The notes beneath the pieces were generated by a model. The model was not told the origin of the DNA and did no database searches. It saw nothing but the letters and a program-made list of their open reading frames with translations. Source: Thauera sp. 28 (lineage in GTDB: Bacteria > Pseudomonadota > Gammaproteobacteria > Burkholderiales > Rhodocyclaceae). From it: 64,000 nucleotides of DNA. The position numbers were made by a program, and so were the translations under genes. Each line of letters begins with the position of its first letter. Position 1 is the stretch's first letter. Shown here piece after piece: positions 1-64,000 of the stretch. The DNA lies in the NCBI RefSeq assembly GCF_000310145.2, contig NZ_AMXA01000003.1, forward strand, positions 186,001-250,000, given 5' to 3'.

Positions 1-383
1 TAGTGCGCCTCGAACGCCTCGAACAAGGCTTCTTCCGCGGGGTCGCGCAGGCGCTCGCGCTGCGTCTGCAACAGGGCCTCGATCTCGCCGGTGTTGCGAT
101 CGATCTGCTCCAGATAATGCGACAGCGGGCGCTCGTGCGCCGAAGCCAGGCCGCCCTCGGGGTCGAGCTGGAAGGCCAGCGGGACCAGGCGGCGGTTCGA
201 CAACAGCCGCAACTGGATCGCCTCGAGCCGCCCCAGCGTGGCGATATTGATCTCGTGAACCTCGCGCAGGGATTCCTTGGCCTGGTGGAGTCCGTACCAG
301 CCGAACGCCACCGCGGCCAGGAACAGGAAGCCGGAAACCGCCGCCCAGATCCACAGGCGCTGTGCAATGCTGAGTTTCGTCAC
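1..383 (-). CDS. Methyl-accepting chemotaxis receptor, N-terminal part (cut by window edge)
   Basis: Only the first 127 codons are present. A GTG start at 383 follows a GGGGGGA stretch. The protein opens with a short basic cytoplasmic stretch and a transmembrane helix (about residues 9-32), then a helical periplasmic segment with the look of a Tar/4HB-type sensor domain. The HAMP and signalling domains would lie outside the window, so the receptor call is by N-terminal character only. The start lies 15 bases after the stop of the flavin oxidoreductase gene on the same strand. It is therefore probably the last gene of the catabolic operon, which hints at taxis towards the substrate or a metabolite (inference). 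Confidence 0.6.
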   Translation of the reverse strand, partial: MTKLSIAQRLWIWAAVSGFLFLAAVAFGWYGLHQAKESLREVHEINIATLGRLEAIQLRLLSNRRLVPLAFQLDPEGGLASAHERPLSHYLEQIDRNTGEIEALLQTQRERLRDPAEEALFEAFEAH

Positions 384-398
384 GCTGGGATCCCCCCG

Positions 399-1625
399 TC
401 AGCCCGCTGCACGCACGCGGTTGAGCGCCGGGTCGTTCGGCGCGTTGAGCACGCACATGGTGCCGGCCGGGTGGTAGATGTAGGGCACGCAGCGGTTGCA
501 GTTGATGCAGCCCGAGGCCGTGGCCTCGCCGCGCGCGAACTTGTTGACCAGCTGTGCGTCGTGGATCAGCGGCCGCGCCATCACCACCGCGTCGAAGCCC
601 TCGGCCATGGCCTGCTCGGCGTTGGCGAGCGAGCGCGCACCGCCCAGGTAGCCCAGGGGCACATCGACTGCAGCACGGATGCGGCGCGAGTATTCGAGGA
701 AGTACATCTCGCGGAAGCTCACCTTGGGCGTGCCGAACTGCGCCAGCTTCATCATCAGCCCGGTGAGCCAGCTGCCCTTGAGCACCTTCTTCATCTCGTC
801 CATGTCGAAGTTGCTGCCGAACATGAACCAGCCCGACTCGATGTTGCGCCCGCCTGACAACACCAGCAGGTCGGCACCCGCCTCCTGCAGCAGGCGGGCG
901 GTGACGATGGCATCGTCCACCGTCGCGCCGCCGGCCACGCCGTCGGCCACGTTGATCTTGGCGAGCACCGCCATCTGCCGGCCGACCTTGTCCTTGACCC
1001 GGCGCAGCACCTCGGCCGGAAAGCGCGCGCGCTTGGCCGCAGTGCCGCCATAGTCGTCCTTGCGCTTGTTGGAGAGCGGCGAGATGAACTGGTTGAGCAG
1101 GTAGCCGTGACCCATGTGGATCTCGACCGCGTCGAAGCCGGCCTCGCGACACAGCTCGGCGGCGTCGACGAACTGCTGGGCGACGAGATCCATGTCAGCG
1201 CGGGTCATCGCGCGCTGAAAGAGGTTGCCGCGCATCATGCCGGCCTTGTTGATGCCGCCCGAGGCGCTCATGGTCGGCCCGTCGACCTTGAGCGAGGTGA
1301 CGAAGGAGCCGCCATGGGTGAGCTGGTAGGAGATCGCGCCGCCCTCCGCGTGCACGGCATCGGCCAGGGCCTTGAGGTCGGGCAGGATCTCGCGGCGCAT
1401 CCACACCTGGTTGGGCAGGGTACGGCCGACCTTGGCGACCGCGCCGTAGGCCACGGTGGTGAGACCCACACCGCCAGCGGCCATGTCGCGGTGGTGTTTG
1501 ACCAACGCCTTCGTGGGCGCGCCATGGAGCACCATGCCCTCGTTGGCGCCGGCGCGGATGAAGCGGTTGCGCAGGCTGATCGGCCCCAGCTGGAAGGGGG
1601 CGAACAGTTGATTCTTCTGGCTCAT
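399..1625 (-). CDS. NADH:flavin oxidoreductase, old yellow enzyme family, with C-terminal Cys cluster
   Basis: A 408-residue TIM-barrel flavoprotein of the FadH/2,4-dienoyl-CoA reductase N-domain type. The sequence shows LRNRFIRAGANEG near the N-terminus, the EIHMGHGYLLNQFISP active-site strand and the GGARS phosphate-binding strand. Four cysteines near the C-terminus (C373, C376, C379, C391; CxxCxxC-x11-C) resemble the 4Fe-4S ligands of dienoyl-CoA reductase. The protein stops soon after, so the C-terminal FAD/NADPH domain of FadH is absent. The start chosen is the ATG at 1625 giving MSQKN, where family similarity begins. It sits in an operon with an acyl-CoA ligase, an SDR and a KstD-like enzyme and probably reduces an enone or dienoyl intermediate; the substrate is unknown. 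Confidence 0.85.
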   Translation of the reverse strand: MSQKNQLFAPFQLGPISLRNRFIRAGANEGMVLHGAPTKALVKHHRDMAAGGVGLTTVAYGAVAKVGRTLPNQVWMRREILPDLKALADAVHAEGGAISYQLTHGGSFVTSLKVDGPTMSASGGINKAGMMRGNLFQRAMTRADMDLVAQQFVDAAELCREAGFDAVEIHMGHGYLLNQFISPLSNKRKDDYGGTAAKRARFPAEVLRRVKDKVGRQMAVLAKINVADGVAGGATVDDAIVTARLLQEAGADLLVLSGGRNIESGWFMFGSNFDMDEMKKVLKGSWLTGLMMKLAQFGTPKVSFREMYFLEYSRRIRAAVDVPLGYLGGARSLANAEQAMAEGFDAVVMARPLIHDAQLVNKFARGEATASGCINCNRCVPYIYHPAGTMCVLNAPNDPALNRVRAAG

Positions 1626-1671
1626 GGATGCCTCATGGTGTCGATGGCTGGGCTGCGCTGACGCAGCGCAA

Positions 1672-3261
1672 TCACGCAGAAACACGCAACTGCGCCCTCA
1701 GTTCGTTCTTGGCGACCTTGTTCGAAGCATTGACCGGCAGCGATACGAAGAAGCGCACCATGCGCGGCACCTTGTAGTTGGCCATGCGCTCGCGCGACCA
1801 GGCGATGAGCCCGGCTTCGTCCAGCGCCTGGCCGGGACGCAGCACGACGCAGGCGCAGCCGACCTCGCCCATGCGCTCGTCGGGCACGCCGATCACCGCC
1901 ACCTGGGCGATCGCCGGGTGGGCGGTGAGCGCGGCCTCGATCTCGGCCGGGTAGCAGTTGAAGCCGCCGACGATGAACATGTCCTTGAGGCGGTCGGTGA
2001 TGCGCAGGTAGCCGCGCGCGTCCAGGGTGCCGACGTCGCCCGTGTGCAGCCAGCCCTCGGCGTCGATGGTCTCGGCGGTGGCCTTGGCGTCCTGGAAGTA
2101 GCCCTGCATGACGTGGAAGCCGCGCAGGCAGATCTCGCCCGCCTCGCCGGCCGGCAGCGGGCGGTTGTCGGCGTCGACGATGCTCACCTCGGTGCCGGGG
2201 ATGGCATGACCGCTGGTGAGGGCGACCGTCTCGGCGTCGTCGTCGGCAGCGCAGATCGTGGCCAGGCCGCCGCATTCGGTCAGGCCGTAGGCGGTGAGCA
2301 CGACCTTGAAGCCGAGCTCGCGACGCATGCGCTCGATCAGCACCGGCGGGATGGTCGACGCACCGGTCACCGCCACGCGCAGGCTGGAGAGATCGGTGTG
2401 CGCCAGCTTCGGATGCGCAAGCATCGACAGATAGAGCGTGGGCGGCCCCGGCAGCACGCTGATGCGGTCGGCCTCGATGCGGCGGAACACCGCCTCGGCG
2501 TCGAACACCGGGTGCGGCAGCACGGTGGCACCGGCGATCAGGCAGGTGACCCAGCCGGCCTTGTAGCCGAAGGTGTGGAAGAAGGGATTGACGATCAGGT
2601 AGCGATCGCCGGCCCGGATGTCGGCGATCTTCACGTACTCGATGAAGGCCTGGATGATCTGGCGGTGGGCGCTGACCACGCCCTTGGGGCGGCCGGTGGT
2701 ACCCGAGGTGAACATCAGGTCGGACATGTCGCCAGGCTGCACGCCCGCGGCGCGCGCGCGCGCCAGCGCTTCGCCCACGCCCGCAGCGCTGGCGATGAAG
2801 CTGTCCCAGTCGGTGTCGGCATGTGCGCCGGCGTGGCCGATCGCGACCACCTTTTCCAGCGTGGCCGGGCGGCAGTCGGCTAGCATGGCGGGGTAATCGA
2901 CGTCCAGGAAGCGGTCTACGGCGAAGAGGACGCGGGCGCCACTGCGCTCGATGATGTCGGCTGCCTCGGCGCCCTTCATGCGCGTGTTGATCGGCACCAT
3001 CGCCGCGCCGGCGCAATGGATGCCGAGCGCGGCGAGGATCCATTCGGCGCGGTTCTCGGCCCAGATCGCGACACGGTCGCCAGGTGCAATGCCATGGGCG
3101 ATCAGGGCGCGGCCGACGGCGAACACGTGCGCAGGCAGGTCCGCATAGCGGATGCGGCGGTCGCCGTCTTCGATGAAGATGCGCTCGCCGTGGCGTTGCG
3201 CGGCCTCGAGGACGAGTGCGGGCAGGGTGCGGGCGGCGGGGGCGGTGAATGCTGCAGTCAT
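1672..3261 (-). CDS. AMP-forming acyl-CoA ligase, FadD3-like
   Basis: A 529-residue ANL-superfamily ligase that activates a carboxylic acid to its CoA thioester via an acyl-AMP. It shows the P-loop [11 protein letters not shown], the A5 motif YGLTECGG, the WLHTGD motif and the C-terminal hinge region [13 protein letters not shown] with the late NKVAKNEL lysine segment. Stretches such as [21 protein letters not shown] and FNCYPAEIE are strongly reminiscent of mycobacterial FadD3, which activates the C/D-ring propanoate HIP in steroid degradation. That similarity is from memory, not a search. The ATG at 3261 is preceded by GGAA. The neighbouring KstD-like and HSD-like genes favour a steroid or polycyclic alicyclic acid as substrate. 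Confidence 0.85.
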
Positions 3262-3287
3262 GGTCGTTCCGGGAGTGTTGCGGCGGC

Positions 3288-4049
3288 TCAGATGCTCATG
3301 ACGAACTGGCCGCTGTCGACGCGCAGCTCGATACCATTGACCGCGCGCGAACCATCCTCGGCAAGGAACAGGATGGCGGCGGCGACATCCTCGGGCAGGC
3401 AGGCGCGGTTCATCGGGTCGGCGTCGATGGTGAAGCGTGCCGGGTCGATGCCCTTCGGGTACGAGCCCGCAGTCATCGGCGTCATGATGCCGTCGGGGTG
3501 GATGGAATTGCAGCGGATGCGGTACTTGGCCTTGCGGCAATGCGCGGCAACCGCGCGCGTGAGGCCCGAGATGGCGGCCTTGGAGGCGCCGTAGGCGGCG
3601 TAGTCTTCCTTGGCGGCAATGCCGGCGATCGAGGACATGTTGATGATCGAGCCACCGCTGCCGGTCTTCATCAGCGCCACGGCGGCCTTGCAGCCGAGGA
3701 AGACGCTGTCGGCGTTGACCCGCATGAGGCGCTGCCAGTCGTCCAGCGAGGCGTCCTCGATCGATCCCTTGATCAGGATGCCGGCGTTGTTCACCAGGAT
3801 GTCGAGGCGACCGAAGCGCTCGCGCACCGTCGCCATCACCGCGTCCCAGTCGGCCGCCGAAGCGGCATCCTGAAGGATGAAGAACGCCTTGCCGCCGAGC
3901 CCGGCGGCAAGTGACGCACCCGCGTCGGCGTTGAGGTCGGTGAACACGACCTGGGCGCCTTCCCTGACGAACAGTTCCACCGTTGCACGGCCAACGCCGC
4001 TCGCGCCCCCGGTGACGAGCGCCACCTTGCCTTCGATTCGTCCTGCCAT
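3288..4049 (-). CDS. Short-chain dehydrogenase, 3beta/17beta-hydroxysteroid dehydrogenase-like
   Basis: A 253-residue classical SDR. It shows the cofactor motif TGGASGVG (residues 13-20), the NNAG motif (87-90), catalytic Ser around 139/140 and the Y153-x3-K157 pair. The segment [12 protein letters not shown] closely resembles the same region in Comamonas 3beta/17beta-hydroxysteroid dehydrogenase, which oxidises hydroxysteroids with NAD+. A GGAGA ribosome binding site precedes the ATG. It lies 23 bases after the KstD-like gene and 26 before the ligase gene in one operon, so oxidation of a hydroxyl to a ketone next to delta1-dehydrogenation is a reasonable role. The exact substrate is not shown. 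Confidence 0.85.
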
Positions 4050-4072
4050 GTGCGCTGTCTCCTGTCGATTCG

Positions 4073-5782
4073 TCACGCGTTGGCCGCGATGTGGTGCGCG
4101 GCGATGTAGCCGAAGGTCATCGCCGGCCCGATGGTGGCGCCGGCGCCCGGGTAGGCGGTCCCCATGACCGAGGCCGAGGTGTTGCCGATGGCGTAGAGGC
4201 CTTCGATCGCAGAACCGTCCGCGCGCACCACGCGGGCATGGGCGTCGGTCAGCAGCCCGCCCTTGGTGCCGATGTCGCCGGCGTCCATGCGCATGGCGTA
4301 GAACGGGCCCTTTTGGATCGGCGCCAGGCAGGGATTGGGCTTGACGTTGACGTCGCCGTAGTAGCGGTCGAACACGCTGTCGCCGCGGCCGAAATCGGCG
4401 TCCTTGCCGCTGCTGGCATAGGCGTTCATCTTCGCCACCGTGTCGTTGAGTCCGGCGGGATCGACGCCGATCTGGCGCGCCAGCTCGTCGAGGGTGTCGG
4501 CCTTCCAGTACACGCTGCCCAGCCACTCCTTGCGCAGGCGGCTGTCGGGCATGATCTGCGCCGGCATCAGCGGCCCCATCGCGTAGTTGAAACGGAAGTG
4601 GGCGTCGAAGATGCACCACGCCGGCACATTCTTGCCGCCGGTGGCGTCACGGTCCTTGTACATGGCGTCGCCGAACTCGAGGTAGCCCTGGGCTTCGTTG
4701 CAGAAGCGCTTGCCGAGGCTGTTGACCACGATCGCGCCGGGGAAGGCGCGCTCGGCGAACACGCCGCGCGGCTTGTCCTCGCCGACCACGGCGATGGTCG
4801 GCGCCCACCACGCCCATTCGAGCAGGTCGGTGGCGGCCCCCGCAGCCATGCCGGCCTCGAGCGCGGCGCCGGTGTTGTTGCCCGGCGGCGTGGCGCTCCA
4901 GGCGGCCTTGGTGGGCTGCGGCAGGTACTTCTCGCGCAGCGCCTGATTCTGTTCGAAGCCGCCGGCGCCGAGGATCACGCCGCAGCGGGCCATCAACGTC
5001 AGCTCACGGCCTTCGCGCGAGACGCGGACACCGATGACACGGTCGCCATCGAGCACGAGCTCGCGGAAGTCCGTCTTCAGCCACAGCGGCACCTTGCGGT
5101 CGAGCAGCGAGGCACGCAATGCACACACCAGCGAACTGCCGAGGCCGGCGCGGCGGTCGAACTTGCTCTTCCTGCGCCACCTGAAGTCGAACTTGTAGCG
5201 CAGCATCAGGCCGAGCACCTTGAAGCGCCAGCCGCGCTCGCGCGCCATGGCGACGTGGGCGTCGCGCGCGGTCCACGCGATGCGGCCCATGAGCAGGGTC
5301 GAAGGCGAAGGCCGGCGCAGGTTGGCGAGCTCGTCGCCGAGCGTGCTGGTATCGAACAGCTCGGGGTCGAGCGAGCGGCCGCCGGGCAAGGCGCCGGGCA
5401 GGTGCTGGTAGTAGTCGGGGTACTTCTCGGCCACCGCGTAGCGCACGCGGGACTTGTCCTCGAGGTACTTGATCATCTTGGGCGCGTGGTCGAGGTAGGC
5501 GCGCACCTTGGTCTCGTCGGCCTTGCCGCCACCGGCTGCCAGGATGTACTGCAGCGCCTTGTCGTAGCTGTCCTGGCCGCCCTTGGCCTTGAAGTAATGG
5601 TTGTTGGGAATCCAGATGCCGCCACCGGAGATCGCCGAGGTGCCGCCGAACTTGTCGCTCTTCTCGATCACCAGTACCGACAGCCCCTGGTCGGCGGCGA
5701 CTACCGCCGAGGTCATCGCGCCCGCACCGGAGCCGACGACGATGACGTCCCAGCCCATCTGTGACTGATCTTGCACGCTCAC
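4073..5782 (-). CDS. 3-ketosteroid delta1-dehydrogenase-like FAD enzyme (KstD/TesH type)
   Basis: A 569-residue flavoprotein with the N-terminal FAD motif [10 protein letters not shown] and a second FAD signature at the C-terminus. The C-terminal [19 protein letters not shown] matches the KstD hallmark in which Tyr and Gly four residues apart (here Y544 and G548) act in enolisation; that assignment follows from the known KstD1 structure. KstD introduces the C1-C2 double bond in ring A of 3-ketosteroids. All candidate starts are GTG. The one at 5782 follows AGGGG with good spacing; 5776 and 5836 are alternatives. An operator-like palindrome at 5843-5858 argues against the 5836 start. First gene of the minus-strand catabolic operon. 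Confidence 0.82.
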
Positions 5783-5842
5783 GCTCCACCCCTGATCTTG
5801 TTGGAATGTGGGCGATGGTGGCGGCAGGCCGGGCACGCTTCA

Positions 5843-5858
5843 TCGTCAATGCGGACTA
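5843..5858 (-). promoter_or_regulatory. Operator-like palindrome, copy 3 (TAGTCCGCATTGACGA)
   Basis: Read on the minus strand this is TAGTCCGCATTGACGA. It shares TAGTCC at the left and GACGA at the right with the two sites at 9199-9214 and 9254-9269. It lies 61 bases upstream of the KstD-like start in a divergent intergenic region. No regulator gene is visible in the window, so the binding protein is unknown. Confidence 0.55.
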
Positions 5859-5892
5859 GACGCGCACGCGCCGGTCGGCATGCGCGCCGACA

Positions 5893-5908
5893 TCATCCAA
5901 TCGAGGGA
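5893..5908 (+). promoter_or_regulatory. Degenerate operator-like site, copy 4 (TCATCCAATCGAGGGA)
   Basis: It matches site 1 (TAGTCCAATCGGACGA) at 11 of 16 positions, including the core TCCAATCG. It lies 50 bases from copy 3 and 75 bases before the TesI-like start. The paired layout mirrors the 55-base spacing of the two sites in the other divergent promoter. This copy is weak on its own and is listed because of the paired layout. Confidence 0.35.
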
Positions 5909-5982
5909 TGCGGCACAGGCTGCGGGCTCCGATGATCGTGCGCGGAGACCTCCATGCAGCCAGATACGATAAGGAAAAGCAC

Positions 5983-7482
5983 ATGAGCACAAGCCCTTCC
6001 CCCACTCCCGACGCACCGCCCCGCCACAGCCCCGCCCGCGCCTGCCGGGTCGAGGAGGTGCCGCACTGGGACATCGAGACCGACATCGCCGTGATCGGCT
6101 TCGGTGCCGCCGGCAGCTGCGCGGCGATCGAGGCGCGCGCGGCCGGCGCCGACGTCCATGTCTTCGAGGTGGCAGCCGCCCCCGGCGGCAGCGCCTCGTG
6201 GTCGGGCGGCGAGGTCTATGTCGGCGGCAGCGGCGGCACCCGCGTGCAGCGCGAGCACGGCTTCGAGGACAGCACCGAGGATCTGCGCACCTACCTGATG
6301 ATGGCCGGCGGCCCGGGCGCCGACGCGGACCGCGTGCGTCTGTACGCCGAAGAGGCCGCCGCCCACTTCGATTGGCTGGAGGCCCAGGGCGTGCCGTTCA
6401 AGGGCACTTACCTGCCGGGCAAGTGGATCGAGCCCACCACCGACGACACCCTGCTGTGGTCGGGCAGCGAGGCGGCCTGGCCGTTCAGCGCCAAGGCCAA
6501 GCCGGCGCCGCGCGGCCACACTGCGCAGTTCGAGGGCTGGGGCGGCGGCAAGGTGCTGATGGAGAAGCTGTGTGCGCGCGCCGAAGCCATGGGCGCGGTC
6601 GTGCATTGCAACAGCCGCGCGCTCAGCCTGATCGTGGACCGGACGAACAGCGTGGTCGGCGTGATCGTGCGCATCGAGGGCGCGGAAAAGTACGTGCGCG
6701 CCCGCAGGGGCGTGATCCTGTGCGCCGGGGGCTTCATCGTCAATCGCGAGATGGTGGCGCGTTTTGCGCCCGGCGCGCTGGCCTGCTCGGAGATCGTCTC
6801 CGGCGGCAACGACGACGGCTCGGGCATCCGCATGGGCATGAGCGTGGGCGGCGCCACGATCCACATGGAACAGTTCTTTGCCACCATCCCCTTCTTCCCG
6901 CCCGAGTCGCTGGTGAAGGGCATCTTCGTCAATGCGCGCGGCGAGCGCTTCATCAACGAGGACGCCTACCACGGCCGTGTCGGCCACTACGTGTTGCGCC
7001 AGCCCGAGGGCAAGGCCTGGCTACTGGTCGATAACGAGATCTTTGGCCGTCCGGTGATCCAGCCCGACCTCAAGATTGCCGCAGTCGGCGAGACCTGGGA
7101 GGAGGTGGAGCAGGAGCTTGGCCTGCCCACCGGCAGCCTGGTGCACACGGTGGCCGAGTTCAACCGCCATGCGGCCGAAGGCGAGGATCCCTTGCTGCAC
7201 AAGGCGGCGAACTGGCTGCGTCCGCTCACCGAAGCGCCCTTCGCCGCGCTCAGCTACTGCAGCGAGGACATGAAGGCCCACGCCTTCACCATGGGCGGCC
7301 TGCACACGCGGCCCAGCGGCGAGGTGCTCGACGCGGATGGCCAGCCGATCGCCGGCCTGTACGCCGCCGGGCGCACGGCCTGCGGCCTGCCGCGCTGGGG
7401 CGAGGGCTACAGCTCGGGGATGTCGCTCGGCGACTCGACCTTCTTCGGCCGCCAGGCCGGACTGGCCGCTGCCCGGCGCTAG
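5983..7482 (+). CDS. 3-ketosteroid delta4(5alpha)-dehydrogenase-like FAD protein (TesI type)
   Basis: A 499-residue flavoprotein of the fumarate-reductase/KstD superfamily with the FAD motif GFGAAGSCAA near residue 40 and a C-terminal WGEGYSSGMSLGDS segment. In the Rhodococcus delta4(5alpha)-KSTD structure a Tyr and a Ser two residues later are catalytic, and Y476/S478 fit that pattern here. Such enzymes oxidise 5alpha-reduced 3-ketosteroids. The ATG at 5983 follows AAGGAAA. It is transcribed divergently from the KstD-like operon and ends 45 bases before a strong terminator, so it is probably monocistronic. A general fumarate-reductase-like flavoprotein with another substrate remains possible. 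Confidence 0.78.
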   Translation: MSTSPSPTPDAPPRHSPARACRVEEVPHWDIETDIAVIGFGAAGSCAAIEARAAGADVHVFEVAAAPGGSASWSGGEVYVGGSGGTRVQREHGFEDSTEDLRTYLMMAGGPGADADRVRLYAEEAAAHFDWLEAQGVPFKGTYLPGKWIEPTTDDTLLWSGSEAAWPFSAKAKPAPRGHTAQFEGWGGGKVLMEKLCARAEAMGAVVHCNSRALSLIVDRTNSVVGVIVRIEGAEKYVRARRGVILCAGGFIVNREMVARFAPGALACSEIVSGGNDDGSGIRMGMSVGGATIHMEQFFATIPFFPPESLVKGIFVNARGERFINEDAYHGRVGHYVLRQPEGKAWLLVDNEIFGRPVIQPDLKIAAVGETWEEVEQELGLPTGSLVHTVAEFNRHAAEGEDPLLHKAANWLRPLTEAPFAALSYCSEDMKAHAFTMGGLHTRPSGEVLDADGQPIAGLYAAGRTACGLPRWGEGYSSGMSLGDSTFFGRQAGLAAARR

Positions 7483-7526
7483 AGACGGCGCCGCGGGGGC
7501 GACGCACAACCACGACGCCAGAGCGG

Positions 7527-7567
7527 AAACGCCGCGCACACCCACCTGGGGTGGCGCGGCGTTTTTC
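7527..7567 (+). terminator. Rho-independent terminator after the TesI-like gene
   Basis: A perfect 10-bp stem AACGCCGCGC / GCGCGGCGTT (7528-7537 with 7554-7563) is followed by a run of T residues. It lies between the convergent TesI-like and aldehyde dehydrogenase genes. On the opposite strand the stem is followed by only TTT, so it should act mainly on the plus strand. Confidence 0.85.
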
Positions 7568-7633
7568 GTTACCGCAGGACTGCACGCCCTGCCAGAGGCC
7601 GTCGCGGCGACGACCTCCTCCGGCGTGCCAGGC

Positions 7634-9070
7634 TCAGGGCGTGACCTGCGCCTCCATCATCGCCAGGAAGTGCTCGGAGTACGGCGGCAGCAGGCCCCAT
7701 TCGCGGCGCGGATCGTAGGCCGGCGCCTTGAACACCGTGCGGGTGTGGCTGAACTCGAGGAAGCCTTCGCGGCCGTGGTAATGCCCCATGCCCGAATCGC
7801 CCACGCCACCGAAGGGGGCGTCTTCCATCGCGGCGTGGAACATCGCCTCGTTGATCGTGACGCCGCCCGACAGGGTGTGCTCGAGCACGCGCTGCTGCTC
7901 GGCCGCATCCTCGCCGAAGTAGTACAGCGCCAGCGGACGCGGGCGGCCGTTGATGTCGGCGATCACGGCGTCGATCGCGTCATAGGGCTTCACCACCACC
8001 GCCGGGCCAAAGATCTCCTCCTGCATGATCTTCGCGCCTTGCGGCGGATCGATGACGATGGCGAGCGGACGCTGACGCCCCGCCGCGTCCGCCGCCAGCG
8101 GGGCCGGGGCGCATTCCACCCGGGCGCCCGCCTGGGCGGCGTCGCTGAGGTAGGACTCGACACGCGCCAGATGGCGCTCGTTCACCACCGCGACCATGTC
8201 CGGGTTGCCGGCCACGCTGGGGAACAGCTCGCCGAAGCTGCGCTTGAGCGCAGCAACGAAATCCTCGAGTTGCTCGCGAGCCACGTAGACGACGTCCGGG
8301 TTCACGCACAGCTGGCCGCCGTTACTCGCCTTCGCGGCGGCGATGCGGAAGGCCGCGGTCGCCAGGTCGGCGCTGCGGGCGACGATGGTGGGCGACTTGC
8401 CACCCAGTTCCAGCGTCACCGGCACCAGGTTCTGCGCTGCGTTGCGCATCACCGCCTTGCCGACCTGGGTGCTGCCGGTGAACACAATGTGGTCGAAGGG
8501 CTGGGCGGTGAAGGCCTCGCCCATGTCCGGGCCGCCGGTAACGACGCCGACCACGAGCGGATCGAACATGTCCACCACCGCCTCGGCCACCACCTGCGCG
8601 GTACGCGACACCACCTCCGAAGGCTTGAGAATGGCGCGGTTGCCAGCGGCGAGCGCGCTGGCGAGCGGGCTGAACAGGGTAAACAGCGGCGCGTTCCAGG
8701 TGCCGATGATGCCCACCGTACCCTTGGGCTGATACATCACCCAGGCCTGGGCGCCGAGCTGGTCATAGGGCGGGAAGGGGGTGCGCGGCTCGCTCGCCAT
8801 CCACGGCTCGAAGTGGTCGCGGGCGTACTTGAGCGAGGTCAGCGAACCGAGCACGTCGTTCATCAGCGAATAACCCTTGGGGCGGCCGCCGAAGTCGGCA
8901 TCCATCGCCTCGACGAGGGGCTTGTGATACTTCACCAGCAGGTCGATGGCGGTCTGGATGCGGCGCTTGCGCTCGGCCGCGGGGACGGCGCCGGCGGCGG
9001 CAAAGGCCTGCTTGTGCGCCTGCAGCAGCAGGCCTAGGTCTTCCGGGCGGGTGATGATCTGTCTGTTCAC
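7634..9070 (-). CDS. Aldehyde dehydrogenase, coniferyl aldehyde dehydrogenase (CalB) type
   Basis: A 478-residue NAD(P)+-dependent aldehyde dehydrogenase. It shows TWNAPLF, the LKPSE cofactor strand, the general base in TLELGGKSP (E221) and the nucleophile in GGQLCVNP (C255). The GGQLCVNPD form of the active site and the overall length fit the coniferyl-aldehyde dehydrogenase subgroup. A GTG start at 9070 is chosen because GGAGT lies 8 bases before it; an upstream TTG extension lacks such a site. It is divergent from the flavin reductase operon and shares a two-operator promoter with it, so it is likely co-induced. The in vivo aldehyde is unknown. Confidence 0.85.
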   Translation of the reverse strand: MNRQIITRPEDLGLLLQAHKQAFAAAGAVPAAERKRRIQTAIDLLVKYHKPLVEAMDADFGGRPKGYSLMNDVLGSLTSLKYARDHFEPWMASEPRTPFPPYDQLGAQAWVMYQPKGTVGIIGTWNAPLFTLFSPLASALAAGNRAILKPSEVVSRTAQVVAEAVVDMFDPLVVGVVTGGPDMGEAFTAQPFDHIVFTGSTQVGKAVMRNAAQNLVPVTLELGGKSPTIVARSADLATAAFRIAAAKASNGGQLCVNPDVVYVAREQLEDFVAALKRSFGELFPSVAGNPDMVAVVNERHLARVESYLSDAAQAGARVECAPAPLAADAAGRQRPLAIVIDPPQGAKIMQEEIFGPAVVVKPYDAIDAVIADINGRPRPLALYYFGEDAAEQQRVLEHTLSGGVTINEAMFHAAMEDAPFGGVGDSGMGHYHGREGFLEFSHTRTVFKAPAYDPRREWGLLPPYSEHFLAMMEAQVTP

Positions 9071-9198
9071 GGCAAGCACTCCGGGGTCGAAGGTCGATAA
9101 AGGAAGGGCGGGCGGGTCGGCGCCGGACACGCACTCCGGTTGCTGACCCTGCACACGCAATCATGGGCGGACCATACCCTGCGCCCGCAGGCCTTGCG

Positions 9199-9214
9199 TA
9201 GTCCAATCGGACGA
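9199..9214 (+). promoter_or_regulatory. Operator-like palindrome, copy 1 (TAGTCCAATCGGACGA)
   Basis: This is an imperfect palindrome of the form TNGTCC-N4-GGACNA; 12 of 16 positions agree with its own reverse complement. It lies in the divergent intergenic region between the aldehyde dehydrogenase and the flavin reductase. It shares TAGTCC and GGACGA with copy 2, which lies 55 bases away. Confidence 0.6.
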
Positions 9215-9253
9215 GCGCATCGGCAGCGCTGCCCGCTGTGCCGGGAAAACCGT

Positions 9254-9269
9254 TAGTCCGTTGGGACGA
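9254..9269 (+). promoter_or_regulatory. Operator-like palindrome, copy 2 (TAGTCCGTTGGGACGA)
   Basis: It has the same outer arms as copy 1 (TAGTCC and GGACGA) with a different 4-base centre. It ends 63 bases before the flavin reductase ATG, about where an activator or promoter-overlapping repressor site would sit. It is conserved in arms but not in centre, as expected for a dimer binding site. Confidence 0.6.
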
Positions 9270-9332
9270 TGCCTGCGCCCCTGCCCCACTTTCATACTCG
9301 GCACCATCTCCACCCGTCCCGCGAGACACGAC

Positions 9333-10310
9333 ATGACGACGCACAAGGGGTTCGACCCCCAGGACTTCCGCGCGGCGCTCGGCACCTTCACCACCGGCGT
9401 CACCATCATCACCACCCGCGCCGCGGACGGCGAGCCCATCGGGATCACCGCCAACAGCTTCAACTCGGTGTCGTTGAACCCGCCGCTGGTGCTGTGGAGC
9501 CTGGCCAAGAACGCACGCAGCCGCGAGGCCTTCGCCAACGCCAAGCACTGGAACGTGCATGTGCTGTCGGCCGCACAGGAGGCCTTGTCGGGCCGCTTCG
9601 CGCGCCAGGGCGAAGACAAGTTCTCCGGGCTTGAGCTCGACGAGGGCATCAGCAAGGCGCCGCTGCTCAACGGCTGCACCGCCCGCTTCCAGTGCCGCAC
9701 CGCGTTCAGCTACGACGGCGGCGACCACATCATCTTCGTCGGCGAAGTCCTCGCCTACGACCGCAGCGAACTGCCGCCGCTGGTGTTCCAGAGCGGCCAA
9801 TACGCGCTTGCCGCGCGCAAGCCGCGCGAGGAAGTGCGCCTGGGTTCGACGCCGCCGCCCGAATGCAGCTACACCGAGGACCTGCTCGGCTACCTGCTCG
9901 GCCGCGCCCACTACCAGATGCTGCACGCGCTGCGCCAGTTGCTGAGCACGCAGGCGCTCGACGAGCGCTCCTTCTTCATCCTGTCGGTGCTGTCGATCCG
10001 CGACGGGCTAAGCCTGCAGGAGATCAACGGCTTCATCTCCTACACCGGCATGCTCGCGGACGAGACGTCGATGAGCGCGCTGGAGTCGCAGCGGCTGGTG
10101 GCCATCGAGCAGGACGAGGAGCGGACCCGCTACGTGCTGACGGCCGACGGCCGTGAAGCCTCGCTGCGCCAGATCGCGCTCGCCAAGGCGGTGGAAGAGG
10201 ACGTTGCCGCCAAGCTCGGCACCGGCGACACCATGGCCTTGAAGCTGCTGCTCAAGCGCCTGATCGCTTCCAGCGACCCCGGCATGCCCGACCTGTGGTC
10301 GCCACGCTGA
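9333..10310 (+). CDS. Flavin reductase with C-terminal MarR-like winged-helix domain
   Basis: A 325-residue two-domain protein. Residues about 8-165 are an HpaC/HsaB-type flavin reductase, with TTGVTIITT, GITANSFNSVSL and the DHIIFVGEV strand; it would supply reduced flavin to a two-component monooxygenase. Residues about 180-310 are a MarR-like winged helix that includes LSLQEINGFISYTGM and the wing-like DEERTRYVLTADG. The same architecture is known in the reductase C1 of Acinetobacter p-hydroxyphenylacetate hydroxylase, where the MarR-like tail senses substrate and stimulates the reductase. The partner oxygenase is not in this window. First gene of the plus-strand operon that carries the lower pathway. 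TesA1/HsaB-type function in steroid ring hydroxylation is an inference. Confidence 0.85.
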   Translation: MTTHKGFDPQDFRAALGTFTTGVTIITTRAADGEPIGITANSFNSVSLNPPLVLWSLAKNARSREAFANAKHWNVHVLSAAQEALSGRFARQGEDKFSGLELDEGISKAPLLNGCTARFQCRTAFSYDGGDHIIFVGEVLAYDRSELPPLVFQSGQYALAARKPREEVRLGSTPPPECSYTEDLLGYLLGRAHYQMLHALRQLLSTQALDERSFFILSVLSIRDGLSLQEINGFISYTGMLADETSMSALESQRLVAIEQDEERTRYVLTADGREASLRQIALAKAVEEDVAAKLGTGDTMALKLLLKRLIASSDPGMPDLWSPR

Positions 10311-10334
10311 CCCCTGCATAAAGGAACCTACTGC

Positions 10335-11108
10335 ATGAGCATCATCCAACGCTTCAGCCTGGAAGGCCAGGTTGCGATCATCACCGGCGCCGGCCGCGGC
10401 ATCGGCCGCGGCATTGCTCTGGCCTACGCCGAGGCCGGCGCGGACATCGTCTGCGCCGCGCGCACGCTGGCCGACGTCGAAGCGGTCGCCGCCGAGGTGC
10501 GCGCCCTCGGCCGTCGCGCCATTGCCGTCAGCTGCGACGTCACCGACCTGGCCCAGCTCGGCGGCGTGGTCGATGCCGCGCTCAAGGAATTCGGCCGCAT
10601 CACCCACCTGGTCAACAACGCCGGCGGCTCGGGCCCGAACGACCCGCTGAAGATGTCCACCGACAAGTTCGAGGGGGTGTTCCGCTTCAACGTCAGCTCG
10701 GCCTACGAACTGACCCGCCTGTGCGTACCCCACATGCGCGCGGCCGGCGGCGGCAACATCGTCAATATCACCTCGGGTGCGGCGCGCTACGCCCAGCCCC
10801 ACTTCAGCGCCTACGGCACGGCCAAGGCCGCGCTCACCCAGCTCACCCGCCTGCTGGCACAGGATTTTGCCCCGGTCGTGCGCATCAACGCGATTGCCCC
10901 CGGCCCGATCATGACCGCCGCGCTCGACCGTGCGCTGCCCGCCAACATGCGCGAAGGCATGATCAACAACACGCCGCTCAAGCGTCTCGGCGAAGTCGAG
11001 GACATCGCGGCCGCAGCACTCTACCTCGCAACCCCGGCCTCGGCCTGGGTGACCGGCAAGGTCATCGAAGTGGACGGCGGCGCCGAATCGAGCGTGTGGC
11101 CGGGCTGA
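10335..11108 (+). CDS. Short-chain dehydrogenase/reductase (7alpha-HSD/FabG-like)
   Basis: A 257-residue classical SDR with TGAGRGIG (residues 18-25), NNAG at 94-97, catalytic S147, and Y160-x3-K164 (SAYGTAKAA). The closing EVDGGAESSVWPG is typical of enzymes annotated as 7alpha-hydroxysteroid dehydrogenase or 3-oxoacyl reductase. It lies 24 bases after the flavin reductase and 31 before the hydratase, so it belongs to the operon. The reaction is probably an NAD(P)-linked alcohol/ketone interconversion. The substrate cannot be read from the sequence. Confidence 0.85.
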   Translation: MSIIQRFSLEGQVAIITGAGRGIGRGIALAYAEAGADIVCAARTLADVEAVAAEVRALGRRAIAVSCDVTDLAQLGGVVDAALKEFGRITHLVNNAGGSGPNDPLKMSTDKFEGVFRFNVSSAYELTRLCVPHMRAAGGGNIVNITSGAARYAQPHFSAYGTAKAALTQLTRLLAQDFAPVVRINAIAPGPIMTAALDRALPANMREGMINNTPLKRLGEVEDIAAAALYLATPASAWVTGKVIEVDGGAESSVWPG

Positions 11109-11139
11109 CCGCTCAGGCTCCCAGACCAGGAAACCGCTC

Positions 11140-11928
11140 ATGGACCCGAACCTGATCCGCCAGCTCGGCGACGAGCTCTACGCAGCATTGCGCCAGGCGC
11201 GCACGCTCGTCCCGCTGACCGAACGCCACCCCGGGATCGGCATCGAGGACGCCTACCATGTCTCGCTGCACATGCTGTCGCGGCGTGAGGCCGACGGCGA
11301 ACGCGTGATCGGCAAGAAGATCGGCGTGACCAGCAAGCCGGTGCAGGACATGCTGAACGTGCATCAGCCCGATTTCGGCTTCCTCACCGACGCCATGCAG
11401 CACGCAGACGGCGCGGCCATCGACATTGCCGCGACAGGCTTGATCCAGCCGCGCGCCGAGGGCGAGATCGCCTTCATGCTGAAGGCCGACCTGAAAGGCC
11501 CTGGCGTGACCCGCGACGCAGTGCTGGCCGCCACCGCCTGGGTCGCGCCCTGCTTCGAGATCGTCGATTCGCGCATCGACGACTGGCGGATCCGCATCCA
11601 GGACACGGTCGCCGACAACGCATCCTGCGGTGTCTTCGTGGTCGGCGAGACGCGGACCGACCCGCGTGAGCTCGACCTGGCGGCGGTGCGCATGCGCATG
11701 TCGCGCAATGGCGAACCCTGCGGCGAAGGCCTGGGGTCGGCCGTGCAGGGCCATCCGGCCGAAGCCGTGGCCTGGCTCGCGAACACCCTGGGCCAGTTCG
11801 GCATCCCTTTCCGCGCCGGAGAGCTGATCCTCTCGGGTTCGCTGGCGCCGCTGGTGCCGGCACGTGCCGGCGACCGCTTCGAGATGCAGATCGAAGGCCT
11901 CGGCGGCTGTTCGGTGAGCTTTCGCTAG
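11140..11928 (+). CDS. 2-hydroxydienoate (2-keto-4-pentenoate type) hydratase
   Basis: A 262-residue member of the fumarylacetoacetate-hydrolase fold hydratases (MhpD/BphH/TesE). It shows the family signature VIGKKIGVTSKPVQ, the metal-site region RAEGEIAF with the conserved glutamates, and EIVDSRI. It adds water to a 2-hydroxy-2,4-dienoate to give a 4-hydroxy-2-oxoacid. It is followed by acetaldehyde dehydrogenase and aldolase genes in pathway order. In steroid degraders the equivalent is TesE/HsaE acting on 2-hydroxyhexa-2,4-dienoate; an aromatic meta-cleavage role is equally possible from this gene alone. Confidence 0.9.
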   Translation: MDPNLIRQLGDELYAALRQARTLVPLTERHPGIGIEDAYHVSLHMLSRREADGERVIGKKIGVTSKPVQDMLNVHQPDFGFLTDAMQHADGAAIDIAATGLIQPRAEGEIAFMLKADLKGPGVTRDAVLAATAWVAPCFEIVDSRIDDWRIRIQDTVADNASCGVFVVGETRTDPRELDLAAVRMRMSRNGEPCGEGLGSAVQGHPAEAVAWLANTLGQFGIPFRAGELILSGSLAPLVPARAGDRFEMQIEGLGGCSVSFR

Positions 11929-11946
11929 CAGCGTGTTCCTCGCAGC

Positions 11947-11985
11947 CGCGCGGCGGGCATCCCTCCCTCCTCCGTCCGCCGCGCG
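11947..11985 (+). repeat. Perfect 10-bp inverted repeat between hydratase and aldehyde dehydrogenase genes
   Basis: CGCGCGGCGG (11947-11956) pairs exactly with CCGCCGCGCG (11976-11985) around a 19-base pyrimidine-rich loop. It has no following T run, so it is not a standard terminator. It sits in a 129-base intercistronic gap, the widest one in this operon, and may protect or segment the transcript. Confidence 0.5.
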
Positions 11986-12057
11986 CGCTGCACCTCTCAG
12001 CCAACGTCATGCCGAGCCGGACTGCAAGCGGCCGGCACACCCTACGGGACTGAACCC

Positions 12058-12981
12058 ATGAACAAGATCAAATGCGCCCTGATCGGTCCGGGCAACATCG
12101 GTACCGACCTGCTGTACAAACTCAAGCGCAGTCCGGTGCTCGAGCCGGTGTGGATGGTCGGCATCGATGCCACCTCCGAAGGCCTGGCGCGTGCGCGCGA
12201 GCTCGGCCTCAAGACCACCGCCGAGGGCGTCGACGGCCTGCTGCCGCATGTGCTGGCCGACGGCGTGCAGATCGCCTTCGATGCCACCTCGGCCTATGTG
12301 CACGCCGAGAACAGCCGCAAGCTCAATGAACTGGGCGTGCTGATGATCGACCTCACCCCGGCGGCGATCGGCCCCTTCTGCGTGCCGCCGGTCAATCTGG
12401 TGGAACACGTCGGTAAGGGTGAAATGAACGTGAACATGGTCACCTGCGGCGGCCAGGCCACGATCCCGATGGTCGCGGCCGTCTCCCGCGTGCAGCCGGT
12501 GGCCTACGGCGAGATCGTCGCCACCGTGTCCTCCAAGTCGGCCGGCCCCGGCACGCGCAAGAACATCGACGAATTCACCCGCACCACCGCGGGCGCGGTC
12601 GAGAAGGTCGGCGGCGCGAAGCAGGGCAAGGCGATCATCATCCTCAACCCGGCCGAACCGCCCTTGATCATGCGCGACACGGTGCACTGCCTGACCGAGA
12701 CCGAACCCGACCAGGCGGCGATCACCGAATCCATCCACGCCATGATCCGCGAGGTGCAGAAGTACGTGCCCGGCTACCGCCTGGTCAATGGCCCGGTGTT
12801 CGACGGCAAGCGCGTCTCGGTGTACCTCCAGGTCGAAGGCCTGGGCGACTACCTGCCCAAGTACGCCGGCAACCTCGACATCATGACCGCGGCCGGTGCG
12901 CGCACCGCCGAGATGTTCGCCGAGGAGATCCTGGCCGGTCGCCTCAAGCTTGAATCCAACCGCGCCACGATGGTGGCCTGA
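12058..12981 (+). CDS. dmpF: Acetaldehyde dehydrogenase, acylating (DmpF/BphJ/TesF type)
   Basis: A 307-residue enzyme that turns acetaldehyde or propanal plus CoA and NAD+ into acyl-CoA. It shows the Rossmann motif [11 protein letters not shown] at residues 9-19 and the catalytic cysteine in [11 protein letters not shown]. Length and order fit the family, which forms a channelling complex with the aldolase encoded 21 bases downstream. A short gap and an AAGGAGA site on the next gene suggest co-translation. In the steroid pathway the product would be propionyl-CoA; in phenol-type pathways it would be acetyl-CoA. The sequence does not decide between them. Confidence 0.92.
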
Positions 12982-13002
12982 GCGCCCCGGCCACAAGGAG
13001 AG

Positions 13003-14034
13003 ATGAACATGGAACTTCGCGGCAAGAAAGTCACCGTGCATGACATGACCCTGCGCGACGGCATGCACCCCAAGCGCCACCTGATGACGCTCGAGCAGAT
13101 GAAGACCATCGCCTGCGGCCTGGACGAGGCGGGCATCCCGCTGATCGAGGTCACCCACGGCGACGGCCTGGGCGGCAGCTCGGTGAACTACGGCTTCCCG
13201 GCCCACAGCGACGAGGAGTACCTGTCCGCCGTGATCCCGCTGATGAAGCAGGCCAGGGTGTCGGCGCTGCTGCTGCCGGGCATCGGCACGGTCGATCACC
13301 TCAAGATGGCGCACGAACTGGGCGTCTCCACCATCCGCGTGGCCACCCACTGCACCGAGGCCGACGTCTCCGAGCAACACATCGGCTACGCCCGCAAGCT
13401 CGGCATGGACACCGTCGGCTTTCTGATGATGGCGCACATGAACAGCCCCGAAGGCCTGGTCAAGCAAGCCAAGCTGATGGAGAGCTACGGCGCCAACTGC
13501 ATCTACGTCACCGACTCGGCCGGCCACCTGCTGCCCGACACGGTCAAGTCGCGTCTCAGTGCGGTGCGCAATGCGCTCAAGCCCGAGACCGAACTCGGCT
13601 TCCACGGCCACCACAACCTGGCCATGGGCGTGGCCAACAGCCTGGCCGCGCTCGAAGTCGGTGCCAGTCGCATCGACGCCGCGGCCGCTGGCCTGGGGGC
13701 CGGCGCGGGCAACACCCCGATGGAAGTGTTCATCGCGGTGTGCGACCTGATGGGGATCGAGACCGGCGTGGATGTGTTCAAGATCCAGGACGTGGCCGAG
13801 GACCTGGTGGTGCCGATCATGGACTTCCCGATCCGCATCGACCGCGATGCGCTCACGCTGGGCTACGCCGGCGTGTATGGCTCCTTCCTGCTGTTCGCCA
13901 AGCGCGCCGAGAAGAAGTACGGCGTGCCCGCGCGCGAGATCCTGGTCGAGATGGGCCGACGCGGCATGGTCGGCGGCCAGGAAGACATGATCGAGGATAC
14001 GGCGCTCAACCTGGCGCGCGCACGACAGGCATAG
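13003..14034 (+). CDS. dmpG: 4-hydroxy-2-oxoacid aldolase (DmpG/BphI/TesG type)
   Basis: A 343-residue HMGL-like TIM-barrel, metal-dependent aldolase. It shows [10 protein letters not shown] near the N-terminus, the metal-binding [15 protein letters not shown] segment, and the C-terminal [12 protein letters not shown] involved in contact with the dehydrogenase. It cleaves 4-hydroxy-2-oxoacids to pyruvate plus an aldehyde that is passed to the preceding enzyme. The ATG at 13003 follows AAGGAGAG; an internal ATG two codons later is an alternative. Last catabolic enzyme of the operon, followed after 19 bases by a transporter. Confidence 0.93.
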
Positions 14035-14053
14035 CGCGGAGTCCGCAACGGCC

Positions 14054-15385
14054 ATGCACGACACGTCCCCGTCTGCGCCCGCCCCCTTGTCCGCGTGGCG
14101 CACGCATGGCCTGCTGTTCCTGCTCGCCTTCCTGTACGCCGACAACTTCATCGGCCGCCAGATCGTCGCGGTGATGATCGAGCCGATCCGGCTCGAGTTC
14201 GGCGCCAGCGACACCTCCATGGGCCTGATCTCCGGCCTCGCCTTTGCCGCCGTGTTCGCAGTGCTGGGCCTGCCGGCGGGGCGTCTTGCCGACCGCATGT
14301 CGCGCACCCGCCTGCTCGCCCTGTCCAGCCTGTGCTGGGGCGTCGCCACCATCCTGTGCGCGCTGTCGGGCAACTTCGTGCTGCTGGTCGCCGCCAGGAT
14401 GCTGGTGGCGGCGGTCGAGGCCCCCGCCGCACCGGCCGCCCTGTCGCTGATCGCGGATCTGTACCCGCCGCAGCGCCGCGCCTTCGCCATCAGCTGCTTC
14501 ACCGCCGCCCCCACCTTCGCCGCCATCCTGGCGCTGAGCCTCGGCGCCTGGCTGGTTGACCAGTACGGCTGGCGCACGACCTTCGTCATCGTCGGCACCC
14601 CAGCCTTGCTGATCTCTGCCCTGCTTGCCTTCGGTGCGCGCGAACCGGTGCGCGGGGCCTGGGACGGCAGCGCCCGGGTCGAACTCTCCACCAGCCTGCT
14701 GGCCACCGTCGGGCAGCTGTGGGCGAACAGGCCGGTACGCTACCTGATCCTCGCCGGTGCGGTGGCAACCCTGGGCGGCAACGCGTTCGGCATGTGGAAT
14801 GCAAGTTTCCTGGTGCGCTCGCACGGCCTGGAGCTGCGCCACGCAGGGCTGCTGACCGGACTGATCGGCGGCACCGCCGCCGGCCTCGGCGTGCTGTTCA
14901 GCGGCTGGCTGACCGACCACCTGGGCAAGCGCGACGCGCGCTGGCGCTTCCGCATCCCGCTCGTCGGCCATGTCGTCGGCATTGCTACGCTCGCCGCCTA
15001 CCTGAGCTGGCCGACGGACGTGCTGACCTCGATCGCAGGCGTGCCGGTTCCCACGGCGATGCTGTGGTGCGGTATCAACGGCTTCTTCATGGTGTGGTGG
15101 CTGGGGCCGTCCTTCAGCATGCTGACAAGCCTGGTCGCCCCGGCCAACCGCGCCGTGGCGATGGCCCTGCAGACCATGCTCAGCACCCTGTGCGGCGTCG
15201 GCCTGGGCCCGGTGCTCACCGGCGCCCTAAGCGACCTGCTGCAGCCGGCCTTCGGTGTCGAGTCGCTGCGTTACGCGATGTTCCTGAGCTGCACCGCCAC
15301 CAGCGTGGCGATCGTGCTGTTCCTGGTCATGCGCGCAGCGCTGCTGCGCGAGCAGCCTGCGCAGGCCGTCATGACGACGGCCTGA
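14054..15385 (+). CDS. MFS transporter, spinster-like
   Basis: A 443-residue membrane protein with about 12 hydrophobic segments. It shows the MFS loop motif GLPAGRLADRMSRTRLL after helix 2 and the corresponding GWLTDHLGKRDAR after helix 8. The early ADNFIGRQIVAVM fits the spinster-like subgroup common in catabolic clusters. It is the last gene of the lower-pathway operon, so uptake of the growth substrate or export of an intermediate is likely; direction and substrate are unknown. It ends 4 bases before the stop of the converging ATPase gene. Confidence 0.82.
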   Translation: MHDTSPSAPAPLSAWRTHGLLFLLAFLYADNFIGRQIVAVMIEPIRLEFGASDTSMGLISGLAFAAVFAVLGLPAGRLADRMSRTRLLALSSLCWGVATILCALSGNFVLLVAARMLVAAVEAPAAPAALSLIADLYPPQRRAFAISCFTAAPTFAAILALSLGAWLVDQYGWRTTFVIVGTPALLISALLAFGAREPVRGAWDGSARVELSTSLLATVGQLWANRPVRYLILAGAVATLGGNAFGMWNASFLVRSHGLELRHAGLLTGLIGGTAAGLGVLFSGWLTDHLGKRDARWRFRIPLVGHVVGIATLAAYLSWPTDVLTSIAGVPVPTAMLWCGINGFFMVWWLGPSFSMLTSLVAPANRAVAMALQTMLSTLCGVGLGPVLTGALSDLLQPAFGVESLRYAMFLSCTATSVAIVLFLVMRAALLREQPAQAVMTTA

Positions 15386-15389
15386 CAGC

Positions 15390-16094
15390 CTACACGGCCA
15401 GATCGTCGAAGGCCGCGTACACGGCCTTCAGCCAGCTCTTGACGCGCTGGCGCTCGAGCATGCCCAAGGCATCATCGCCCGCACGCCGGTTCATCGCCGC
15501 CCAGAAGCTGGCATCCTGGCGATCGATCTTGCGCATGCTGGCTTCGTGCAGTTCCGGCAGGTTGATCACACGGGCCCCCATGGCTTGTGCGGCAGCAAGC
15601 TCGGCCGATGCGTCGAGCTGGGAAAAGTCGCTTCCACGGCCATGGTTCTTGACCACCACATAGCGCGGACCTTCGCCGTAGGTGTCGAGCAGCGCGCCCA
15701 GCAGGTCGACAGAATCCTTGCCGGCATCGGCCAGGTGCCAGAAGTTGACCTGCACGCCGAGCTCGGCAAGCAGTTCCAGCAGTTCGGACGTCTTGATCCA
15801 GCGCGCCAGCGGTGCGGCCGTCTGTGCTGCAAGATCGACAATCACGCTGTGGCCGATGCCCTCTTCTGGTGCGTCCTCGAACGGCAGCGCGATCTGGTCC
15901 AGCCCCTCGTAGCGGTCCACCACCACGGGGGCGGCATAGTCGGCGTAGAAACGGGCGAAGGTAGTGTGCGAGCGATCGGTATCGAAGCCGGTGAAGGGCC
16001 GGCCCTTGTCGATGTAGTACTGGGCCAGGGCGCGAGCAACAACCGACTTGCCCACGCCGCCCTTTTCGCCGCCGATGAAGTTGAGGGAACGCAT
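15390..16094 (-). CDS. Orphan ParA/TraL-like P-loop ATPase
   Basis: A 234-residue protein with a deviant Walker A motif GGEKGGVGKS at its N-terminus and the SVIVDLAAQ strand as the Walker B region. This places it in the ParA/MinD/SIMIBI class, close in style to IncP TraL-type proteins. No ParB partner or conjugation gene lies beside it, and the true ParA/ParB pair is at 52-54 kb. The ATG at 16094 gives MRSLNFIGGEKGG with the P-loop at the expected position; a longer N-terminus is not supported. Its function is unknown. It lies downstream of the tRNA-Arg gene and its terminator on the same strand. Confidence 0.7.
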   Translation of the reverse strand: MRSLNFIGGEKGGVGKSVVARALAQYYIDKGRPFTGFDTDRSHTTFARFYADYAAPVVVDRYEGLDQIALPFEDAPEEGIGHSVIVDLAAQTAAPLARWIKTSELLELLAELGVQVNFWHLADAGKDSVDLLGALLDTYGEGPRYVVVKNHGRGSDFSQLDASAELAAAQAMGARVINLPELHEASMRKIDRQDASFWAAMNRRAGDDALGMLERQRVKSWLKAVYAAFDDLAV

Positions 16095-16261
16095 TGTGTG
16101 TCCTGAGTGAATTACGCGGTGCTCCGCTTGCTGGCAAAGGCGCCATGCCAACGGCTACAAGCAACGATCGGGCCACAAGGAGAGCATCGCAAGGATGGGG
16201 CAGCGAAGCGACTTCAGCCCCACGCGCACAGGACACGATTTCCGTACGGATCAACACAAAG

Positions 16262-16296
16262 CAAAATGGGCCAGGTCCGTTAAGACCTGACCCATT
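16262..16296 (-). terminator. Rho-independent terminator of tRNA-Arg
   Basis: A 12-bp stem (16266-16277 with 16284-16295, one G-U pair in RNA) with a 6-base loop is followed on the minus strand by TTTT. It begins 9 bases after the tRNA 3' end. Confidence 0.8.
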
Positions 16297-16304
16297 GAAT
16301 TCTC

Positions 16305-16381
16305 TGGCGCGCCCGAGACGATTCGAACGTCCGACCCCTGCCTTCGGAGGGCAGTACTCTATCCAGCTGAGCTACGGGCGC
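16305..16381 (-). tRNA. tRNA-Arg, anticodon CCG
   Basis: The 77-nt minus-strand gene folds as a full cloverleaf. The acceptor stem is GCGCCCG/CGGGCGC with discriminator G and an encoded CCA. The D arm contains AGCTCAGCTGGATAGAG. The anticodon stem CTGCC/GGCAG encloses loop CTCCGAA, giving anticodon CCG (reads CGG). The T arm contains GTTCGAATC. A promoter and a terminator flank it. Confidence 0.96.
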
Positions 16382-16418
16382 GCGGTGTGCGTGGAAAGAC
16401 GTCCACGCAAGGCCGGGA

Positions 16419-16447
16419 AGCATAGCCGCGTTTGCAGGCAAAGTCCA
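16419..16447 (-). promoter_or_regulatory. Candidate promoter of tRNA-Arg
   Basis: On the minus strand, TGGACT (16442-16447), a 17-base spacer and TATGCT (16419-16424) form a sigma70-like promoter about 38 bases before the mature tRNA 5' end. The leader between contains a 7-bp hairpin (GCGTGGA/TCCACGC). Confidence 0.45.
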
Positions 16448-16456
16448 TGCCGCACT

Positions 16457-16484
16457 GCCACAATGGTTTTTACACAGCTATAAT
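16457..16484 (+). promoter_or_regulatory. Candidate promoter of the cytochrome c5-like gene
   Basis: A perfect -10 hexamer TATAAT (16479-16484) is preceded at 16 bases by a weak -35 GCCACA. It lies 46 bases before the start codon and is back-to-back with the tRNA promoter. Confidence 0.5.
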
Positions 16485-16530
16485 CGCGGCTTTAGATCTC
16501 GTCTTGCGCCACCAGTCAAAGGACCCAAGC

Positions 16531-16980
16531 ATGTCGAACCAACGCAACCAGCGCCCCGTCCGCCTCGCAATGCCTGTCGTCGCCATGGTCGCAGCCGCGC
16601 TGCTGGCGGGCTGTGGCAAGCAGAGCTCCGTCGATCCGGAGCTCACGGCGACCCTGATCCAGCCCGTCGCCCGCGTCGAGATCCAGGCGGTCACGATTAC
16701 CCCGGGGACGCGGACCGGCGAGCAGATCTACAAGTCGATCTGCGCAGCCTGCCACGACTCGGGCGCCGTGGGCGCACCGAAGACGGGTGACGCCGCTGGC
16801 TGGAGCGATCGTCTCGGCCTGGGCTTCGAGGGCCTGACCGCCTCGGCCATCGCCGGCAAGGGTGCGATGCCCGCACGCGGCGGCGGCAGCGACCTGACCG
16901 ATACCGAAGTCGCACGCGCAGTGGCCTATCTGGCCAACACGGTCGGCGCCGGCTACACCGAGCCGCCGGTCGAGCAGTAA
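16531..16980 (+). CDS. Cytochrome c5-like lipoprotein
   Basis: A 149-residue precursor. A lipoprotein signal ends at LLAGC with the lipidated Cys at position 28. A single class I haem c domain follows, with C71AACH75 as the haem site and Met113 in the GAMPARGG segment as the probable axial ligand. The fold and ending (EVARAVAYLAN) match the cytochrome c5 group, which carries electrons in the periplasm. The start at 16531 is chosen because the signal peptide begins there; the upstream in-frame sequence contains promoter elements. It is monocistronic, with its own promoter and a terminator at 17027. Confidence 0.88.
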   Translation: MSNQRNQRPVRLAMPVVAMVAAALLAGCGKQSSVDPELTATLIQPVARVEIQAVTITPGTRTGEQIYKSICAACHDSGAVGAPKTGDAAGWSDRLGLGFEGLTASAIAGKGAMPARGGGSDLTDTEVARAVAYLANTVGAGYTEPPVEQ

Positions 16981-17026
16981 GACCCGCAGCGGCACCCGAC
17001 TCGGGACACGCACCGCAGCAACTGAA

Positions 17027-17052
17027 AGGGCAGCCTCGCGCTGCCCTTTTTT
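17027..17052 (+). terminator. Rho-independent terminator after the cytochrome gene
   Basis: Stem AGGGCAGC/GCTGCCCT (17027-17034 with 17040-17047) is followed by a T run. The stop codon of rep lies just beyond on the other strand. Confidence 0.85.
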
Positions 17053-17079
17053 GTGGCTGTCACTGCGCGCGCAGCCGGT

Positions 17080-19074
<1,995 letters not shown>

Positions 19075-19323
19075 CGTGGCGGCACGGCAAAAAACGAAGC
19101 CACCCGGGCGGGTGGCGGAGGCCAATTCTAGCCGATCGCACCCGCCAGGAGCGCCATCGTTACAGATCGAGCGGGACGATCACGTCAAACAGGCACCAAA
19201 CCTCGGCCAGCCACGCGCCCGGGTCGACAAACGGCTTGTCGAACCCGCATGATCCCGTACTGTCGTACCCAGGGCGGCGTTCCGCTGCCATCGACAGCCC
19301 TCCATCATCACCAGCCACTGCCC

Positions 19324-19971
19324 ATGCCCACGACCCGCGCCGTGCTGTTCGCTGCCCTCTCCGCAGCGGCCCTGCTCACCCTGCCACCGCCCGCCGAAGC
19401 CCAGCGCGCCGGCAACGTCGGTGGCTGCGACATCCGCCGCGGCACCCTGTGCACCAACATGAACCTGAACGGCGCCGAGCTACCCGGGGTGAATCTCGCC
19501 AACTCGCAGTTCACCCGATCGGACCTGTCAGGTGCCAACCTGCGCGGCGCCACGCTCAACGAGGCGAACTTCTCGCAGGCCGAGATGGGCGCGATCGCCC
19601 TCGACGGGGCCTCGATGCTGCGCACCAACCTGCGCGGCGCCCGCCTGGGCGATGCCAGCCTCAAGGAGGCGAACCTGCGCAACGCCATCCTGCAGAACGC
19701 CGATCTACACGGTGTGGACTTCAGCGCGGCGCAGCTTGGTGGCGCCGACCTGACCAATGCCCGGGCGGAGGGCGCCCGCTTCGACGGCGCCGACCTGCAG
19801 CGCGCCAACCTGCGCGCGGCCAAGCTGTCGGGCGCGTCTTTCGCAGGCGCCAACCTGCAGGGCGCCAACTTCACCCGCGCCCAGCTCACCAACGCCGACC
19901 TGAGCGGGGCCAACATCGAGCAGGCGATCTTCCTCAACGCCCAGACCGACGGCTGCAAGGGTTGCCCGTGA
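19324..19971 (+). CDS. Secreted pentapeptide-repeat protein
   Basis: A 215-residue precursor with a Sec signal peptide (cleavage after AEA near residue 24). It is followed by about 25 tandem pentapeptide units of the A(D/N)Lxx type between residues 45 and 205, such as ANLRGATLNEANFSQ. These form a right-handed quadrilateral beta-helix. Cys residues flank the repeat at both ends (GGCDI, GTLCT and the terminal GCKGCP) and could close it by disulfides in the periplasm. The start at 19324 is chosen because the signal peptide begins there. No biochemical role can be assigned. Confidence 0.8.
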   Translation: MPTTRAVLFAALSAAALLTLPPPAEAQRAGNVGGCDIRRGTLCTNMNLNGAELPGVNLANSQFTRSDLSGANLRGATLNEANFSQAEMGAIALDGASMLRTNLRGARLGDASLKEANLRNAILQNADLHGVDFSAAQLGGADLTNARAEGARFDGADLQRANLRAAKLSGASFAGANLQGANFTRAQLTNADLSGANIEQAIFLNAQTDGCKGCP

Positions 19972-20010
19972 GCAAGCGAGGAACGACCACCGCGCTGAGC
20001 GGGGGACAAC

Positions 20011-20733
20011 TCAGTCGAGCGTGAACTCGAAGGTGCTGACCACGCGCAAACGCTTGCCGATGGTGCGCGAGCTGTCCATCTCCGAGCCATCGTCGTCGAG
20101 GATGCGGATCGTGCCCTGGTTGGCACTGCGCAAGGCACCGAGCCTTGCACCAGCGTCAGCGGCAAACTTGCGTGCCTGTTCGCGGGCGCTGAGGGTGGCT
20201 TCCTCGAGCAGCATCGGCTTGACGTCGTTGAAGCCGCGCAGCTGATACAGCGGCGCGCCGTCGCCGCCTTCTCCGCCAAGCTGGATGCCGGCCTCGATGA
20301 GCGGATCGACCCGGTTCGACGACGCCGCCACCAGGTCTACGCGCGCCGACTTGACCACCACCTGTCCGCGGCCGTTGAAGCGCAGGGCAACCTGATCGGG
20401 ACCATACTCGCGCGCGAGCAGGTCCTGCACCTGCAGGGGGCGGGCGTCGATCTCGTCGTCGGTGAAACCCTGCGCGCGCAGGAAGGCGAGCACGCGCTCA
20501 CGATCGGCGGTGAGTGCCTGTTGCACGCGTCCGAAGTCGTTGTCGGCGCGGCGGAAGGCGAGGGTCCACACCGCAAAGTCGCTCTTGACGTCGCGCTCGG
20601 CGAGACCCTTCACGGTGATGGTGCGCTCGGCCATGCGAAAGCGCTCGATGCCCTTTGCCACCTGCATGCCGGCAAAGCCGATGCCGATGGCCAGGATCAG
20701 CGCCGGGAGGACCCCGATCCGGCTGTCGGCCAT
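20011..20733 (-). CDS. SIMPL-domain (DUF541) protein
   Basis: A 240-residue protein with one N-terminal hydrophobic segment (about residues 7-24) that is either an uncleaved anchor or a signal. The SIMPL domain that follows begins with ITVKGLAERDVKSDFAVW and continues through the DEIDARPLQVQDL and SARVDLV segments. Relatives (YggE/OMP26) are periplasmic and of poorly defined function, sometimes linked to oxidative stress. The ATG at 20733 lies 2 bases after the lipA stop codon, so the gene is likely co-transcribed with lipA. The neighbourhood does not explain the role. Confidence 0.8.
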   Translation of the reverse strand: MADSRIGVLPALILAIGIGFAGMQVAKGIERFRMAERTITVKGLAERDVKSDFAVWTLAFRRADNDFGRVQQALTADRERVLAFLRAQGFTDDEIDARPLQVQDLLAREYGPDQVALRFNGRGQVVVKSARVDLVAASSNRVDPLIEAGIQLGGEGGDGAPLYQLRGFNDVKPMLLEEATLSAREQARKFAADAGARLGALRSANQGTIRILDDDGSEMDSSRTIGKRLRVVSTFEFTLD

Positions 20734-20735
20734 GA

Positions 20736-21683
20736 TTACACCACGCCTGCGCCGTGCGCCTGCTGGTCGGCCCAGTAGCTCGAACGCACCATCGGACCGC
20801 AGGCGGCGTTCTTGAAGCCCATCTTCAGCGCTTCGGTTTCGAACATCTTGAAGGTGTCCGGATGCACGTAGCGCAGCACCGGCAGGTGGCCACCGGAGGG
20901 TTGCAGGTACTGGCCTATGGTGAGCATCTCGACGTCGTGGGCGCGCATGTCGCGCATGACCTCGAGGATCTCGTCGTCGGTCTCGCCCAGGCCCACCATG
21001 AGCCCGGACTTGGTCGGCACCTCGGGATGACGGGCCTTGAACTCCTTGAGCAGCTTGAGCGAGTAGGCGTAGTCCGAGCCGGGGCGCGCCTGCTTGTAGA
21101 GGCGCGGCACGGTCTCGAGGTTGTGGTTCATGACGTCGGGCGGGGCGGCGTCGAAGATGTCGAGTGCGATCTCCATGCGGCCGCGGAAGTCCGGCACCAG
21201 CACCTCGATGGTGGTCTTGGGCGACACCGCACGCGTCTCGCGGATGCAGTCCACGAAGTGCTGGGCGCCGCCGTCGCGCAGGTCGTCGCGGTCCACCGAG
21301 GTGATGACGACGTAGTTCAGGCGCATCGCGGCGATGGTGCGGGCCAGGTCGATCGGCTCGTTCGGATTGAGCGGGTCGGGACGGCCGTGGCCGACGTCGC
21401 AGAACGGGCAGCGCCGCGTACAGATGTCGCCCATGATCATGAAGGTGGCCGTGCCCTTGCCGAAGCATTCATGGATGTTCGGGCACGAGGCTTCCTCGCA
21501 TACCGTATGGAGCTTGTGCTCGCGCAGCGTCTCCTTGATCTCGTTGAAGCGCTCGGCTTCCTGGCCGGCACCGAGCTTGATGCGGATCCAGTCGGGCTTC
21601 TTGAGGCGTTCGGCGGGGACGATCTTGATCGGGATGCGGGCGGTCTTGTCTGCGCCGCGCTGCTTGCGCACTGGGGTTTCCAT
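20736..21683 (-). CDS. lipA: Lipoyl synthase
   Basis: A 315-residue radical SAM enzyme that inserts two sulfurs into protein-bound octanoyl groups. It has the auxiliary cluster cysteines in [12 protein letters not shown] (C-x4-C-x5-C) and the radical SAM cluster motif CTRRCPFC. The C-terminal conserved Arg-Ser-Ser ([11 protein letters not shown]) supplies a ligand to the auxiliary cluster. Length is normal. It follows lipB in the same operon. Confidence 0.97.
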
Positions 21684-21755
21684 GGTCGCTGTTCTCTGTA
21701 GGTTCGGCGTGGGACGCGCTGGGGGAGCGGGGGATTATGAACCGGAGCGCGTCGC

Positions 21756-22415
21756 TTAGACAGCCTGCTCGGCGCGATGTGCAGTATCGGTGGCGCCAGC
21801 GGTATCCGCCAACGGCGGCAGCAGACGCTGCAGATGAGCGAGCAGGACTTCGCCGACCTCCTCCACGCTGGCCTCGATGCCGAAATCGCGCATGCGGATC
21901 GTCTTGAGGCCTTCGTAGCCGCAAGGGTTGATCCAGCCGAAGGGGGCGAGGTCGGCATCGACGTTGATGGCGAGGCCGTGGTAACTGCAGCCGTTCCTGA
22001 CCCGCAGGCCAAGCGCGGCGATCTTGTCGCCTGCGACGTACACACCGGGCGCACCGTCCTTGCGCTCGGCATGCAAGCCATAACCGGCCAGGGTGTCGAT
22101 GATGGCCTGCTCCATCAGGTGCACCAGTTCGCGCACCTTGAGCCGGCGCCGGTGCAGGTCCAGCAACAGGTAGGCTACCAGCTGGCCGGGACCGTGGTAG
22201 GTGATCTGCCCGCCGCGGTCGATGTGTACCAGCGGGATGGCGGCCGGATTCTGCAGCAGATGCTCGGGCTTGCCCGCCTGGCCCAGGGTGTACACCGGCG
22301 GGTGCTGCAACAGCCAGATCTCGTCGGGGGTGTCGGCGCCGCGTTCGGCGGTGAACACGCGCATGGCCTCGAGCGCCGGCGCGTACTCCACCAGGCCGAG
22401 GCGCTTGACGATCAC
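21756..22415 (-). CDS. lipB: Octanoyltransferase LipB
   Basis: A 219-residue enzyme that moves octanoate from acyl carrier protein to lipoyl domains. It shows the signature [16 protein letters not shown], the active-site lysine K131 ([10 protein letters not shown]) and the nucleophilic C165 (NPCGYEG). The GTG start at 22415 overlaps the stop of ybeD in a GTGA tetranucleotide, which implies coupled translation. Confidence 0.95.
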
Positions 22416-22696
22416 AGCACCACCTTGACCATCGGGTGCGAGGTGAGCTCGCGGTACAGGGCGTCGACCTGCGCCTGGGACACGGCACGGAAGGTGCAGG
22501 TCACGGCCAGGTAGTTGCCCTTGCTCGAGGGCCGCATCTCGGCACCTGCGGGGTCGAAGTCGGGCGCATGGCGCAGCACGACATCGGTGACCGCCTGGGC
22601 AAAGCCATCCACGCGCACACCCATCACCTTGATGGGGAAGCTGCAGGGGTATTCGATCAGGGTCTGGCGCGTCTGCGCGCCGGGAGCGTCAGCCAT
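22412..22696 (-). CDS. ybeD: YbeD-like DUF493 protein
   Basis: A 94-residue small alpha/beta protein of the UPF0250 family. It shows [13 protein letters not shown] at the N-terminus and the [13 protein letters not shown] strand. The family is found with lipB in most proteobacteria but has no firm biochemical function. Its start overlaps the end of dat by 8 bases and its stop overlaps the lipB start, so all three are translationally linked. Confidence 0.92.
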
Positions 22697-23549
22697 TTCG
22701 CATCACCGTAAGCTTGAAATCCTGGTACCAGGCGTACATCTGGCGGCCCATCGGGCCAGGCTCGCCGCTGCCCACCGGGCGGCCGTCGAGCGTGGTGATG
22801 GGCAGCACCTCCTTGGTGGAGGAGGTCATCCACAACTCGTCGGCGCTGCGCACCTCGGCTTCAAGCACCTCGCGCACCTCATGCCGCATGCCGCGGCTGC
22901 GGGCGAGTTCGAGCACCACGTCGTAGGTGATGCCGGGCAGCATGAGGTGGCTCTTGGGCGGCACCAGCAGCACACCGTCCTTGCACACGAAGATGCTGGA
23001 GGCGGCACCTTCGGTGAGGAAACTGTCGCGGAACAGCACGGTCTCCGCGCAGCCGTTGTCGATCGCGTGCTGGCGCAGCAGACAGTTGGCCAGCATCGAT
23101 ACGGTCTTGAGGTCGCAGCGCAGCCAGCGGATGTCGGCCGCGCTCACCGCCGCGACACCGCGCGCGAGCTGCTCGGCGCCCGGCGTGACCAGCGGCTCGC
23201 TCATCAGGAAGACAGTGGGCTGGACTTCGGGGCCGGGGAAGGCGTGGTTGCGCTTGCTGTCGGCGCCGCGCGTCACCTGCAGGTAGACCGACTGGTCCTC
23301 CCACGGGTTGCGGGCGACGATCTCGCCGATGATCGCCTTCCAAGCCTGTGCCGTATGGGGGTTGTTCAGCCGCATCGCCGCCAGCGTGCTGGCCAGGCGG
23401 GCGACGTGCTCATCGACGCGGAAGGGCCGCCGCGAGTACACCGGGATGACCTCGTAGGCGCCATCGCCGAACAGGAAGCCGCGGTCCATCGGCGACACAC
23501 GCGCCTCGGCAAGCGGGAGGTACTGGCCATTGACGAAAGCAGTCACCAT
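22689..23549 (-). CDS. dat: D-alanine aminotransferase-like PLP enzyme (class IV)
   Basis: A 286-residue fold-type IV aminotransferase. It shows the N-terminal DRGFLFGDGAYEVIPV, the Schiff-base lysine K148 (CDLKTVSML), and the EGAASSIFV phosphate-binding loop. This form fits D-amino-acid transaminase, which makes D-Ala/D-Glu for peptidoglycan. It is the first gene of the block ending in lipA and lies just after dacC, so peptidoglycan and lipoate genes are joined here. Specificity within class IV (D-Ala or branched-chain) cannot be proven by reading. Confidence 0.85.
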   Translation of the reverse strand: MVTAFVNGQYLPLAEARVSPMDRGFLFGDGAYEVIPVYSRRPFRVDEHVARLASTLAAMRLNNPHTAQAWKAIIGEIVARNPWEDQSVYLQVTRGADSKRNHAFPGPEVQPTVFLMSEPLVTPGAEQLARGVAAVSAADIRWLRCDLKTVSMLANCLLRQHAIDNGCAETVLFRDSFLTEGAASSIFVCKDGVLLVPPKSHLMLPGITYDVVLELARSRGMRHEVREVLEAEVRSADELWMTSSTKEVLPITTLDGRPVGSGEPGPMGRQMYAWYQDFKLTVMRNG

Positions 23550-23581
23550 CGTGGGGTCTCCAACTGAGAGGCTCGCGCCGA

Positions 23582-24709
23582 TCACAGGCGCTTGAACAAC
23601 ATCACGATCGCATCCCACAGGCGGCCGAAGAAACCGGCCACCGGCACGTCCTGGAGGGCAAGCACAGGGTACTGGCCGATCTGCTCGCCATCGATCCGCA
23701 GCGACAGCACGCCCACCTCCTGGCCCTTCTCGATCGGCGCGACGAGCGGCTGGCGGCTCTCCAGCGTGACCTGGATCTTGTCGGCCGATTCCTTGGGCAG
23801 CGACATCACGAAGTCGGTGGTGAAGCCCACCGGCAGCTCGTTCACCTTGCCCTTCCAGACGCGGAACTGCGACAGCGCCTCCTCGGCCTTGTAGAGCTTG
23901 ACCGTGTCGTAGAACTGGAAGCCGAAATTGAGCAGCTTGAGCGACTCCTGCGCGCGCACGGTGTCCGAGGCGGCGCCGAGCACGACCGCCACCAGGCGGC
24001 GGGGGCCGCGCTCGGCAGTGGACACCAGGCAGTAGCCGGCCGTGCTGGTGTGGCCGGTCTTCATGCCATCGACGGTGGGGTCCATGTACAGCAGGCGGTT
24101 GCGGTTGGGCTGGCGGATGTTGTTGTAGGTGAACTCCTTCATCGAGTACAGGCTGAAGTACTCGGGGAAGTCGCGGATGATCGCGCTCGCCAGCAGGGCA
24201 AGGTCGTTGGCGGTGGTGTAGAGCTGCGGATCGGGCAGGCCGGTGGAGTTGGTAAAGTTGGTGTTGCGCATGCCCAGGCGCTGGGCCTCGCGATTCATGA
24301 GCGCCGCGAAGGCCTCCTCGCTGCCGGCGATCAGCTCGGAGATGGCGACGCAGGCGTCGTTGCCCGACTGCACGATGATGCCCTTGATCAGCTCATCGAC
24401 CGTGACCTCCTTGCGCGGCTCGATGAACATGCGCGAGCCCTCCATGCGCCATGCACGCTCGGACACCGGCACCACCTGGTCGGCGCTGATCGTGCCCGCC
24501 TTGAGCGCCGAGAAGGTGAGATAGGCCGTCATCAGCTTGGTGAGCGAGGCCGGCTCGATGCGGGTGTCCGCATCTTTGGCGACCAGGGTCTGGCCGGTGG
24601 CGTGGTCCGCCAGGACCCAGGCATTGGCGGCCAGCACCGGCGGCGGCACGGACTGCGCAAGTGCAGTCAACGAAAACAGCGAGACAAGAACGGCGATCAG
24701 AAAACGCAT
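23582..24709 (-). CDS. dacC: D-alanyl-D-alanine carboxypeptidase (PBP5/6 family)
   Basis: A 375-residue precursor with a signal peptide ending near TALA. It has the three penicillin-binding motifs S55LTK58, S115GN117 and K217TG219. A beta-rich C-terminal domain follows, and the last residues (FFGRLWDAIVMLFKRL) form an amphipathic membrane-anchoring helix. It trims the terminal D-Ala of the stem peptide in the periplasm. The ATG at 24709 starts the signal peptide; a candidate promoter lies about 106 bases upstream. Confidence 0.92.
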   Translation of the reverse strand: MRFLIAVLVSLFSLTALAQSVPPPVLAANAWVLADHATGQTLVAKDADTRIEPASLTKLMTAYLTFSALKAGTISADQVVPVSERAWRMEGSRMFIEPRKEVTVDELIKGIIVQSGNDACVAISELIAGSEEAFAALMNREAQRLGMRNTNFTNSTGLPDPQLYTTANDLALLASAIIRDFPEYFSLYSMKEFTYNNIRQPNRNRLLYMDPTVDGMKTGHTSTAGYCLVSTAERGPRRLVAVVLGAASDTVRAQESLKLLNFGFQFYDTVKLYKAEEALSQFRVWKGKVNELPVGFTTDFVMSLPKESADKIQVTLESRQPLVAPIEKGQEVGVLSLRIDGEQIGQYPVLALQDVPVAGFFGRLWDAIVMLFKRL

Positions 24710-24814
24710 GACGAAACCCGGGGAATGGAAGAAGGAAGACGCGGGGCGGCACGAGCGGCTCGGCGCGGGGCCCTGTCGGCCCCACTGGCTGGCTGGCCCC
24801 GGCGCAGCGGCCCA

Positions 24815-24844
24815 ATTATAGGCGCCGGTCGATGACAGACCCAA
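24815..24844 (-). promoter_or_regulatory. Candidate promoter of dacC
   Basis: The minus strand has a perfect -10 TATAAT (24815-24820) with TTGGGT 18 bases upstream (24839-24844). It lies in the 173-base gap between rlpA and dacC, so dacC need not depend on read-through from the shape genes. Confidence 0.4.
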
Positions 24845-24882
24845 AACGAAAGGCTTTGTTGCATCCCGCCTGCCGCGCTGGC

Positions 24883-26007
24883 TCAGCGCACCACCACGAA
24901 GGGCTTGAGCTTGAGCAGGCTGCCCATGCGCTCGGCGGCGCTGCGTGCCGCATCGACCGACTCGTAGGGACCGGCATGGAGCCGGAAGCGTTCGCCGTCG
25001 GCGAGCAGCTCGAAGCGCTCGGCCAGCGCCGCCGCCCTGCCCTGCACGGTGTCGCGGAAACCCTCGGCGTTGGCGTAGGACGCGAAGGCGCCGAGCTGCA
25101 GGAAGATGCCGCCGCTGGCCGATGCGATGGGCGGCACCAGCCCGCCGGCGCCATCGGCCGTTGCGAGTGCGGCGGACGTCGGCGCCGGCGCTGTGCTGCC
25201 CTGCATGTCGACCGCTGACGCGGCCGGCGCGGGCAGGGGCTCGAGCGCACGTGCGGCCAGCGCCGGTTCGCCGGCAGCGACCACGCCCTCGTCGGCGCGC
25301 GCAGCGAGCGGCGGTACCGGCCGCGTGCTCGCCACCAGGGGAGCCTCGTCGGGCAGGATCTGCTCGACCTCCACCTGCGCGCTGCCGGCGTTGATATAGC
25401 CCAGACGGTGGGCAGCAGCGTACGACAGGTCGATGACACGGCCGCGCAGGAAGGGGCCGCGGTCATTGACCCGCACCACCACCGAACGCCCGTTGTCGAG
25501 ATGGGTGACGCGCACGTAGCTCGGGATCGGCAGCGTCGGGTGCGCAGCCGTCATGGCGTACATGTCGTAGGGCTCGCCGCTCGAGGTCGGCCGGCCGTGG
25601 AAGCGCCGCCCGTACCAGCTCGCGTGGCCACGCTGGCGGAAAGGGCGCACTTCGGTCACCGGCACGAAGCTCTGCCCCATCACGTGGTAAGGCCTGTTGG
25701 CAAAGCGGTGCAGAGGCTCCGCGCGAGGCTCGGCATCGGGGATGTTGTCGAGGTCGTCGGGCAACACGTCGTCGGGACCGTCGTCCAGGTAATAGCCCCC
25801 GCCACGCGTCGCGCGCGCCGGTGCTGGCGCGCGCGCAGCCGGCTGCGTCGTCGGCGCGCTGGCGACCGGTTCGTCGCCCTGCCTGGGGGTCGAACCGCAA
25901 CCGGAGAGCAGGCCGGCGAACAGGGCCAGGCAAAACGACAGGGGCAGGAGCCGGCTGCCGGCAGCGCGCGCGGCACCGGCAGGGGAGGTCGAAGGCGTCG
26001 GATTCAT
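24883..26007 (-). CDS. rlpA: RlpA septal lytic transglycosylase, lipoprotein
   Basis: A 374-residue precursor with a lipobox (LLSGC, Cys near position 37). A low-complexity Pro/Ala linker is followed by a double-psi beta-barrel domain ([19 protein letters not shown] ... VRVNDRGPF) holding the conserved residues of RlpA glycan cleavage. A second Ala-rich linker leads to a C-terminal SPOR domain ([17 protein letters not shown]) that binds denuded peptidoglycan. It acts at the outer membrane side of the septum. It follows rodA by 15 bases in the shape operon. Confidence 0.93.
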
Positions 26008-26022
26008 CTTTCCGTCCGAAGG

Positions 26023-27165
26023 TCAGGTCTTGTCTGCAAAGCGGCTGCGCTGGATGCTCATCAGGATACCGATGCCCAGACAGAGCGTGACCAGTGCAGT
26101 TCCGCCATAACTGATGAAGGGCAGTGGCACGCCCACTACGGGCAGGATGCCGCTGACCATGCCCATGTTCACGAAGGCGTAGGTAAACAGGATCATCGTG
26201 ATTGCGCCGGCCAGCAGCCGCGTCGCATGGGTCGGCGCGTTGGCAGCAATGTGAAAGCCGCGCAGCAGCATGAGCACGTACACGACGAGCAGGGCCACCG
26301 CACCGATCAGGCCGAACTCCTCGGCGAGCACGGCGAAGATGAAGTCGGTGTGGCGCTCGGGCAGGAAGGCAAGGTGGGTCTGGGTGCCATCCATCCATCC
26401 CTTGCCCATGAGGCCGCCCGAGCCGATCGCGATCGTCGACTGGATGATGTGGAAGCCCTTGCCGAGCGGGTCGCGGGTGGGGTCGAGCAGGGTGCACACG
26501 CGCTGCTTCTGGTACTCGCGCAGCACCTGCCAGTCCACTTCGGGCTGGCACAGCGTGTCGCCGAAGGCGACGATCGAGCCCAGGCCGATCACGCCGGCGA
26601 CCACCAACGGAATGATCAGCTTCCACGACAGCCCGGCGAAGAAGATCACGAAAATACCCGAGGCCGCCACCAGCAGGCTGGTACCCAGGTCGGGCTGGAT
26701 CACGATCAGCGCCACGGGGACCACGAGCAATGCCGCCGCGACGAAAAAATCCAGCGCCCGCGTCTGGGCCTCGCGCTGCTGGAAGAACCAGGCCAGCATC
26801 AACGGCATGGCGATCTTCATCAGTTCCGAGGGCTGGATACGTGCCACGCCCAGGTCCAGCCAGCGCTGCGCACCCTTCGACACCTCGCCGAACAGCTCCA
26901 CCGCGATCAGCAGCAACACGCCCAGCACGTAGAGTGGCACCGCCAGCGCGAGCAGGCGCTGCGGCTTGAGCAGCGCCAACGCCCACATGCCCAGCAGCGC
27001 GATGGCGAAATGGGTGAGTTGCGAATCGACACGCTCGGGCGAGGCGCTCTGCATCAGGATGTGGGCGCTCGCCAGCAGCACGGCGAGCAGCACCAGCAGC
27101 ACCGGGTCGAGCGGGCGAACGGCGGCGCGCAGCAGCGCGAACGGATTGAAGCGGGTCTCGTTCAT
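26023..27165 (-). CDS. rodA: RodA peptidoglycan glycosyltransferase
   Basis: A 380-residue SEDS-family protein with about 10 membrane segments. It shows IQPSELMK, IQPDLGTS, the long periplasmic loop with GLMGKGW and FLPERHTDFIF, and the closing GVPLPFISYGGTAL, all hallmarks of RodA. It polymerises glycan strands in the elongasome with PBP2. The start codon overlaps the mrdA stop (ATGA), fitting the coupled RodA-PBP2 pair. Confidence 0.96.
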   Translation of the reverse strand: MNETRFNPFALLRAAVRPLDPVLLVLLAVLLASAHILMQSASPERVDSQLTHFAIALLGMWALALLKPQRLLALAVPLYVLGVLLLIAVELFGEVSKGAQRWLDLGVARIQPSELMKIAMPLMLAWFFQQREAQTRALDFFVAAALLVVPVALIVIQPDLGTSLLVAASGIFVIFFAGLSWKLIIPLVVAGVIGLGSIVAFGDTLCQPEVDWQVLREYQKQRVCTLLDPTRDPLGKGFHIIQSTIAIGSGGLMGKGWMDGTQTHLAFLPERHTDFIFAVLAEEFGLIGAVALLVVYVLMLLRGFHIAANAPTHATRLLAGAITMILFTYAFVNMGMVSGILPVVGVPLPFISYGGTALVTLCLGIGILMSIQRSRFADKT

Positions 27166-29174
27166 CGCGTCACCCTCGTCGGCTGCCCAGGCACCAATGC
27201 TGCCTGCGGCACGGCGGGCGCAGCAGGTTCGCGCGGCGGCGGATCACCCTCGCCGGTACGCGCCGGCGCTGTGCCATTGGCCGCATCCTCGGACTCGGTG
27301 GCGTTGTCGTCTTCCGCTGCAGGCGCACCTGCGCGCTGGTCGAGCAGGTAGTAGTCGATCACCTGGCGGGCAATGGGTGCAGCCGACTGCGAGCCGAAGC
27401 CGCCGTTCTCGACCAGCACGGCAAGCGCGATCTTGGGGTTCTCGGCGGGCGCGTAGGCGACGAACCAGGAGTGGTCGCGCAGGCGCTCGCGCACGTTCTT
27501 CTCGACATAGCGCTGGCCGCGCAGCGAGAACACCTGGGCGGTACCGGTCTTGCCGCCAACGCTGTAGGGCGCACCCTGGAAGGCCCGCCGCCCGGTGCCG
27601 CTCTTGTTTACATCCACCATGGCGTCCAGCACGGCCTTGAGATGCGCCTGCTTGAGCGGGATCTCACGCAGCGGCTCGGGCTCGATCGCCCGCCGCTCGC
27701 CGGTACGCGAATCGACCACGTACTTGACCACGTGCGGGCGGAACAGCTTGCCGTCATTGACCAGGGCTGCCATCGCGTTGGCGAGCTGCAGCGGCGTGAA
27801 GGCGTTGTAGCCCTGGCCGATGCCGACCGAGATGGTCTCGCCCGCGTACCAGCGCTGTTGCTCGGGCTTGCGGAAGCGGTTGCGCTTCCATTCCGGGGAC
27901 GGCAGCACACCGATGGCTTCGCCCGGCAGGTCGATGCCGGTGCGATCACCGAAGCCGAAGGGCGCCATGAAGCTGGCGATGCCCTCGATGCCGAGCTCGT
28001 TGGCGAGCTGGTAGTAGTAGGTGTTGCACGACACCACGATCGACTTGTGCAGGTCGACCATGCCGTGGCCGCCGATCTTGTCATCCATGAAGCGATGGCC
28101 GCCGAAGTTGAAATAACCGACGTCGTGGATTGCCTGCCTCGCCGTGCGCTTGCCGGTTTCCAGCCCGGCCAGCGCCATGAAGGGCTTGAAGGTGGAGCCT
28201 GGCGGATAGGTGGAGTAGATGGCGCGGTGCAGCAGGGGATGGTCGGGCGACTCGTTGAGCGCGCGCCAGTCCTGCGTGGAGATGCCATCGACGAAGAGGT
28301 TGGGGTCGTAGGTCGGCATCGATACCAGGGCGAGCACGCCGCCGGTGGAGGGCTCGATCGCCACCAGCGCACCGCGGCGGTCGCCGAAGGCAGTCTCGGC
28401 CACCCGCTGCAACTCGATGTCCAGGGTAAGCTCGAGATCGTTGCCCGAACTGGCCGGGGTGTGGGACAGCGCGCGCACCGCACGCCCGCTGGCGTTGACT
28501 TCGACCTGCTCGACGCCGGTGGTGCCATGCAGTTCGGCCTCGTAGGACTGTTCCAGGCCGGCCTTGCCGATGTGCAGGGTGCCGCGATAGTTGGCGGTCT
28601 GGCCGCGCTCCTCGATGCGCTCGACGTCGCGCTCGTTGATGCGGCCGATGTAGCCCACCACATGCGCCGCGGTCGTGCCCTGGGGGTAGTCGCGCAGCAG
28701 GCGGGCACGCACATCCACCCCGGGCAGGCGGTAGCGCTGCGACACCACACGCGCCACCTCCTCGTCGGTGAGCCGGCTGCGCACCGGCACGCTCTCGAAG
28801 TTGCGACTCTCCTCGAACAGCTTGCGGAAGCGGCGCAGGTCGCGGGGCTCGATCGGCACCAGGGTGGAAAGCTCGGCCAGCGTCCCCTCGAGGTCGCGCA
28901 CCTCGGAAGGCATGATCTCCAGGGTGTAGGTGGCGTAGTTGCGCGCCAGCACGACGCCGTTGCGGTCGACAATGGTGCCGCGGTGCGGCACCACCGGCAG
29001 CAGCGCGATGCGGTTGTCTTCGGCGCGGGTCAGGAAGTAGTCGTGACGCTGGACCTGCAGGAAGTGGAAGCGTGCCGCGAGCAGGCCGAGGCAGATGAGG
29101 ACGAACACGGCCGCCACCACTACACGCAGCCTGAAGCGGGCAAGATCGGCGGCCGGTGTGCGAAACTCGGTCAT
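27162..29174 (-). CDS. mrdA: Penicillin-binding protein 2 (transpeptidase MrdA)
   Basis: A 670-residue class B PBP. It has one N-terminal transmembrane helix (about residues 14-34), a pedestal domain, and the transpeptidase domain with the Ser nucleophile in GSTFKPF, SCN in IVVSCNTYYYQ and KTG in GGKTGTAQV. It cross-links lateral-wall peptidoglycan with RodA. The C-terminal tail of about 45 residues is Pro/Ala-rich and probably disordered. It is in an operon with mreBCD upstream and rodA downstream. Confidence 0.96.
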   Translation of the reverse strand: MTEFRTPAADLARFRLRVVVAAVFVLICLGLLAARFHFLQVQRHDYFLTRAEDNRIALLPVVPHRGTIVDRNGVVLARNYATYTLEIMPSEVRDLEGTLAELSTLVPIEPRDLRRFRKLFEESRNFESVPVRSRLTDEEVARVVSQRYRLPGVDVRARLLRDYPQGTTAAHVVGYIGRINERDVERIEERGQTANYRGTLHIGKAGLEQSYEAELHGTTGVEQVEVNASGRAVRALSHTPASSGNDLELTLDIELQRVAETAFGDRRGALVAIEPSTGGVLALVSMPTYDPNLFVDGISTQDWRALNESPDHPLLHRAIYSTYPPGSTFKPFMALAGLETGKRTARQAIHDVGYFNFGGHRFMDDKIGGHGMVDLHKSIVVSCNTYYYQLANELGIEGIASFMAPFGFGDRTGIDLPGEAIGVLPSPEWKRNRFRKPEQQRWYAGETISVGIGQGYNAFTPLQLANAMAALVNDGKLFRPHVVKYVVDSRTGERRAIEPEPLREIPLKQAHLKAVLDAMVDVNKSGTGRRAFQGAPYSVGGKTGTAQVFSLRGQRYVEKNVRERLRDHSWFVAYAPAENPKIALAVLVENGGFGSQSAAPIARQVIDYYLLDQRAGAPAAEDDNATESEDAANGTAPARTGEGDPPPREPAAPAVPQAALVPGQPTRVTR

Positions 29175-29186
29175 CGGCGCCCCGCC

Positions 29187-29708
29187 TCAGATGGGGCGAT
29201 TGTCATCGCGCTCCACCGGCTGGTATTGCGGCAGCAGCAGCAGGAAGGACAGCGGCGCCCACAGCAGCGCACTGCTGAAGCTCGACAGGAAATAGGACCA
29301 GCCGGGGAACTCCCCTCCCGCCAGCAGGCGTACCGCCATCATCAGGAGCTGCGCCAGCAGCAGCAGGGGCAGCACATGCAGCGCCTGCTGCCACGACGGG
29401 AACCACAGCACGCGGCGCGCCAGGGTGTTGGCAAGGTAGGCGAGCACCACGTAGGCCAGCGCATGCTGGCCCATGGCCGCGCCCAGGCCGACATCGACCA
29501 GCAGGCCAAACACGAAGCCCACGCCCATGCCGATGCGCAGCGGCTCGCGCACGCACCAGAAGGCGAGCACCAGCGCCACCCAGTCGGGCAGGCCGGGGGT
29601 GCGGCCAGTCGGGATGTATTCGAGGCCCAGTGCCGCGAACAGGCTCAGGTAAACGAACCAGAGCTTGACCGGCAGCAGGATGCGGCTGGAGCGGTTGGTC
29701 GGCTGCAT
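29187..29708 (-). CDS. mreD: Rod shape-determining protein MreD
   Basis: A 173-residue integral membrane protein with five or six hydrophobic segments. It includes the typical FWCVREPLRIGMGVGFVFGLLVD-like stretch (residues about 51-72) and a hydrophobic end. It is part of the MreBCD elongasome scaffold. It starts 3 bases after mreC and ends 12 before mrdA. Confidence 0.9.
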   Translation of the reverse strand: MQPTNRSSRILLPVKLWFVYLSLFAALGLEYIPTGRTPGLPDWVALVLAFWCVREPLRIGMGVGFVFGLLVDVGLGAAMGQHALAYVVLAYLANTLARRVLWFPSWQQALHVLPLLLLAQLLMMAVRLLAGGEFPGWSYFLSSFSSALLWAPLSFLLLLPQYQPVERDDNRPI

Positions 29709-29711
29709 GGC

Positions 29712-30590
29712 TCAGCGCCTCCCTTCGGGCTCGGAGGCCGGGGGCGGAGGCGGATACGCCGCACGCCCCACCACCAGCACCTGCACACTGCGCTCGATGG
29801 CGGCGAGCGGTTCGCAGTCGATGCGGGCAAAGGCATCGGCCTCGCGATTGACGCTGAGCACCTTCGCCACCGGCAGGCCCGGCACATAGACGCCGTCCAG
29901 GCCGGACGTCACCAGCTGGTCGCCGGGCTGAATATCGACGTCGGCCAGCACATGACGCATCTCCAGGCTGCCGCGACCGGTGCCGTAGAGCACGCCGCGC
30001 ACGCCGTTGCGCACCACGCTCACCGGAATCGACTGGCGACGGTCGGTGAGCAGCGTCACCTCGGACTGGATCGGATGCACACGCGTGACCTGCCCGATGA
30101 CGCCCTGGGCATCGACCACCGCCAGCCCCGGCTCCACGCCCTGCTGCGCGCCGCGATCGAGGATGACCTTGCGTGCGAAGGGGTCGGGCGCGTTGTAGAG
30201 GATGTCGGCGGCGACGCTGCGTACGGCGATGCGCTGCGACATCTCGAGCAGGCCGCGCAGCTCGGCGTTCTCGCGCTCGAGATGGTCGAAGCGCAACAGG
30301 CGCTCACCGACGTCGAGCTGGTGGCGGCGCAGCTCGGCGTTCTCGAGCTGGACGTCGATCAGGGTGCCGAAGTAGCGCGCGGCATTGCGCACCACGTCGG
30401 CCGGCGTGGAAGCCGCCATCTGCAGCGGATAGGTGATCACCGACAGGCCGTTGCGCACCACCTCGAGGTAGCGGAAGCGCAGGTCGGCCACCAGCAGCAC
30501 CAGGCACAAGGCGACGAACATGAACAGGCGCGCCAGGGGGGCCAGGCCGCGCTTGAAGATCGGAGGAGGCTGATGGCCGACGAAAGACAT
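29712..30590 (-). CDS. mreC: Rod shape-determining protein MreC
   Basis: A 292-residue bitopic protein with one transmembrane helix near residues 20-38, then a coiled coil (about 75-115, with LENAELRR and LERENAELRGLL). The double beta-barrel periplasmic domain follows (DRGAQQGVEPGLAVVDAQGVIGQV; VTSGLDGVYVPGLPVAKV). The Pro-rich tail PPPPPASEPEGRR is probably disordered. It links MreB to PBP2 across the membrane. Confidence 0.93.
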   Translation of the reverse strand: MSFVGHQPPPIFKRGLAPLARLFMFVALCLVLLVADLRFRYLEVVRNGLSVITYPLQMAASTPADVVRNAARYFGTLIDVQLENAELRRHQLDVGERLLRFDHLERENAELRGLLEMSQRIAVRSVAADILYNAPDPFARKVILDRGAQQGVEPGLAVVDAQGVIGQVTRVHPIQSEVTLLTDRRQSIPVSVVRNGVRGVLYGTGRGSLEMRHVLADVDIQPGDQLVTSGLDGVYVPGLPVAKVLSVNREADAFARIDCEPLAAIERSVQVLVVGRAAYPPPPPASEPEGRR

Positions 30591-30659
30591 CCGCTAGAAA
30601 CCAGGGCCGTCAGGTTGAGGCGCGAAGCCGGGCCCCGGCGCGCAGGCCGGGGCGGGGCA

Positions 30660-31862
<1,203 letters not shown>

Positions 31863-31869
31863 TTACCTC

Positions 31870-32157
31870 ATGTCGCTGTCCAATGATCAAGTCGGGCACA
31901 TCGCCCGCCTCGCGCGCATCGCGCTCTCCGACGCCGAACTGGACGCCACCCGTGCCAAGCTGAACGGGATCTTCGAGCTCATCGAGCAGATGCAGGCGGT
32001 CGACACCAAAGGGGTCGAGCCGATGAGCCATCCGCAGGAGCTCGCCACCCGCCTGCGCCCCGACCTCGTCACCGAGCCAGACCGCCGCGACGCCTTCCAG
32101 AAGGTCGCACCGCAGACCGAAGCCGGCCTCTATCTGGTGCCGAAAGTCATCGAATGA
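31870..32157 (+). CDS. gatC: Aspartyl/glutamyl-tRNA amidotransferase subunit C
   Basis: A 95-residue GatC, the small subunit that wraps around GatA. It shows [14 protein letters not shown] at the N-terminus, [16 protein letters not shown] and the conserved PMSHPQEL. The GatCAB complex converts misacylated Glu-tRNA-Gln (or Asp-tRNA-Asn) to the amidated form. First gene of the gat operon. Confidence 0.95.
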
Positions 32158-32221
32158 CCCGCCCCGCGGTCCTGCCCCCGTCGTTGGCCGCCACCGCGGC
32201 ATCCACCTGCCCGCCCAGACC

Positions 32222-33694
32222 ATGATCAACGCCTCCCTTCCGGAACTGCGCCGCGCACTCGATACGCGGCAGCTCTCCGCCGTCGAGCTTGCAAGCCTGT
32301 TCCTCGACCGCATCGACGCTCACAACCCGGGCCTCAATGCCTTCATCACCGTCGACCGCGACGGTGCGCTCGCCGCGGCCCGTGCCGCCGACGAACGCAT
32401 CGCTGCCGGTACGGCCGGCGCCCTCACCGGCATCCCGCTCGCGCACAAGGACGTGTTCTGCACCGAAGGCGTGCTGACCACCTGCGGCTCGAAGATGCTC
32501 GGCAATTTCGTCAGCCCTTACGACGCCCACGTCGTCAGCCTGCTCAAGGCCGCCGGCGCCGTGTGCCTGGGCAAGGCCAACATGGACGAATTCGCGATGG
32601 GCTCGTCCAACGAGAACTCGGCCTTCGGCGCAGTGAAGAACCCCTGGAACACGGCGCGCGTGCCCGGCGGCTCTTCGGGCGGCTCCGCCGCTGCCGTGGC
32701 CGCGCGCCTGGTGCCGGTCGCCACCGGCACCGATACCGGCGGCTCGGTGCGCCAGCCGGCCGCCTTCTGCGGTATCACCGGCATCAAGCCCAGCTACGGC
32801 CTGGTGAGCCGCTACGGCATGATCGCCTACGCCTCCTCGCTCGACCAGGCCGGGGCCTTCGGCGCCAGCGCCGAGGACTGCGCACTGCTGCTGTCGGCGA
32901 TGACGGGCTTCGACGAGCGCGACTCCACCAGCCTGGAGCGCCCGACCGAGGACTACGCCGCTGCACTTGCCGCCCCCGCGGCGGCAAAGCCGCTGGAGGG
33001 CCTGCGCATCGGCCTGCCGCGCGAGTTCTTCGCCGAGGGCATGGCCGACGACGTGCGCGCCGCCATCGAGACGGCGCTCGACCAGTACCGCGCGCTCGGC
33101 GCGACAACGGTCGAAGTGTCGCTGCCGAACGCGAAGCTGGCGATCCCCGCCTATTACGTGATCGCACCTGCCGAGTGCTCGAGCAACCTGTCCCGCTTCG
33201 ACGGCGTGCGCTACGGCCACCGCGCCGCAGACTACGGCGACCTCGCAGACATGTACAGCAAGAGCCGTGCGGAGGGCTTCGGCGCCGAGGTCAAGCGCCG
33301 CATCCTGGTCGGCACCTACGTGCTCTCGCACGGCTACTACGACGCCTACTACCTGCAGGCGCAACGCCTGCGCCGCCTGATCGCACAGGACTTCCAGGCT
33401 GCACTGCAGCACTGCGACGTGATCGCCGGCCCGACCACGCCGACCACCGCCTGGGCCCTAGGCGAGAAGTCCGACGACCCGGTGCAGATGTATCTGTCGG
33501 ACATCTACACCATCGCAGTCAACCTCGCCGGCCTGCCCGGGCTGTCTCACCCGGCCGGCTTTGGCGCCGATGGCCTGCCGGTGGGCCTGCAACTGATCGG
33601 CGACTACTTCGCCGAGGCGCGCCTGCTGCAAGCTGCGCACCGCTTCCAGCAGGCCACCGACTGGCATGCCCGCCGGCCGGCGGGCACTGCCTGA
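32222..33694 (+). CDS. gatA: Aspartyl/glutamyl-tRNA amidotransferase subunit A
   Basis: A 490-residue amidase-signature enzyme that releases ammonia from glutamine for tRNA amidation. The Ser-cisSer-Lys triad is visible as K76 (LAHKDVF), the cis-Ser in [14 protein letters not shown] and the nucleophile in [10 protein letters not shown]. Family motif [16 protein letters not shown] is intact. Length is normal. The ATG at 32222 lacks a strong ribosome binding site. Confidence 0.96.
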
Positions 33695-33708
33695 GCCTCG
33701 GAGCGGGT

Positions 33709-34203
33709 ATGCAGCGGCGGCAGCCTGCAAGCCGGATCGCAGCGCTGACAGCAGCGATGCTGCTGGGCGCATGCGCCCAGCCTGGTACGCCGCCTGCCGA
33801 CGCCGTGAGTGACGAGGCGCTCGCCAGCCCGAGCTCGGCCGGAGCACGCCTGCGACCGATGCCCTGGCGCCCGCTCGAGGTGCGCTCCGACTGCAGCTTC
33901 CGCGACGAGGCCGGCTACGCGACGCGCATCACGCTGGCCGTGGCGCAATCGCGGGTGGAAACTTTCAGCGCCGTGGTCGATATCCCGCAGCGCGGCCGCT
34001 GCAGCTTCCATGGCCCGTTCGTGCAGACGCGCGAAAAGCCAAGTGTGCGCCTGCAGGCAGACGACGGCTGCACGGTGGACATCTTCGAGCAGGGCAATGC
34101 CGTCACCGTGGGCTTTGCCAACTGCGCCGCACGCTGCACCCGCGGCGCCTTCGATTACCTGTGGCCGATCATCGTCGATCGGTCCAACGGCCAGTGCCAC
34201 TGA
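33709..34203 (+). CDS. Small putative lipoprotein, unknown function
   Basis: A 164-residue protein with a short basic N-terminus, hydrophobic segment and lipobox (MLLGAC, Cys near 22), so likely an outer-membrane-anchored lipoprotein. The mature part has six Cys residues (for example [31 protein letters not shown]) and beta-rich spacing, which suggests disulfides in the periplasm. GGAGCGG precedes the ATG. It sits 14 bases after gatA and 38 before gatB, inside an operon that normally has these two adjacent. I do not recognise the family. Confidence 0.75.
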
Positions 34204-34241
34204 CCCCCGGTGGCGGGCCGCACGCAACACGAGAACACACC

Positions 34242-35714
34242 ATGAGCCGATCCGATTGGGAAGTCGTCATCGGGCTGGAAGTCCACGCCCAGCTCAACAC
34301 CGCCAGCAAGATCTTCTCCGGCGCCAGCACCGCCTTCGGCGCCGAAGCCAACCGCCAGGCGAGCGCGGTGGACATCGCCCTGCCCGGCGTGCTGCCGGTG
34401 CTCAACCGCGGCGCGGTCGAGCGCGCGATCCGCTTTGGCCTCGCGATCGGCGCCGAAGTGGCCGAGAAGAGCGTGTTCGCGCGCAAGAACTACTTCTACC
34501 CCGACCTCCCCAAGGGCTACCAGATCAGCCAGATGGACCTGCCTGTGGTGGTCGGCGGCGAGATCACCATCCGCGTCGGCGAGGGCGAGGCGGCCTACGA
34601 GAAGACGGTGCGCCTGACCCGTGCCCACCTCGAGGAAGACGCCGGCAAGAGCCTTCACGAGGACTTCCACGGCATGACCGGTATCGACCTCAACCGCGCC
34701 GGCACGCCACTGCTCGAGATCGTCTCCGAGCCCGACATGCGCTCCGCTGCCGAAGCCGTGGCCTACGCCCGCACGCTGCACGCGCTGGTACGCTGGATCG
34801 ACATCTGCGATGGCAACATGCAGGAGGGCTCGTTCCGCTGCGACGCCAACGTGTCGGTGCGCAAGAAGGGCGCGACCGAATTCGGCACCCGGCGTGAGAT
34901 CAAGAACCTCAATTCCTTCCGCTTTCTGCAACAGGCCATCGACTTTGAAGTTCAGTGGCAGATCGACACCCTGGAGGACGGCGGCCGCATCCAGCAGGCC
35001 ACGGTCCTGTTCGACCCCGACACGGGCGAGACGCGCATGATGCGCAGCAAGGAAGACGCCCACGACTACCGCTACTTCCCCGACCCCGACCTGCTGCCGC
35101 TGATGATCTCCCCGGACTGGAAAGCGCGCGTGCAGGCTGCGATGCCCGAATTGCCGGTGGCGATGAAGGCGCGCTTCATGGACGACTGGGGCCTGTCCGC
35201 CTACGATGCCACCACGCTCACCGCGTCCAAGGAAGTCGCCGACTTCTACCAGGCCACGGTGTCGGCCGCAGGCACGGCGCTGGCCGCTCAGTTGCCCAAG
35301 CTCTGCGCCAACTGGGTGATGGGCGACCTCGCCGCCCGCCTCAACAAGGCCGAGCTCGACATCACCGACTCACCGGTGTCGCCCGCGCAGCTGGCCGGGC
35401 TGGTCGCACGCATTGCCGACAACACCATCTCCAACGCCATCGGCAAGAAGGTGTTCGAGGCGCTGTGGAACGGCGAGGGCGCTACGGCTGACGAAGTCAT
35501 CGACAAGCAGGGCCTCAGGCAGGTCACCGACAGCGGCGCGATCGAAGCGATGATCGACGAGGTTCTCGCCGCCAACCAGAAATCCGTGGATGAGTTCCGC
35601 GCTGGCAAGGACAAGGCCTTCAACGCGCTCGTGGGCCAGGTCATGAAGGCCAGCAAGGGCAAGGCCAGCCCGGCGCAGGTCAATGAGCTGCTCAGGAAGA
35701 AGCTCGGCAGCTGA
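34242..35714 (+). CDS. gatB: Aspartyl/glutamyl-tRNA amidotransferase subunit B
   Basis: A 490-residue GatB that binds misacylated tRNA and phosphorylates the acyl group before amidation. It shows the signature [20 protein letters not shown], the [14 protein letters not shown] segment, [15 protein letters not shown] and a C-terminal YqeY-like helical domain ending NELLRKKLG. The ATG at 34242 gives [15 protein letters not shown], the usual family start. Confidence 0.96.
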
Positions 35715-35747
35715 CGTCGAAGGCTGACGAGAACGGAGGGTTAGACG

Positions 35748-36584
35748 ATGTGCCAGTTGCTGGGCATGAACTGCAACGTGCCGACCGACATCTGCTTTTC
35801 GTTTTCGGGCTTTCGCGCGCGCGGTGGCCTCACCGACCACCACCGCGACGGCTGGGGCATCGCCTTCTTCGAAGGGCGTGGGGTACGCGTCTTCCTCGAC
35901 CCCGCCCCCAGCGCACACTCGCCGGTGGCGGAGTTGGTCAAGCACTACCCGATCCGCTCACTGAACGTCATCGCCCACATCCGCAAGGCGACGCAGGGCG
36001 AGGTGCGGCTGGAGAACACCCACCCCTTCCAGCGCGAGCTGTGGGGCCGCTACTGGATCTTTGCCCACAATGGCAACCTGAAGGACTTCGCCCCGTCGCT
36101 GTCCGGACGCTTTACCCCCGTCGGCACGACCGATTCGGAACTCGCCTTCTGCTTCATCATGGACACGCTGGCCCAGCGCTTCGGCGACGGCGCACCGACA
36201 CCCGAGGCGCTGTTCGCGGCGCTGCGCGAGCTGGCTTGCGAGATCGGCCGCCTCGGCGAGTTCAACTTCCTGCTCTCGGACGGCGACTGGCTGTTCGTGC
36301 ATTGCTCGTCGCGCCTGTGCTACATCGTGCGCCAGGCGCCATTCCCGCTTGCACATCTGTCCGACGAGGACCTCACGGTCGACTTCAACGAGGTGACCAC
36401 GCCCGAGGACCGCGTCGCCGTCATCGCCACCACTGCACTCACCGACAACGAGGCGTGGAACGACATTCCCGCCGGCACACTGATCGCGTTCCAGAACGGC
36501 CATCCGGTCGAACTCGGCCCGGGCGCGACGGTCGCTCAGGACTATCCGCGCACGGCGGCAGGCGACAGCTCCCATAACGCGTAA
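35748..36584 (+). CDS. Class II glutamine amidotransferase (YafJ/EgtC type)
   Basis: A 278-residue Ntn-hydrolase. After Met removal the N-terminal Cys2 (MCQLLGMNCN) would be the nucleophile. Further family features are HHRDGWGIAFF, the oxyanion region ENTHPFQRELWGRYWIFAHNG and the GTTDSELAFCF segment. Relatives such as YafJ are called glutamine amidotransferases, but the acceptor is unknown. It is plus-strand, 33 bases after gatB, and may be read from the gat operon. No synthetase-domain partner is nearby. Confidence 0.85.
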   Translation: MCQLLGMNCNVPTDICFSFSGFRARGGLTDHHRDGWGIAFFEGRGVRVFLDPAPSAHSPVAELVKHYPIRSLNVIAHIRKATQGEVRLENTHPFQRELWGRYWIFAHNGNLKDFAPSLSGRFTPVGTTDSELAFCFIMDTLAQRFGDGAPTPEALFAALRELACEIGRLGEFNFLLSDGDWLFVHCSSRLCYIVRQAPFPLAHLSDEDLTVDFNEVTTPEDRVAVIATTALTDNEAWNDIPAGTLIAFQNGHPVELGPGATVAQDYPRTAAGDSSHNA

Positions 36585-36660
36585 CAGTTCCTCGTCCATA
36601 ATCATGGCGACGGGTTAAAGTGTAGGTCCGTGACTCCAAATTCCAGGATCGAAGACGCGC

Positions 36661-37077
36661 ATGGACTGTCCTCTGTGCTCCCTGCCCCCGGAGCAAGTCG
36701 TCTGGGAAGACGATCGCTGCCGGGTCATCCGTGTCGATGACGCAGCCCACCCCGGTTTTTGCCGCGTGGTGTGGCGTGAGCATGTGGCCGAGATGACCGA
36801 CCTCATGCCCGCCGACCGCCAGCACCTGCTCGACATCGTGATGGCGACCGAGAGTGCGCTGCGCGGGCTCCTGCACCCGGACAAGATCAACCTCGCGAGC
36901 TTCGGCAACATGGTGCCGCACCTTCACTGGCACGTCATACCGCGCTACCGGGACGACCGCCATTACCCCGAGTCCATCTGGGGCGCTCCCCAGCGCGAAG
37001 GCATCGCACATGCGGGCGCCGAGGCGGTCGCACTGGCGCGTGCGATCGAGGCGGCGCTGGGCCCGCGGTCCCACTGA
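36661..37077 (+). CDS. HIT-family nucleotide hydrolase/transferase
   Basis: A 138-residue histidine-triad protein. It shows the active-site run HLHWHVIPR (His-x-His-x-His) near residue 100 and N-terminal CPLC, which may bind zinc. HIT proteins cleave AMP-N or related phosphoramidate and dinucleotide bonds. It is 76 bases after the amidotransferase and 31 before the next gene. Substrate not assignable. Confidence 0.88.
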   Translation: MDCPLCSLPPEQVVWEDDRCRVIRVDDAAHPGFCRVVWREHVAEMTDLMPADRQHLLDIVMATESALRGLLHPDKINLASFGNMVPHLHWHVIPRYRDDRHYPESIWGAPQREGIAHAGAEAVALARAIEAALGPRSH

Positions 37078-37108
37078 CTACCCAGCCGTGCATATCGAAT
37101 CCGACCTC

Positions 37109-38719
37109 ATGGACTACACCCAGCCCTCCTTCTGCCTGGAGCAGTTGCGGAATCTGCGCACAGTCGACGTCCACGCGACGCATGAAACGCTCGGCCTGAT
37201 CATTCGCGGCCTGCTCGAGGGCAAGCCCGCCCCCAACCAGCACCTCGAGGTTCTGGAGGCTGCGCGCGAAGCGCTCGACTTCGTCCAGACCGAGCTGGGG
37301 GGGCGCTATGCGGCCCGCCCGCTGCCGCCGGACGGTGACGAGAACCGCACCCTGCACGAGGTGGTTGCGCTGTGGCAGGACGTGGCGCGGTCGTATGCGC
37401 ACATCGCCGAACGGGACGCCGACGAGGGCACCCTGGAGGACCAGCGCCCGCTCCTCGCGGAACGCCGGATCTTCTACGCCGGCCTTGCCCTGTTCGAGTA
37501 CTTCAGGGCGCACCGCGCGCTCGAGCCCGGCATGTGGCACACCGTGCACGAGGCCTATGGCGCGGCACTGCATGCGGGGCTCGCCGAGATCCGCGTTGCC
37601 GAGCCGCTCAACGAGACCTGGCACGCCCAGAGTCCGCGCGAAACCTACGTCGCGATCCTCCTCGTCGACCTGGCAAATCCCTATGGCCGCAGTGAACGGG
37701 AGCTCAGGTGGGTGCTGCGCTGGGCGCAGCGCTTTGCCCCCTACTGCACGCTCGATGAGCACATCGACGAAGCCAAATCGACAACCTACGGTGTGGAGCT
37801 CGACTCCGACCTGGGCCTGCGCCCGCTCGGCCTGCTTTCGCGCACCGCAACCCTGCTCCGCTTCGACGGCTCGACACTGGCGACACAGATTCAGGCCGTG
37901 ATGGCGCAGTTCCGCCATGGCGCCAAACCCGCATCACTCGGCCTCGGCAAGGACTGCTCGACGGCCGACGCCGGCCGGCTGCTGCTGTCGCTCTACCGGC
38001 CGTGGGGGCTGGCCAGCGCAGGGCGGCGCTTCCCGCGCCGCAACAAGACGGGCGAGGTGGCGCTGTCCGGCGACTGGCTGGCCATGGGCTACCTCATCCA
38101 GGGCGAAGTCTTCCAGCAGCCGAATGGTGGACGCCACATCGGGGCACTGCGCGACGACATTTCGCTGCTGACCTTCGGCGAACTCGTGCCCGAGATCGAC
38201 ACCCCGGAAAAGCTGGCCCGGCGCCGCCGCGAGCAAGCCGCCCTGCTTGGCCTGGAGGCGGCATCGTGGACCCTCCTCGACCAGTCCGTCGGCGGCTTCA
38301 GACTCCAGCTGCTGCGTGACGGCGACCAGGCCCGCCTGGAACATCATCAGCTCGTCGCCATCCGGCCGCCCGACGGACAGGCTTTCCTGCTTGCCGACAT
38401 CTGCTGGATGATGTTCCGCGACGACGGCGCGCTGGAACTCGGCATCAACGTGCTGGCGGGCATGCCGCGCGTAGTCGCCGCACGACCTTCATCGGCCGCG
38501 AGCAGGGACCCCTACCACCAGGCTTTTCTGCTGCCGGCCACGCCTGCACTCAAGGCCGCTGAGTCGGTGGTACTGCCCGCACAGTGGTTCCGCAAGGCGC
38601 GCGTGGTCGAACTGCGCGATGGCGCAGCCACCCGCATGATCGAACTCGACAAGCTGCTGCTGCGCGGCCCCAACTTCGACCAGTGCAGCTTCACCGACGT
38701 TACGGGCGCTGCATCCTGA
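37109..38719 (+). CDS. Unrecognised conserved-looking 536-residue cytoplasmic protein
   Basis: There is no signal peptide and no membrane segment. The first about 250 residues look helical (for example LIIRGLLEGKPAP and DLGLRPLGLL further on). A later part has the basic run RRFPRRNKTGEVALSG, followed by short beta-like stretches up to about residue 470. The RxxxR-like start of that run loosely recalls PilZ c-di-GMP domains, but the rest of the PilZ motif is not clear, so no function is assigned. The last 20 bases overlap the 3' end of phoR on the opposite strand. The ATG at 37109 has only a weak ribosome site; GTG at 37088 is an alternative. Confidence 0.7.
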   Translation: MDYTQPSFCLEQLRNLRTVDVHATHETLGLIIRGLLEGKPAPNQHLEVLEAAREALDFVQTELGGRYAARPLPPDGDENRTLHEVVALWQDVARSYAHIAERDADEGTLEDQRPLLAERRIFYAGLALFEYFRAHRALEPGMWHTVHEAYGAALHAGLAEIRVAEPLNETWHAQSPRETYVAILLVDLANPYGRSERELRWVLRWAQRFAPYCTLDEHIDEAKSTTYGVELDSDLGLRPLGLLSRTATLLRFDGSTLATQIQAVMAQFRHGAKPASLGLGKDCSTADAGRLLLSLYRPWGLASAGRRFPRRNKTGEVALSGDWLAMGYLIQGEVFQQPNGGRHIGALRDDISLLTFGELVPEIDTPEKLARRRREQAALLGLEAASWTLLDQSVGGFRLQLLRDGDQARLEHHQLVAIRPPDGQAFLLADICWMMFRDDGALELGINVLAGMPRVVAARPSSAASRDPYHQAFLLPATPALKAAESVVLPAQWFRKARVVELRDGAATRMIELDKLLLRGPNFDQCSFTDVTGAAS

Positions 38720-40025
38720 GTCGCGGCGCAGGAAAACGCATCGCGAAGCGGCTGCCCTTGCCGAGTTCGCTTTCGATGACGAGCTCGCCCTGGTGCCGGG
38801 TCACGATGTGCTTGACGATCGCCAGTCCGAGCCCGGTTCCGCCCGTCTCCCGCGAACGCCCGCGATCGACACGATAGAAGCGTTCGGTCAGGCGCGGGAT
38901 ATGAGCCGGATCGATACCGATTCCGTCGTCACGAACCCAGTACTCACCGCACTCCAGCCCGGCGCGCCAGCCGATCTCTATATGTCCTCCGGCCGGGGTG
39001 TAGCGTACCGCGTTGCTTGCCAGGTTGGAGAACGCACTGTGAAGCTCCTTGCGGCTGCCAAGCAGGGCTGCCTCGCCTTCGACCACCAGACTCAGCGTGT
39101 GGCGCCCGGCCGACAGCAGTTCAGCCTCGGCCGCCACCTCACGCACCAAGCCCACCGCATCGACCGGCTCGTCGTCGATCTGGGCCGGCGCACCGGTCTC
39201 GAGTGCGGACAGGGTAAGCAGCTCCTCGATGAGACGCTGCATGCGCGTGGATTGCTCGCTGGCCAGGGTCAGGAAGTGGATGACGTCTTCGCGTGAAAAA
39301 TCGTCGAGCCCATCGATCAGCGTCTCGAGGAAGCCCCCCACCACGGTCAGGGGCGTGCGCATCTCGTGCGAGACGTTGGCCACGAAGTCGCGGCGTACGT
39401 TCTCCAGGCGCTCGAGCTGCGATACATCGCGCGACAGCACCATGCGTTGCTTGCCCGCGAACGGAATGACCAGTACCTGGAGAGTGCCATCCCGTCGCCG
39501 CAGGGCATGCAGCACGAGAGGCTCGGAATAATCCCTGGACGCAAGATAGGCTGCGAACTCGGGCTGGCGGACCAGGTTGGGCAGCGGGCTGCGCAGATCC
39601 TTGCGACGATCGAGCCCGAAATGCTGCTCGGCCATCGGGTTCATCCACTCGATGGCATCGTCCTCATCGAGATACAGCACCCCATCGGGCATGGCCTGCG
39701 CGGCGTGCTGGAAGCGGGCCAGTTCGGCCGACAGCTTCTCCTTGACGTCGCATTCGCGCTGCAGGCGCTCGCCGATCTCGGCGAATACCGTCCCCCACAG
39801 CCCCTCGCCCTGTGGTGGTGGCGTACCGACCGGCTGGCGCGCCCACTCGACGAGGAGACGCAGGTTGCGCGCGAGCAGCATAGCCGCAGCCACGAAACCG
39901 ATCATGAGCAGCGCCAGCGCGGCATCGCTGCCGCGCAAAGCCGCAGCGAGCATCGCCAGTACGAGCACGGCGACAAATGGCGCCACCGCGGCCACCCCGA
40001 TGTTTCGAGTCGATCGATGGATCAC
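38700..40025 (-). CDS. phoR: Phosphate regulon sensor histidine kinase PhoR
   Basis: A 441-residue membrane histidine kinase. It has two N-terminal transmembrane helices (about residues 8-46), a PAS-like domain (about 95-190, with AMPDGVLYLDEDDAIEWMN), and the phosphoacceptor helix VSHEMRTPLTVVGGFLETL. The ATPase domain follows, with N box SNLASNAVRYTP, G1 VRDDGIGID and G2 GGTGLGLAIVKH. The lack of a periplasmic sensor loop fits PhoR. The GTG at 40025 is chosen for its upstream GGGAA. It lies 29 bases after phoB. Confidence 0.92.
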   Translation of the reverse strand: MIHRSTRNIGVAAVAPFVAVLVLAMLAAALRGSDAALALLMIGFVAAAMLLARNLRLLVEWARQPVGTPPPQGEGLWGTVFAEIGERLQRECDVKEKLSAELARFQHAAQAMPDGVLYLDEDDAIEWMNPMAEQHFGLDRRKDLRSPLPNLVRQPEFAAYLASRDYSEPLVLHALRRRDGTLQVLVIPFAGKQRMVLSRDVSQLERLENVRRDFVANVSHEMRTPLTVVGGFLETLIDGLDDFSREDVIHFLTLASEQSTRMQRLIEELLTLSALETGAPAQIDDEPVDAVGLVREVAAEAELLSAGRHTLSLVVEGEAALLGSRKELHSAFSNLASNAVRYTPAGGHIEIGWRAGLECGEYWVRDDGIGIDPAHIPRLTERFYRVDRGRSRETGGTGLGLAIVKHIVTRHQGELVIESELGKGSRFAMRFPAPRLRMQRP

Positions 40026-40054
40026 GCCATTCCCACGCGAGAGCGAAGGCACGA

Positions 40055-40765
40055 TTATGACGCGTTCGATGCCAGCGGCGCATGCACCGAGAAGCGGTAG
40101 CCGCTTCCGCGCACGGTCTGGATCAAGGCGTCGTGGGCGGTCGGCTCGAGTGCGCAACGCAGGCGCCGGATGTGGACATCCACCGTGCGCTCCTCGACGA
40201 AAACATGATCGCCCCAAACCTGGTCGAGCAGTTGGGCACGGGAGTGGACACGCTCGGGATGCGTCATCAGGAAATGCAGCAGGCGGAACTCGGTCGGGCC
40301 GAGTGAGAGTGCGGTTTCACCCGCACTGACGCGGTGCGTGGCCGGGTCCAGGCGCAAGCCGCCAAGCTCCACCGCATCCTCGGTCGCCTGCGGTGCGCGC
40401 CTGCGCAGCACCGCCTTGATGCGGGCGACGAGTTCGCGCGGACTGAAGGGCTTGGTGATGTAGTCATCAGCACCGGTCTCGAGGCCGGTCACCTTGTCCT
40501 GCTCCTCGCCACGCGCGGTGAGCATGATGATCGGAATGTCGCGGGTGCGCTCCTCGGCACGCAGGCGGCGGGCAAACTCGATCCCTGAAGCGCCCGGTAG
40601 CATCCAGTCGAGCAGCACGAGATCCGGCAAGGCCTCGCGCACGATACGATGCGCCGTCTCCGCGTCCGCGGCGCGCACCACATGGTGCCCCGCACGGCTC
40701 AGGTTTGCCGCGATGAGCTCCTGAATCGCCGGTTCGTCTTCCACAAGCAATATGTTCGCTGGCAT
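40055..40765 (-). CDS. phoB: Phosphate regulon response regulator PhoB
   Basis: A 236-residue OmpR/PhoB-family regulator. The receiver has acidic residues D10/E11, phosphoacceptor D53, T83 and K105. The winged-helix DNA-binding domain (about 130-230) shows [22 protein letters not shown] and the recognition segment [12 protein letters not shown]. These match PhoB, which activates phosphate-starvation genes by binding Pho boxes. A Pho-box-like sequence lies 45 bases upstream, consistent with autoregulation. Confidence 0.94.
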
Positions 40766-40809
40766 GCCTGAACTCCCTGTTAGCAGCAGCGGCAGTGTAT
40801 TGCAGCTCT

Positions 40810-40827
40810 TTGACGCTTTCATGACAC
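40810..40827 (-). promoter_or_regulatory. Candidate Pho box upstream of phoB
   Basis: The minus strand reads GTGTCATGAAAGCGTCAA. Its first half matches CTGTCAT at 6 of 7, the A-rich 4-base spacer fits, and the second half (GCGTCAA against CTGTCAY) matches 4 of 7 with exact 11-base periodicity. It is 45 bases before phoB. Confidence 0.4.
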
Positions 40828-40942
40828 GTCATCGCAATGCAATACCCGCACCCACGATCCCGCGCCCCTCACGCAAGCCAACCCCGGAACGAGCAGCCTC
40901 CGATTCGGGTATGATTGTGACCCCATAATCGGGATTCAAGCC

Positions 40943-41368
40943 ATGGCCGGACTCGACCAGAACACGCCGACTCCCACCGACATCACGGTACACCGCAAGT
41001 CCAGGACGCTCGAGATCGCCTTCGACGACGGCAGCCGCTTCCAGCTGCCCTTCGAGTTCCTGCGCGTCTATTCCCCTTCTGCCGAGGTCCGCGGCCACGG
41101 ACCGGGCCAGGAGACGCTGCAGCAGGGCAAGCGCGACATCGATATCGTCGACATCTCGCCGGTCGGAAACTACGCGATCAAGCCGGTATTTTCGGACGGC
41201 CACGACAGCGGCCTGTACTCCTGGGACTACCTCTACGGCCTCGGACGCGAGCAGGAGGCCCTGTGGGCGGCCTACCTCGAGCGCCTCGAGCAACAAGGCG
41301 GCACGCGCGACCCCGCCCTGGTACCGGCAGCTGCTCCCAAGGCGGGCGGCTGCGGCCATCACCACTGA
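40943..41368 (+). CDS. DUF971 protein with C-terminal Cys/His tail
   Basis: A 141-residue protein of the DUF971/gamma-butyrobetaine hydroxylase N-terminal-like family. The core [19 protein letters not shown] and [19 protein letters not shown] is typical, and the family is linked to Fe-S or metal handling (ApbC/Mrp-associated relatives). The tail GGCGHHH could bind a metal ion. It precedes ubiE by 7 bases, an arrangement common in betaproteobacteria, so the two are likely co-transcribed. Confidence 0.85.
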
Positions 41369-41375
41369 GAACGGC

Positions 41376-42113
41376 ATGAGCGACAAGACCACGCACTTCG
41401 GCTTCGAAACCGTCGCCGAGGAACAGAAGGAAAAGAAGGTCGCCGAGGTATTCTCCTCGGTTGCCCAGAAGTACGACATCATGAACGACCTGATGTCGCT
41501 CGGACTGCACCGCGTCTGGAAGCACTTCGCCATTCAGGTGTCGGGCGTGCGCGAAGGCGACCGCGTACTCGACGTTGCCGGCGGCACCGCAGACCTCTCG
41601 CTGGCGTTTTCGCGCAAGGTCGGCCGCAAGGGCCAGGTCTGGCTCACGGACATCAATCACGCGATGCTCTCGCGTGGCCGCGACCGTCTCGTCGACCACG
41701 GATTCGCAATGCCCGTGGCGCAGTGCAACGCCGAAAAGCTTCCCTTCCCCGACGACTGGTTCGACTGCGTCACCGTCGCCTTCGGCCTGCGCAACATGAC
41801 GCACAAGGACGTCGCGCTCGCCGAGATGCGCCGCGTGCTGCGTCCGGGCGGCCGCCTGCTGGTACTCGAGTTCTCGCGGGTGTGGAAGCCGCTGTCACCG
41901 TTCTATGACCTGTACTCCTTCAAGCTGCTGCCCTGGATGGGGCAAAAGGTGGCGAACGACGCCGACAGCTACCGCTACCTGGCCGAATCGATCCGCATGC
42001 ATCCTGGCCAGGAAGAATTGAAGTCGATGATGGAACAAGCCGGGCTCTCCCGAGTCGACTACTTCAACCTCAGTGCAGGCGTCGTTGCGCTGCACCGCGG
42101 ATACAAGCTTTGA
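41376..42113 (+). CDS. ubiE: Ubiquinone/menaquinone C-methyltransferase UbiE
   Basis: A 245-residue SAM-dependent methyltransferase. It shows [21 protein letters not shown], the SAM motif [13 protein letters not shown] and the family signature [20 protein letters not shown]. It methylates the benzoquinone ring in ubiquinone (and demethylmenaquinone) synthesis at the membrane. UbiJ, an accessory factor of the same pathway, lies two genes downstream. Confidence 0.97.
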
Positions 42114-42132
42114 AACCGGAGACCACGTACCA

Positions 42133-43020
42133 ATGAAATCCTTCTTCATGACCCTCGTCCTCGCGATCGCCTCGTTTGCCTTCGTGATCCCTGAGGCCGA
42201 AGCCAAGCGCCTCGGCGGCGGCAGCAGCTTCGGCATGCAGCGCCAGGCCACGCCGCCGGCCCAGCCGCGCCAACCCGCTGCCACGCAACAGGCACCGCGC
42301 CAGGGGGCCGCTGCACCGGCCGCGCAGAGCCGCTCTTGGATGGGCCCGATCGCCGGCCTCGCCGCCGGTCTCGGCCTGGCCGCCCTGTTCTCGCACCTGG
42401 GCCTGGGCGAAGGCTTTGCCAACTTCTTCATGATCCTGCTGCTGGCTGCTGCCGCCTTCTTCATCTTCCGCATGATCTTCCGCCGTGGTGCGGCTGCCGG
42501 TACGCAGCCCAACCGCATGCAGTACGCAGGCGCCTCCGCCGGCGCTGCGGCGAGCCCGGCCGGCACCACCGCCTTCCAGGCCCAGCAGCCGTTCGGCGGC
42601 AGCGGTGAAGCTGGAGCAGTCGCAGCCAGCGGCCTCGAAAAGGCCGTCGCCTCCGGCTTCGACGCCGACGGCTTCGCCCGTCAGGCCAAGCTGAACTTCA
42701 TCCGCCTGCAGGCAGCGAACGACGCCGGCAACCTGGACGACCTGCGCGAATTCACCACGCCCGAGGTGTTCGCCGAGTTGTGCATGCAACTCAACGAGCG
42801 CCGCGGCGCCGAACAGCGCACCGACGTCGTCGAGCTCAACGCCGAGGTCATCGATGTGGAGGAGGCCGACAACCGCTACATCGTGAGCGTGCGCTTCACC
42901 GGCTTGCTGCGCGAAGAGGCTGACGCCGCACCTGTGGCGTTCGACGAGATCTGGCACCTCACCAAGCCGATCAGCGGCGAAGGTGGCTGGCTGATTGCTG
43001 GCGTCCAGCAGACGCAGTGA
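42133..43020 (+). CDS. Tim44-like domain membrane protein
   Basis: A 295-residue protein with a cleavable signal-like segment (ending near EAEA, residue 24), then a Gln/Pro/Ala-rich linker. Two hydrophobic stretches (about 70-90 and 95-117) follow, and the C-terminal Tim44-like domain (about 180-293) includes AKLNFIRLQAANDAGNLDDL and FDEIWHLTKP. Bacterial Tim44-like proteins are of unknown function; the domain in mitochondria recruits import motors. It lies between ubiE and ubiJ, as in related genomes, and ends 28 bases before a terminator-like hairpin. Confidence 0.85.
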   Translation: MKSFFMTLVLAIASFAFVIPEAEAKRLGGGSSFGMQRQATPPAQPRQPAATQQAPRQGAAAPAAQSRSWMGPIAGLAAGLGLAALFSHLGLGEGFANFFMILLLAAAAFFIFRMIFRRGAAAGTQPNRMQYAGASAGAAASPAGTTAFQAQQPFGGSGEAGAVAASGLEKAVASGFDADGFARQAKLNFIRLQAANDAGNLDDLREFTTPEVFAELCMQLNERRGAEQRTDVVELNAEVIDVEEADNRYIVSVRFTGLLREEADAAPVAFDEIWHLTKPISGEGGWLIAGVQQTQ

Positions 43021-43047
43021 TCGGCAACTGATCTCACACCCGTGACT

Positions 43048-43078
43048 GGAGGCACCTTGGCGTGCCTCCTTTGCTTTT
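43048..43078 (+). terminator. Terminator or attenuator between tim44-like gene and ubiJ
   Basis: Stem GGAGGCAC/GTGCCTCC (43048-43055 with 43062-43069) has a 6-base loop and is followed by TTTGCTTTT. It ends 10 bases before the ubiJ start, so it may attenuate rather than fully stop transcription. Confidence 0.65.
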
Positions 43079-43088
43079 GGGGCTTCCC

Positions 43089-43676
43089 ATGCTGTCAAGC
43101 GTCTTCCTGACCGCCACCAACCACCTTCTCTCGCAGGCAGGATGGGCGCGTGCGCGCCTGCAGGCCCACGCGGGACAGACTGCACGCCTGTCGGTGCAAC
43201 CTCTGGGCGACATCGATTTCTGTATTGCAGCGGACGGCTATCTGGCCGAATGGAGCGCCGCCCAGGCGCCGGATGTCAGCCTTCACCTGTTGGTTGGCGA
43301 GCTTCCACGCCTACTGGTAGACGGGCTGGAGACCGCCATGCGCCACGTGCGCATCGAGGGCAACGCCGAGTTTGCCGAAGCGCTCGGCTTCGTTTTCCGT
43401 CATTTACGTTGGGACGCCGAGGAAGACCTGGCACGCCTGTTCGGCGACATTGCCGCTCACCGCCTAGTCGAAGGCGGCAAGCAGCTGATGGATCAAGGCC
43501 GGCGCTCTGCACAGCGCGCGGGCGGTACGCTGGCCGAGTACCTCACCGAAGAGGCGCCACTGCTGGTATCGCGTCATGCCCTGCCAGAACATGCGCAGGC
43601 GCTCATCGCACTGCGCGACGATCTGGCCAGGCTGGACAAGCGGTTGCAGCGCCTCGAAAGCCGCCGTCGGCGTTGA
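43089..43676 (+). CDS. ubiJ: Ubiquinone biosynthesis accessory factor UbiJ
   Basis: A 195-residue SCP2-domain protein. The N-terminal lipid-binding fold (LSVQPLGDIDFCIAADGYL; DVSLHLLVGELPRLL) is followed by a helical tail with LARLFGDIAAHRLVEGG and a basic Arg-rich end. UbiJ holds the hydrophobic quinone precursor in the Ubi complex. The ATG at 43089 is used; the in-frame GTG at 43062 lies inside the hairpin above. ubiB, often next, is not present here. Confidence 0.85.
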   Translation: MLSSVFLTATNHLLSQAGWARARLQAHAGQTARLSVQPLGDIDFCIAADGYLAEWSAAQAPDVSLHLLVGELPRLLVDGLETAMRHVRIEGNAEFAEALGFVFRHLRWDAEEDLARLFGDIAAHRLVEGGKQLMDQGRRSAQRAGGTLAEYLTEEAPLLVSRHALPEHAQALIALRDDLARLDKRLQRLESRRRR

Positions 43677-43716
43677 ACAGCCTTTGCGCCTGCGCGGCGC
43701 TCATGGCGCAGAAAGC

Positions 43717-43746
43717 AAAAAAGCAGCTCCGCAGAGCTGCTTTTTT
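43717..43746. terminator. Bidirectional terminator between ubiJ and atpC
   Basis: AAAAAAGCAGCTC-CGCA-GAGCTGCTTTTTT is perfectly symmetrical, with A and T runs on both sides. It serves the convergent ubiJ and atp operons. Confidence 0.92.
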
Positions 43747-43785
43747 GTTGTCCGGCGCCTTGTACCTTGGTACAGGGCAGCCCGC

Positions 43786-44211
43786 TCAGTGCCCGCGCTT
43801 GCGCAGACGCTGGATGGCGGCAAGTTGCGCCACCGCTTCCATCAGCTCGGCCTGGGCCTTGGCATAGTCCAGACGCGCGGTCTGGTTGGCCATGGCTTCC
43901 TCGGCCTTGCGCTTGGCTTCGAGCGCCTTCGCTTCGTCGAGATCCTTGCCGCGGATCGCGGTGTCGGCAAGCACCGTCACCAGACCCGGTTGAACTTCCA
44001 GCAGGCCACCCGCAACGAAAACCAGTTCGTCTTCGGTTGCGTTCTGGGCACGCACACGCACGGCGCCCGGCTTGATCCGGGTCATGAGCGGCATGTGACC
44101 AGGCAGGATGCCGAGTTCACCCGTCTCGCCAGGCAGCGCGACGAATTCCGCCAGCCCGGAGAAGATCTGCTCTTCCGCGCTGACGATGTCGACGTGAACC
44201 GTCATAGCCAT
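43786..44211 (-). CDS. atpC: F-type ATP synthase epsilon subunit
   Basis: A 141-residue epsilon subunit. It has an N-terminal beta-sandwich ([33 protein letters not shown]) and a C-terminal helical hairpin that can inhibit ATP hydrolysis. The ATG at 44211 is supported by GGGGAA at good spacing. Last gene of the atp operon. Confidence 0.95.
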
Positions 44212-44265
44212 AGTGTTTCCCCTTGATGTCCCGCGCACCACACACGTGGCGCGCGGGCAGCCTCG

Positions 44266-45681
<1,416 letters not shown>

Positions 45682-45692
45682 TCAATAATCCG

Positions 45693-46562
45693 TTACACCG
45701 CGGCGGCGCCGCCGACGATTTCCGACAGCTCCTTGGTGATCGCAGCCTGGCGGGTCTTGTTGTAGACCAGCTGAAGCTCGCCAATCACGTTCTTGGCATT
45801 GTCGGAAGCGGCCTTCATTGCCACCATGCGCGCGCTCTGTTCGGATGCCATGTTCTCGGCCACGGCCTGATAGACCAGCGCCTCGACGTAACGCACCAGC
45901 AGCTCGTCGATGACGACCTGCGGATCCGGCTCGTAGAGGTAGTCCCAGGAGCTCTCGGGCGTGCCCAGCTTCTCGCCGGTGAGCGGCAGAACCTGCTCGA
46001 GTACCGGCTCCTGCTTCATGGTGTTCACGAAGCGGGTGTAAGCGATGTAGACCGCGTCGAGCTCGTCGTTCTGGAACGCGTCGAGCATGACCTTGACCGG
46101 ACCGATCAGCTTTTCCAGGTGCGGCGTGTCACCCAACTGGGTGACGTTCGACACCACCTTGGCGCCCATGCGCTGCATGAAGCCCAGACCCTTGTTGCCG
46201 ATGCAGCAGGCACGGATCTCGGTCACGCCGGCGGACTCCCAGTCCTTCATCGCGTTGAGCGCGATACGCTGGACGTTGGTGTTGAGACCACCGCACAAAC
46301 CCTTGTCGGTGGTCACCAGGATCAGCCCCACCCGCCTCACCTGGTCCTTGCGGACCAGGAACGGGTGCTTGTAGTCGGTCACATTGGCCTGGGACAGGTT
46401 CGCGGCGAGTCGGCGGATCTTCTCGGCAAAGGGGCGGGCAGCGCGCATCCGGTCCTGCGCCTTGCGCATCTTGGACGCGGCCACCATCTCCATGGCCTTG
46501 GTGATCTTGCGCGTGTTTTGCACGCTCTTGATCTTGGTACGGATTTCCTTACCGCTAGCCAT
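45693..46562 (-). CDS. atpG: F-type ATP synthase gamma subunit
   Basis: A 289-residue rotor shaft subunit. It shows the N-terminal coiled-coil start [21 protein letters not shown] and a matching C-terminal helix with [12 protein letters not shown]. The [11 protein letters not shown] segment is typical. It sits in order between atpA and atpD. Confidence 0.97.
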
Positions 46563-46583
46563 ATTCCGTCTCCCTCGCCAGTC

Positions 46584-48122
<1,539 letters not shown>

Positions 48123-48134
48123 ATATGTATGCTC

Positions 48135-48668
48135 CTAGTTCTTAAGCGCAGCGGCCATGTTCGCGAGCTTGCCGCGGACCGAGGCGTCGATGACTTCGTC
48201 GCCGACGGCAATGCGGACCCCACCGATGAGTTCGGGGTCCAGGCTGACAGTTACGTTGATCGCGGCCTTGAAGCGAGCTTCGAGGTCCGCCTTCAACGCA
48301 GCCAGCGCTGCATCGTCGAGCGGGAAGGCAGAGGCGATCTCCGCCTCCAGGACGCCTTCGTGTTCGTTCTTGAGTGCAACGAACAGGTCACGGATCTCCG
48401 GAAGCACCAGCAGGCGTTCGTTGTCGATGAGGACACGAACGAAGTTCTGCTGTTCGGCGGTCAGTTCACCCGTGACTTCCTGCATCAGCTTGTCGAGCTG
48501 TGCGGCAGAAAGGTTGGGGTTCTTGATGCACGCCTGCATGTCGGGATCGGCCGCCACGGAGGCGAGCCGATCCAGCGCTTCCGACCAAGGCCCCAGCGCA
48601 CCTGCCCCGCGAGCCAGCTCGAAGGCGGCATCGGCATAGGGGCGCGCGATGGTGACGTTCTCGGCCAT
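48135..48668 (-). CDS. atpH: F-type ATP synthase delta subunit
   Basis: A 177-residue stator subunit. An N-terminal helical bundle ([16 protein letters not shown]) binds alpha, and the C-terminal part contains the conserved [20 protein letters not shown] signature. It lies 3 bases after atpF. Confidence 0.95.
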
Positions 48669-48671
48669 GAC

Positions 48672-49145
48672 TTATTGCAGTTCCTGTTTCAGGTTGGCAA
48701 GCAGTTCGGCGTGCACCTGGACATTGATCTCGCGGCGCAGGATCCTCTCGGCACCGGCAACCGCCAGATGGGCGACCTGGTCGCGGAGAGCTTCCTTGGC
48801 ACGTTGCGCTGCGACGCCGGCTTCGGCTTCGGCAGCTTCACGCGCTGCGGCAATGATGCGACCGGCTTCGGCGCGGGCTTCGTCGATCAGCTGGCTCGCC
48901 TGCTTTTCAGCAGAGGTACGCACGTCACCCGCGGATTCGCGGGCCTTGCGCAGTTCCTCGACGACCTTCTTCTCGGCGAGTGCCAGATCGGCCTTGGCCT
49001 TGTCCGCAGCTGCCAGCCCGTCTGCGATCTTCTTCGCACGCTCGTCCAGTGCCTTCACGATGGGCGGCCACACGAATTTCATCGTGAACCACGCCAGAAT
49101 GAAGAACACAACGAGCTGGGCTATCAGAGTTGCGTTCAAATTCAC
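48672..49145 (-). CDS. atpF: F-type ATP synthase subunit b
   Basis: A 157-residue stator stalk protein with one N-terminal membrane helix ([20 protein letters not shown]) and a long coiled coil rich in Ala, Glu and Arg. The start is a GTG (giving MNLNATL). Length matches E. coli b. Confidence 0.95.
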
Positions 49146-49192
49146 GGTTCTTGGCCCTCAGGTTGGTTCAAAAAAGGATGAACTCGAACCGA

Positions 49193-49447
<255 letters not shown>

Positions 49448-49503
49448 TTAGTGGGGAAGGTGAGTTTAAAAACTAGGTACTGCGTTGAAGATGAAACCGA
49501 AAC

Positions 49504-50349
49504 TTAGTGGCTCTCGTGCGCCTGACCGACATACACCAGAGTCAGCATCATGAAGATGAAGGCCTGGAGCAGGATGATCAGGATGTGGAAGATCGCCCAG
49601 ATGGAACCCGCGATCACGTGACCAACGAAGCCAAACACGGTGGCGGTGCCGCCGAGCAGCGCGATCAGGATGAAGATCAACTCGCCAGCGTACAGGTTGC
49701 CGAAGAGTCGCATGCCGTGCGAGATGGTCTTGGCGAGGAACTCGATGATCTGCATCGCGAAGTTGATCGGGTAGAGCACCGGGTGGCTGCCGAAAGGCGC
49801 GGTGAAGAGCTCATGCACCCAGCCGCCAAGACCCTTGATCTTCACGTTGTAGTACAGGCAGAGCAGCAGCACGCCGCAGGACATGCCCAGAGTGGCGGAC
49901 AGGTCGGCGGTGGCCACGACGCGCATGTAAGCGTGGGCAGGATCACCGCCTGCGGCGGAATAGATGCCGGTCCAGAGCATGGGGATGAGATCGACCGGCA
50001 CGAGGTCCATCGCGTTCATCAGGAAGATCCACACGAACACGGTGAGCGCGAGCGGGGCAACGAACTTGCGCGACTCCGGGCTGTGGATGATGCCCTTGGC
50101 CTGGTCTGCGACCATCTCGACCAGGAGCTCGATGAAACCCTGGAAGCGCCCGGGGACGCCGGAGGTCGCCTTGCGAGCGGCCAGCCACAGGATGAAGATG
50201 GTCAGCAAACCGAGTCCGATCGAAAACACCATCGAGTCGATATTGATGATGCTGAAATCGACGATGTTTTCCTGGGGGTGCCCGGAATTGTTGAAGTGTC
50301 CGAGGTGGTGGGTCACATACTCGGATGCGGTGGGAGCGTTTCCAGCCAT
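49504..50349 (-). CDS. atpB: F-type ATP synthase subunit a
   Basis: A 281-residue membrane protein with five to six helices. It has the essential arginine in [16 protein letters not shown] and the conserved [14 protein letters not shown] segment. It forms the proton half-channels beside the c-ring. Confidence 0.96.
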
Positions 50350-50351
50350 GG

Positions 50352-50693
50352 TCAGGTCTTCACCAAAAATGCAAATAAATTCGCTTTCAGCGCCAGAACG
50401 AGCCCGATCAGCATGCCCCCCCAGTGGAGGTCAGGATAAACGGCCCACACCAGCACCAACAATCCCACTATCGAGGCGACCTTGATGAATTCGCCTGCGA
50501 CGAAGGCAGCCACCGTCGCCGACCCGGTCTTGCGCGTCATGGCCGTAAGGCGCATGGCGAAGATCCAGCTCGGCAATACACACGCCAGACCCGCTGCTGC
50601 TGCCGAGATCGCCCCGGCAACTCCGAACAGCGCGGCAGAAATCAGCGCGGCGAGGAGTGTAGCTAGCAACTGCAGTATGACGGCTTTAAGCAT
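50352..50693 (-). CDS. atpI: ATP synthase accessory protein AtpI
   Basis: A 113-residue membrane protein with four hydrophobic segments, including the [15 protein letters not shown] stretch seen in AtpI, which assists c-ring assembly. The ATG at 50693 follows GGAGCT. It lies 2 bases before atpB at the head of the operon. Confidence 0.82.
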
Positions 50694-50748
50694 CGGTGTA
50701 ACAGCTCCTGCGTCAAACGCGCGCAGGCGACCGCCCAAAATCCCGCGG

Positions 50749-50777
50749 ATGGTAGGGGTTAACCGCAGTAAAGTCAA
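50749..50777 (-). promoter_or_regulatory. Candidate promoter of the atp operon
   Basis: The minus strand has -35 TTGACT (50772-50777), a spacer of exactly 17 bases and -10 TACCAT (50749-50754), 55 bases before the atpI start. The longer alternative atpI reading would overlap it. Confidence 0.55.
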
Positions 50778-50927
50778 ACCTCGGTTGCATTGCAGCAAGC
50801 ACTTCCCGAGGCGTCGTGTATCTTATAGAAGTTGTATCACCAGCGGGGGCCGCAATGAACCGATCTGCGACAGTTCGCGCCGCCCGCCCCCCGTCACCTG
50901 CACTGCAGCCACAGCCCCCGCACAATC

Positions 50928-52262
50928 ATGATCCGTACCCGCAAGGCCAGTCGCAGGGAGATCTTCGGCTGGTGCATGTTCGACTTCGCAAACCAGGCCT
51001 ACACACTACTGATCATCACGGTGGTGTTCGGCGACCTGTACACCCGGGTGATCGTTGGCGACGCCCCCGATTACAGGCTCGGCAACCTGCTCTGGAGCCT
51101 TGCACTGTGCATCAGCTATGCCATGGTCGTGGTGAGTGCGCCGCTGCTCGGTGCGGTGATGGACCACGCGCAGGCCAAGAAGCGCATGCTGCTGGCGAGC
51201 TACCTCGTCACCGTGGCGAGCACCGCCATGCTCTACCTGGTCAGCCCGGGATACGTGTGGCTGGGGTTCGCGCTCATCGTGATCTCGAACACGACCTACT
51301 CCGCAGGAGAGTCCTTCATCGCCAGCTTCCTGCCTTTCCTCGGCGACAGCCACGAGATGGGGAAGATCTCCGGCCTGGGCTGGGCGCTCGGCTATGCGGG
51401 CGGGCTGGTGTCGGCCGGGTTCGTGCTGCTCTTCCTCGGCGAGGTGAGCGCGGAGAACTTCGAGCGCATGCGCTGGGTCGGCCCCTTCGCCGCGGCCTTC
51501 TTCCTGCTCGCCGCCATCCCGACCTTCCTGTGGGTACGCGAGCCTCGAGTGGGCCACCATCGCCGGCTCGACGCGGCGGTGCTGCGCGGCGCCTATGCGC
51601 GCCTGCTGGCGACCTTGCGCTCGGTATCGCAGTTCCCGGACCTGGGTCGGCTGTTCATGTCCATCCTGTTCGCGATGGCCGGGGTCTATGTGATCGTGGC
51701 CTTCTCCTTCATCTACGGCGCCCAGGTGATCGGATGGAGCGAGGCCACGCGCAACCTGATGTTCATCGTCGTGCAGATCACCGCCCTGCTGGGGGCGCTG
51801 CTGTTCGGCGCGCTGCAGGGGCGGCTCGGCGGACGTCTGACCTATTCGCTCACCCTCGTGCTGTGGATTGCAGCCATCCTGGCGATCTACTTCGTCGGCG
51901 AGCTGACCGCAGGCCTCAACAGGCAACTCGGTATCGAACTGAAGGTCGAGGAGGTATTCCTGTTCGCCGGGCTGCTGTCCGGCCTCAGCCTGGGTTCGAG
52001 CCAATCGGTGGGACGCGCCCTGGTAGGCATGTTCGCACCTGAGCAACGCGCGGCCGAGCTGTTCGGCTTTTGGGGCCTGTTCAGCAAGCTGGCGGCGATC
52101 TTCGGCATCTTCGGCGTCGGCCTGCTGCAGTGGCTGTTCGGCCTGCAGGGCGCAGTGCTGTTCTGCATCCTGCTGTTTGCGCTGGCCTTGCTGCCGCTCG
52201 CAGCGATCGACGAGGCGCGCGGCATCGCCGCCGCGCAGCGCGCAGACGCGCCTGCGCCCTAG
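50928..52262 (+). CDS. MFS transporter of the UMF1/Atg22-like family
   Basis: A 444-residue membrane protein with about 12 hydrophobic segments. The N-terminal REIFGWCMFDFANQAYTLLI and the YTRVIVGDAP loop are typical of UMF1-type MFS proteins. These are distantly related to yeast Atg22 amino-acid effluxers; the bacterial substrate is unknown. It is divergent from the atp operon and its stop codon overlaps the parB stop by 4 bases on the opposite strand. Confidence 0.85.
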   Translation: MIRTRKASRREIFGWCMFDFANQAYTLLIITVVFGDLYTRVIVGDAPDYRLGNLLWSLALCISYAMVVVSAPLLGAVMDHAQAKKRMLLASYLVTVASTAMLYLVSPGYVWLGFALIVISNTTYSAGESFIASFLPFLGDSHEMGKISGLGWALGYAGGLVSAGFVLLFLGEVSAENFERMRWVGPFAAAFFLLAAIPTFLWVREPRVGHHRRLDAAVLRGAYARLLATLRSVSQFPDLGRLFMSILFAMAGVYVIVAFSFIYGAQVIGWSEATRNLMFIVVQITALLGALLFGALQGRLGGRLTYSLTLVLWIAAILAIYFVGELTAGLNRQLGIELKVEEVFLFAGLLSGLSLGSSQSVGRALVGMFAPEQRAAELFGFWGLFSKLAAIFGIFGVGLLQWLFGLQGAVLFCILLFALALLPLAAIDEARGIAAAQRADAPAP

Positions 52263-53110
52263 CGCAGGCGGCCGAGCAGGCCGTCGAGCTGGTCGAGGCT
52301 GCCGAAGCGGATCGTGACCTCGCCGGCACCCTTCTTGTTGGCCTTGATCTTCACCGTCGCGCCAATCGCGTCCGACACCTCTTCCTCGAGCCGCAGCAGA
52401 TCGCGGTCGGGCTGGGGCGCAGGCTTCTTCTGGCGCGGGTTGAGGATCTGCTGCACCAGGCGCTCGGTGTCGCGCACCGACAGCTGACGGGCGGCGACCT
52501 GGTTGCCGAGCTGGATCTGGCTGGCGCCGTCGAGCGGCAGCAATGCGCGCGCATGACCCATGTCGATGTCGCCCGCCATCAGCAGTTCCTGCACCGGCTT
52601 GGCAAGGTTGAGCAGGCGCAACAGGTTCGACGCCGCCGGACGCGAGCGGCCGACCGCATCCGCGGCCTGCTGGTGGGTCATGGCGAACTCGTCGATCAGG
52701 CGCTGGATGCCGCCGGCCTCTTCGAGCGGGTTGAGGTCCTCGCGCTGGATGTTCTCGATCAACGACATCGCCAGCGCGGCTTCGTCGGGGATCTCGCGCA
52801 CCAGGCAGGGCACTTCGGCGAGGCCGGCAATCTGCGAGGCCCGCCAACGGCGCTCGCCGGCGATGATCTCGTAGGCATCGTCGCCTACCGGGCGCACCAT
52901 GATCGGCTGCATGATGCCCTGCGCCTTGATCGACGCCGCGAGCTCTTCGAGCGAACCGGGGTCCATGCGCGTGCGCGGCTGGTACTTGCCCGGCTGCAGC
53001 GCGATCGTGGGCAGCGTCTGCAGCTCGCCCTTGTCGGCTTCGTCTTCCTGGTTGGCTGCGAGCAGCGCATCGAGGCCGCGGCCAAGGCCCTTGAGTCTGG
53101 GTTTGTTCAT
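52259..53110 (-). CDS. parB: Chromosome partitioning protein ParB
   Basis: A 283-residue ParB. The N-terminal CTP-binding domain has QYQPR-like GKYQPRTRMD and GERRWRASQ. The central HTH includes MTHQQAADAVGRSR, and a C-terminal dimerisation region follows (FGSLDQLDGLLGRL). It loads onto parS near the origin and slides as a clamp. It lies 14 bases after parA. A canonical parS was not found in the window. Confidence 0.96.
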   Translation of the reverse strand: MNKPRLKGLGRGLDALLAANQEDEADKGELQTLPTIALQPGKYQPRTRMDPGSLEELAASIKAQGIMQPIMVRPVGDDAYEIIAGERRWRASQIAGLAEVPCLVREIPDEAALAMSLIENIQREDLNPLEEAGGIQRLIDEFAMTHQQAADAVGRSRPAASNLLRLLNLAKPVQELLMAGDIDMGHARALLPLDGASQIQLGNQVAARQLSVRDTERLVQQILNPRQKKPAPQPDRDLLRLEEEVSDAIGATVKIKANKKGAGEVTIRFGSLDQLDGLLGRLR

Positions 53111-53124
53111 GTCGGTTCCGGTCT

Positions 53125-53895
53125 TCAGAAGGTCTTCGCGCGTTCGATCATCTCGTGCGCAAAGGCCATGTAGGCCTGCGCACCCTTGGCCGCCTTGTCG
53201 AACACCACGCCCGGCATGCCGTGGCTGGGCGCCTCGGCCAGGCGCACGTTGCGCGGCACGATGGCTCGGAACACCTTGTCGCCGAAGTGGCCCTCGAGCT
53301 GGGCGGAGACCTGTTGCTGCAAGGTGACGCGCGGGTCGAACATCACCCGCAGCAGGCCGATGATCTTGAGGTCGCGATTGAGGTTGGCATGCACCTTCTT
53401 GATCGTGTTGACCAGGTCGGACAGACCCTCGAGCGCGTAGTACTCGCACTGCATCGGGATGATGACGCCGTTGGCGCAGCACAGGCCATTGAGGGTGAGC
53501 ATCGACAGTGAGGGCGGGCAGTCGATGAGGACGAAATCATAGTCGGCATCGAAGGCAGCGAGCGCGTTGCGCAGGCGTTTCTCACGCTGATCCAGATTGA
53601 CCAGCTCGACCTCGGCACCGGCGAGGTCGCGGTTGGCCGGCAGCACGTCGTAGCCGCCGGTGGGCGAGGGCACGCGGACGCCGGCGAGGTCTACCATGCC
53701 CACGAGCAGGTGATAGACCGAGCTCTTCAAGCCGCGCTTGTCGACCCCGCTGCCCATGGTCGCGTTGCCCTGCGGGTCGAGGTCGATCAGCAGCACGCGC
53801 TGGCCGGCCTGGTGCAGGGCAGCAGCGAGATTGACGCAGGTGGTGGTTTTGCCCACCCCGCCCTTCTGGTTGGCAACGCAGAAAATCTTGGCCAT
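53125..53895 (-). CDS. parA: Chromosome partitioning ATPase ParA
   Basis: A 256-residue ParA/Soj ATPase. It shows the deviant Walker A QKGGVGKTTT at residues 10-19, the LIDLDPQGNAT segment and Walker B-like FVLIDCPPSLS. It works with ParB to move origins. It is in the conserved mnmG-rsmG-parA-parB order. Confidence 0.97.
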   Translation of the reverse strand: MAKIFCVANQKGGVGKTTTCVNLAAALHQAGQRVLLIDLDPQGNATMGSGVDKRGLKSSVYHLLVGMVDLAGVRVPSPTGGYDVLPANRDLAGAEVELVNLDQREKRLRNALAAFDADYDFVLIDCPPSLSMLTLNGLCCANGVIIPMQCEYYALEGLSDLVNTIKKVHANLNRDLKIIGLLRVMFDPRVTLQQQVSAQLEGHFGDKVFRAIVPRNVRLAEAPSHGMPGVVFDKAAKGAQAYMAFAHEMIERAKTF

Positions 53896-53999
53896 GTCGG
53901 TTCAGGCTGTTCCGTATGCAGGGACCGCACGCAGGGTGCGAGTCCCGGAGTGTACTTCAATGCGGCGCCGCAGCAGACGCCCCTCTTCAGGGCTCAGTA

Positions 54000-54653
54000 T
54001 CAGGCACGACGGATGACCAGCAGGTGACGCTCGGCATCCAGCCCGGGCACCACGAGCGCGTGGGTCTCCGCCACCACCCACCCGGCGGGCAGCGCAGCGA
54101 TCTCGTCAGCCGGGTGGGCGCCCTTCATCGCGTACAACGCACCACCCTCTGCGAGCAGATGGCCCGAAAGGTTCACGAAATCGGCCAGACTCGAGAACGC
54201 CCGCGAGATCACGCCTTCGGCCGCACCGCCGGGCAGGCCTTGGGCCTGCACCTGTTCGACCCGCTTGTTGAGCACGCTGAAGTTGCCCAGCCCGAGCTCG
54301 ATCTTCGCCTGTTGCTGGAAGCTCGCCTTCTTGCCCACGGTCTCGATCGAGCTGACCACCAGACCCGGACGCACGATCGCCAGTGCCACGCCCGGCAGCC
54401 CGCCACCGGAGCCGATGTCGGCCAACCTGCTCACGCGCTCGAGGTGCGGCAACACCGCCAGCGAATCGAGCAGATGATGGGTGATCACCTCCTGCGGGCT
54501 ACGGATCGCGGTGAGGTTGTAGACCTTGTTCCACTTGAGCAGCAGCTCGCCGAAGGCGAGCAGGCGATCGACCGTTTCCTGCGGCAGGGCAAGCCCGAGA
54601 GCGGCGACCCCATCGCTGAACTGTGCCGCCCAGGGTTGCAGGCGGCCGCTCAT
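54000..54653 (-). CDS. rsmG: 16S rRNA (guanine527-N7)-methyltransferase RsmG
   Basis: A 217-residue SAM methyltransferase (GidB). It shows [11 protein letters not shown], the [11 protein letters not shown] segment and SAM motif [17 protein letters not shown]. It methylates G527 of 16S rRNA. Its start overlaps the mnmG stop by 4 bases (ATGA). Confidence 0.96.
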
Positions 54654-56578
54654 GCCGCAGGCCTCCGCGCCGCCTCGTCCGCGGCCACACCGGTGCGCGC
54701 CGCCAGGTCGCGGCGCTTGAGCCACACCAGCAGCAGCGAGATCGCCGCCGGGGTCACGCCCTGAATGCGGCCGGCCTGGCCGATGGTTTCCGGCTTGTGC
54801 AGGTTGAGCTTCTGCTGCACTTCCTTGGACAGGCCGCGCACCTGGGCATAGTCGAGTTCGACCGGCAGGCGGGTGGCCTCGGCCTGGGCCTGCTTCGCCA
54901 CCTCCTCCTGTTGGCGGTCGATGTAGCCCTGATACTTGGCTGCAATCTCGATCTGCTCGATGACCTGCGCGTCGGTCTCGCGCTCTTCCGGCGCTCCAGG
55001 CAGGCTCATCAGCGTCTCGTAGCTGGTCTCGGGCCGGCGCAGCAACTCGAAGTAGCGCTGCTCGCGCTCGAGCGCCTTGCCGAGCACGCGTTGCTGGTCC
55101 TCGGCGGGAATCGCCTCCGGTCGCGCCCACGCCGCCTTCAGTTGCGCGGTGCCGCGCTCGATCGCCTCGCGCTTGGCACAGAAGGCGGACCAGCGTTCGT
55201 CATCCACCAGGCCAAGCTCGCGGCCCTTCTCGGTCAGGCGCAGGTCGGCATTGTCCTCGCGCAGGCTCAAGCGGTACTCGGCACGCGAGGTGAACATGCG
55301 GTAGGGCTCGGAAACGCCGCGGGTGATCAGGTCGTCCACCAGCACGCCGAGATAGGCCTCGTCGCGACGCGGACACCATGGCTCGCGGCCCTGTACCTGC
55401 AGCGCCGCGTTGGCACCGGCGAGCAAGCCTTGCGCAGCGGCCTCCTCGTAGCCGGTGGTGCCGTTGATCTGGCCAGCGAAGTACAACCCGCCGATCGACT
55501 TCGTCTCCAGGCTGGACCTGAGGTTGCGCGGGTCGAAGTAGTCGTACTCGATCGCATAGCCGGGGCGCAGGATGTGAGCGTTCTCGAGGCCGCGGATGCT
55601 GCGCACGATCTGCAGCTGCACGTCGAAGGGCAGCGAGGTCGAGATGCCGTTGGGGTAGATCTCGTGCGTCTCCAGCCCTTCCGGCTCGAGGAAGATATTG
55701 TGGCTGTCCTTGTCGGCGAAACGGTGAATCTTGTCCTCGATCGACGGGCAATAGCGCGGCCCCACGCCCTCGATCACGCCCGAATACATCGGCGAGCGGT
55801 CGAGGTTGGCGCGGATCACGTCGTGCGTGCGTTCGTTGGTCTGCGTCATCCAGCACGGCAGCTGACGCGGGTGCTGGGCGGCGTTGCCGAGGAAGCTGAA
55901 CACCGGCACCGGATCGTCGCCCGGCTGGATGCTCATCACCGAGAAGTCGATGGTGCGCGCATCCAGCCGCGGCGGCGTGCCGGTCTTGAGTCGGCCCTGC
56001 GGCAGCGTGAGCTCCTTCAGGCGCGCGCCGAGCGAGATCGCCGGCGGATCGCCCGCACGCCCGGCCGAGTAGTTCTGCATCCCGACGTGCACCAGGCCGT
56101 TGAGGAAGGTCCCTGCGGTCAGCACCACCGCCGGCGCCTCGAAGCGCAGGCCGATCTGGGTGACCACGCCGGTGACGCGGTCGCCGGCCACGGTGAGATC
56201 ATCCACCGCCTGCTGGAACAGCCACAGATTGGGCTGGTTCTCCAGCCGACGCCGGATCGCCGCCTTGTACAGCACGCGGTCGGCCTGGGCGCGGGTGGCA
56301 CGCACCGCCGGGCCCTTGGAGGCGTTGAGGATGCGGAACTGGATGCCGCCCTCGTCGGTGGCCGCCGCCATCGCGCCGCCGAGCGCATCGACCTCCTTTA
56401 CCAGGTGGCCCTTGCCGATGCCGCCGATCGAGGGGTTGCAGCTCATCGCCCCCAGCGTCTCGATGTTGTGGGTGAGCAGCAGCGTGGCTGCGCCCATGCG
56501 CGCTGCGGCAAGCGCAGCCTCGGTCCCGGCGTGACCGCCGCCGACCACGATGACATCGAAACGAGTGGGATAGAGCAT
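54650..56578 (-). CDS. mnmG: tRNA modification FAD enzyme MnmG (GidA)
   Basis: A 642-residue protein that with MnmE makes the cmnm5U34 modification in tRNA. It shows the FAD motif [37 protein letters not shown], the signature [12 protein letters not shown], and YCPSIEDKI. The ATG at 56578 gives [15 protein letters not shown]. Its FAD motif begins at the usual place, and the upstream in-frame residues are unlike the family. Confidence 0.97.
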
Positions 56579-56987
56579 GGCGCGCTCCGGGCTGCAATGC
56601 GTGAACAAGGGGCGAGATTCTACGCCTTCAACGCCCGAGCGGCCAGGCATGCGCCCCATGTTTCACGAAATTACGCATTTTAAACAGCTGCTTATCACTT
56701 ACCGTCGGGCAAGATCCAAGAGAGGCGACCACCCACCCGCCTTGCTCCGTCCCCGTCCGAGCGGTCCAACAAAGGCATCCGCGCGCTAAAGTCCTCGCGC
56801 CAAGCCCCCGTTAAGAACCCCAACGATTGGACTACAGTAACGACATTCGCTTCGAAGTGTGACATGGTTCGCGGAGCAGCCCGTGTAGGGACGAGGTTTG
56901 TAGACCTTGATCAAAGCTCAGTTCGCTGCTCGATGATGTCATGCCGGTGCCCTTCCCCATCATCAAGACCGACCCGGTTAACTCACA
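56579..56987. other. 409-base intergenic region between mnmG and the chemotaxis operon
   Basis: No gene is visible. It contains an AT-richer stretch near 56660-56705, a half parS-like TGTTTCACG (56659-56667), and a possible flagellar-type promoter (56787-56814). No DnaA-box cluster was seen, so there is no case for an origin here. Confidence 0.6.
56787..56814 (+). promoter_or_regulatory. Possible sigma28 (FliA) promoter of the chemotaxis operon
   Basis: TAAAGTCC is followed after 12 bases by CCCGTTAA, compared with the consensus TAAAGTTT-N11-GCCGATAA. The -10 part matches 6 of 8; the spacer is one base long. It lies about 174 bases before the CheY start. Confidence 0.3.
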
Positions 56988-57353
56988 ATGAAAACCATCT
57001 TCCTCGTCGATGACTCCGCCACCATCCTGCTGTCGATCTCCGGGATCCTGAGCAAGGCTGGCTACGCGGTAGAGAAAGCGCCGAGCGCGCTCGACGCCCT
57101 CAAGAAATTCCAGGGCGGCGTCAAGGCAGACCTGCTGATTACCGATCTCAACATGCCGGGCATGAACGGCATCGAGTTCATCAAGGAGGTGCGCAAGCTG
57201 CCCGCGTATCGCTTCATGCCGATCCTGTTCCTGACCACGGAGTCGCAGCAGTCCAAGAAGGCGGAGGCCAAGGCGGCAGGCGCTTCCGGCTGGATCGTCA
57301 AGCCCGCCTCGGCAGACGAACTGCTCAATACGATCAAGCTCGTCATGCGCTGA
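56988..57353 (+). CDS. CheY-like single-domain response regulator
   Basis: A 121-residue receiver domain without output. Acidic pocket D8/D9, phosphoacceptor D53 ([11 protein letters not shown]), T83/T84 and K105 (VKPAS) are all present, so it can be phosphorylated by CheA and act as a diffusible signal. It is the first gene of the operon, 2 bases before a receptor-like protein with a CheZ-type motif that could dephosphorylate it. The target (flagellar motor or another system) is not shown. Confidence 0.92.
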
Positions 57354-57355
57354 CC

Positions 57356-58630
57356 ATGAACTCCTCGATCTTCCTGCGTCGCTCACTGGTGATGCTGGGC
57401 GCCATCGCGCTCGCCGCCGGCGTCACGGTGTTCCTGTTCAACGAGTGGTTCAACGCCAGCTTCCTGCCGGCGCTGGGCATCCCCCAACCGCTCGGAAACG
57501 CGATCGGCGCAATGTTGATCGTCTTCGCGGCCTATCTCGGGGTGCGTCTGGTATCGCTCGCCGTCTTTCGCGACGCTGCATTCGGCCAGGAGATCACCCT
57601 CGACACGCTGCAGAACAACCGCGAACAAGCCAGCCAGGTCTGCCGGGAAATCGCCGTCGAGCTACGTGCCGTGCCGGCTTTCAGCGACGTGCTGCGCAAG
57701 CAACTCGACAGCGTCGTGCAGCAGACCGAACAGGCTGCCTACGACATCGGCGAGCGTCTGCAGACGATTGACGACGTGGTCAATCGGCTCAACACCTTCG
57801 TCACCGAACAGTCGAACGAGTCGACCGAGAGGGTGCATAGCTCGGAATCGCGCATCGCCAACAACCAGAAGCTCATCCGGCGCATGCAGCAGTACATCGA
57901 CCATCGCATCCAGGAAGCCCGGGAGGATCAGGAGCGCGTCGCCCAGGTGGTCCGCGAGGCACGCTCGCTGGAGTCGCTGACCAAGCTGATCAAGGACATC
58001 GCAGCACAGACCAACCTGCTCGCACTCAATGCCGCGATCGAGGCAGCGCGGGCGGGCGAAGCCGGTCGCGGCTTCACGGTCGTTGCCGACGAGGTTCGCA
58101 AACTATCGACCGAGACGGAAAATGCCGTGCAGTCGATCAACCTTGGCATCCAGGGCGTGGCCTCGACGATCGAGACCCAGCTCAAGGAAAAACTGGCCGC
58201 CACCGATCTCGACGACGAACGTGACGCGCTAGGCCAGTTCGCCGTGCAGCTCGCCGAACTCGGCCAAAGCTACGAAGACATCCTGCAGAATCAATCCAGC
58301 GCAATGGACACGGTGCGCCAGAGCAGCAACGAACTGGCAGCGATGTTCATGGATGCGCTGGCGAGCGTCCAGTTCCAGGACGTCACCCGGCAGCAGATCG
58401 AACACACGGCCGAATCGCTCAGTCGCCTCGACCAGCACCTGGGCGTACTCGCCGAGCGGCTCGATCAGAGCGACAACCCCAGCTTCAGCTACACCCCGCT
58501 CGCGGAGCACCTGGAAGAGATCTATGGCCGTTACGTGATGGAGCAACAGCGCCACACGCACGAGCAGGTCACCGGCAAGACATCGTCAGGTACCGCAGCG
58601 GCAGCAAATCCAAAGATCGAACTTTTCTGA
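57356..58630 (+). CDS. Membrane chemoreceptor-like protein with CheZ-type phosphatase motif
   Basis: A 424-residue protein with two N-terminal membrane helices (about residues 8-28 and 45-68) and almost no periplasmic sensor. The MCP signalling hairpin (about 195-270) contains the tip [21 protein letters not shown]. After it comes [12 protein letters not shown], in which D342 and Q346 match the catalytic D-x3-Q pair of CheZ (FQDLTGQVIKR in E. coli). The tail ends in PKIELF, also like a docking peptide. It is probably a receptor-phosphatase hybrid acting on the CheY encoded just upstream; activity is inferred from the motif. Confidence 0.8.
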
Positions 58631-58638
58631 GTACGACC

Positions 58639-58959
58639 ATGCCTGCGCGCAAGAAAAAGACCGGGGATCGCATCGCCATCGCCGAGGACATGAGCATCTA
58701 CCACGCTGCAGCACAGAAGCAGCAGCTCATCGACGCACTGCACCACGCAGCCGAGCGCCTTGAGATCGACCTCTCCGGCGTCGCCGAAATCGACACCGCC
58801 GGCTTCCAGCTTCTGATGCTGGTCAAGCGCGAGGCACGCCGACTCGGCAAGGAGGCACAGATCATCGCGCACAGCGAGGCAGTACGCGACGTGCTCGATT
58901 TCTACAACATGGCAGCCGAGTTCGGCGATCCGCTGCTTATCCCGGCAAACCAGGCCTGA
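58639..58959 (+). CDS. STAS-domain protein without usual phosphoacceptor
   Basis: A 106-residue single STAS domain (anti-anti-sigma/SpoIIAA-like fold). The helix-2 motif reads D52-T-A-G55 where SpoIIAA has Asp-Ser-Ser-Gly; the phosphorylated Ser position is Ala, as in MlaB-type proteins. It probably acts as a binding module. It lies between the receptor and cheA in the same operon, so a signalling role is likely, but the partner is unknown. Confidence 0.82.
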   Translation: MPARKKKTGDRIAIAEDMSIYHAAAQKQQLIDALHHAAERLEIDLSGVAEIDTAGFQLLMLVKREARRLGKEAQIIAHSEAVRDVLDFYNMAAEFGDPLLIPANQA

Positions 58960-58977
58960 TTCCGGACGCGCAGAACC

Positions 58978-61203
58978 ATGGACGAGATCACCACCGTATT
59001 CGTCACCGAGAGTCGCGAACAACTCGCAACCCTCGAGTCGGCCCTGCTGCAACTCGAGAACAGCCCCGACGACGACGACACCCTGAACGCGATCTTCCGT
59101 AGCGCGCACACCATCAAGGGGGGCGCCGCGGTCATCGAATGCGGTTACATCGTCGCCTTCACCCATGTGGTCGAGAACGTACTCGACAAGTTGCGCAACC
59201 GCGAGATCAAGCTCGACTCAGACCTCATCGCGCTGCTGCTGGGCTGCGGCGACCACATCGGCAATCTGCTCGGCGTGCTCGAATCCGCTGCCAGCAGCCC
59301 CGACCCCGACCTCGCCGCCGAGGGCGAAGGGCTGCTCGCCCGCCTGCAGCGCGACTGGCTGTCGGAGACGAAGGCCGACTCGAGCTCGGGGCCGCCAAGC
59401 GCCATGCCGCCACCGATCGAGAGCAGCGGTGGCGGCATGGTCGAAACCGATTGCTGGCATATTTCGCTGCGCTTCGGCCCCGACGTGCTGAGGAACGGCA
59501 TGGACCCGCTGTCCTTTCTGCGCTACCTCGGCAGCATCGGGCGCATAGAGCGCCTGGAGACCATCGCCGACGCCATGCCGAACGCGGAGGACATGGATCC
59601 CGAGGCCTGCTACCTCGGCTTCGAGATCAGCTTCTCGTCCAATGCCGACAAGGCCGCCATCGAGCGCGTCTTCGACTTCGTGCGTGATGACTGCAGCCTG
59701 CACATCCTGCCCCCGCACAGCCGGCTGGACGACTACCTGGCGCACATAAACGCCCTGCCCGAAGACCCGATGCGCCTGGGCGAGATCCTGGTGAAGGTGG
59801 GTGCGCTGACCCAGGCCGAACTCGACGAGGGGCTCAGGCTGCAGCACGCGGACGACGGCGAAACCGTGCTGGCCGAGGCTCAGGACGCTCCCGCCGAGCC
59901 CCACCCGATCGGCGAGATCCTCGTCGAGCACAAGGTCGTCCAGGCCGAACTGGTCGATGCCGCGGTCGCCAAGCAGAAGCAGGTCACCGAAAAGAAGGTC
60001 GCCGAGGCGCGCCTGATCCGCATCCAGGCCGACAAGCTCGACCGCCTCATCGACCTCGTCGGCGAGCTCGTCATCGCCGGCGCCAGCGTCAGTCTTCTAG
60101 CCAGTCGCAGCGGCCTGGGCGAGCTGGTCGAAGCCAACTCCATTACCAGCCGCCTGGTCGAGAGTATTCGTGACGCTGCGCTGCAACTGCGCATGGTGCA
60201 GATCGGCGAGACCTTCAACCGCTTCAACCGCGTCGTGCGCGACACCGCACGCGAGATGGGCAAGGACATCGAGCTGGTGATCAGCGGCGGTGAAACCGAG
60301 CTCGACAAATCCATGGTCGAGAAGATCGGCGACCCGCTGATGCATCTGGTGCGCAATGCCATGGACCATGGCCTGGAGCAGCCTGCGGCGCGCGAGGCCA
60401 AGGGCAAACCGGCGCGCGGCCGGCTCGAACTCAACGCCTTCCACGACTCGGGCAGCATCGTCATCGAGGTGGCAGACGATGGCGCCGGCCTGAACCGCGA
60501 CCGTATCCTCGCCAAGGCGATCGAGCGCGGACTCGCCCAGCCTGGCCAGGCCCTGTCGGACGCCGAGATCTACAACCTGATCTTCGAGCCCGGCTTTTCC
60601 ACCGCCGAGAAGGTCACCAACATTTCCGGCCGTGGCGTTGGCATGGACGTCGTCCGCCGCAACATACAGAGCCTGCGCGGCAGCGTCGAGGTCAGCTCCG
60701 AGATCGGCAAGGGCTCGCGCTTCGCCATCCGCCTGCCGCTCACGCTGGCGATCATCGACGGCTTCCTCGTCGGCATCGGCGATGCCGCCTACGTCATCCC
60801 GCTCGACAGCGTGGTCGAGTGTGTCGAGCTCTCGGTGGATGGCTTCACCCGCGACTACGTCAACCTGCGCGGCGAAGTCCTGCCCCTGGTGCGGCTGCGC
60901 CAGATGTTCGACATGGCGGGCGAGGCACCGGCGCGTCAGAACGTGGTCGTCGTACAGTACGCCGGGATCAAGTCCGGCATCGTGGTCGATCAGCTGATGG
61001 GCGAATTCCAGACCGTCATCAAGCCGCTCGGCAGCATTTTCCGCCACATCAAGGGGATTGGCGGCTCAACCATCCTCGGCAGCGGCGAGGTCGCACTCAT
61101 CCTCGACGTGCAGGCATTGGTTCAGCGCTGCGCTTCGAGCGAGGAGCAACGCGCCGGCGGCCACGCCACCACGCGCGCACCCGCCTTGGCAGCCCGCAAC
61201 TGA
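58978..61203 (+). CDS. cheA: Chemotaxis histidine kinase CheA with MshEN-like motifs
   Basis: A 741-residue kinase. P1 has the phosphoacceptor H44 (SAHTIKGGA). Residues about 157-246 form a P2-like alpha/beta module with CWHISLRFGPDVLRNGMDP. Two 24-residue motifs follow: 266-289 (RLGEILVKVGALTQ...) and 310-333 (PIGEILVEHKVVQ...). P3 dimerisation starts near 345 (RIQADKLDRLIDLVGELVIA). The P4 ATPase domain shows MHLVRNAMDHGLE, DDGAGL and GRGVGMDVV, and a CheW-like P5 domain ends the protein. No separate cheW is visible here. It phosphorylates CheY and possibly a CheB elsewhere. Confidence 0.95.
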   Translation: MDEITTVFVTESREQLATLESALLQLENSPDDDDTLNAIFRSAHTIKGGAAVIECGYIVAFTHVVENVLDKLRNREIKLDSDLIALLLGCGDHIGNLLGVLESAASSPDPDLAAEGEGLLARLQRDWLSETKADSSSGPPSAMPPPIESSGGGMVETDCWHISLRFGPDVLRNGMDPLSFLRYLGSIGRIERLETIADAMPNAEDMDPEACYLGFEISFSSNADKAAIERVFDFVRDDCSLHILPPHSRLDDYLAHINALPEDPMRLGEILVKVGALTQAELDEGLRLQHADDGETVLAEAQDAPAEPHPIGEILVEHKVVQAELVDAAVAKQKQVTEKKVAEARLIRIQADKLDRLIDLVGELVIAGASVSLLASRSGLGELVEANSITSRLVESIRDAALQLRMVQIGETFNRFNRVVRDTAREMGKDIELVISGGETELDKSMVEKIGDPLMHLVRNAMDHGLEQPAAREAKGKPARGRLELNAFHDSGSIVIEVADDGAGLNRDRILAKAIERGLAQPGQALSDAEIYNLIFEPGFSTAEKVTNISGRGVGMDVVRRNIQSLRGSVEVSSEIGKGSRFAIRLPLTLAIIDGFLVGIGDAAYVIPLDSVVECVELSVDGFTRDYVNLRGEVLPLVRLRQMFDMAGEAPARQNVVVVQYAGIKSGIVVDQLMGEFQTVIKPLGSIFRHIKGIGGSTILGSGEVALILDVQALVQRCASSEEQRAGGHATTRAPALAARN
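59773..59976 (+). other. Tandem MshEN-like motif region inside cheA
   Basis: Residues 266-289 and 310-333 of CheA both fit LGxxLxxxGxxxxxxLxxALxxQ, the pattern by which MshEN (GspE N-terminal) domains bind c-di-GMP. They are separated by 20 residues. Motif 1 fits well (RLGEILVKVG, final Gln). Motif 2 lacks the Gly after the Leu strand (EHKVV). Binding is not shown. Confidence 0.5.
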
Positions 61204-61242
61204 CGGCGACCTGGCTCGCATCGATTTTTCCTGGAGTACATC

Positions 61243-63309
61243 ATGAAGAACCTGAAGATCGGCATCCGGCTCGGCATTGGCTTCGCCATCGTGCTGCTGC
61301 TGCTGGTCGCCATCGCGGCCGTGGGCAGCCTGCGACTGAGCAACCTGCAGGCCGAAATCACCGACATCGTCAGCGACAAGAACGTCAAGCTGTCGACCTC
61401 GAACGAGATGATCGCGTCGATCAATCTGATCGGGATGTTGCACCGGAACATGCTGATCATGCGCGGCGAGCAGGACCTGCGCGACTTCGCGCAATCAACA
61501 AGCGCAGAACGCGCCAAGCTGCTGCGCAACCTGGAAGCCCTCGACCGCCTGAAATACAGCGACGAAGGCAAGCGGCAGCTCGAATCCGTCAAGTCCACCC
61601 GGCAGGCTTTCATCGGTCTGCAGCAAGAGTTCGAGGGGCTGATCCAGCAGCGCGACTTCGACACGGCGACCGCCATGTTCTCGGCGACCTATCGCCCAGC
61701 CTTCCTCGCCTATCTCGACGCGCTCAACAAGTTCATCGCCTACCAGACCGCGCTCACGCAACAGATCGGTGGCAATGCCGAAGTGCTCGCCGAGCGTTCC
61801 GTTACCGTACTGATCGGGCTGGCGATTGCCGCGCTGCTGGTCGGTATCGGCTTTGCCATCTTCATCACGCGCTCGATCACGCGCCCGGTGGGCGAGGTGA
61901 GCGCCGCTGCCGAGCGCATGGCCAGGGGCGACTTCGCCTTCGACCTCCAGTCCGACGCCAAGGACGAGGTGGGTAGCGTGGTGCGTGCAGTGGCCGGCGT
62001 CCAGACCAGCGTCAAGCGCATGATCGACGACGCCAGCATGCTGGCCGACGCCGCAATCGCCGGCAAGCTCGCCACCCGCGCCGACGCCAGCCGCCACGAG
62101 GGCGATTTCCGCAAGATCGTCGACGGCGTCAATGCCACGCTCGACGCCGTCATCGGGCCGCTCAACGTGGCCGCCGACTACGTCGACCAGATTGCCAAGG
62201 GCGCCATCCCCGCCCGCATCACCGACAGCTACAACGGTGACTTCAACACCATCAAGAACAACCTCAACACCGCCATCGACGCGGTCAATGCGCTCGTCAC
62301 CGACGCCAACATGCTCGCCCAGGCCGCCGTCGAGGGCCGCCTGTCCACCCGCGCCGACGCCAGCCGTCACCACGGCGACTACGCCCGCATCGTCCAGGGC
62401 GTCAACGCCACCCTGGATGCGGTCATCGCCCCCATCGACGAGGTCAAGCGCGTCATGGTCGCACTCTCCGGGGGCGACCTCACCCAGAAGATCACCGACA
62501 ACTACGCCGGCGACTTCCAGGTGCTGCAGAACGCAGTCAACGAGTCCATGGACAAGCTCGCCGAGATCATCGAGCAGGTCCGTGGCGCGGCCGATGCGCT
62601 CACCAACGCCGCAGGCCAGGTCTCGGCCACCGCTCAGAGCCTGTCCCAGTCCTCCTCCGAGCAGGCCGCCAGCGTCGAGGAAACCTCGGCTTCGATCGAG
62701 CAGATGAGCGCCTCGATCAACCAGAACTCGGAAAACGCCAAGATCACCGACGCCATGGCCACCAAGGCCGCCTCCGAAGCCGGCGAGGGCGGCCAGGCCG
62801 TCAAATCCACGGTCGAGGCGATGAAGAACATCGCCGGCAAGATCGGCATCATCGATGACATCGCCTACCAGACCAACCTGCTCGCGCTCAACGCCGCCAT
62901 CGAAGCGGCCCGTGCCGGCGAGCACGGCAAGGGCTTTGCGGTGGTCGCCGCCGAGGTCAGAAAGCTCGCCGAGCGCAGCCAGGTCGCCGCCCAGGAGATC
63001 GGCCAGCTCGCCGGCAACTCGGTCCACCTGGCCGAGCGCGCGGGTACGCTGCTCGACGAGATCGTGCCCTCGATCAACAAGACCTCCGACCTCGTGCAGG
63101 AGATCGCCTCGGCCAGCCAGGAGCAGACCGCCGGCGTCGGCCAGATCAACAACGCCATGGGCCAGCTCAACAAGGCCACCCAGCAGAACGCCTCGGCCTC
63201 CGAAGAGCTTGCCGCCACCGCCGAGGAGCTCGGCGGGCAGGCCGGACAGCTGCAGGAGCTGATGGACTTCTTCACGGTGGTCAGCGCACACCGCGGTCGG
63301 GCGCGTTGA
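61243..63309 (+). CDS. Methyl-accepting chemotaxis protein with 4HB sensor and poly-HAMP array
   Basis: A 688-residue receptor. TM1 (about 7-29), a helical periplasmic domain of 4HB type (about 30-185), TM2 (about 188-212), a canonical HAMP ([21 protein letters not shown]) and then four further HAMP-like units up to about residue 445 are visible. Two of these units repeat almost identically 91 residues apart. The signalling domain has the tip [19 protein letters not shown] and flanking methylation helices. It lacks an NWETF-type CheR tether at its C-terminus. It lies between cheA and cheD. Confidence 0.93.
62038..62436 (+). repeat. Internal duplication in the poly-HAMP receptor gene
   Basis: Codons 266-307 and 357-398 encode closely similar segments (both contain TRADASRH and [10 protein letters not shown]) with an offset of 273 bases. 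The coding DNA is also similar, suggesting a recent duplication of a two-HAMP unit. Confidence 0.75.
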
Positions 63310-63346
63310 GGCTGGCACGACTGCAGGCTGCCGAGGACAGTCCCGC

Positions 63347-63937
63347 ATGATCGACTGGCACAACATGTCGCCGCAGGAAATCGAGCGCCGGGCGAGGAAC
63401 ATTGCGCCGGGCGAGTGGGCGGTCGAAATGCAGAAACCGATCTCCACCCTGCTCGGCTCCTGCGTTGCCGTGTGCATGTACGACCCGGCTGTCGGGGTCG
63501 GTGGCATGAACCATTTCATGCTGCCGAACATGCGCAAGCGAGAGGGGACGGTCGACGTGGATTCGCTGCTGTCCGGAGACTACGCGATGGAGGTGTTGCT
63601 CAACGGCATCCTCGGCCGCGGCGGCGCTCGCCATCGCATCAAGGCGAAGGCGTTTGGCGGCGGTACGATCATCAGCGGCATCGCCGCTTCGGGCATCGGC
63701 AAGCGCAATGCCGACTTCGCGCGCGAATGGCTCGATCGCGAAGGCATCGAGCTGATCGCCTCGGACTTCCTCGGCGCTTGCTCACGCAAGCTGCTCTTCG
63801 TGCCGGCGACAGGTGATGCATACTGCCGGCGCATGACCACCACAATGGCCACGGCCCAGGAAGTCGCCAAGGCCGAGCAGGCCTATGCCGAATCACTGCG
63901 ACGTCCCCCGCCCAAGTCCAATGTCGAACTGTTCTGA
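63347..63937 (+). CDS. cheD: Chemoreceptor glutamine deamidase CheD
   Basis: A 196-residue CheD that deamidates receptor glutamines and can bind CheC/CheX-type partners. The catalytic Cys39 (LLGSCVAV) and His56 (GGMNHFML) are 17 residues apart, as in Thermotoga CheD, with S33/T34 before the Cys. The C-terminal 30 residues are a flexible tail ending SNVELF, the same last three residues as the receptor-phosphatase hybrid in this operon. It lies 37 bases after the receptor. Confidence 0.93.
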   Translation: MIDWHNMSPQEIERRARNIAPGEWAVEMQKPISTLLGSCVAVCMYDPAVGVGGMNHFMLPNMRKREGTVDVDSLLSGDYAMEVLLNGILGRGGARHRIKAKAFGGGTIISGIAASGIGKRNADFAREWLDREGIELIASDFLGACSRKLLFVPATGDAYCRRMTTTMATAQEVAKAEQAYAESLRRPPPKSNVELF

Positions 63938-63957
63938 GCTCGGGACTCCACCCGTAC

Positions 63958-64000
63958 ATGGATAACCAAAGCCTGACCGACCAGGAATTCAGCCTGTTCC
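63958..64000 (+). CDS. cheR: Start of a probable CheR methyltransferase (cut by window edge)
   Basis: Only 14 codons are present: MDNQSLTDQEFSLF. The TDxEFxLF pattern is the usual N-terminus of CheR, and cheR next to cheD is a normal order. The call rests on this short stretch plus position, 20 bases after cheD. Confidence 0.55.
   Translation, partial: MDNQSLTDQEFSLF

Follow-up and report, generated by a model that had tools for sequence, protein, structure and literature searches.

A chemoreceptor-like protein encoded beside cheY in Thauera sp. 28 is probably a membrane-anchored CheZ-type phosphatase

The window analyzed here is a stretch of 64,000 nucleotides from Thauera sp. 28, in which an open reading frame at 57356–58630 on the forward strand encodes a receptor-like protein of 424 amino acids with a CheZ-type motif. 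The window features given coordinates below lie on the same strand. Near the N-terminus of the protein, two hydrophobic stretches separated by about 20 residues were recognized by reading as putative membrane helices: approximately residues 10–28 (57383–57439; in helix 3–40 of the structure model) and approximately residues 48–70 (57497–57565; inside helix 44–282 of the model). Pfam gave no match to a sensor or HAMP domain in this protein, in agreement with an earlier sequence-only reading of this DNA, which had described two membrane helices and almost no sensor. The MCP signalling domain, which that reading had called intact and placed before the motif, was found at residues 187–328 (PF00015, E = 2e-26, 93.3 bits against a cut-off of 34.6). 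Its tip region (approximately residues 213–250, 57992–58105) is an invariant block in two alignments, A2 and A4. About 100 residues lie C-terminal of the MCP domain. They contain FQDVTRQ at residues 340–346 (58373–58393), which matches FQDLTGQ of CheZ and includes D342 and Q346; a conserved segment at residues 393–402 (58532–58561), whose Y393 and H402 are invariant in A2 and at least 90% conserved in A4; and the C-terminal tail IELF (58616–58627), whose F424 is invariant in A2 and which falls in residues 411–424, where pLDDT is under 50. In the N-arm, residues 117–128 (57704–57739) resemble RLxYIAQMTEQAA of CheZ, and the distance of this motif before the MCP tip is about the distance of DxxxQ after it.

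The gene is part of a chemotaxis cluster. Directly upstream, cheY (56988–57353; a single receiver domain, PF00072, E = 3.5e-25) stops two bases before the ATG, as had been read from the sequence, and its product is the presumed substrate. Downstream are genes for a STAS-domain protein (58639–58959; PF13466, E = 2.5e-14), for CheA (58978–61203) and for an ordinary MCP with a four-helix sensor and HAMP repeats (61243–63309), the latter two assigned by domain match, followed by cheD (63347–63937; PF03975, E = 4.6e-24), whose product ends in VELF (63923–63934). The frames downstream of the window read as cheR and cheB and, after these, as another cheR with a CheB catalytic domain. The latter stretch (L081:9400–11426) lacks a receiver in its CheB part, and by reading the arrangement resembles a tandem duplication. 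The linker of CheA (window approximately 59719–60030) contains two similar stretches, LGEILVKVGALTQAEL and IGEILVEHKVVQAEL, which we take to be reminiscent of MshEN-type repeats; their assignment to a known domain was rejected, as no Pfam match exceeded its cut-off.

The linkage to cheY is conserved. A search by motif pattern found 544 relatives, and we analyzed the loci of the best 80 of them (48 from Pseudomonas, 6 from Aeromonas and others including Gallionellaceae and Thiomonas). Of these 80 loci, 79 have a cheY gene on the same strand at a distance of at most 200 bp, 77 gave a STAS match and 79 a cheA match. The set of 80 loci is itself partly built in, since a search by profile or pattern prefers sequences in which the motif is retained. 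The pairing of the protein with its own cheY, proposed before from one locus, is thus a general one among these relatives. No CheZ match was obtained in the 4–10 kb stretches of the same 80 loci (the best 80 of 544) by phmmer with CheZ of Thauera sp. 28. In two genomes that have two copies of the protein (G034 and G265), each copy checked has a cheY. A mirror-tree comparison of the protein with its cheY gave r = 0.70 (67 pairs, permutation maximum 0.135), which was not used as proof because species history alone could give such a correlation.

Models of CheZ match the protein weakly at the right place. The Pfam model PF04344 matched residues 254–370 (E = 0.0064, 16.8 of 30.7 bits) and the NCBIfam model NF041271 matched residues 309–372 (E = 1.6e-4, 21.2 of 350 bits), both below the cut-off; the profile search proposed by the sequence-only reading therefore found the site and missed both thresholds. 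With E values up to 1, the Pfam model matched 10 of the 17 members of A2 (best 2e-5) and missed 7, and NF041271 matched 12 of 17 family members (best 4.2e-6). The Pfam model at the same limit gave no match in six more distant members (L135, L309, L311, L312, L315 and L316). Furthermore, the C-terminal helix of CheZ ends in LGF (31 of the 32 rows of our CheZ set; one gene is represented by two rows, and the remaining row is truncated), and this helix is not found in the 424-aa protein, which has the tail IELF instead. We do not file the protein as CheZ because it falls short of the CheZ cut-offs and of this C-terminal helix.

Ordinary MCPs served as a control. We tried 26 loci, two of which had no usable frame, and obtained 24 ordinary MCPs, 17 of them from Thauera sp. 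28. F[QE]DxxxQ was present in none of the 24, and CheZ was absent among the 25 families listed for them, with at most four (NCBIfam) or three (Pfam) further matches possible. The C-terminal half of A4 was aligned with a CheZ profile in register, residues 304–364 on profile positions 168–228, with a score of 34.5 (P = 3.2e-5); the best of 200 column shuffles scored 19.4 and the best window of ordinary MCPs 16.6. Because the control MCPs are free of the motif, the profile score lies above those of shuffles and MCP windows, and CheZ models match family members, we regard the FQDVTRQ segment, on sequence grounds, as a real CheZ-type segment beyond chance. For the N-arm, likeness to CheZ was seen in close relatives (P = 0.012); in the wide family, the TEQAA likeness was within the shuffles (P = 0.24) and is kept as suggestive.

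Profiles of CheZ and of the family find each other's genes, weakly. A six-frame search with the CheZ model of 43 genomes, selected for bearing the receptor-like family or a soluble family described below, gave 38 matches over the cut-off and 9 below it, and 7 of these 9 are at loci of the receptor-like family. Among 61 relatives, the model gave one match below the cut-off, at member L034. The family profile matched canonical cheZ of G159, G265 and G289 at 8e-6 to 6e-5, and also canonical cheZ in L318. Against sequences of solved structures, the C-terminal profile gave no CheZ, its top match being a designed coiled coil, and the full-length family profile found chemoreceptors.

These searches bear on another explanation, in which the protein acts as a genuine chemoreceptor, the motif has a structural role close to the membrane, and the likeness to CheZ reflects common helical-bundle packing. 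The MCP domain is intact, structure search finds receptors (see below), and Pseudomonas CttP, a protein with a similar architecture, is listed as a receptor for chloroethylenes in the available part of one source (PMC9864684) and reported to mediate the response to them in that of another (PMC7534058). However, the protein has no sensor domain, the motif is absent from all 24 ordinary MCPs, none of the windows taken from these controls is a good match to CheZ, and the motif-bearing domain exists also without an MCP tip. We therefore consider a plain receptor quite improbable.

Alignment A4 comprises 52 relatives with 18–78% identity, and outside the MCP tip the only invariant residues are Q339, D342 and Q346. 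Positions between D and Q vary (VTR, RVS, MSS, VVR, ISR). The earlier proposal that D342 and Q346 are the catalytic pair of CheZ was correct in its numbering and is upheld by the CheZ spacing and by conservation in 52 of 52 relatives; loss of D or Q in orthologues, which it had named as the result that would count against it, was not seen in any aligned relative. Both residues are also at aligned places in 50 of 50 loci found by profile (30 best matches and 20 chosen from lower matches), the window and the soluble proteins included, and this count is partly built in for the same reason as the set of 80 loci. We therefore used a control anchored on cheY, in which 30 loci were searched with an MCP-tip pattern instead of the motif. 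This gave 11 frames, 9 of which, including that of the window, have the motif; the other two are L270, which is cut by the locus end, and L280, an ordinary MCP without the motif. Two receptor-sized frames, in L267 and L277, were caught only by a motif-or-tail pattern. In the 48 of 52 rows that were measurable, D follows the tip arginine by 108–113 residues, and QTExA in the N-arm precedes this arginine by 98–111. Because of this spacing on both arms, the two would be at about the same height in an MCP hairpin.

Five sequences were dropped from A2, out of 16 close orthologues: L027, L028 and L031, which are near copies, L032, in which masked letters stand just after the motif, and L036, which is split over two frames. 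FQDVTRQ is present in each of the five. The same five were dropped from A4, together with short proteins and L125, whose motif FDDIVSQ keeps D and Q. The split orthologue L036 (from G019) is either a pseudogene or an assembly error.

This conservation has to be weighed against the explanation that the segment is a docking site for CheY and no enzyme, holding CheY at the membrane or the array without dephosphorylating it. The linkage to cheY and the conservation of the motif fit docking too, as do the missed CheZ cut-offs and the distant members that have no Pfam CheZ match. On the other hand, the two residues that no aligned sequence lacks are the CheZ catalytic pair at CheZ spacing, and the positions in between vary. 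Thus, docking without catalysis seems rather unlikely to us, and a CheZ-type phosphatase is the reading that we prefer.

The family is larger than the window suggests. Lower matches of the family profile are soluble proteins of about 195 amino acids without an MCP tip, which have FQFYDxxxQ and mostly the tail IELF; examples are L145:6960–7550 and L147:2531–3103, and further members form the set L153–L182. A search with one soluble protein gave matches in 48 of 370 genomes, of which G249, G316 and G336 match only a receptor-like member. All 29 soluble relatives in alignment A6, which left out L157 as a near copy of L156, have QFxDxxxQ; Q99, F100, D102, Q106 and the phenylalanine of the tail are among the positions that do not vary. 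Profile comparison indicated a domain common to the soluble and the receptor-like families (probability 98%, score 83.7, shuffle maximum 21.8). A direct comparison of the soluble family with CheZ was rejected, as its score of 22.4 was below the shuffle maximum of 32.5 and the register was wrong; the soluble family is, as far as sequence comparison goes, tied to CheZ only via the receptor-like family. Six soluble proteins scanned with Pfam and three scanned with NCBIfam gave no family over the cut-off, and sequences of solved structures gave no CheZ, the top match again being a designed coiled coil. In L147 and L148, the genes that come directly after the soluble one are cheR, cheD and a gene with a receiver that we take for cheB. 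The sequence-only reading missed this large family with its soluble version and its CheD-like tail. In another class of the phylum, we also observed a 586-aa protein (L319:5818–7578) with YDDISSQ, YTMDSERRAHG and the tail IELF, matched by the family profile at 3e-14; Pfam gave no MCP match in it.

Structure prediction gave an all-helix monomer for the 424-aa protein (mean pLDDT 81.7, pTM 0.45), with helix breaks at residues 41–43 and 283–284 and low confidence from residue 411. The turn at the MCP tip does not appear in this model of pTM 0.45, and Foldseek with it returned chemoreceptors and no CheZ among the 50 matches listed of 389. A model of the soluble protein has two long helices, 16–65 and 71–123, and the second bears the motif; its Foldseek matches were weak coiled coils, none of the 50 listed having an E value of 0.001 or better.

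Because the monomer model has no tip turn, the hairpin and dimer geometry used here is taken from the MCP family. In this geometry, the C-arm carrying Q339-F340-x-D342-x3-Q346 would be level with the QTExA stretch of the N-arm, and the four-helix bundle of the dimer would form a CheZ-like active site. In E. coli CheZ, whose active site turns off the signal for swimming, D143 engages a lysine of CheY and Q147 places the attacking water, and the flexible C-terminus tethers CheY. By analogy, contact with the conserved CheY lysine would fall to D342 and positioning of the attacking water to Q346. The substrate would be the CheY encoded beside the gene, and the linker with its IELF tail probably tethers a partner. 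Taken together, we think it likely, from sequence comparison, that the 424-aa protein is a membrane-anchored phosphatase of CheZ type which acts on CheY-P and has a chemoreceptor hairpin as its scaffold. The receptor body probably houses an off-switch, which may place signal termination in the receptor array.

The tail is common to this protein and CheD in several clusters. Searched at the DNA level, [IV]E[LF]F followed by a stop occurs at four places in the genome, two of which are gene ends, those of the 424-aa protein and of cheD in the same cluster; valine encoded by GTG and leucine codons with a final A escape the pattern, so other genes may have such a tail. CheD has a like tail in L035, L139, L147 and L148 (in the last with one residue more), and in L107 CheD has ITFF where the receptor-like protein has ITFF. 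CheD of L136, L138, L140, L142, L314 and L317 is without such a tail. The tails of the receptor-like protein and CheD likely have a common docking partner. The common tail could also be explained if the protein were a former phosphatase that now only scaffolds CheD or CheR by way of this tail. A dead enzyme, however, should lose D or Q, and no aligned sequence has done so, which makes this explanation very unlikely indeed; a working phosphatase is what we continue to favour.

The sequence-only reading had asked whether Thauera sp. 28 has a separate cheZ, and there is one at C9:117403–117993, beside another cheY and a cheA; the gene of the 424-aa protein is outside this cheA-cheZ-cheY cluster. 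A point against our preferred reading is that a CheX-like protein, another phosphatase type, is encoded elsewhere in the Thauera sp. 28 genome. CheX-like matches were found in G034, G424, G327 and G000. CheC/CheX phosphatases have the same presumed substrate, CheY-P, and differ from CheZ in fold and motif. FliM is present in G424 and G327, in which no CheZ match was found. G034, a draft that is 98% complete, has two cheY-protein-STAS-cheA sets (L133 and L134) and gave no match to CheZ or FliM. From this genome, the pairing of cheY with the protein seems to outlive flagella, and the chemosensory output of G034 is probably not flagellar.

Among known systems, CheZ resembles the 424-aa protein in its FQDxTxQ motif with the catalytic residues D and Q, in its long helices, in a C-terminal tail that is set off by a linker and in having its gene next to cheY. 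It differs in that the 424-aa protein has membrane stretches and an MCP tip, scores below both CheZ cut-offs and ends in the IELF tail. Another relevant system is the F7 chemosensory cluster. In three genomes of one genus (L309–L311), we found cheB, cheD, cheR, an MCP ending in DWEEF, cheW, cheA and cheY, followed by a family member of about 400 amino acids, which has FQDMSSQ and the tail EVELF and matches the A1 profile at 4e-8 to 8e-8; CheD ends in IDLF there. F7 clusters are laid out in this way, presumably in the gene order of P. aeruginosa PA0173 to PA0180, here with the MCP as the Aer2-like receptor that has the CheR pentapeptide and the family member as the McpA-like protein. In the tail EVELF, valine stands at position two of the pentapeptide, as PMC7184735 describes for PA0180. 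The window has cheY, STAS, cheA, MCP and cheD, with cheR and cheB by reading. McpA/CttP-like F7 clusters differ from it: in the window, a STAS gene separates the receptor-like gene from cheA, and the MCP is a membrane protein where theirs is Aer2-like. The 424-aa protein itself has the McpA/CttP traits: a transmembrane region (by reading), no sensor domain and a C-terminus (KIELF) without x-[HFYW]-x2-[HFYW]. As described in the available text of PMC7184735 and PMC7534058, the McpA/CttP-like proteins PA0180 and VCA1088 likewise have an MCP domain, a membrane region, no sensor domain and a C-terminus without the CheR pentapeptide. Judged by the F7-like members L309–L311 and these traits, the family appears to include the McpA/CttP-like "receptors" of F7 clusters.

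According to the accessible part of PMC7184735, PA0180 has valine at the second position of the CheR pentapeptide, and the McpA-like protein has a conserved C-terminus, its role being called unclear. The same part of that source states that the F7 array persists when the McpA-like protein is deleted and that McpA is found in association with the F6 array; it also states that in stages 1 and 2 only F6 clusters include cheZ, with cheY in both F6 and F7. A phosphatase site in the McpA-like C-terminus would explain both the lack of cheZ in F7 clusters and the conserved C-terminus. What has been presumed to be a receptor would then be a terminator of the signal, possibly a regulated CheY phosphatase joined to a receptor. 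In the literature found, which is mostly outside subscription journals and was available in part, there was no CheZ site assigned to an McpA/CttP-like protein, which is weak evidence of novelty. CheT of Sinorhizobium meliloti is a precedent for a remote DXXXQ phosphatase: as far as the available part of PMC12654446 goes, it is a remote CheZ-like protein recognised by DXXXQ, is reported to act on one of two CheYs and is said to bind CheR. CheT and the 424-aa protein, compared by description only, are alike in being remote CheZ-like proteins with DXXXQ and differ in that no receptor part is described for CheT in that portion of the source (PMC12654446).

A wider reading can be offered more tentatively, as a possibility that we rate somewhat below even. 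The McpA/CttP-like "receptors", the cheY-STAS-cheA relatives and the soluble proteins of about 195 amino acids may together make up a superfamily of CheY phosphatases that has gone unrecognised, with QFxDxxxQ and an [IV]ELF or ITFF tail, often common to CheD, as its marks. Signal termination, which on paper is missing from F7-type clusters, might come from this superfamily, and common ancestry might link CheZ with the receptor stalk. If so, array state could act as the switch of a phosphatase that is linked in this way to a receptor hairpin. We also observed that an NCBIfam model of another name, NF052273 (BB0569 family chemotaxis protein), matches 13 of the 17 A2 members across the motif region (best 2e-7), for example L002:1501–2772 at residues 190–359; BB0569 is presumably a Borrelia locus name.
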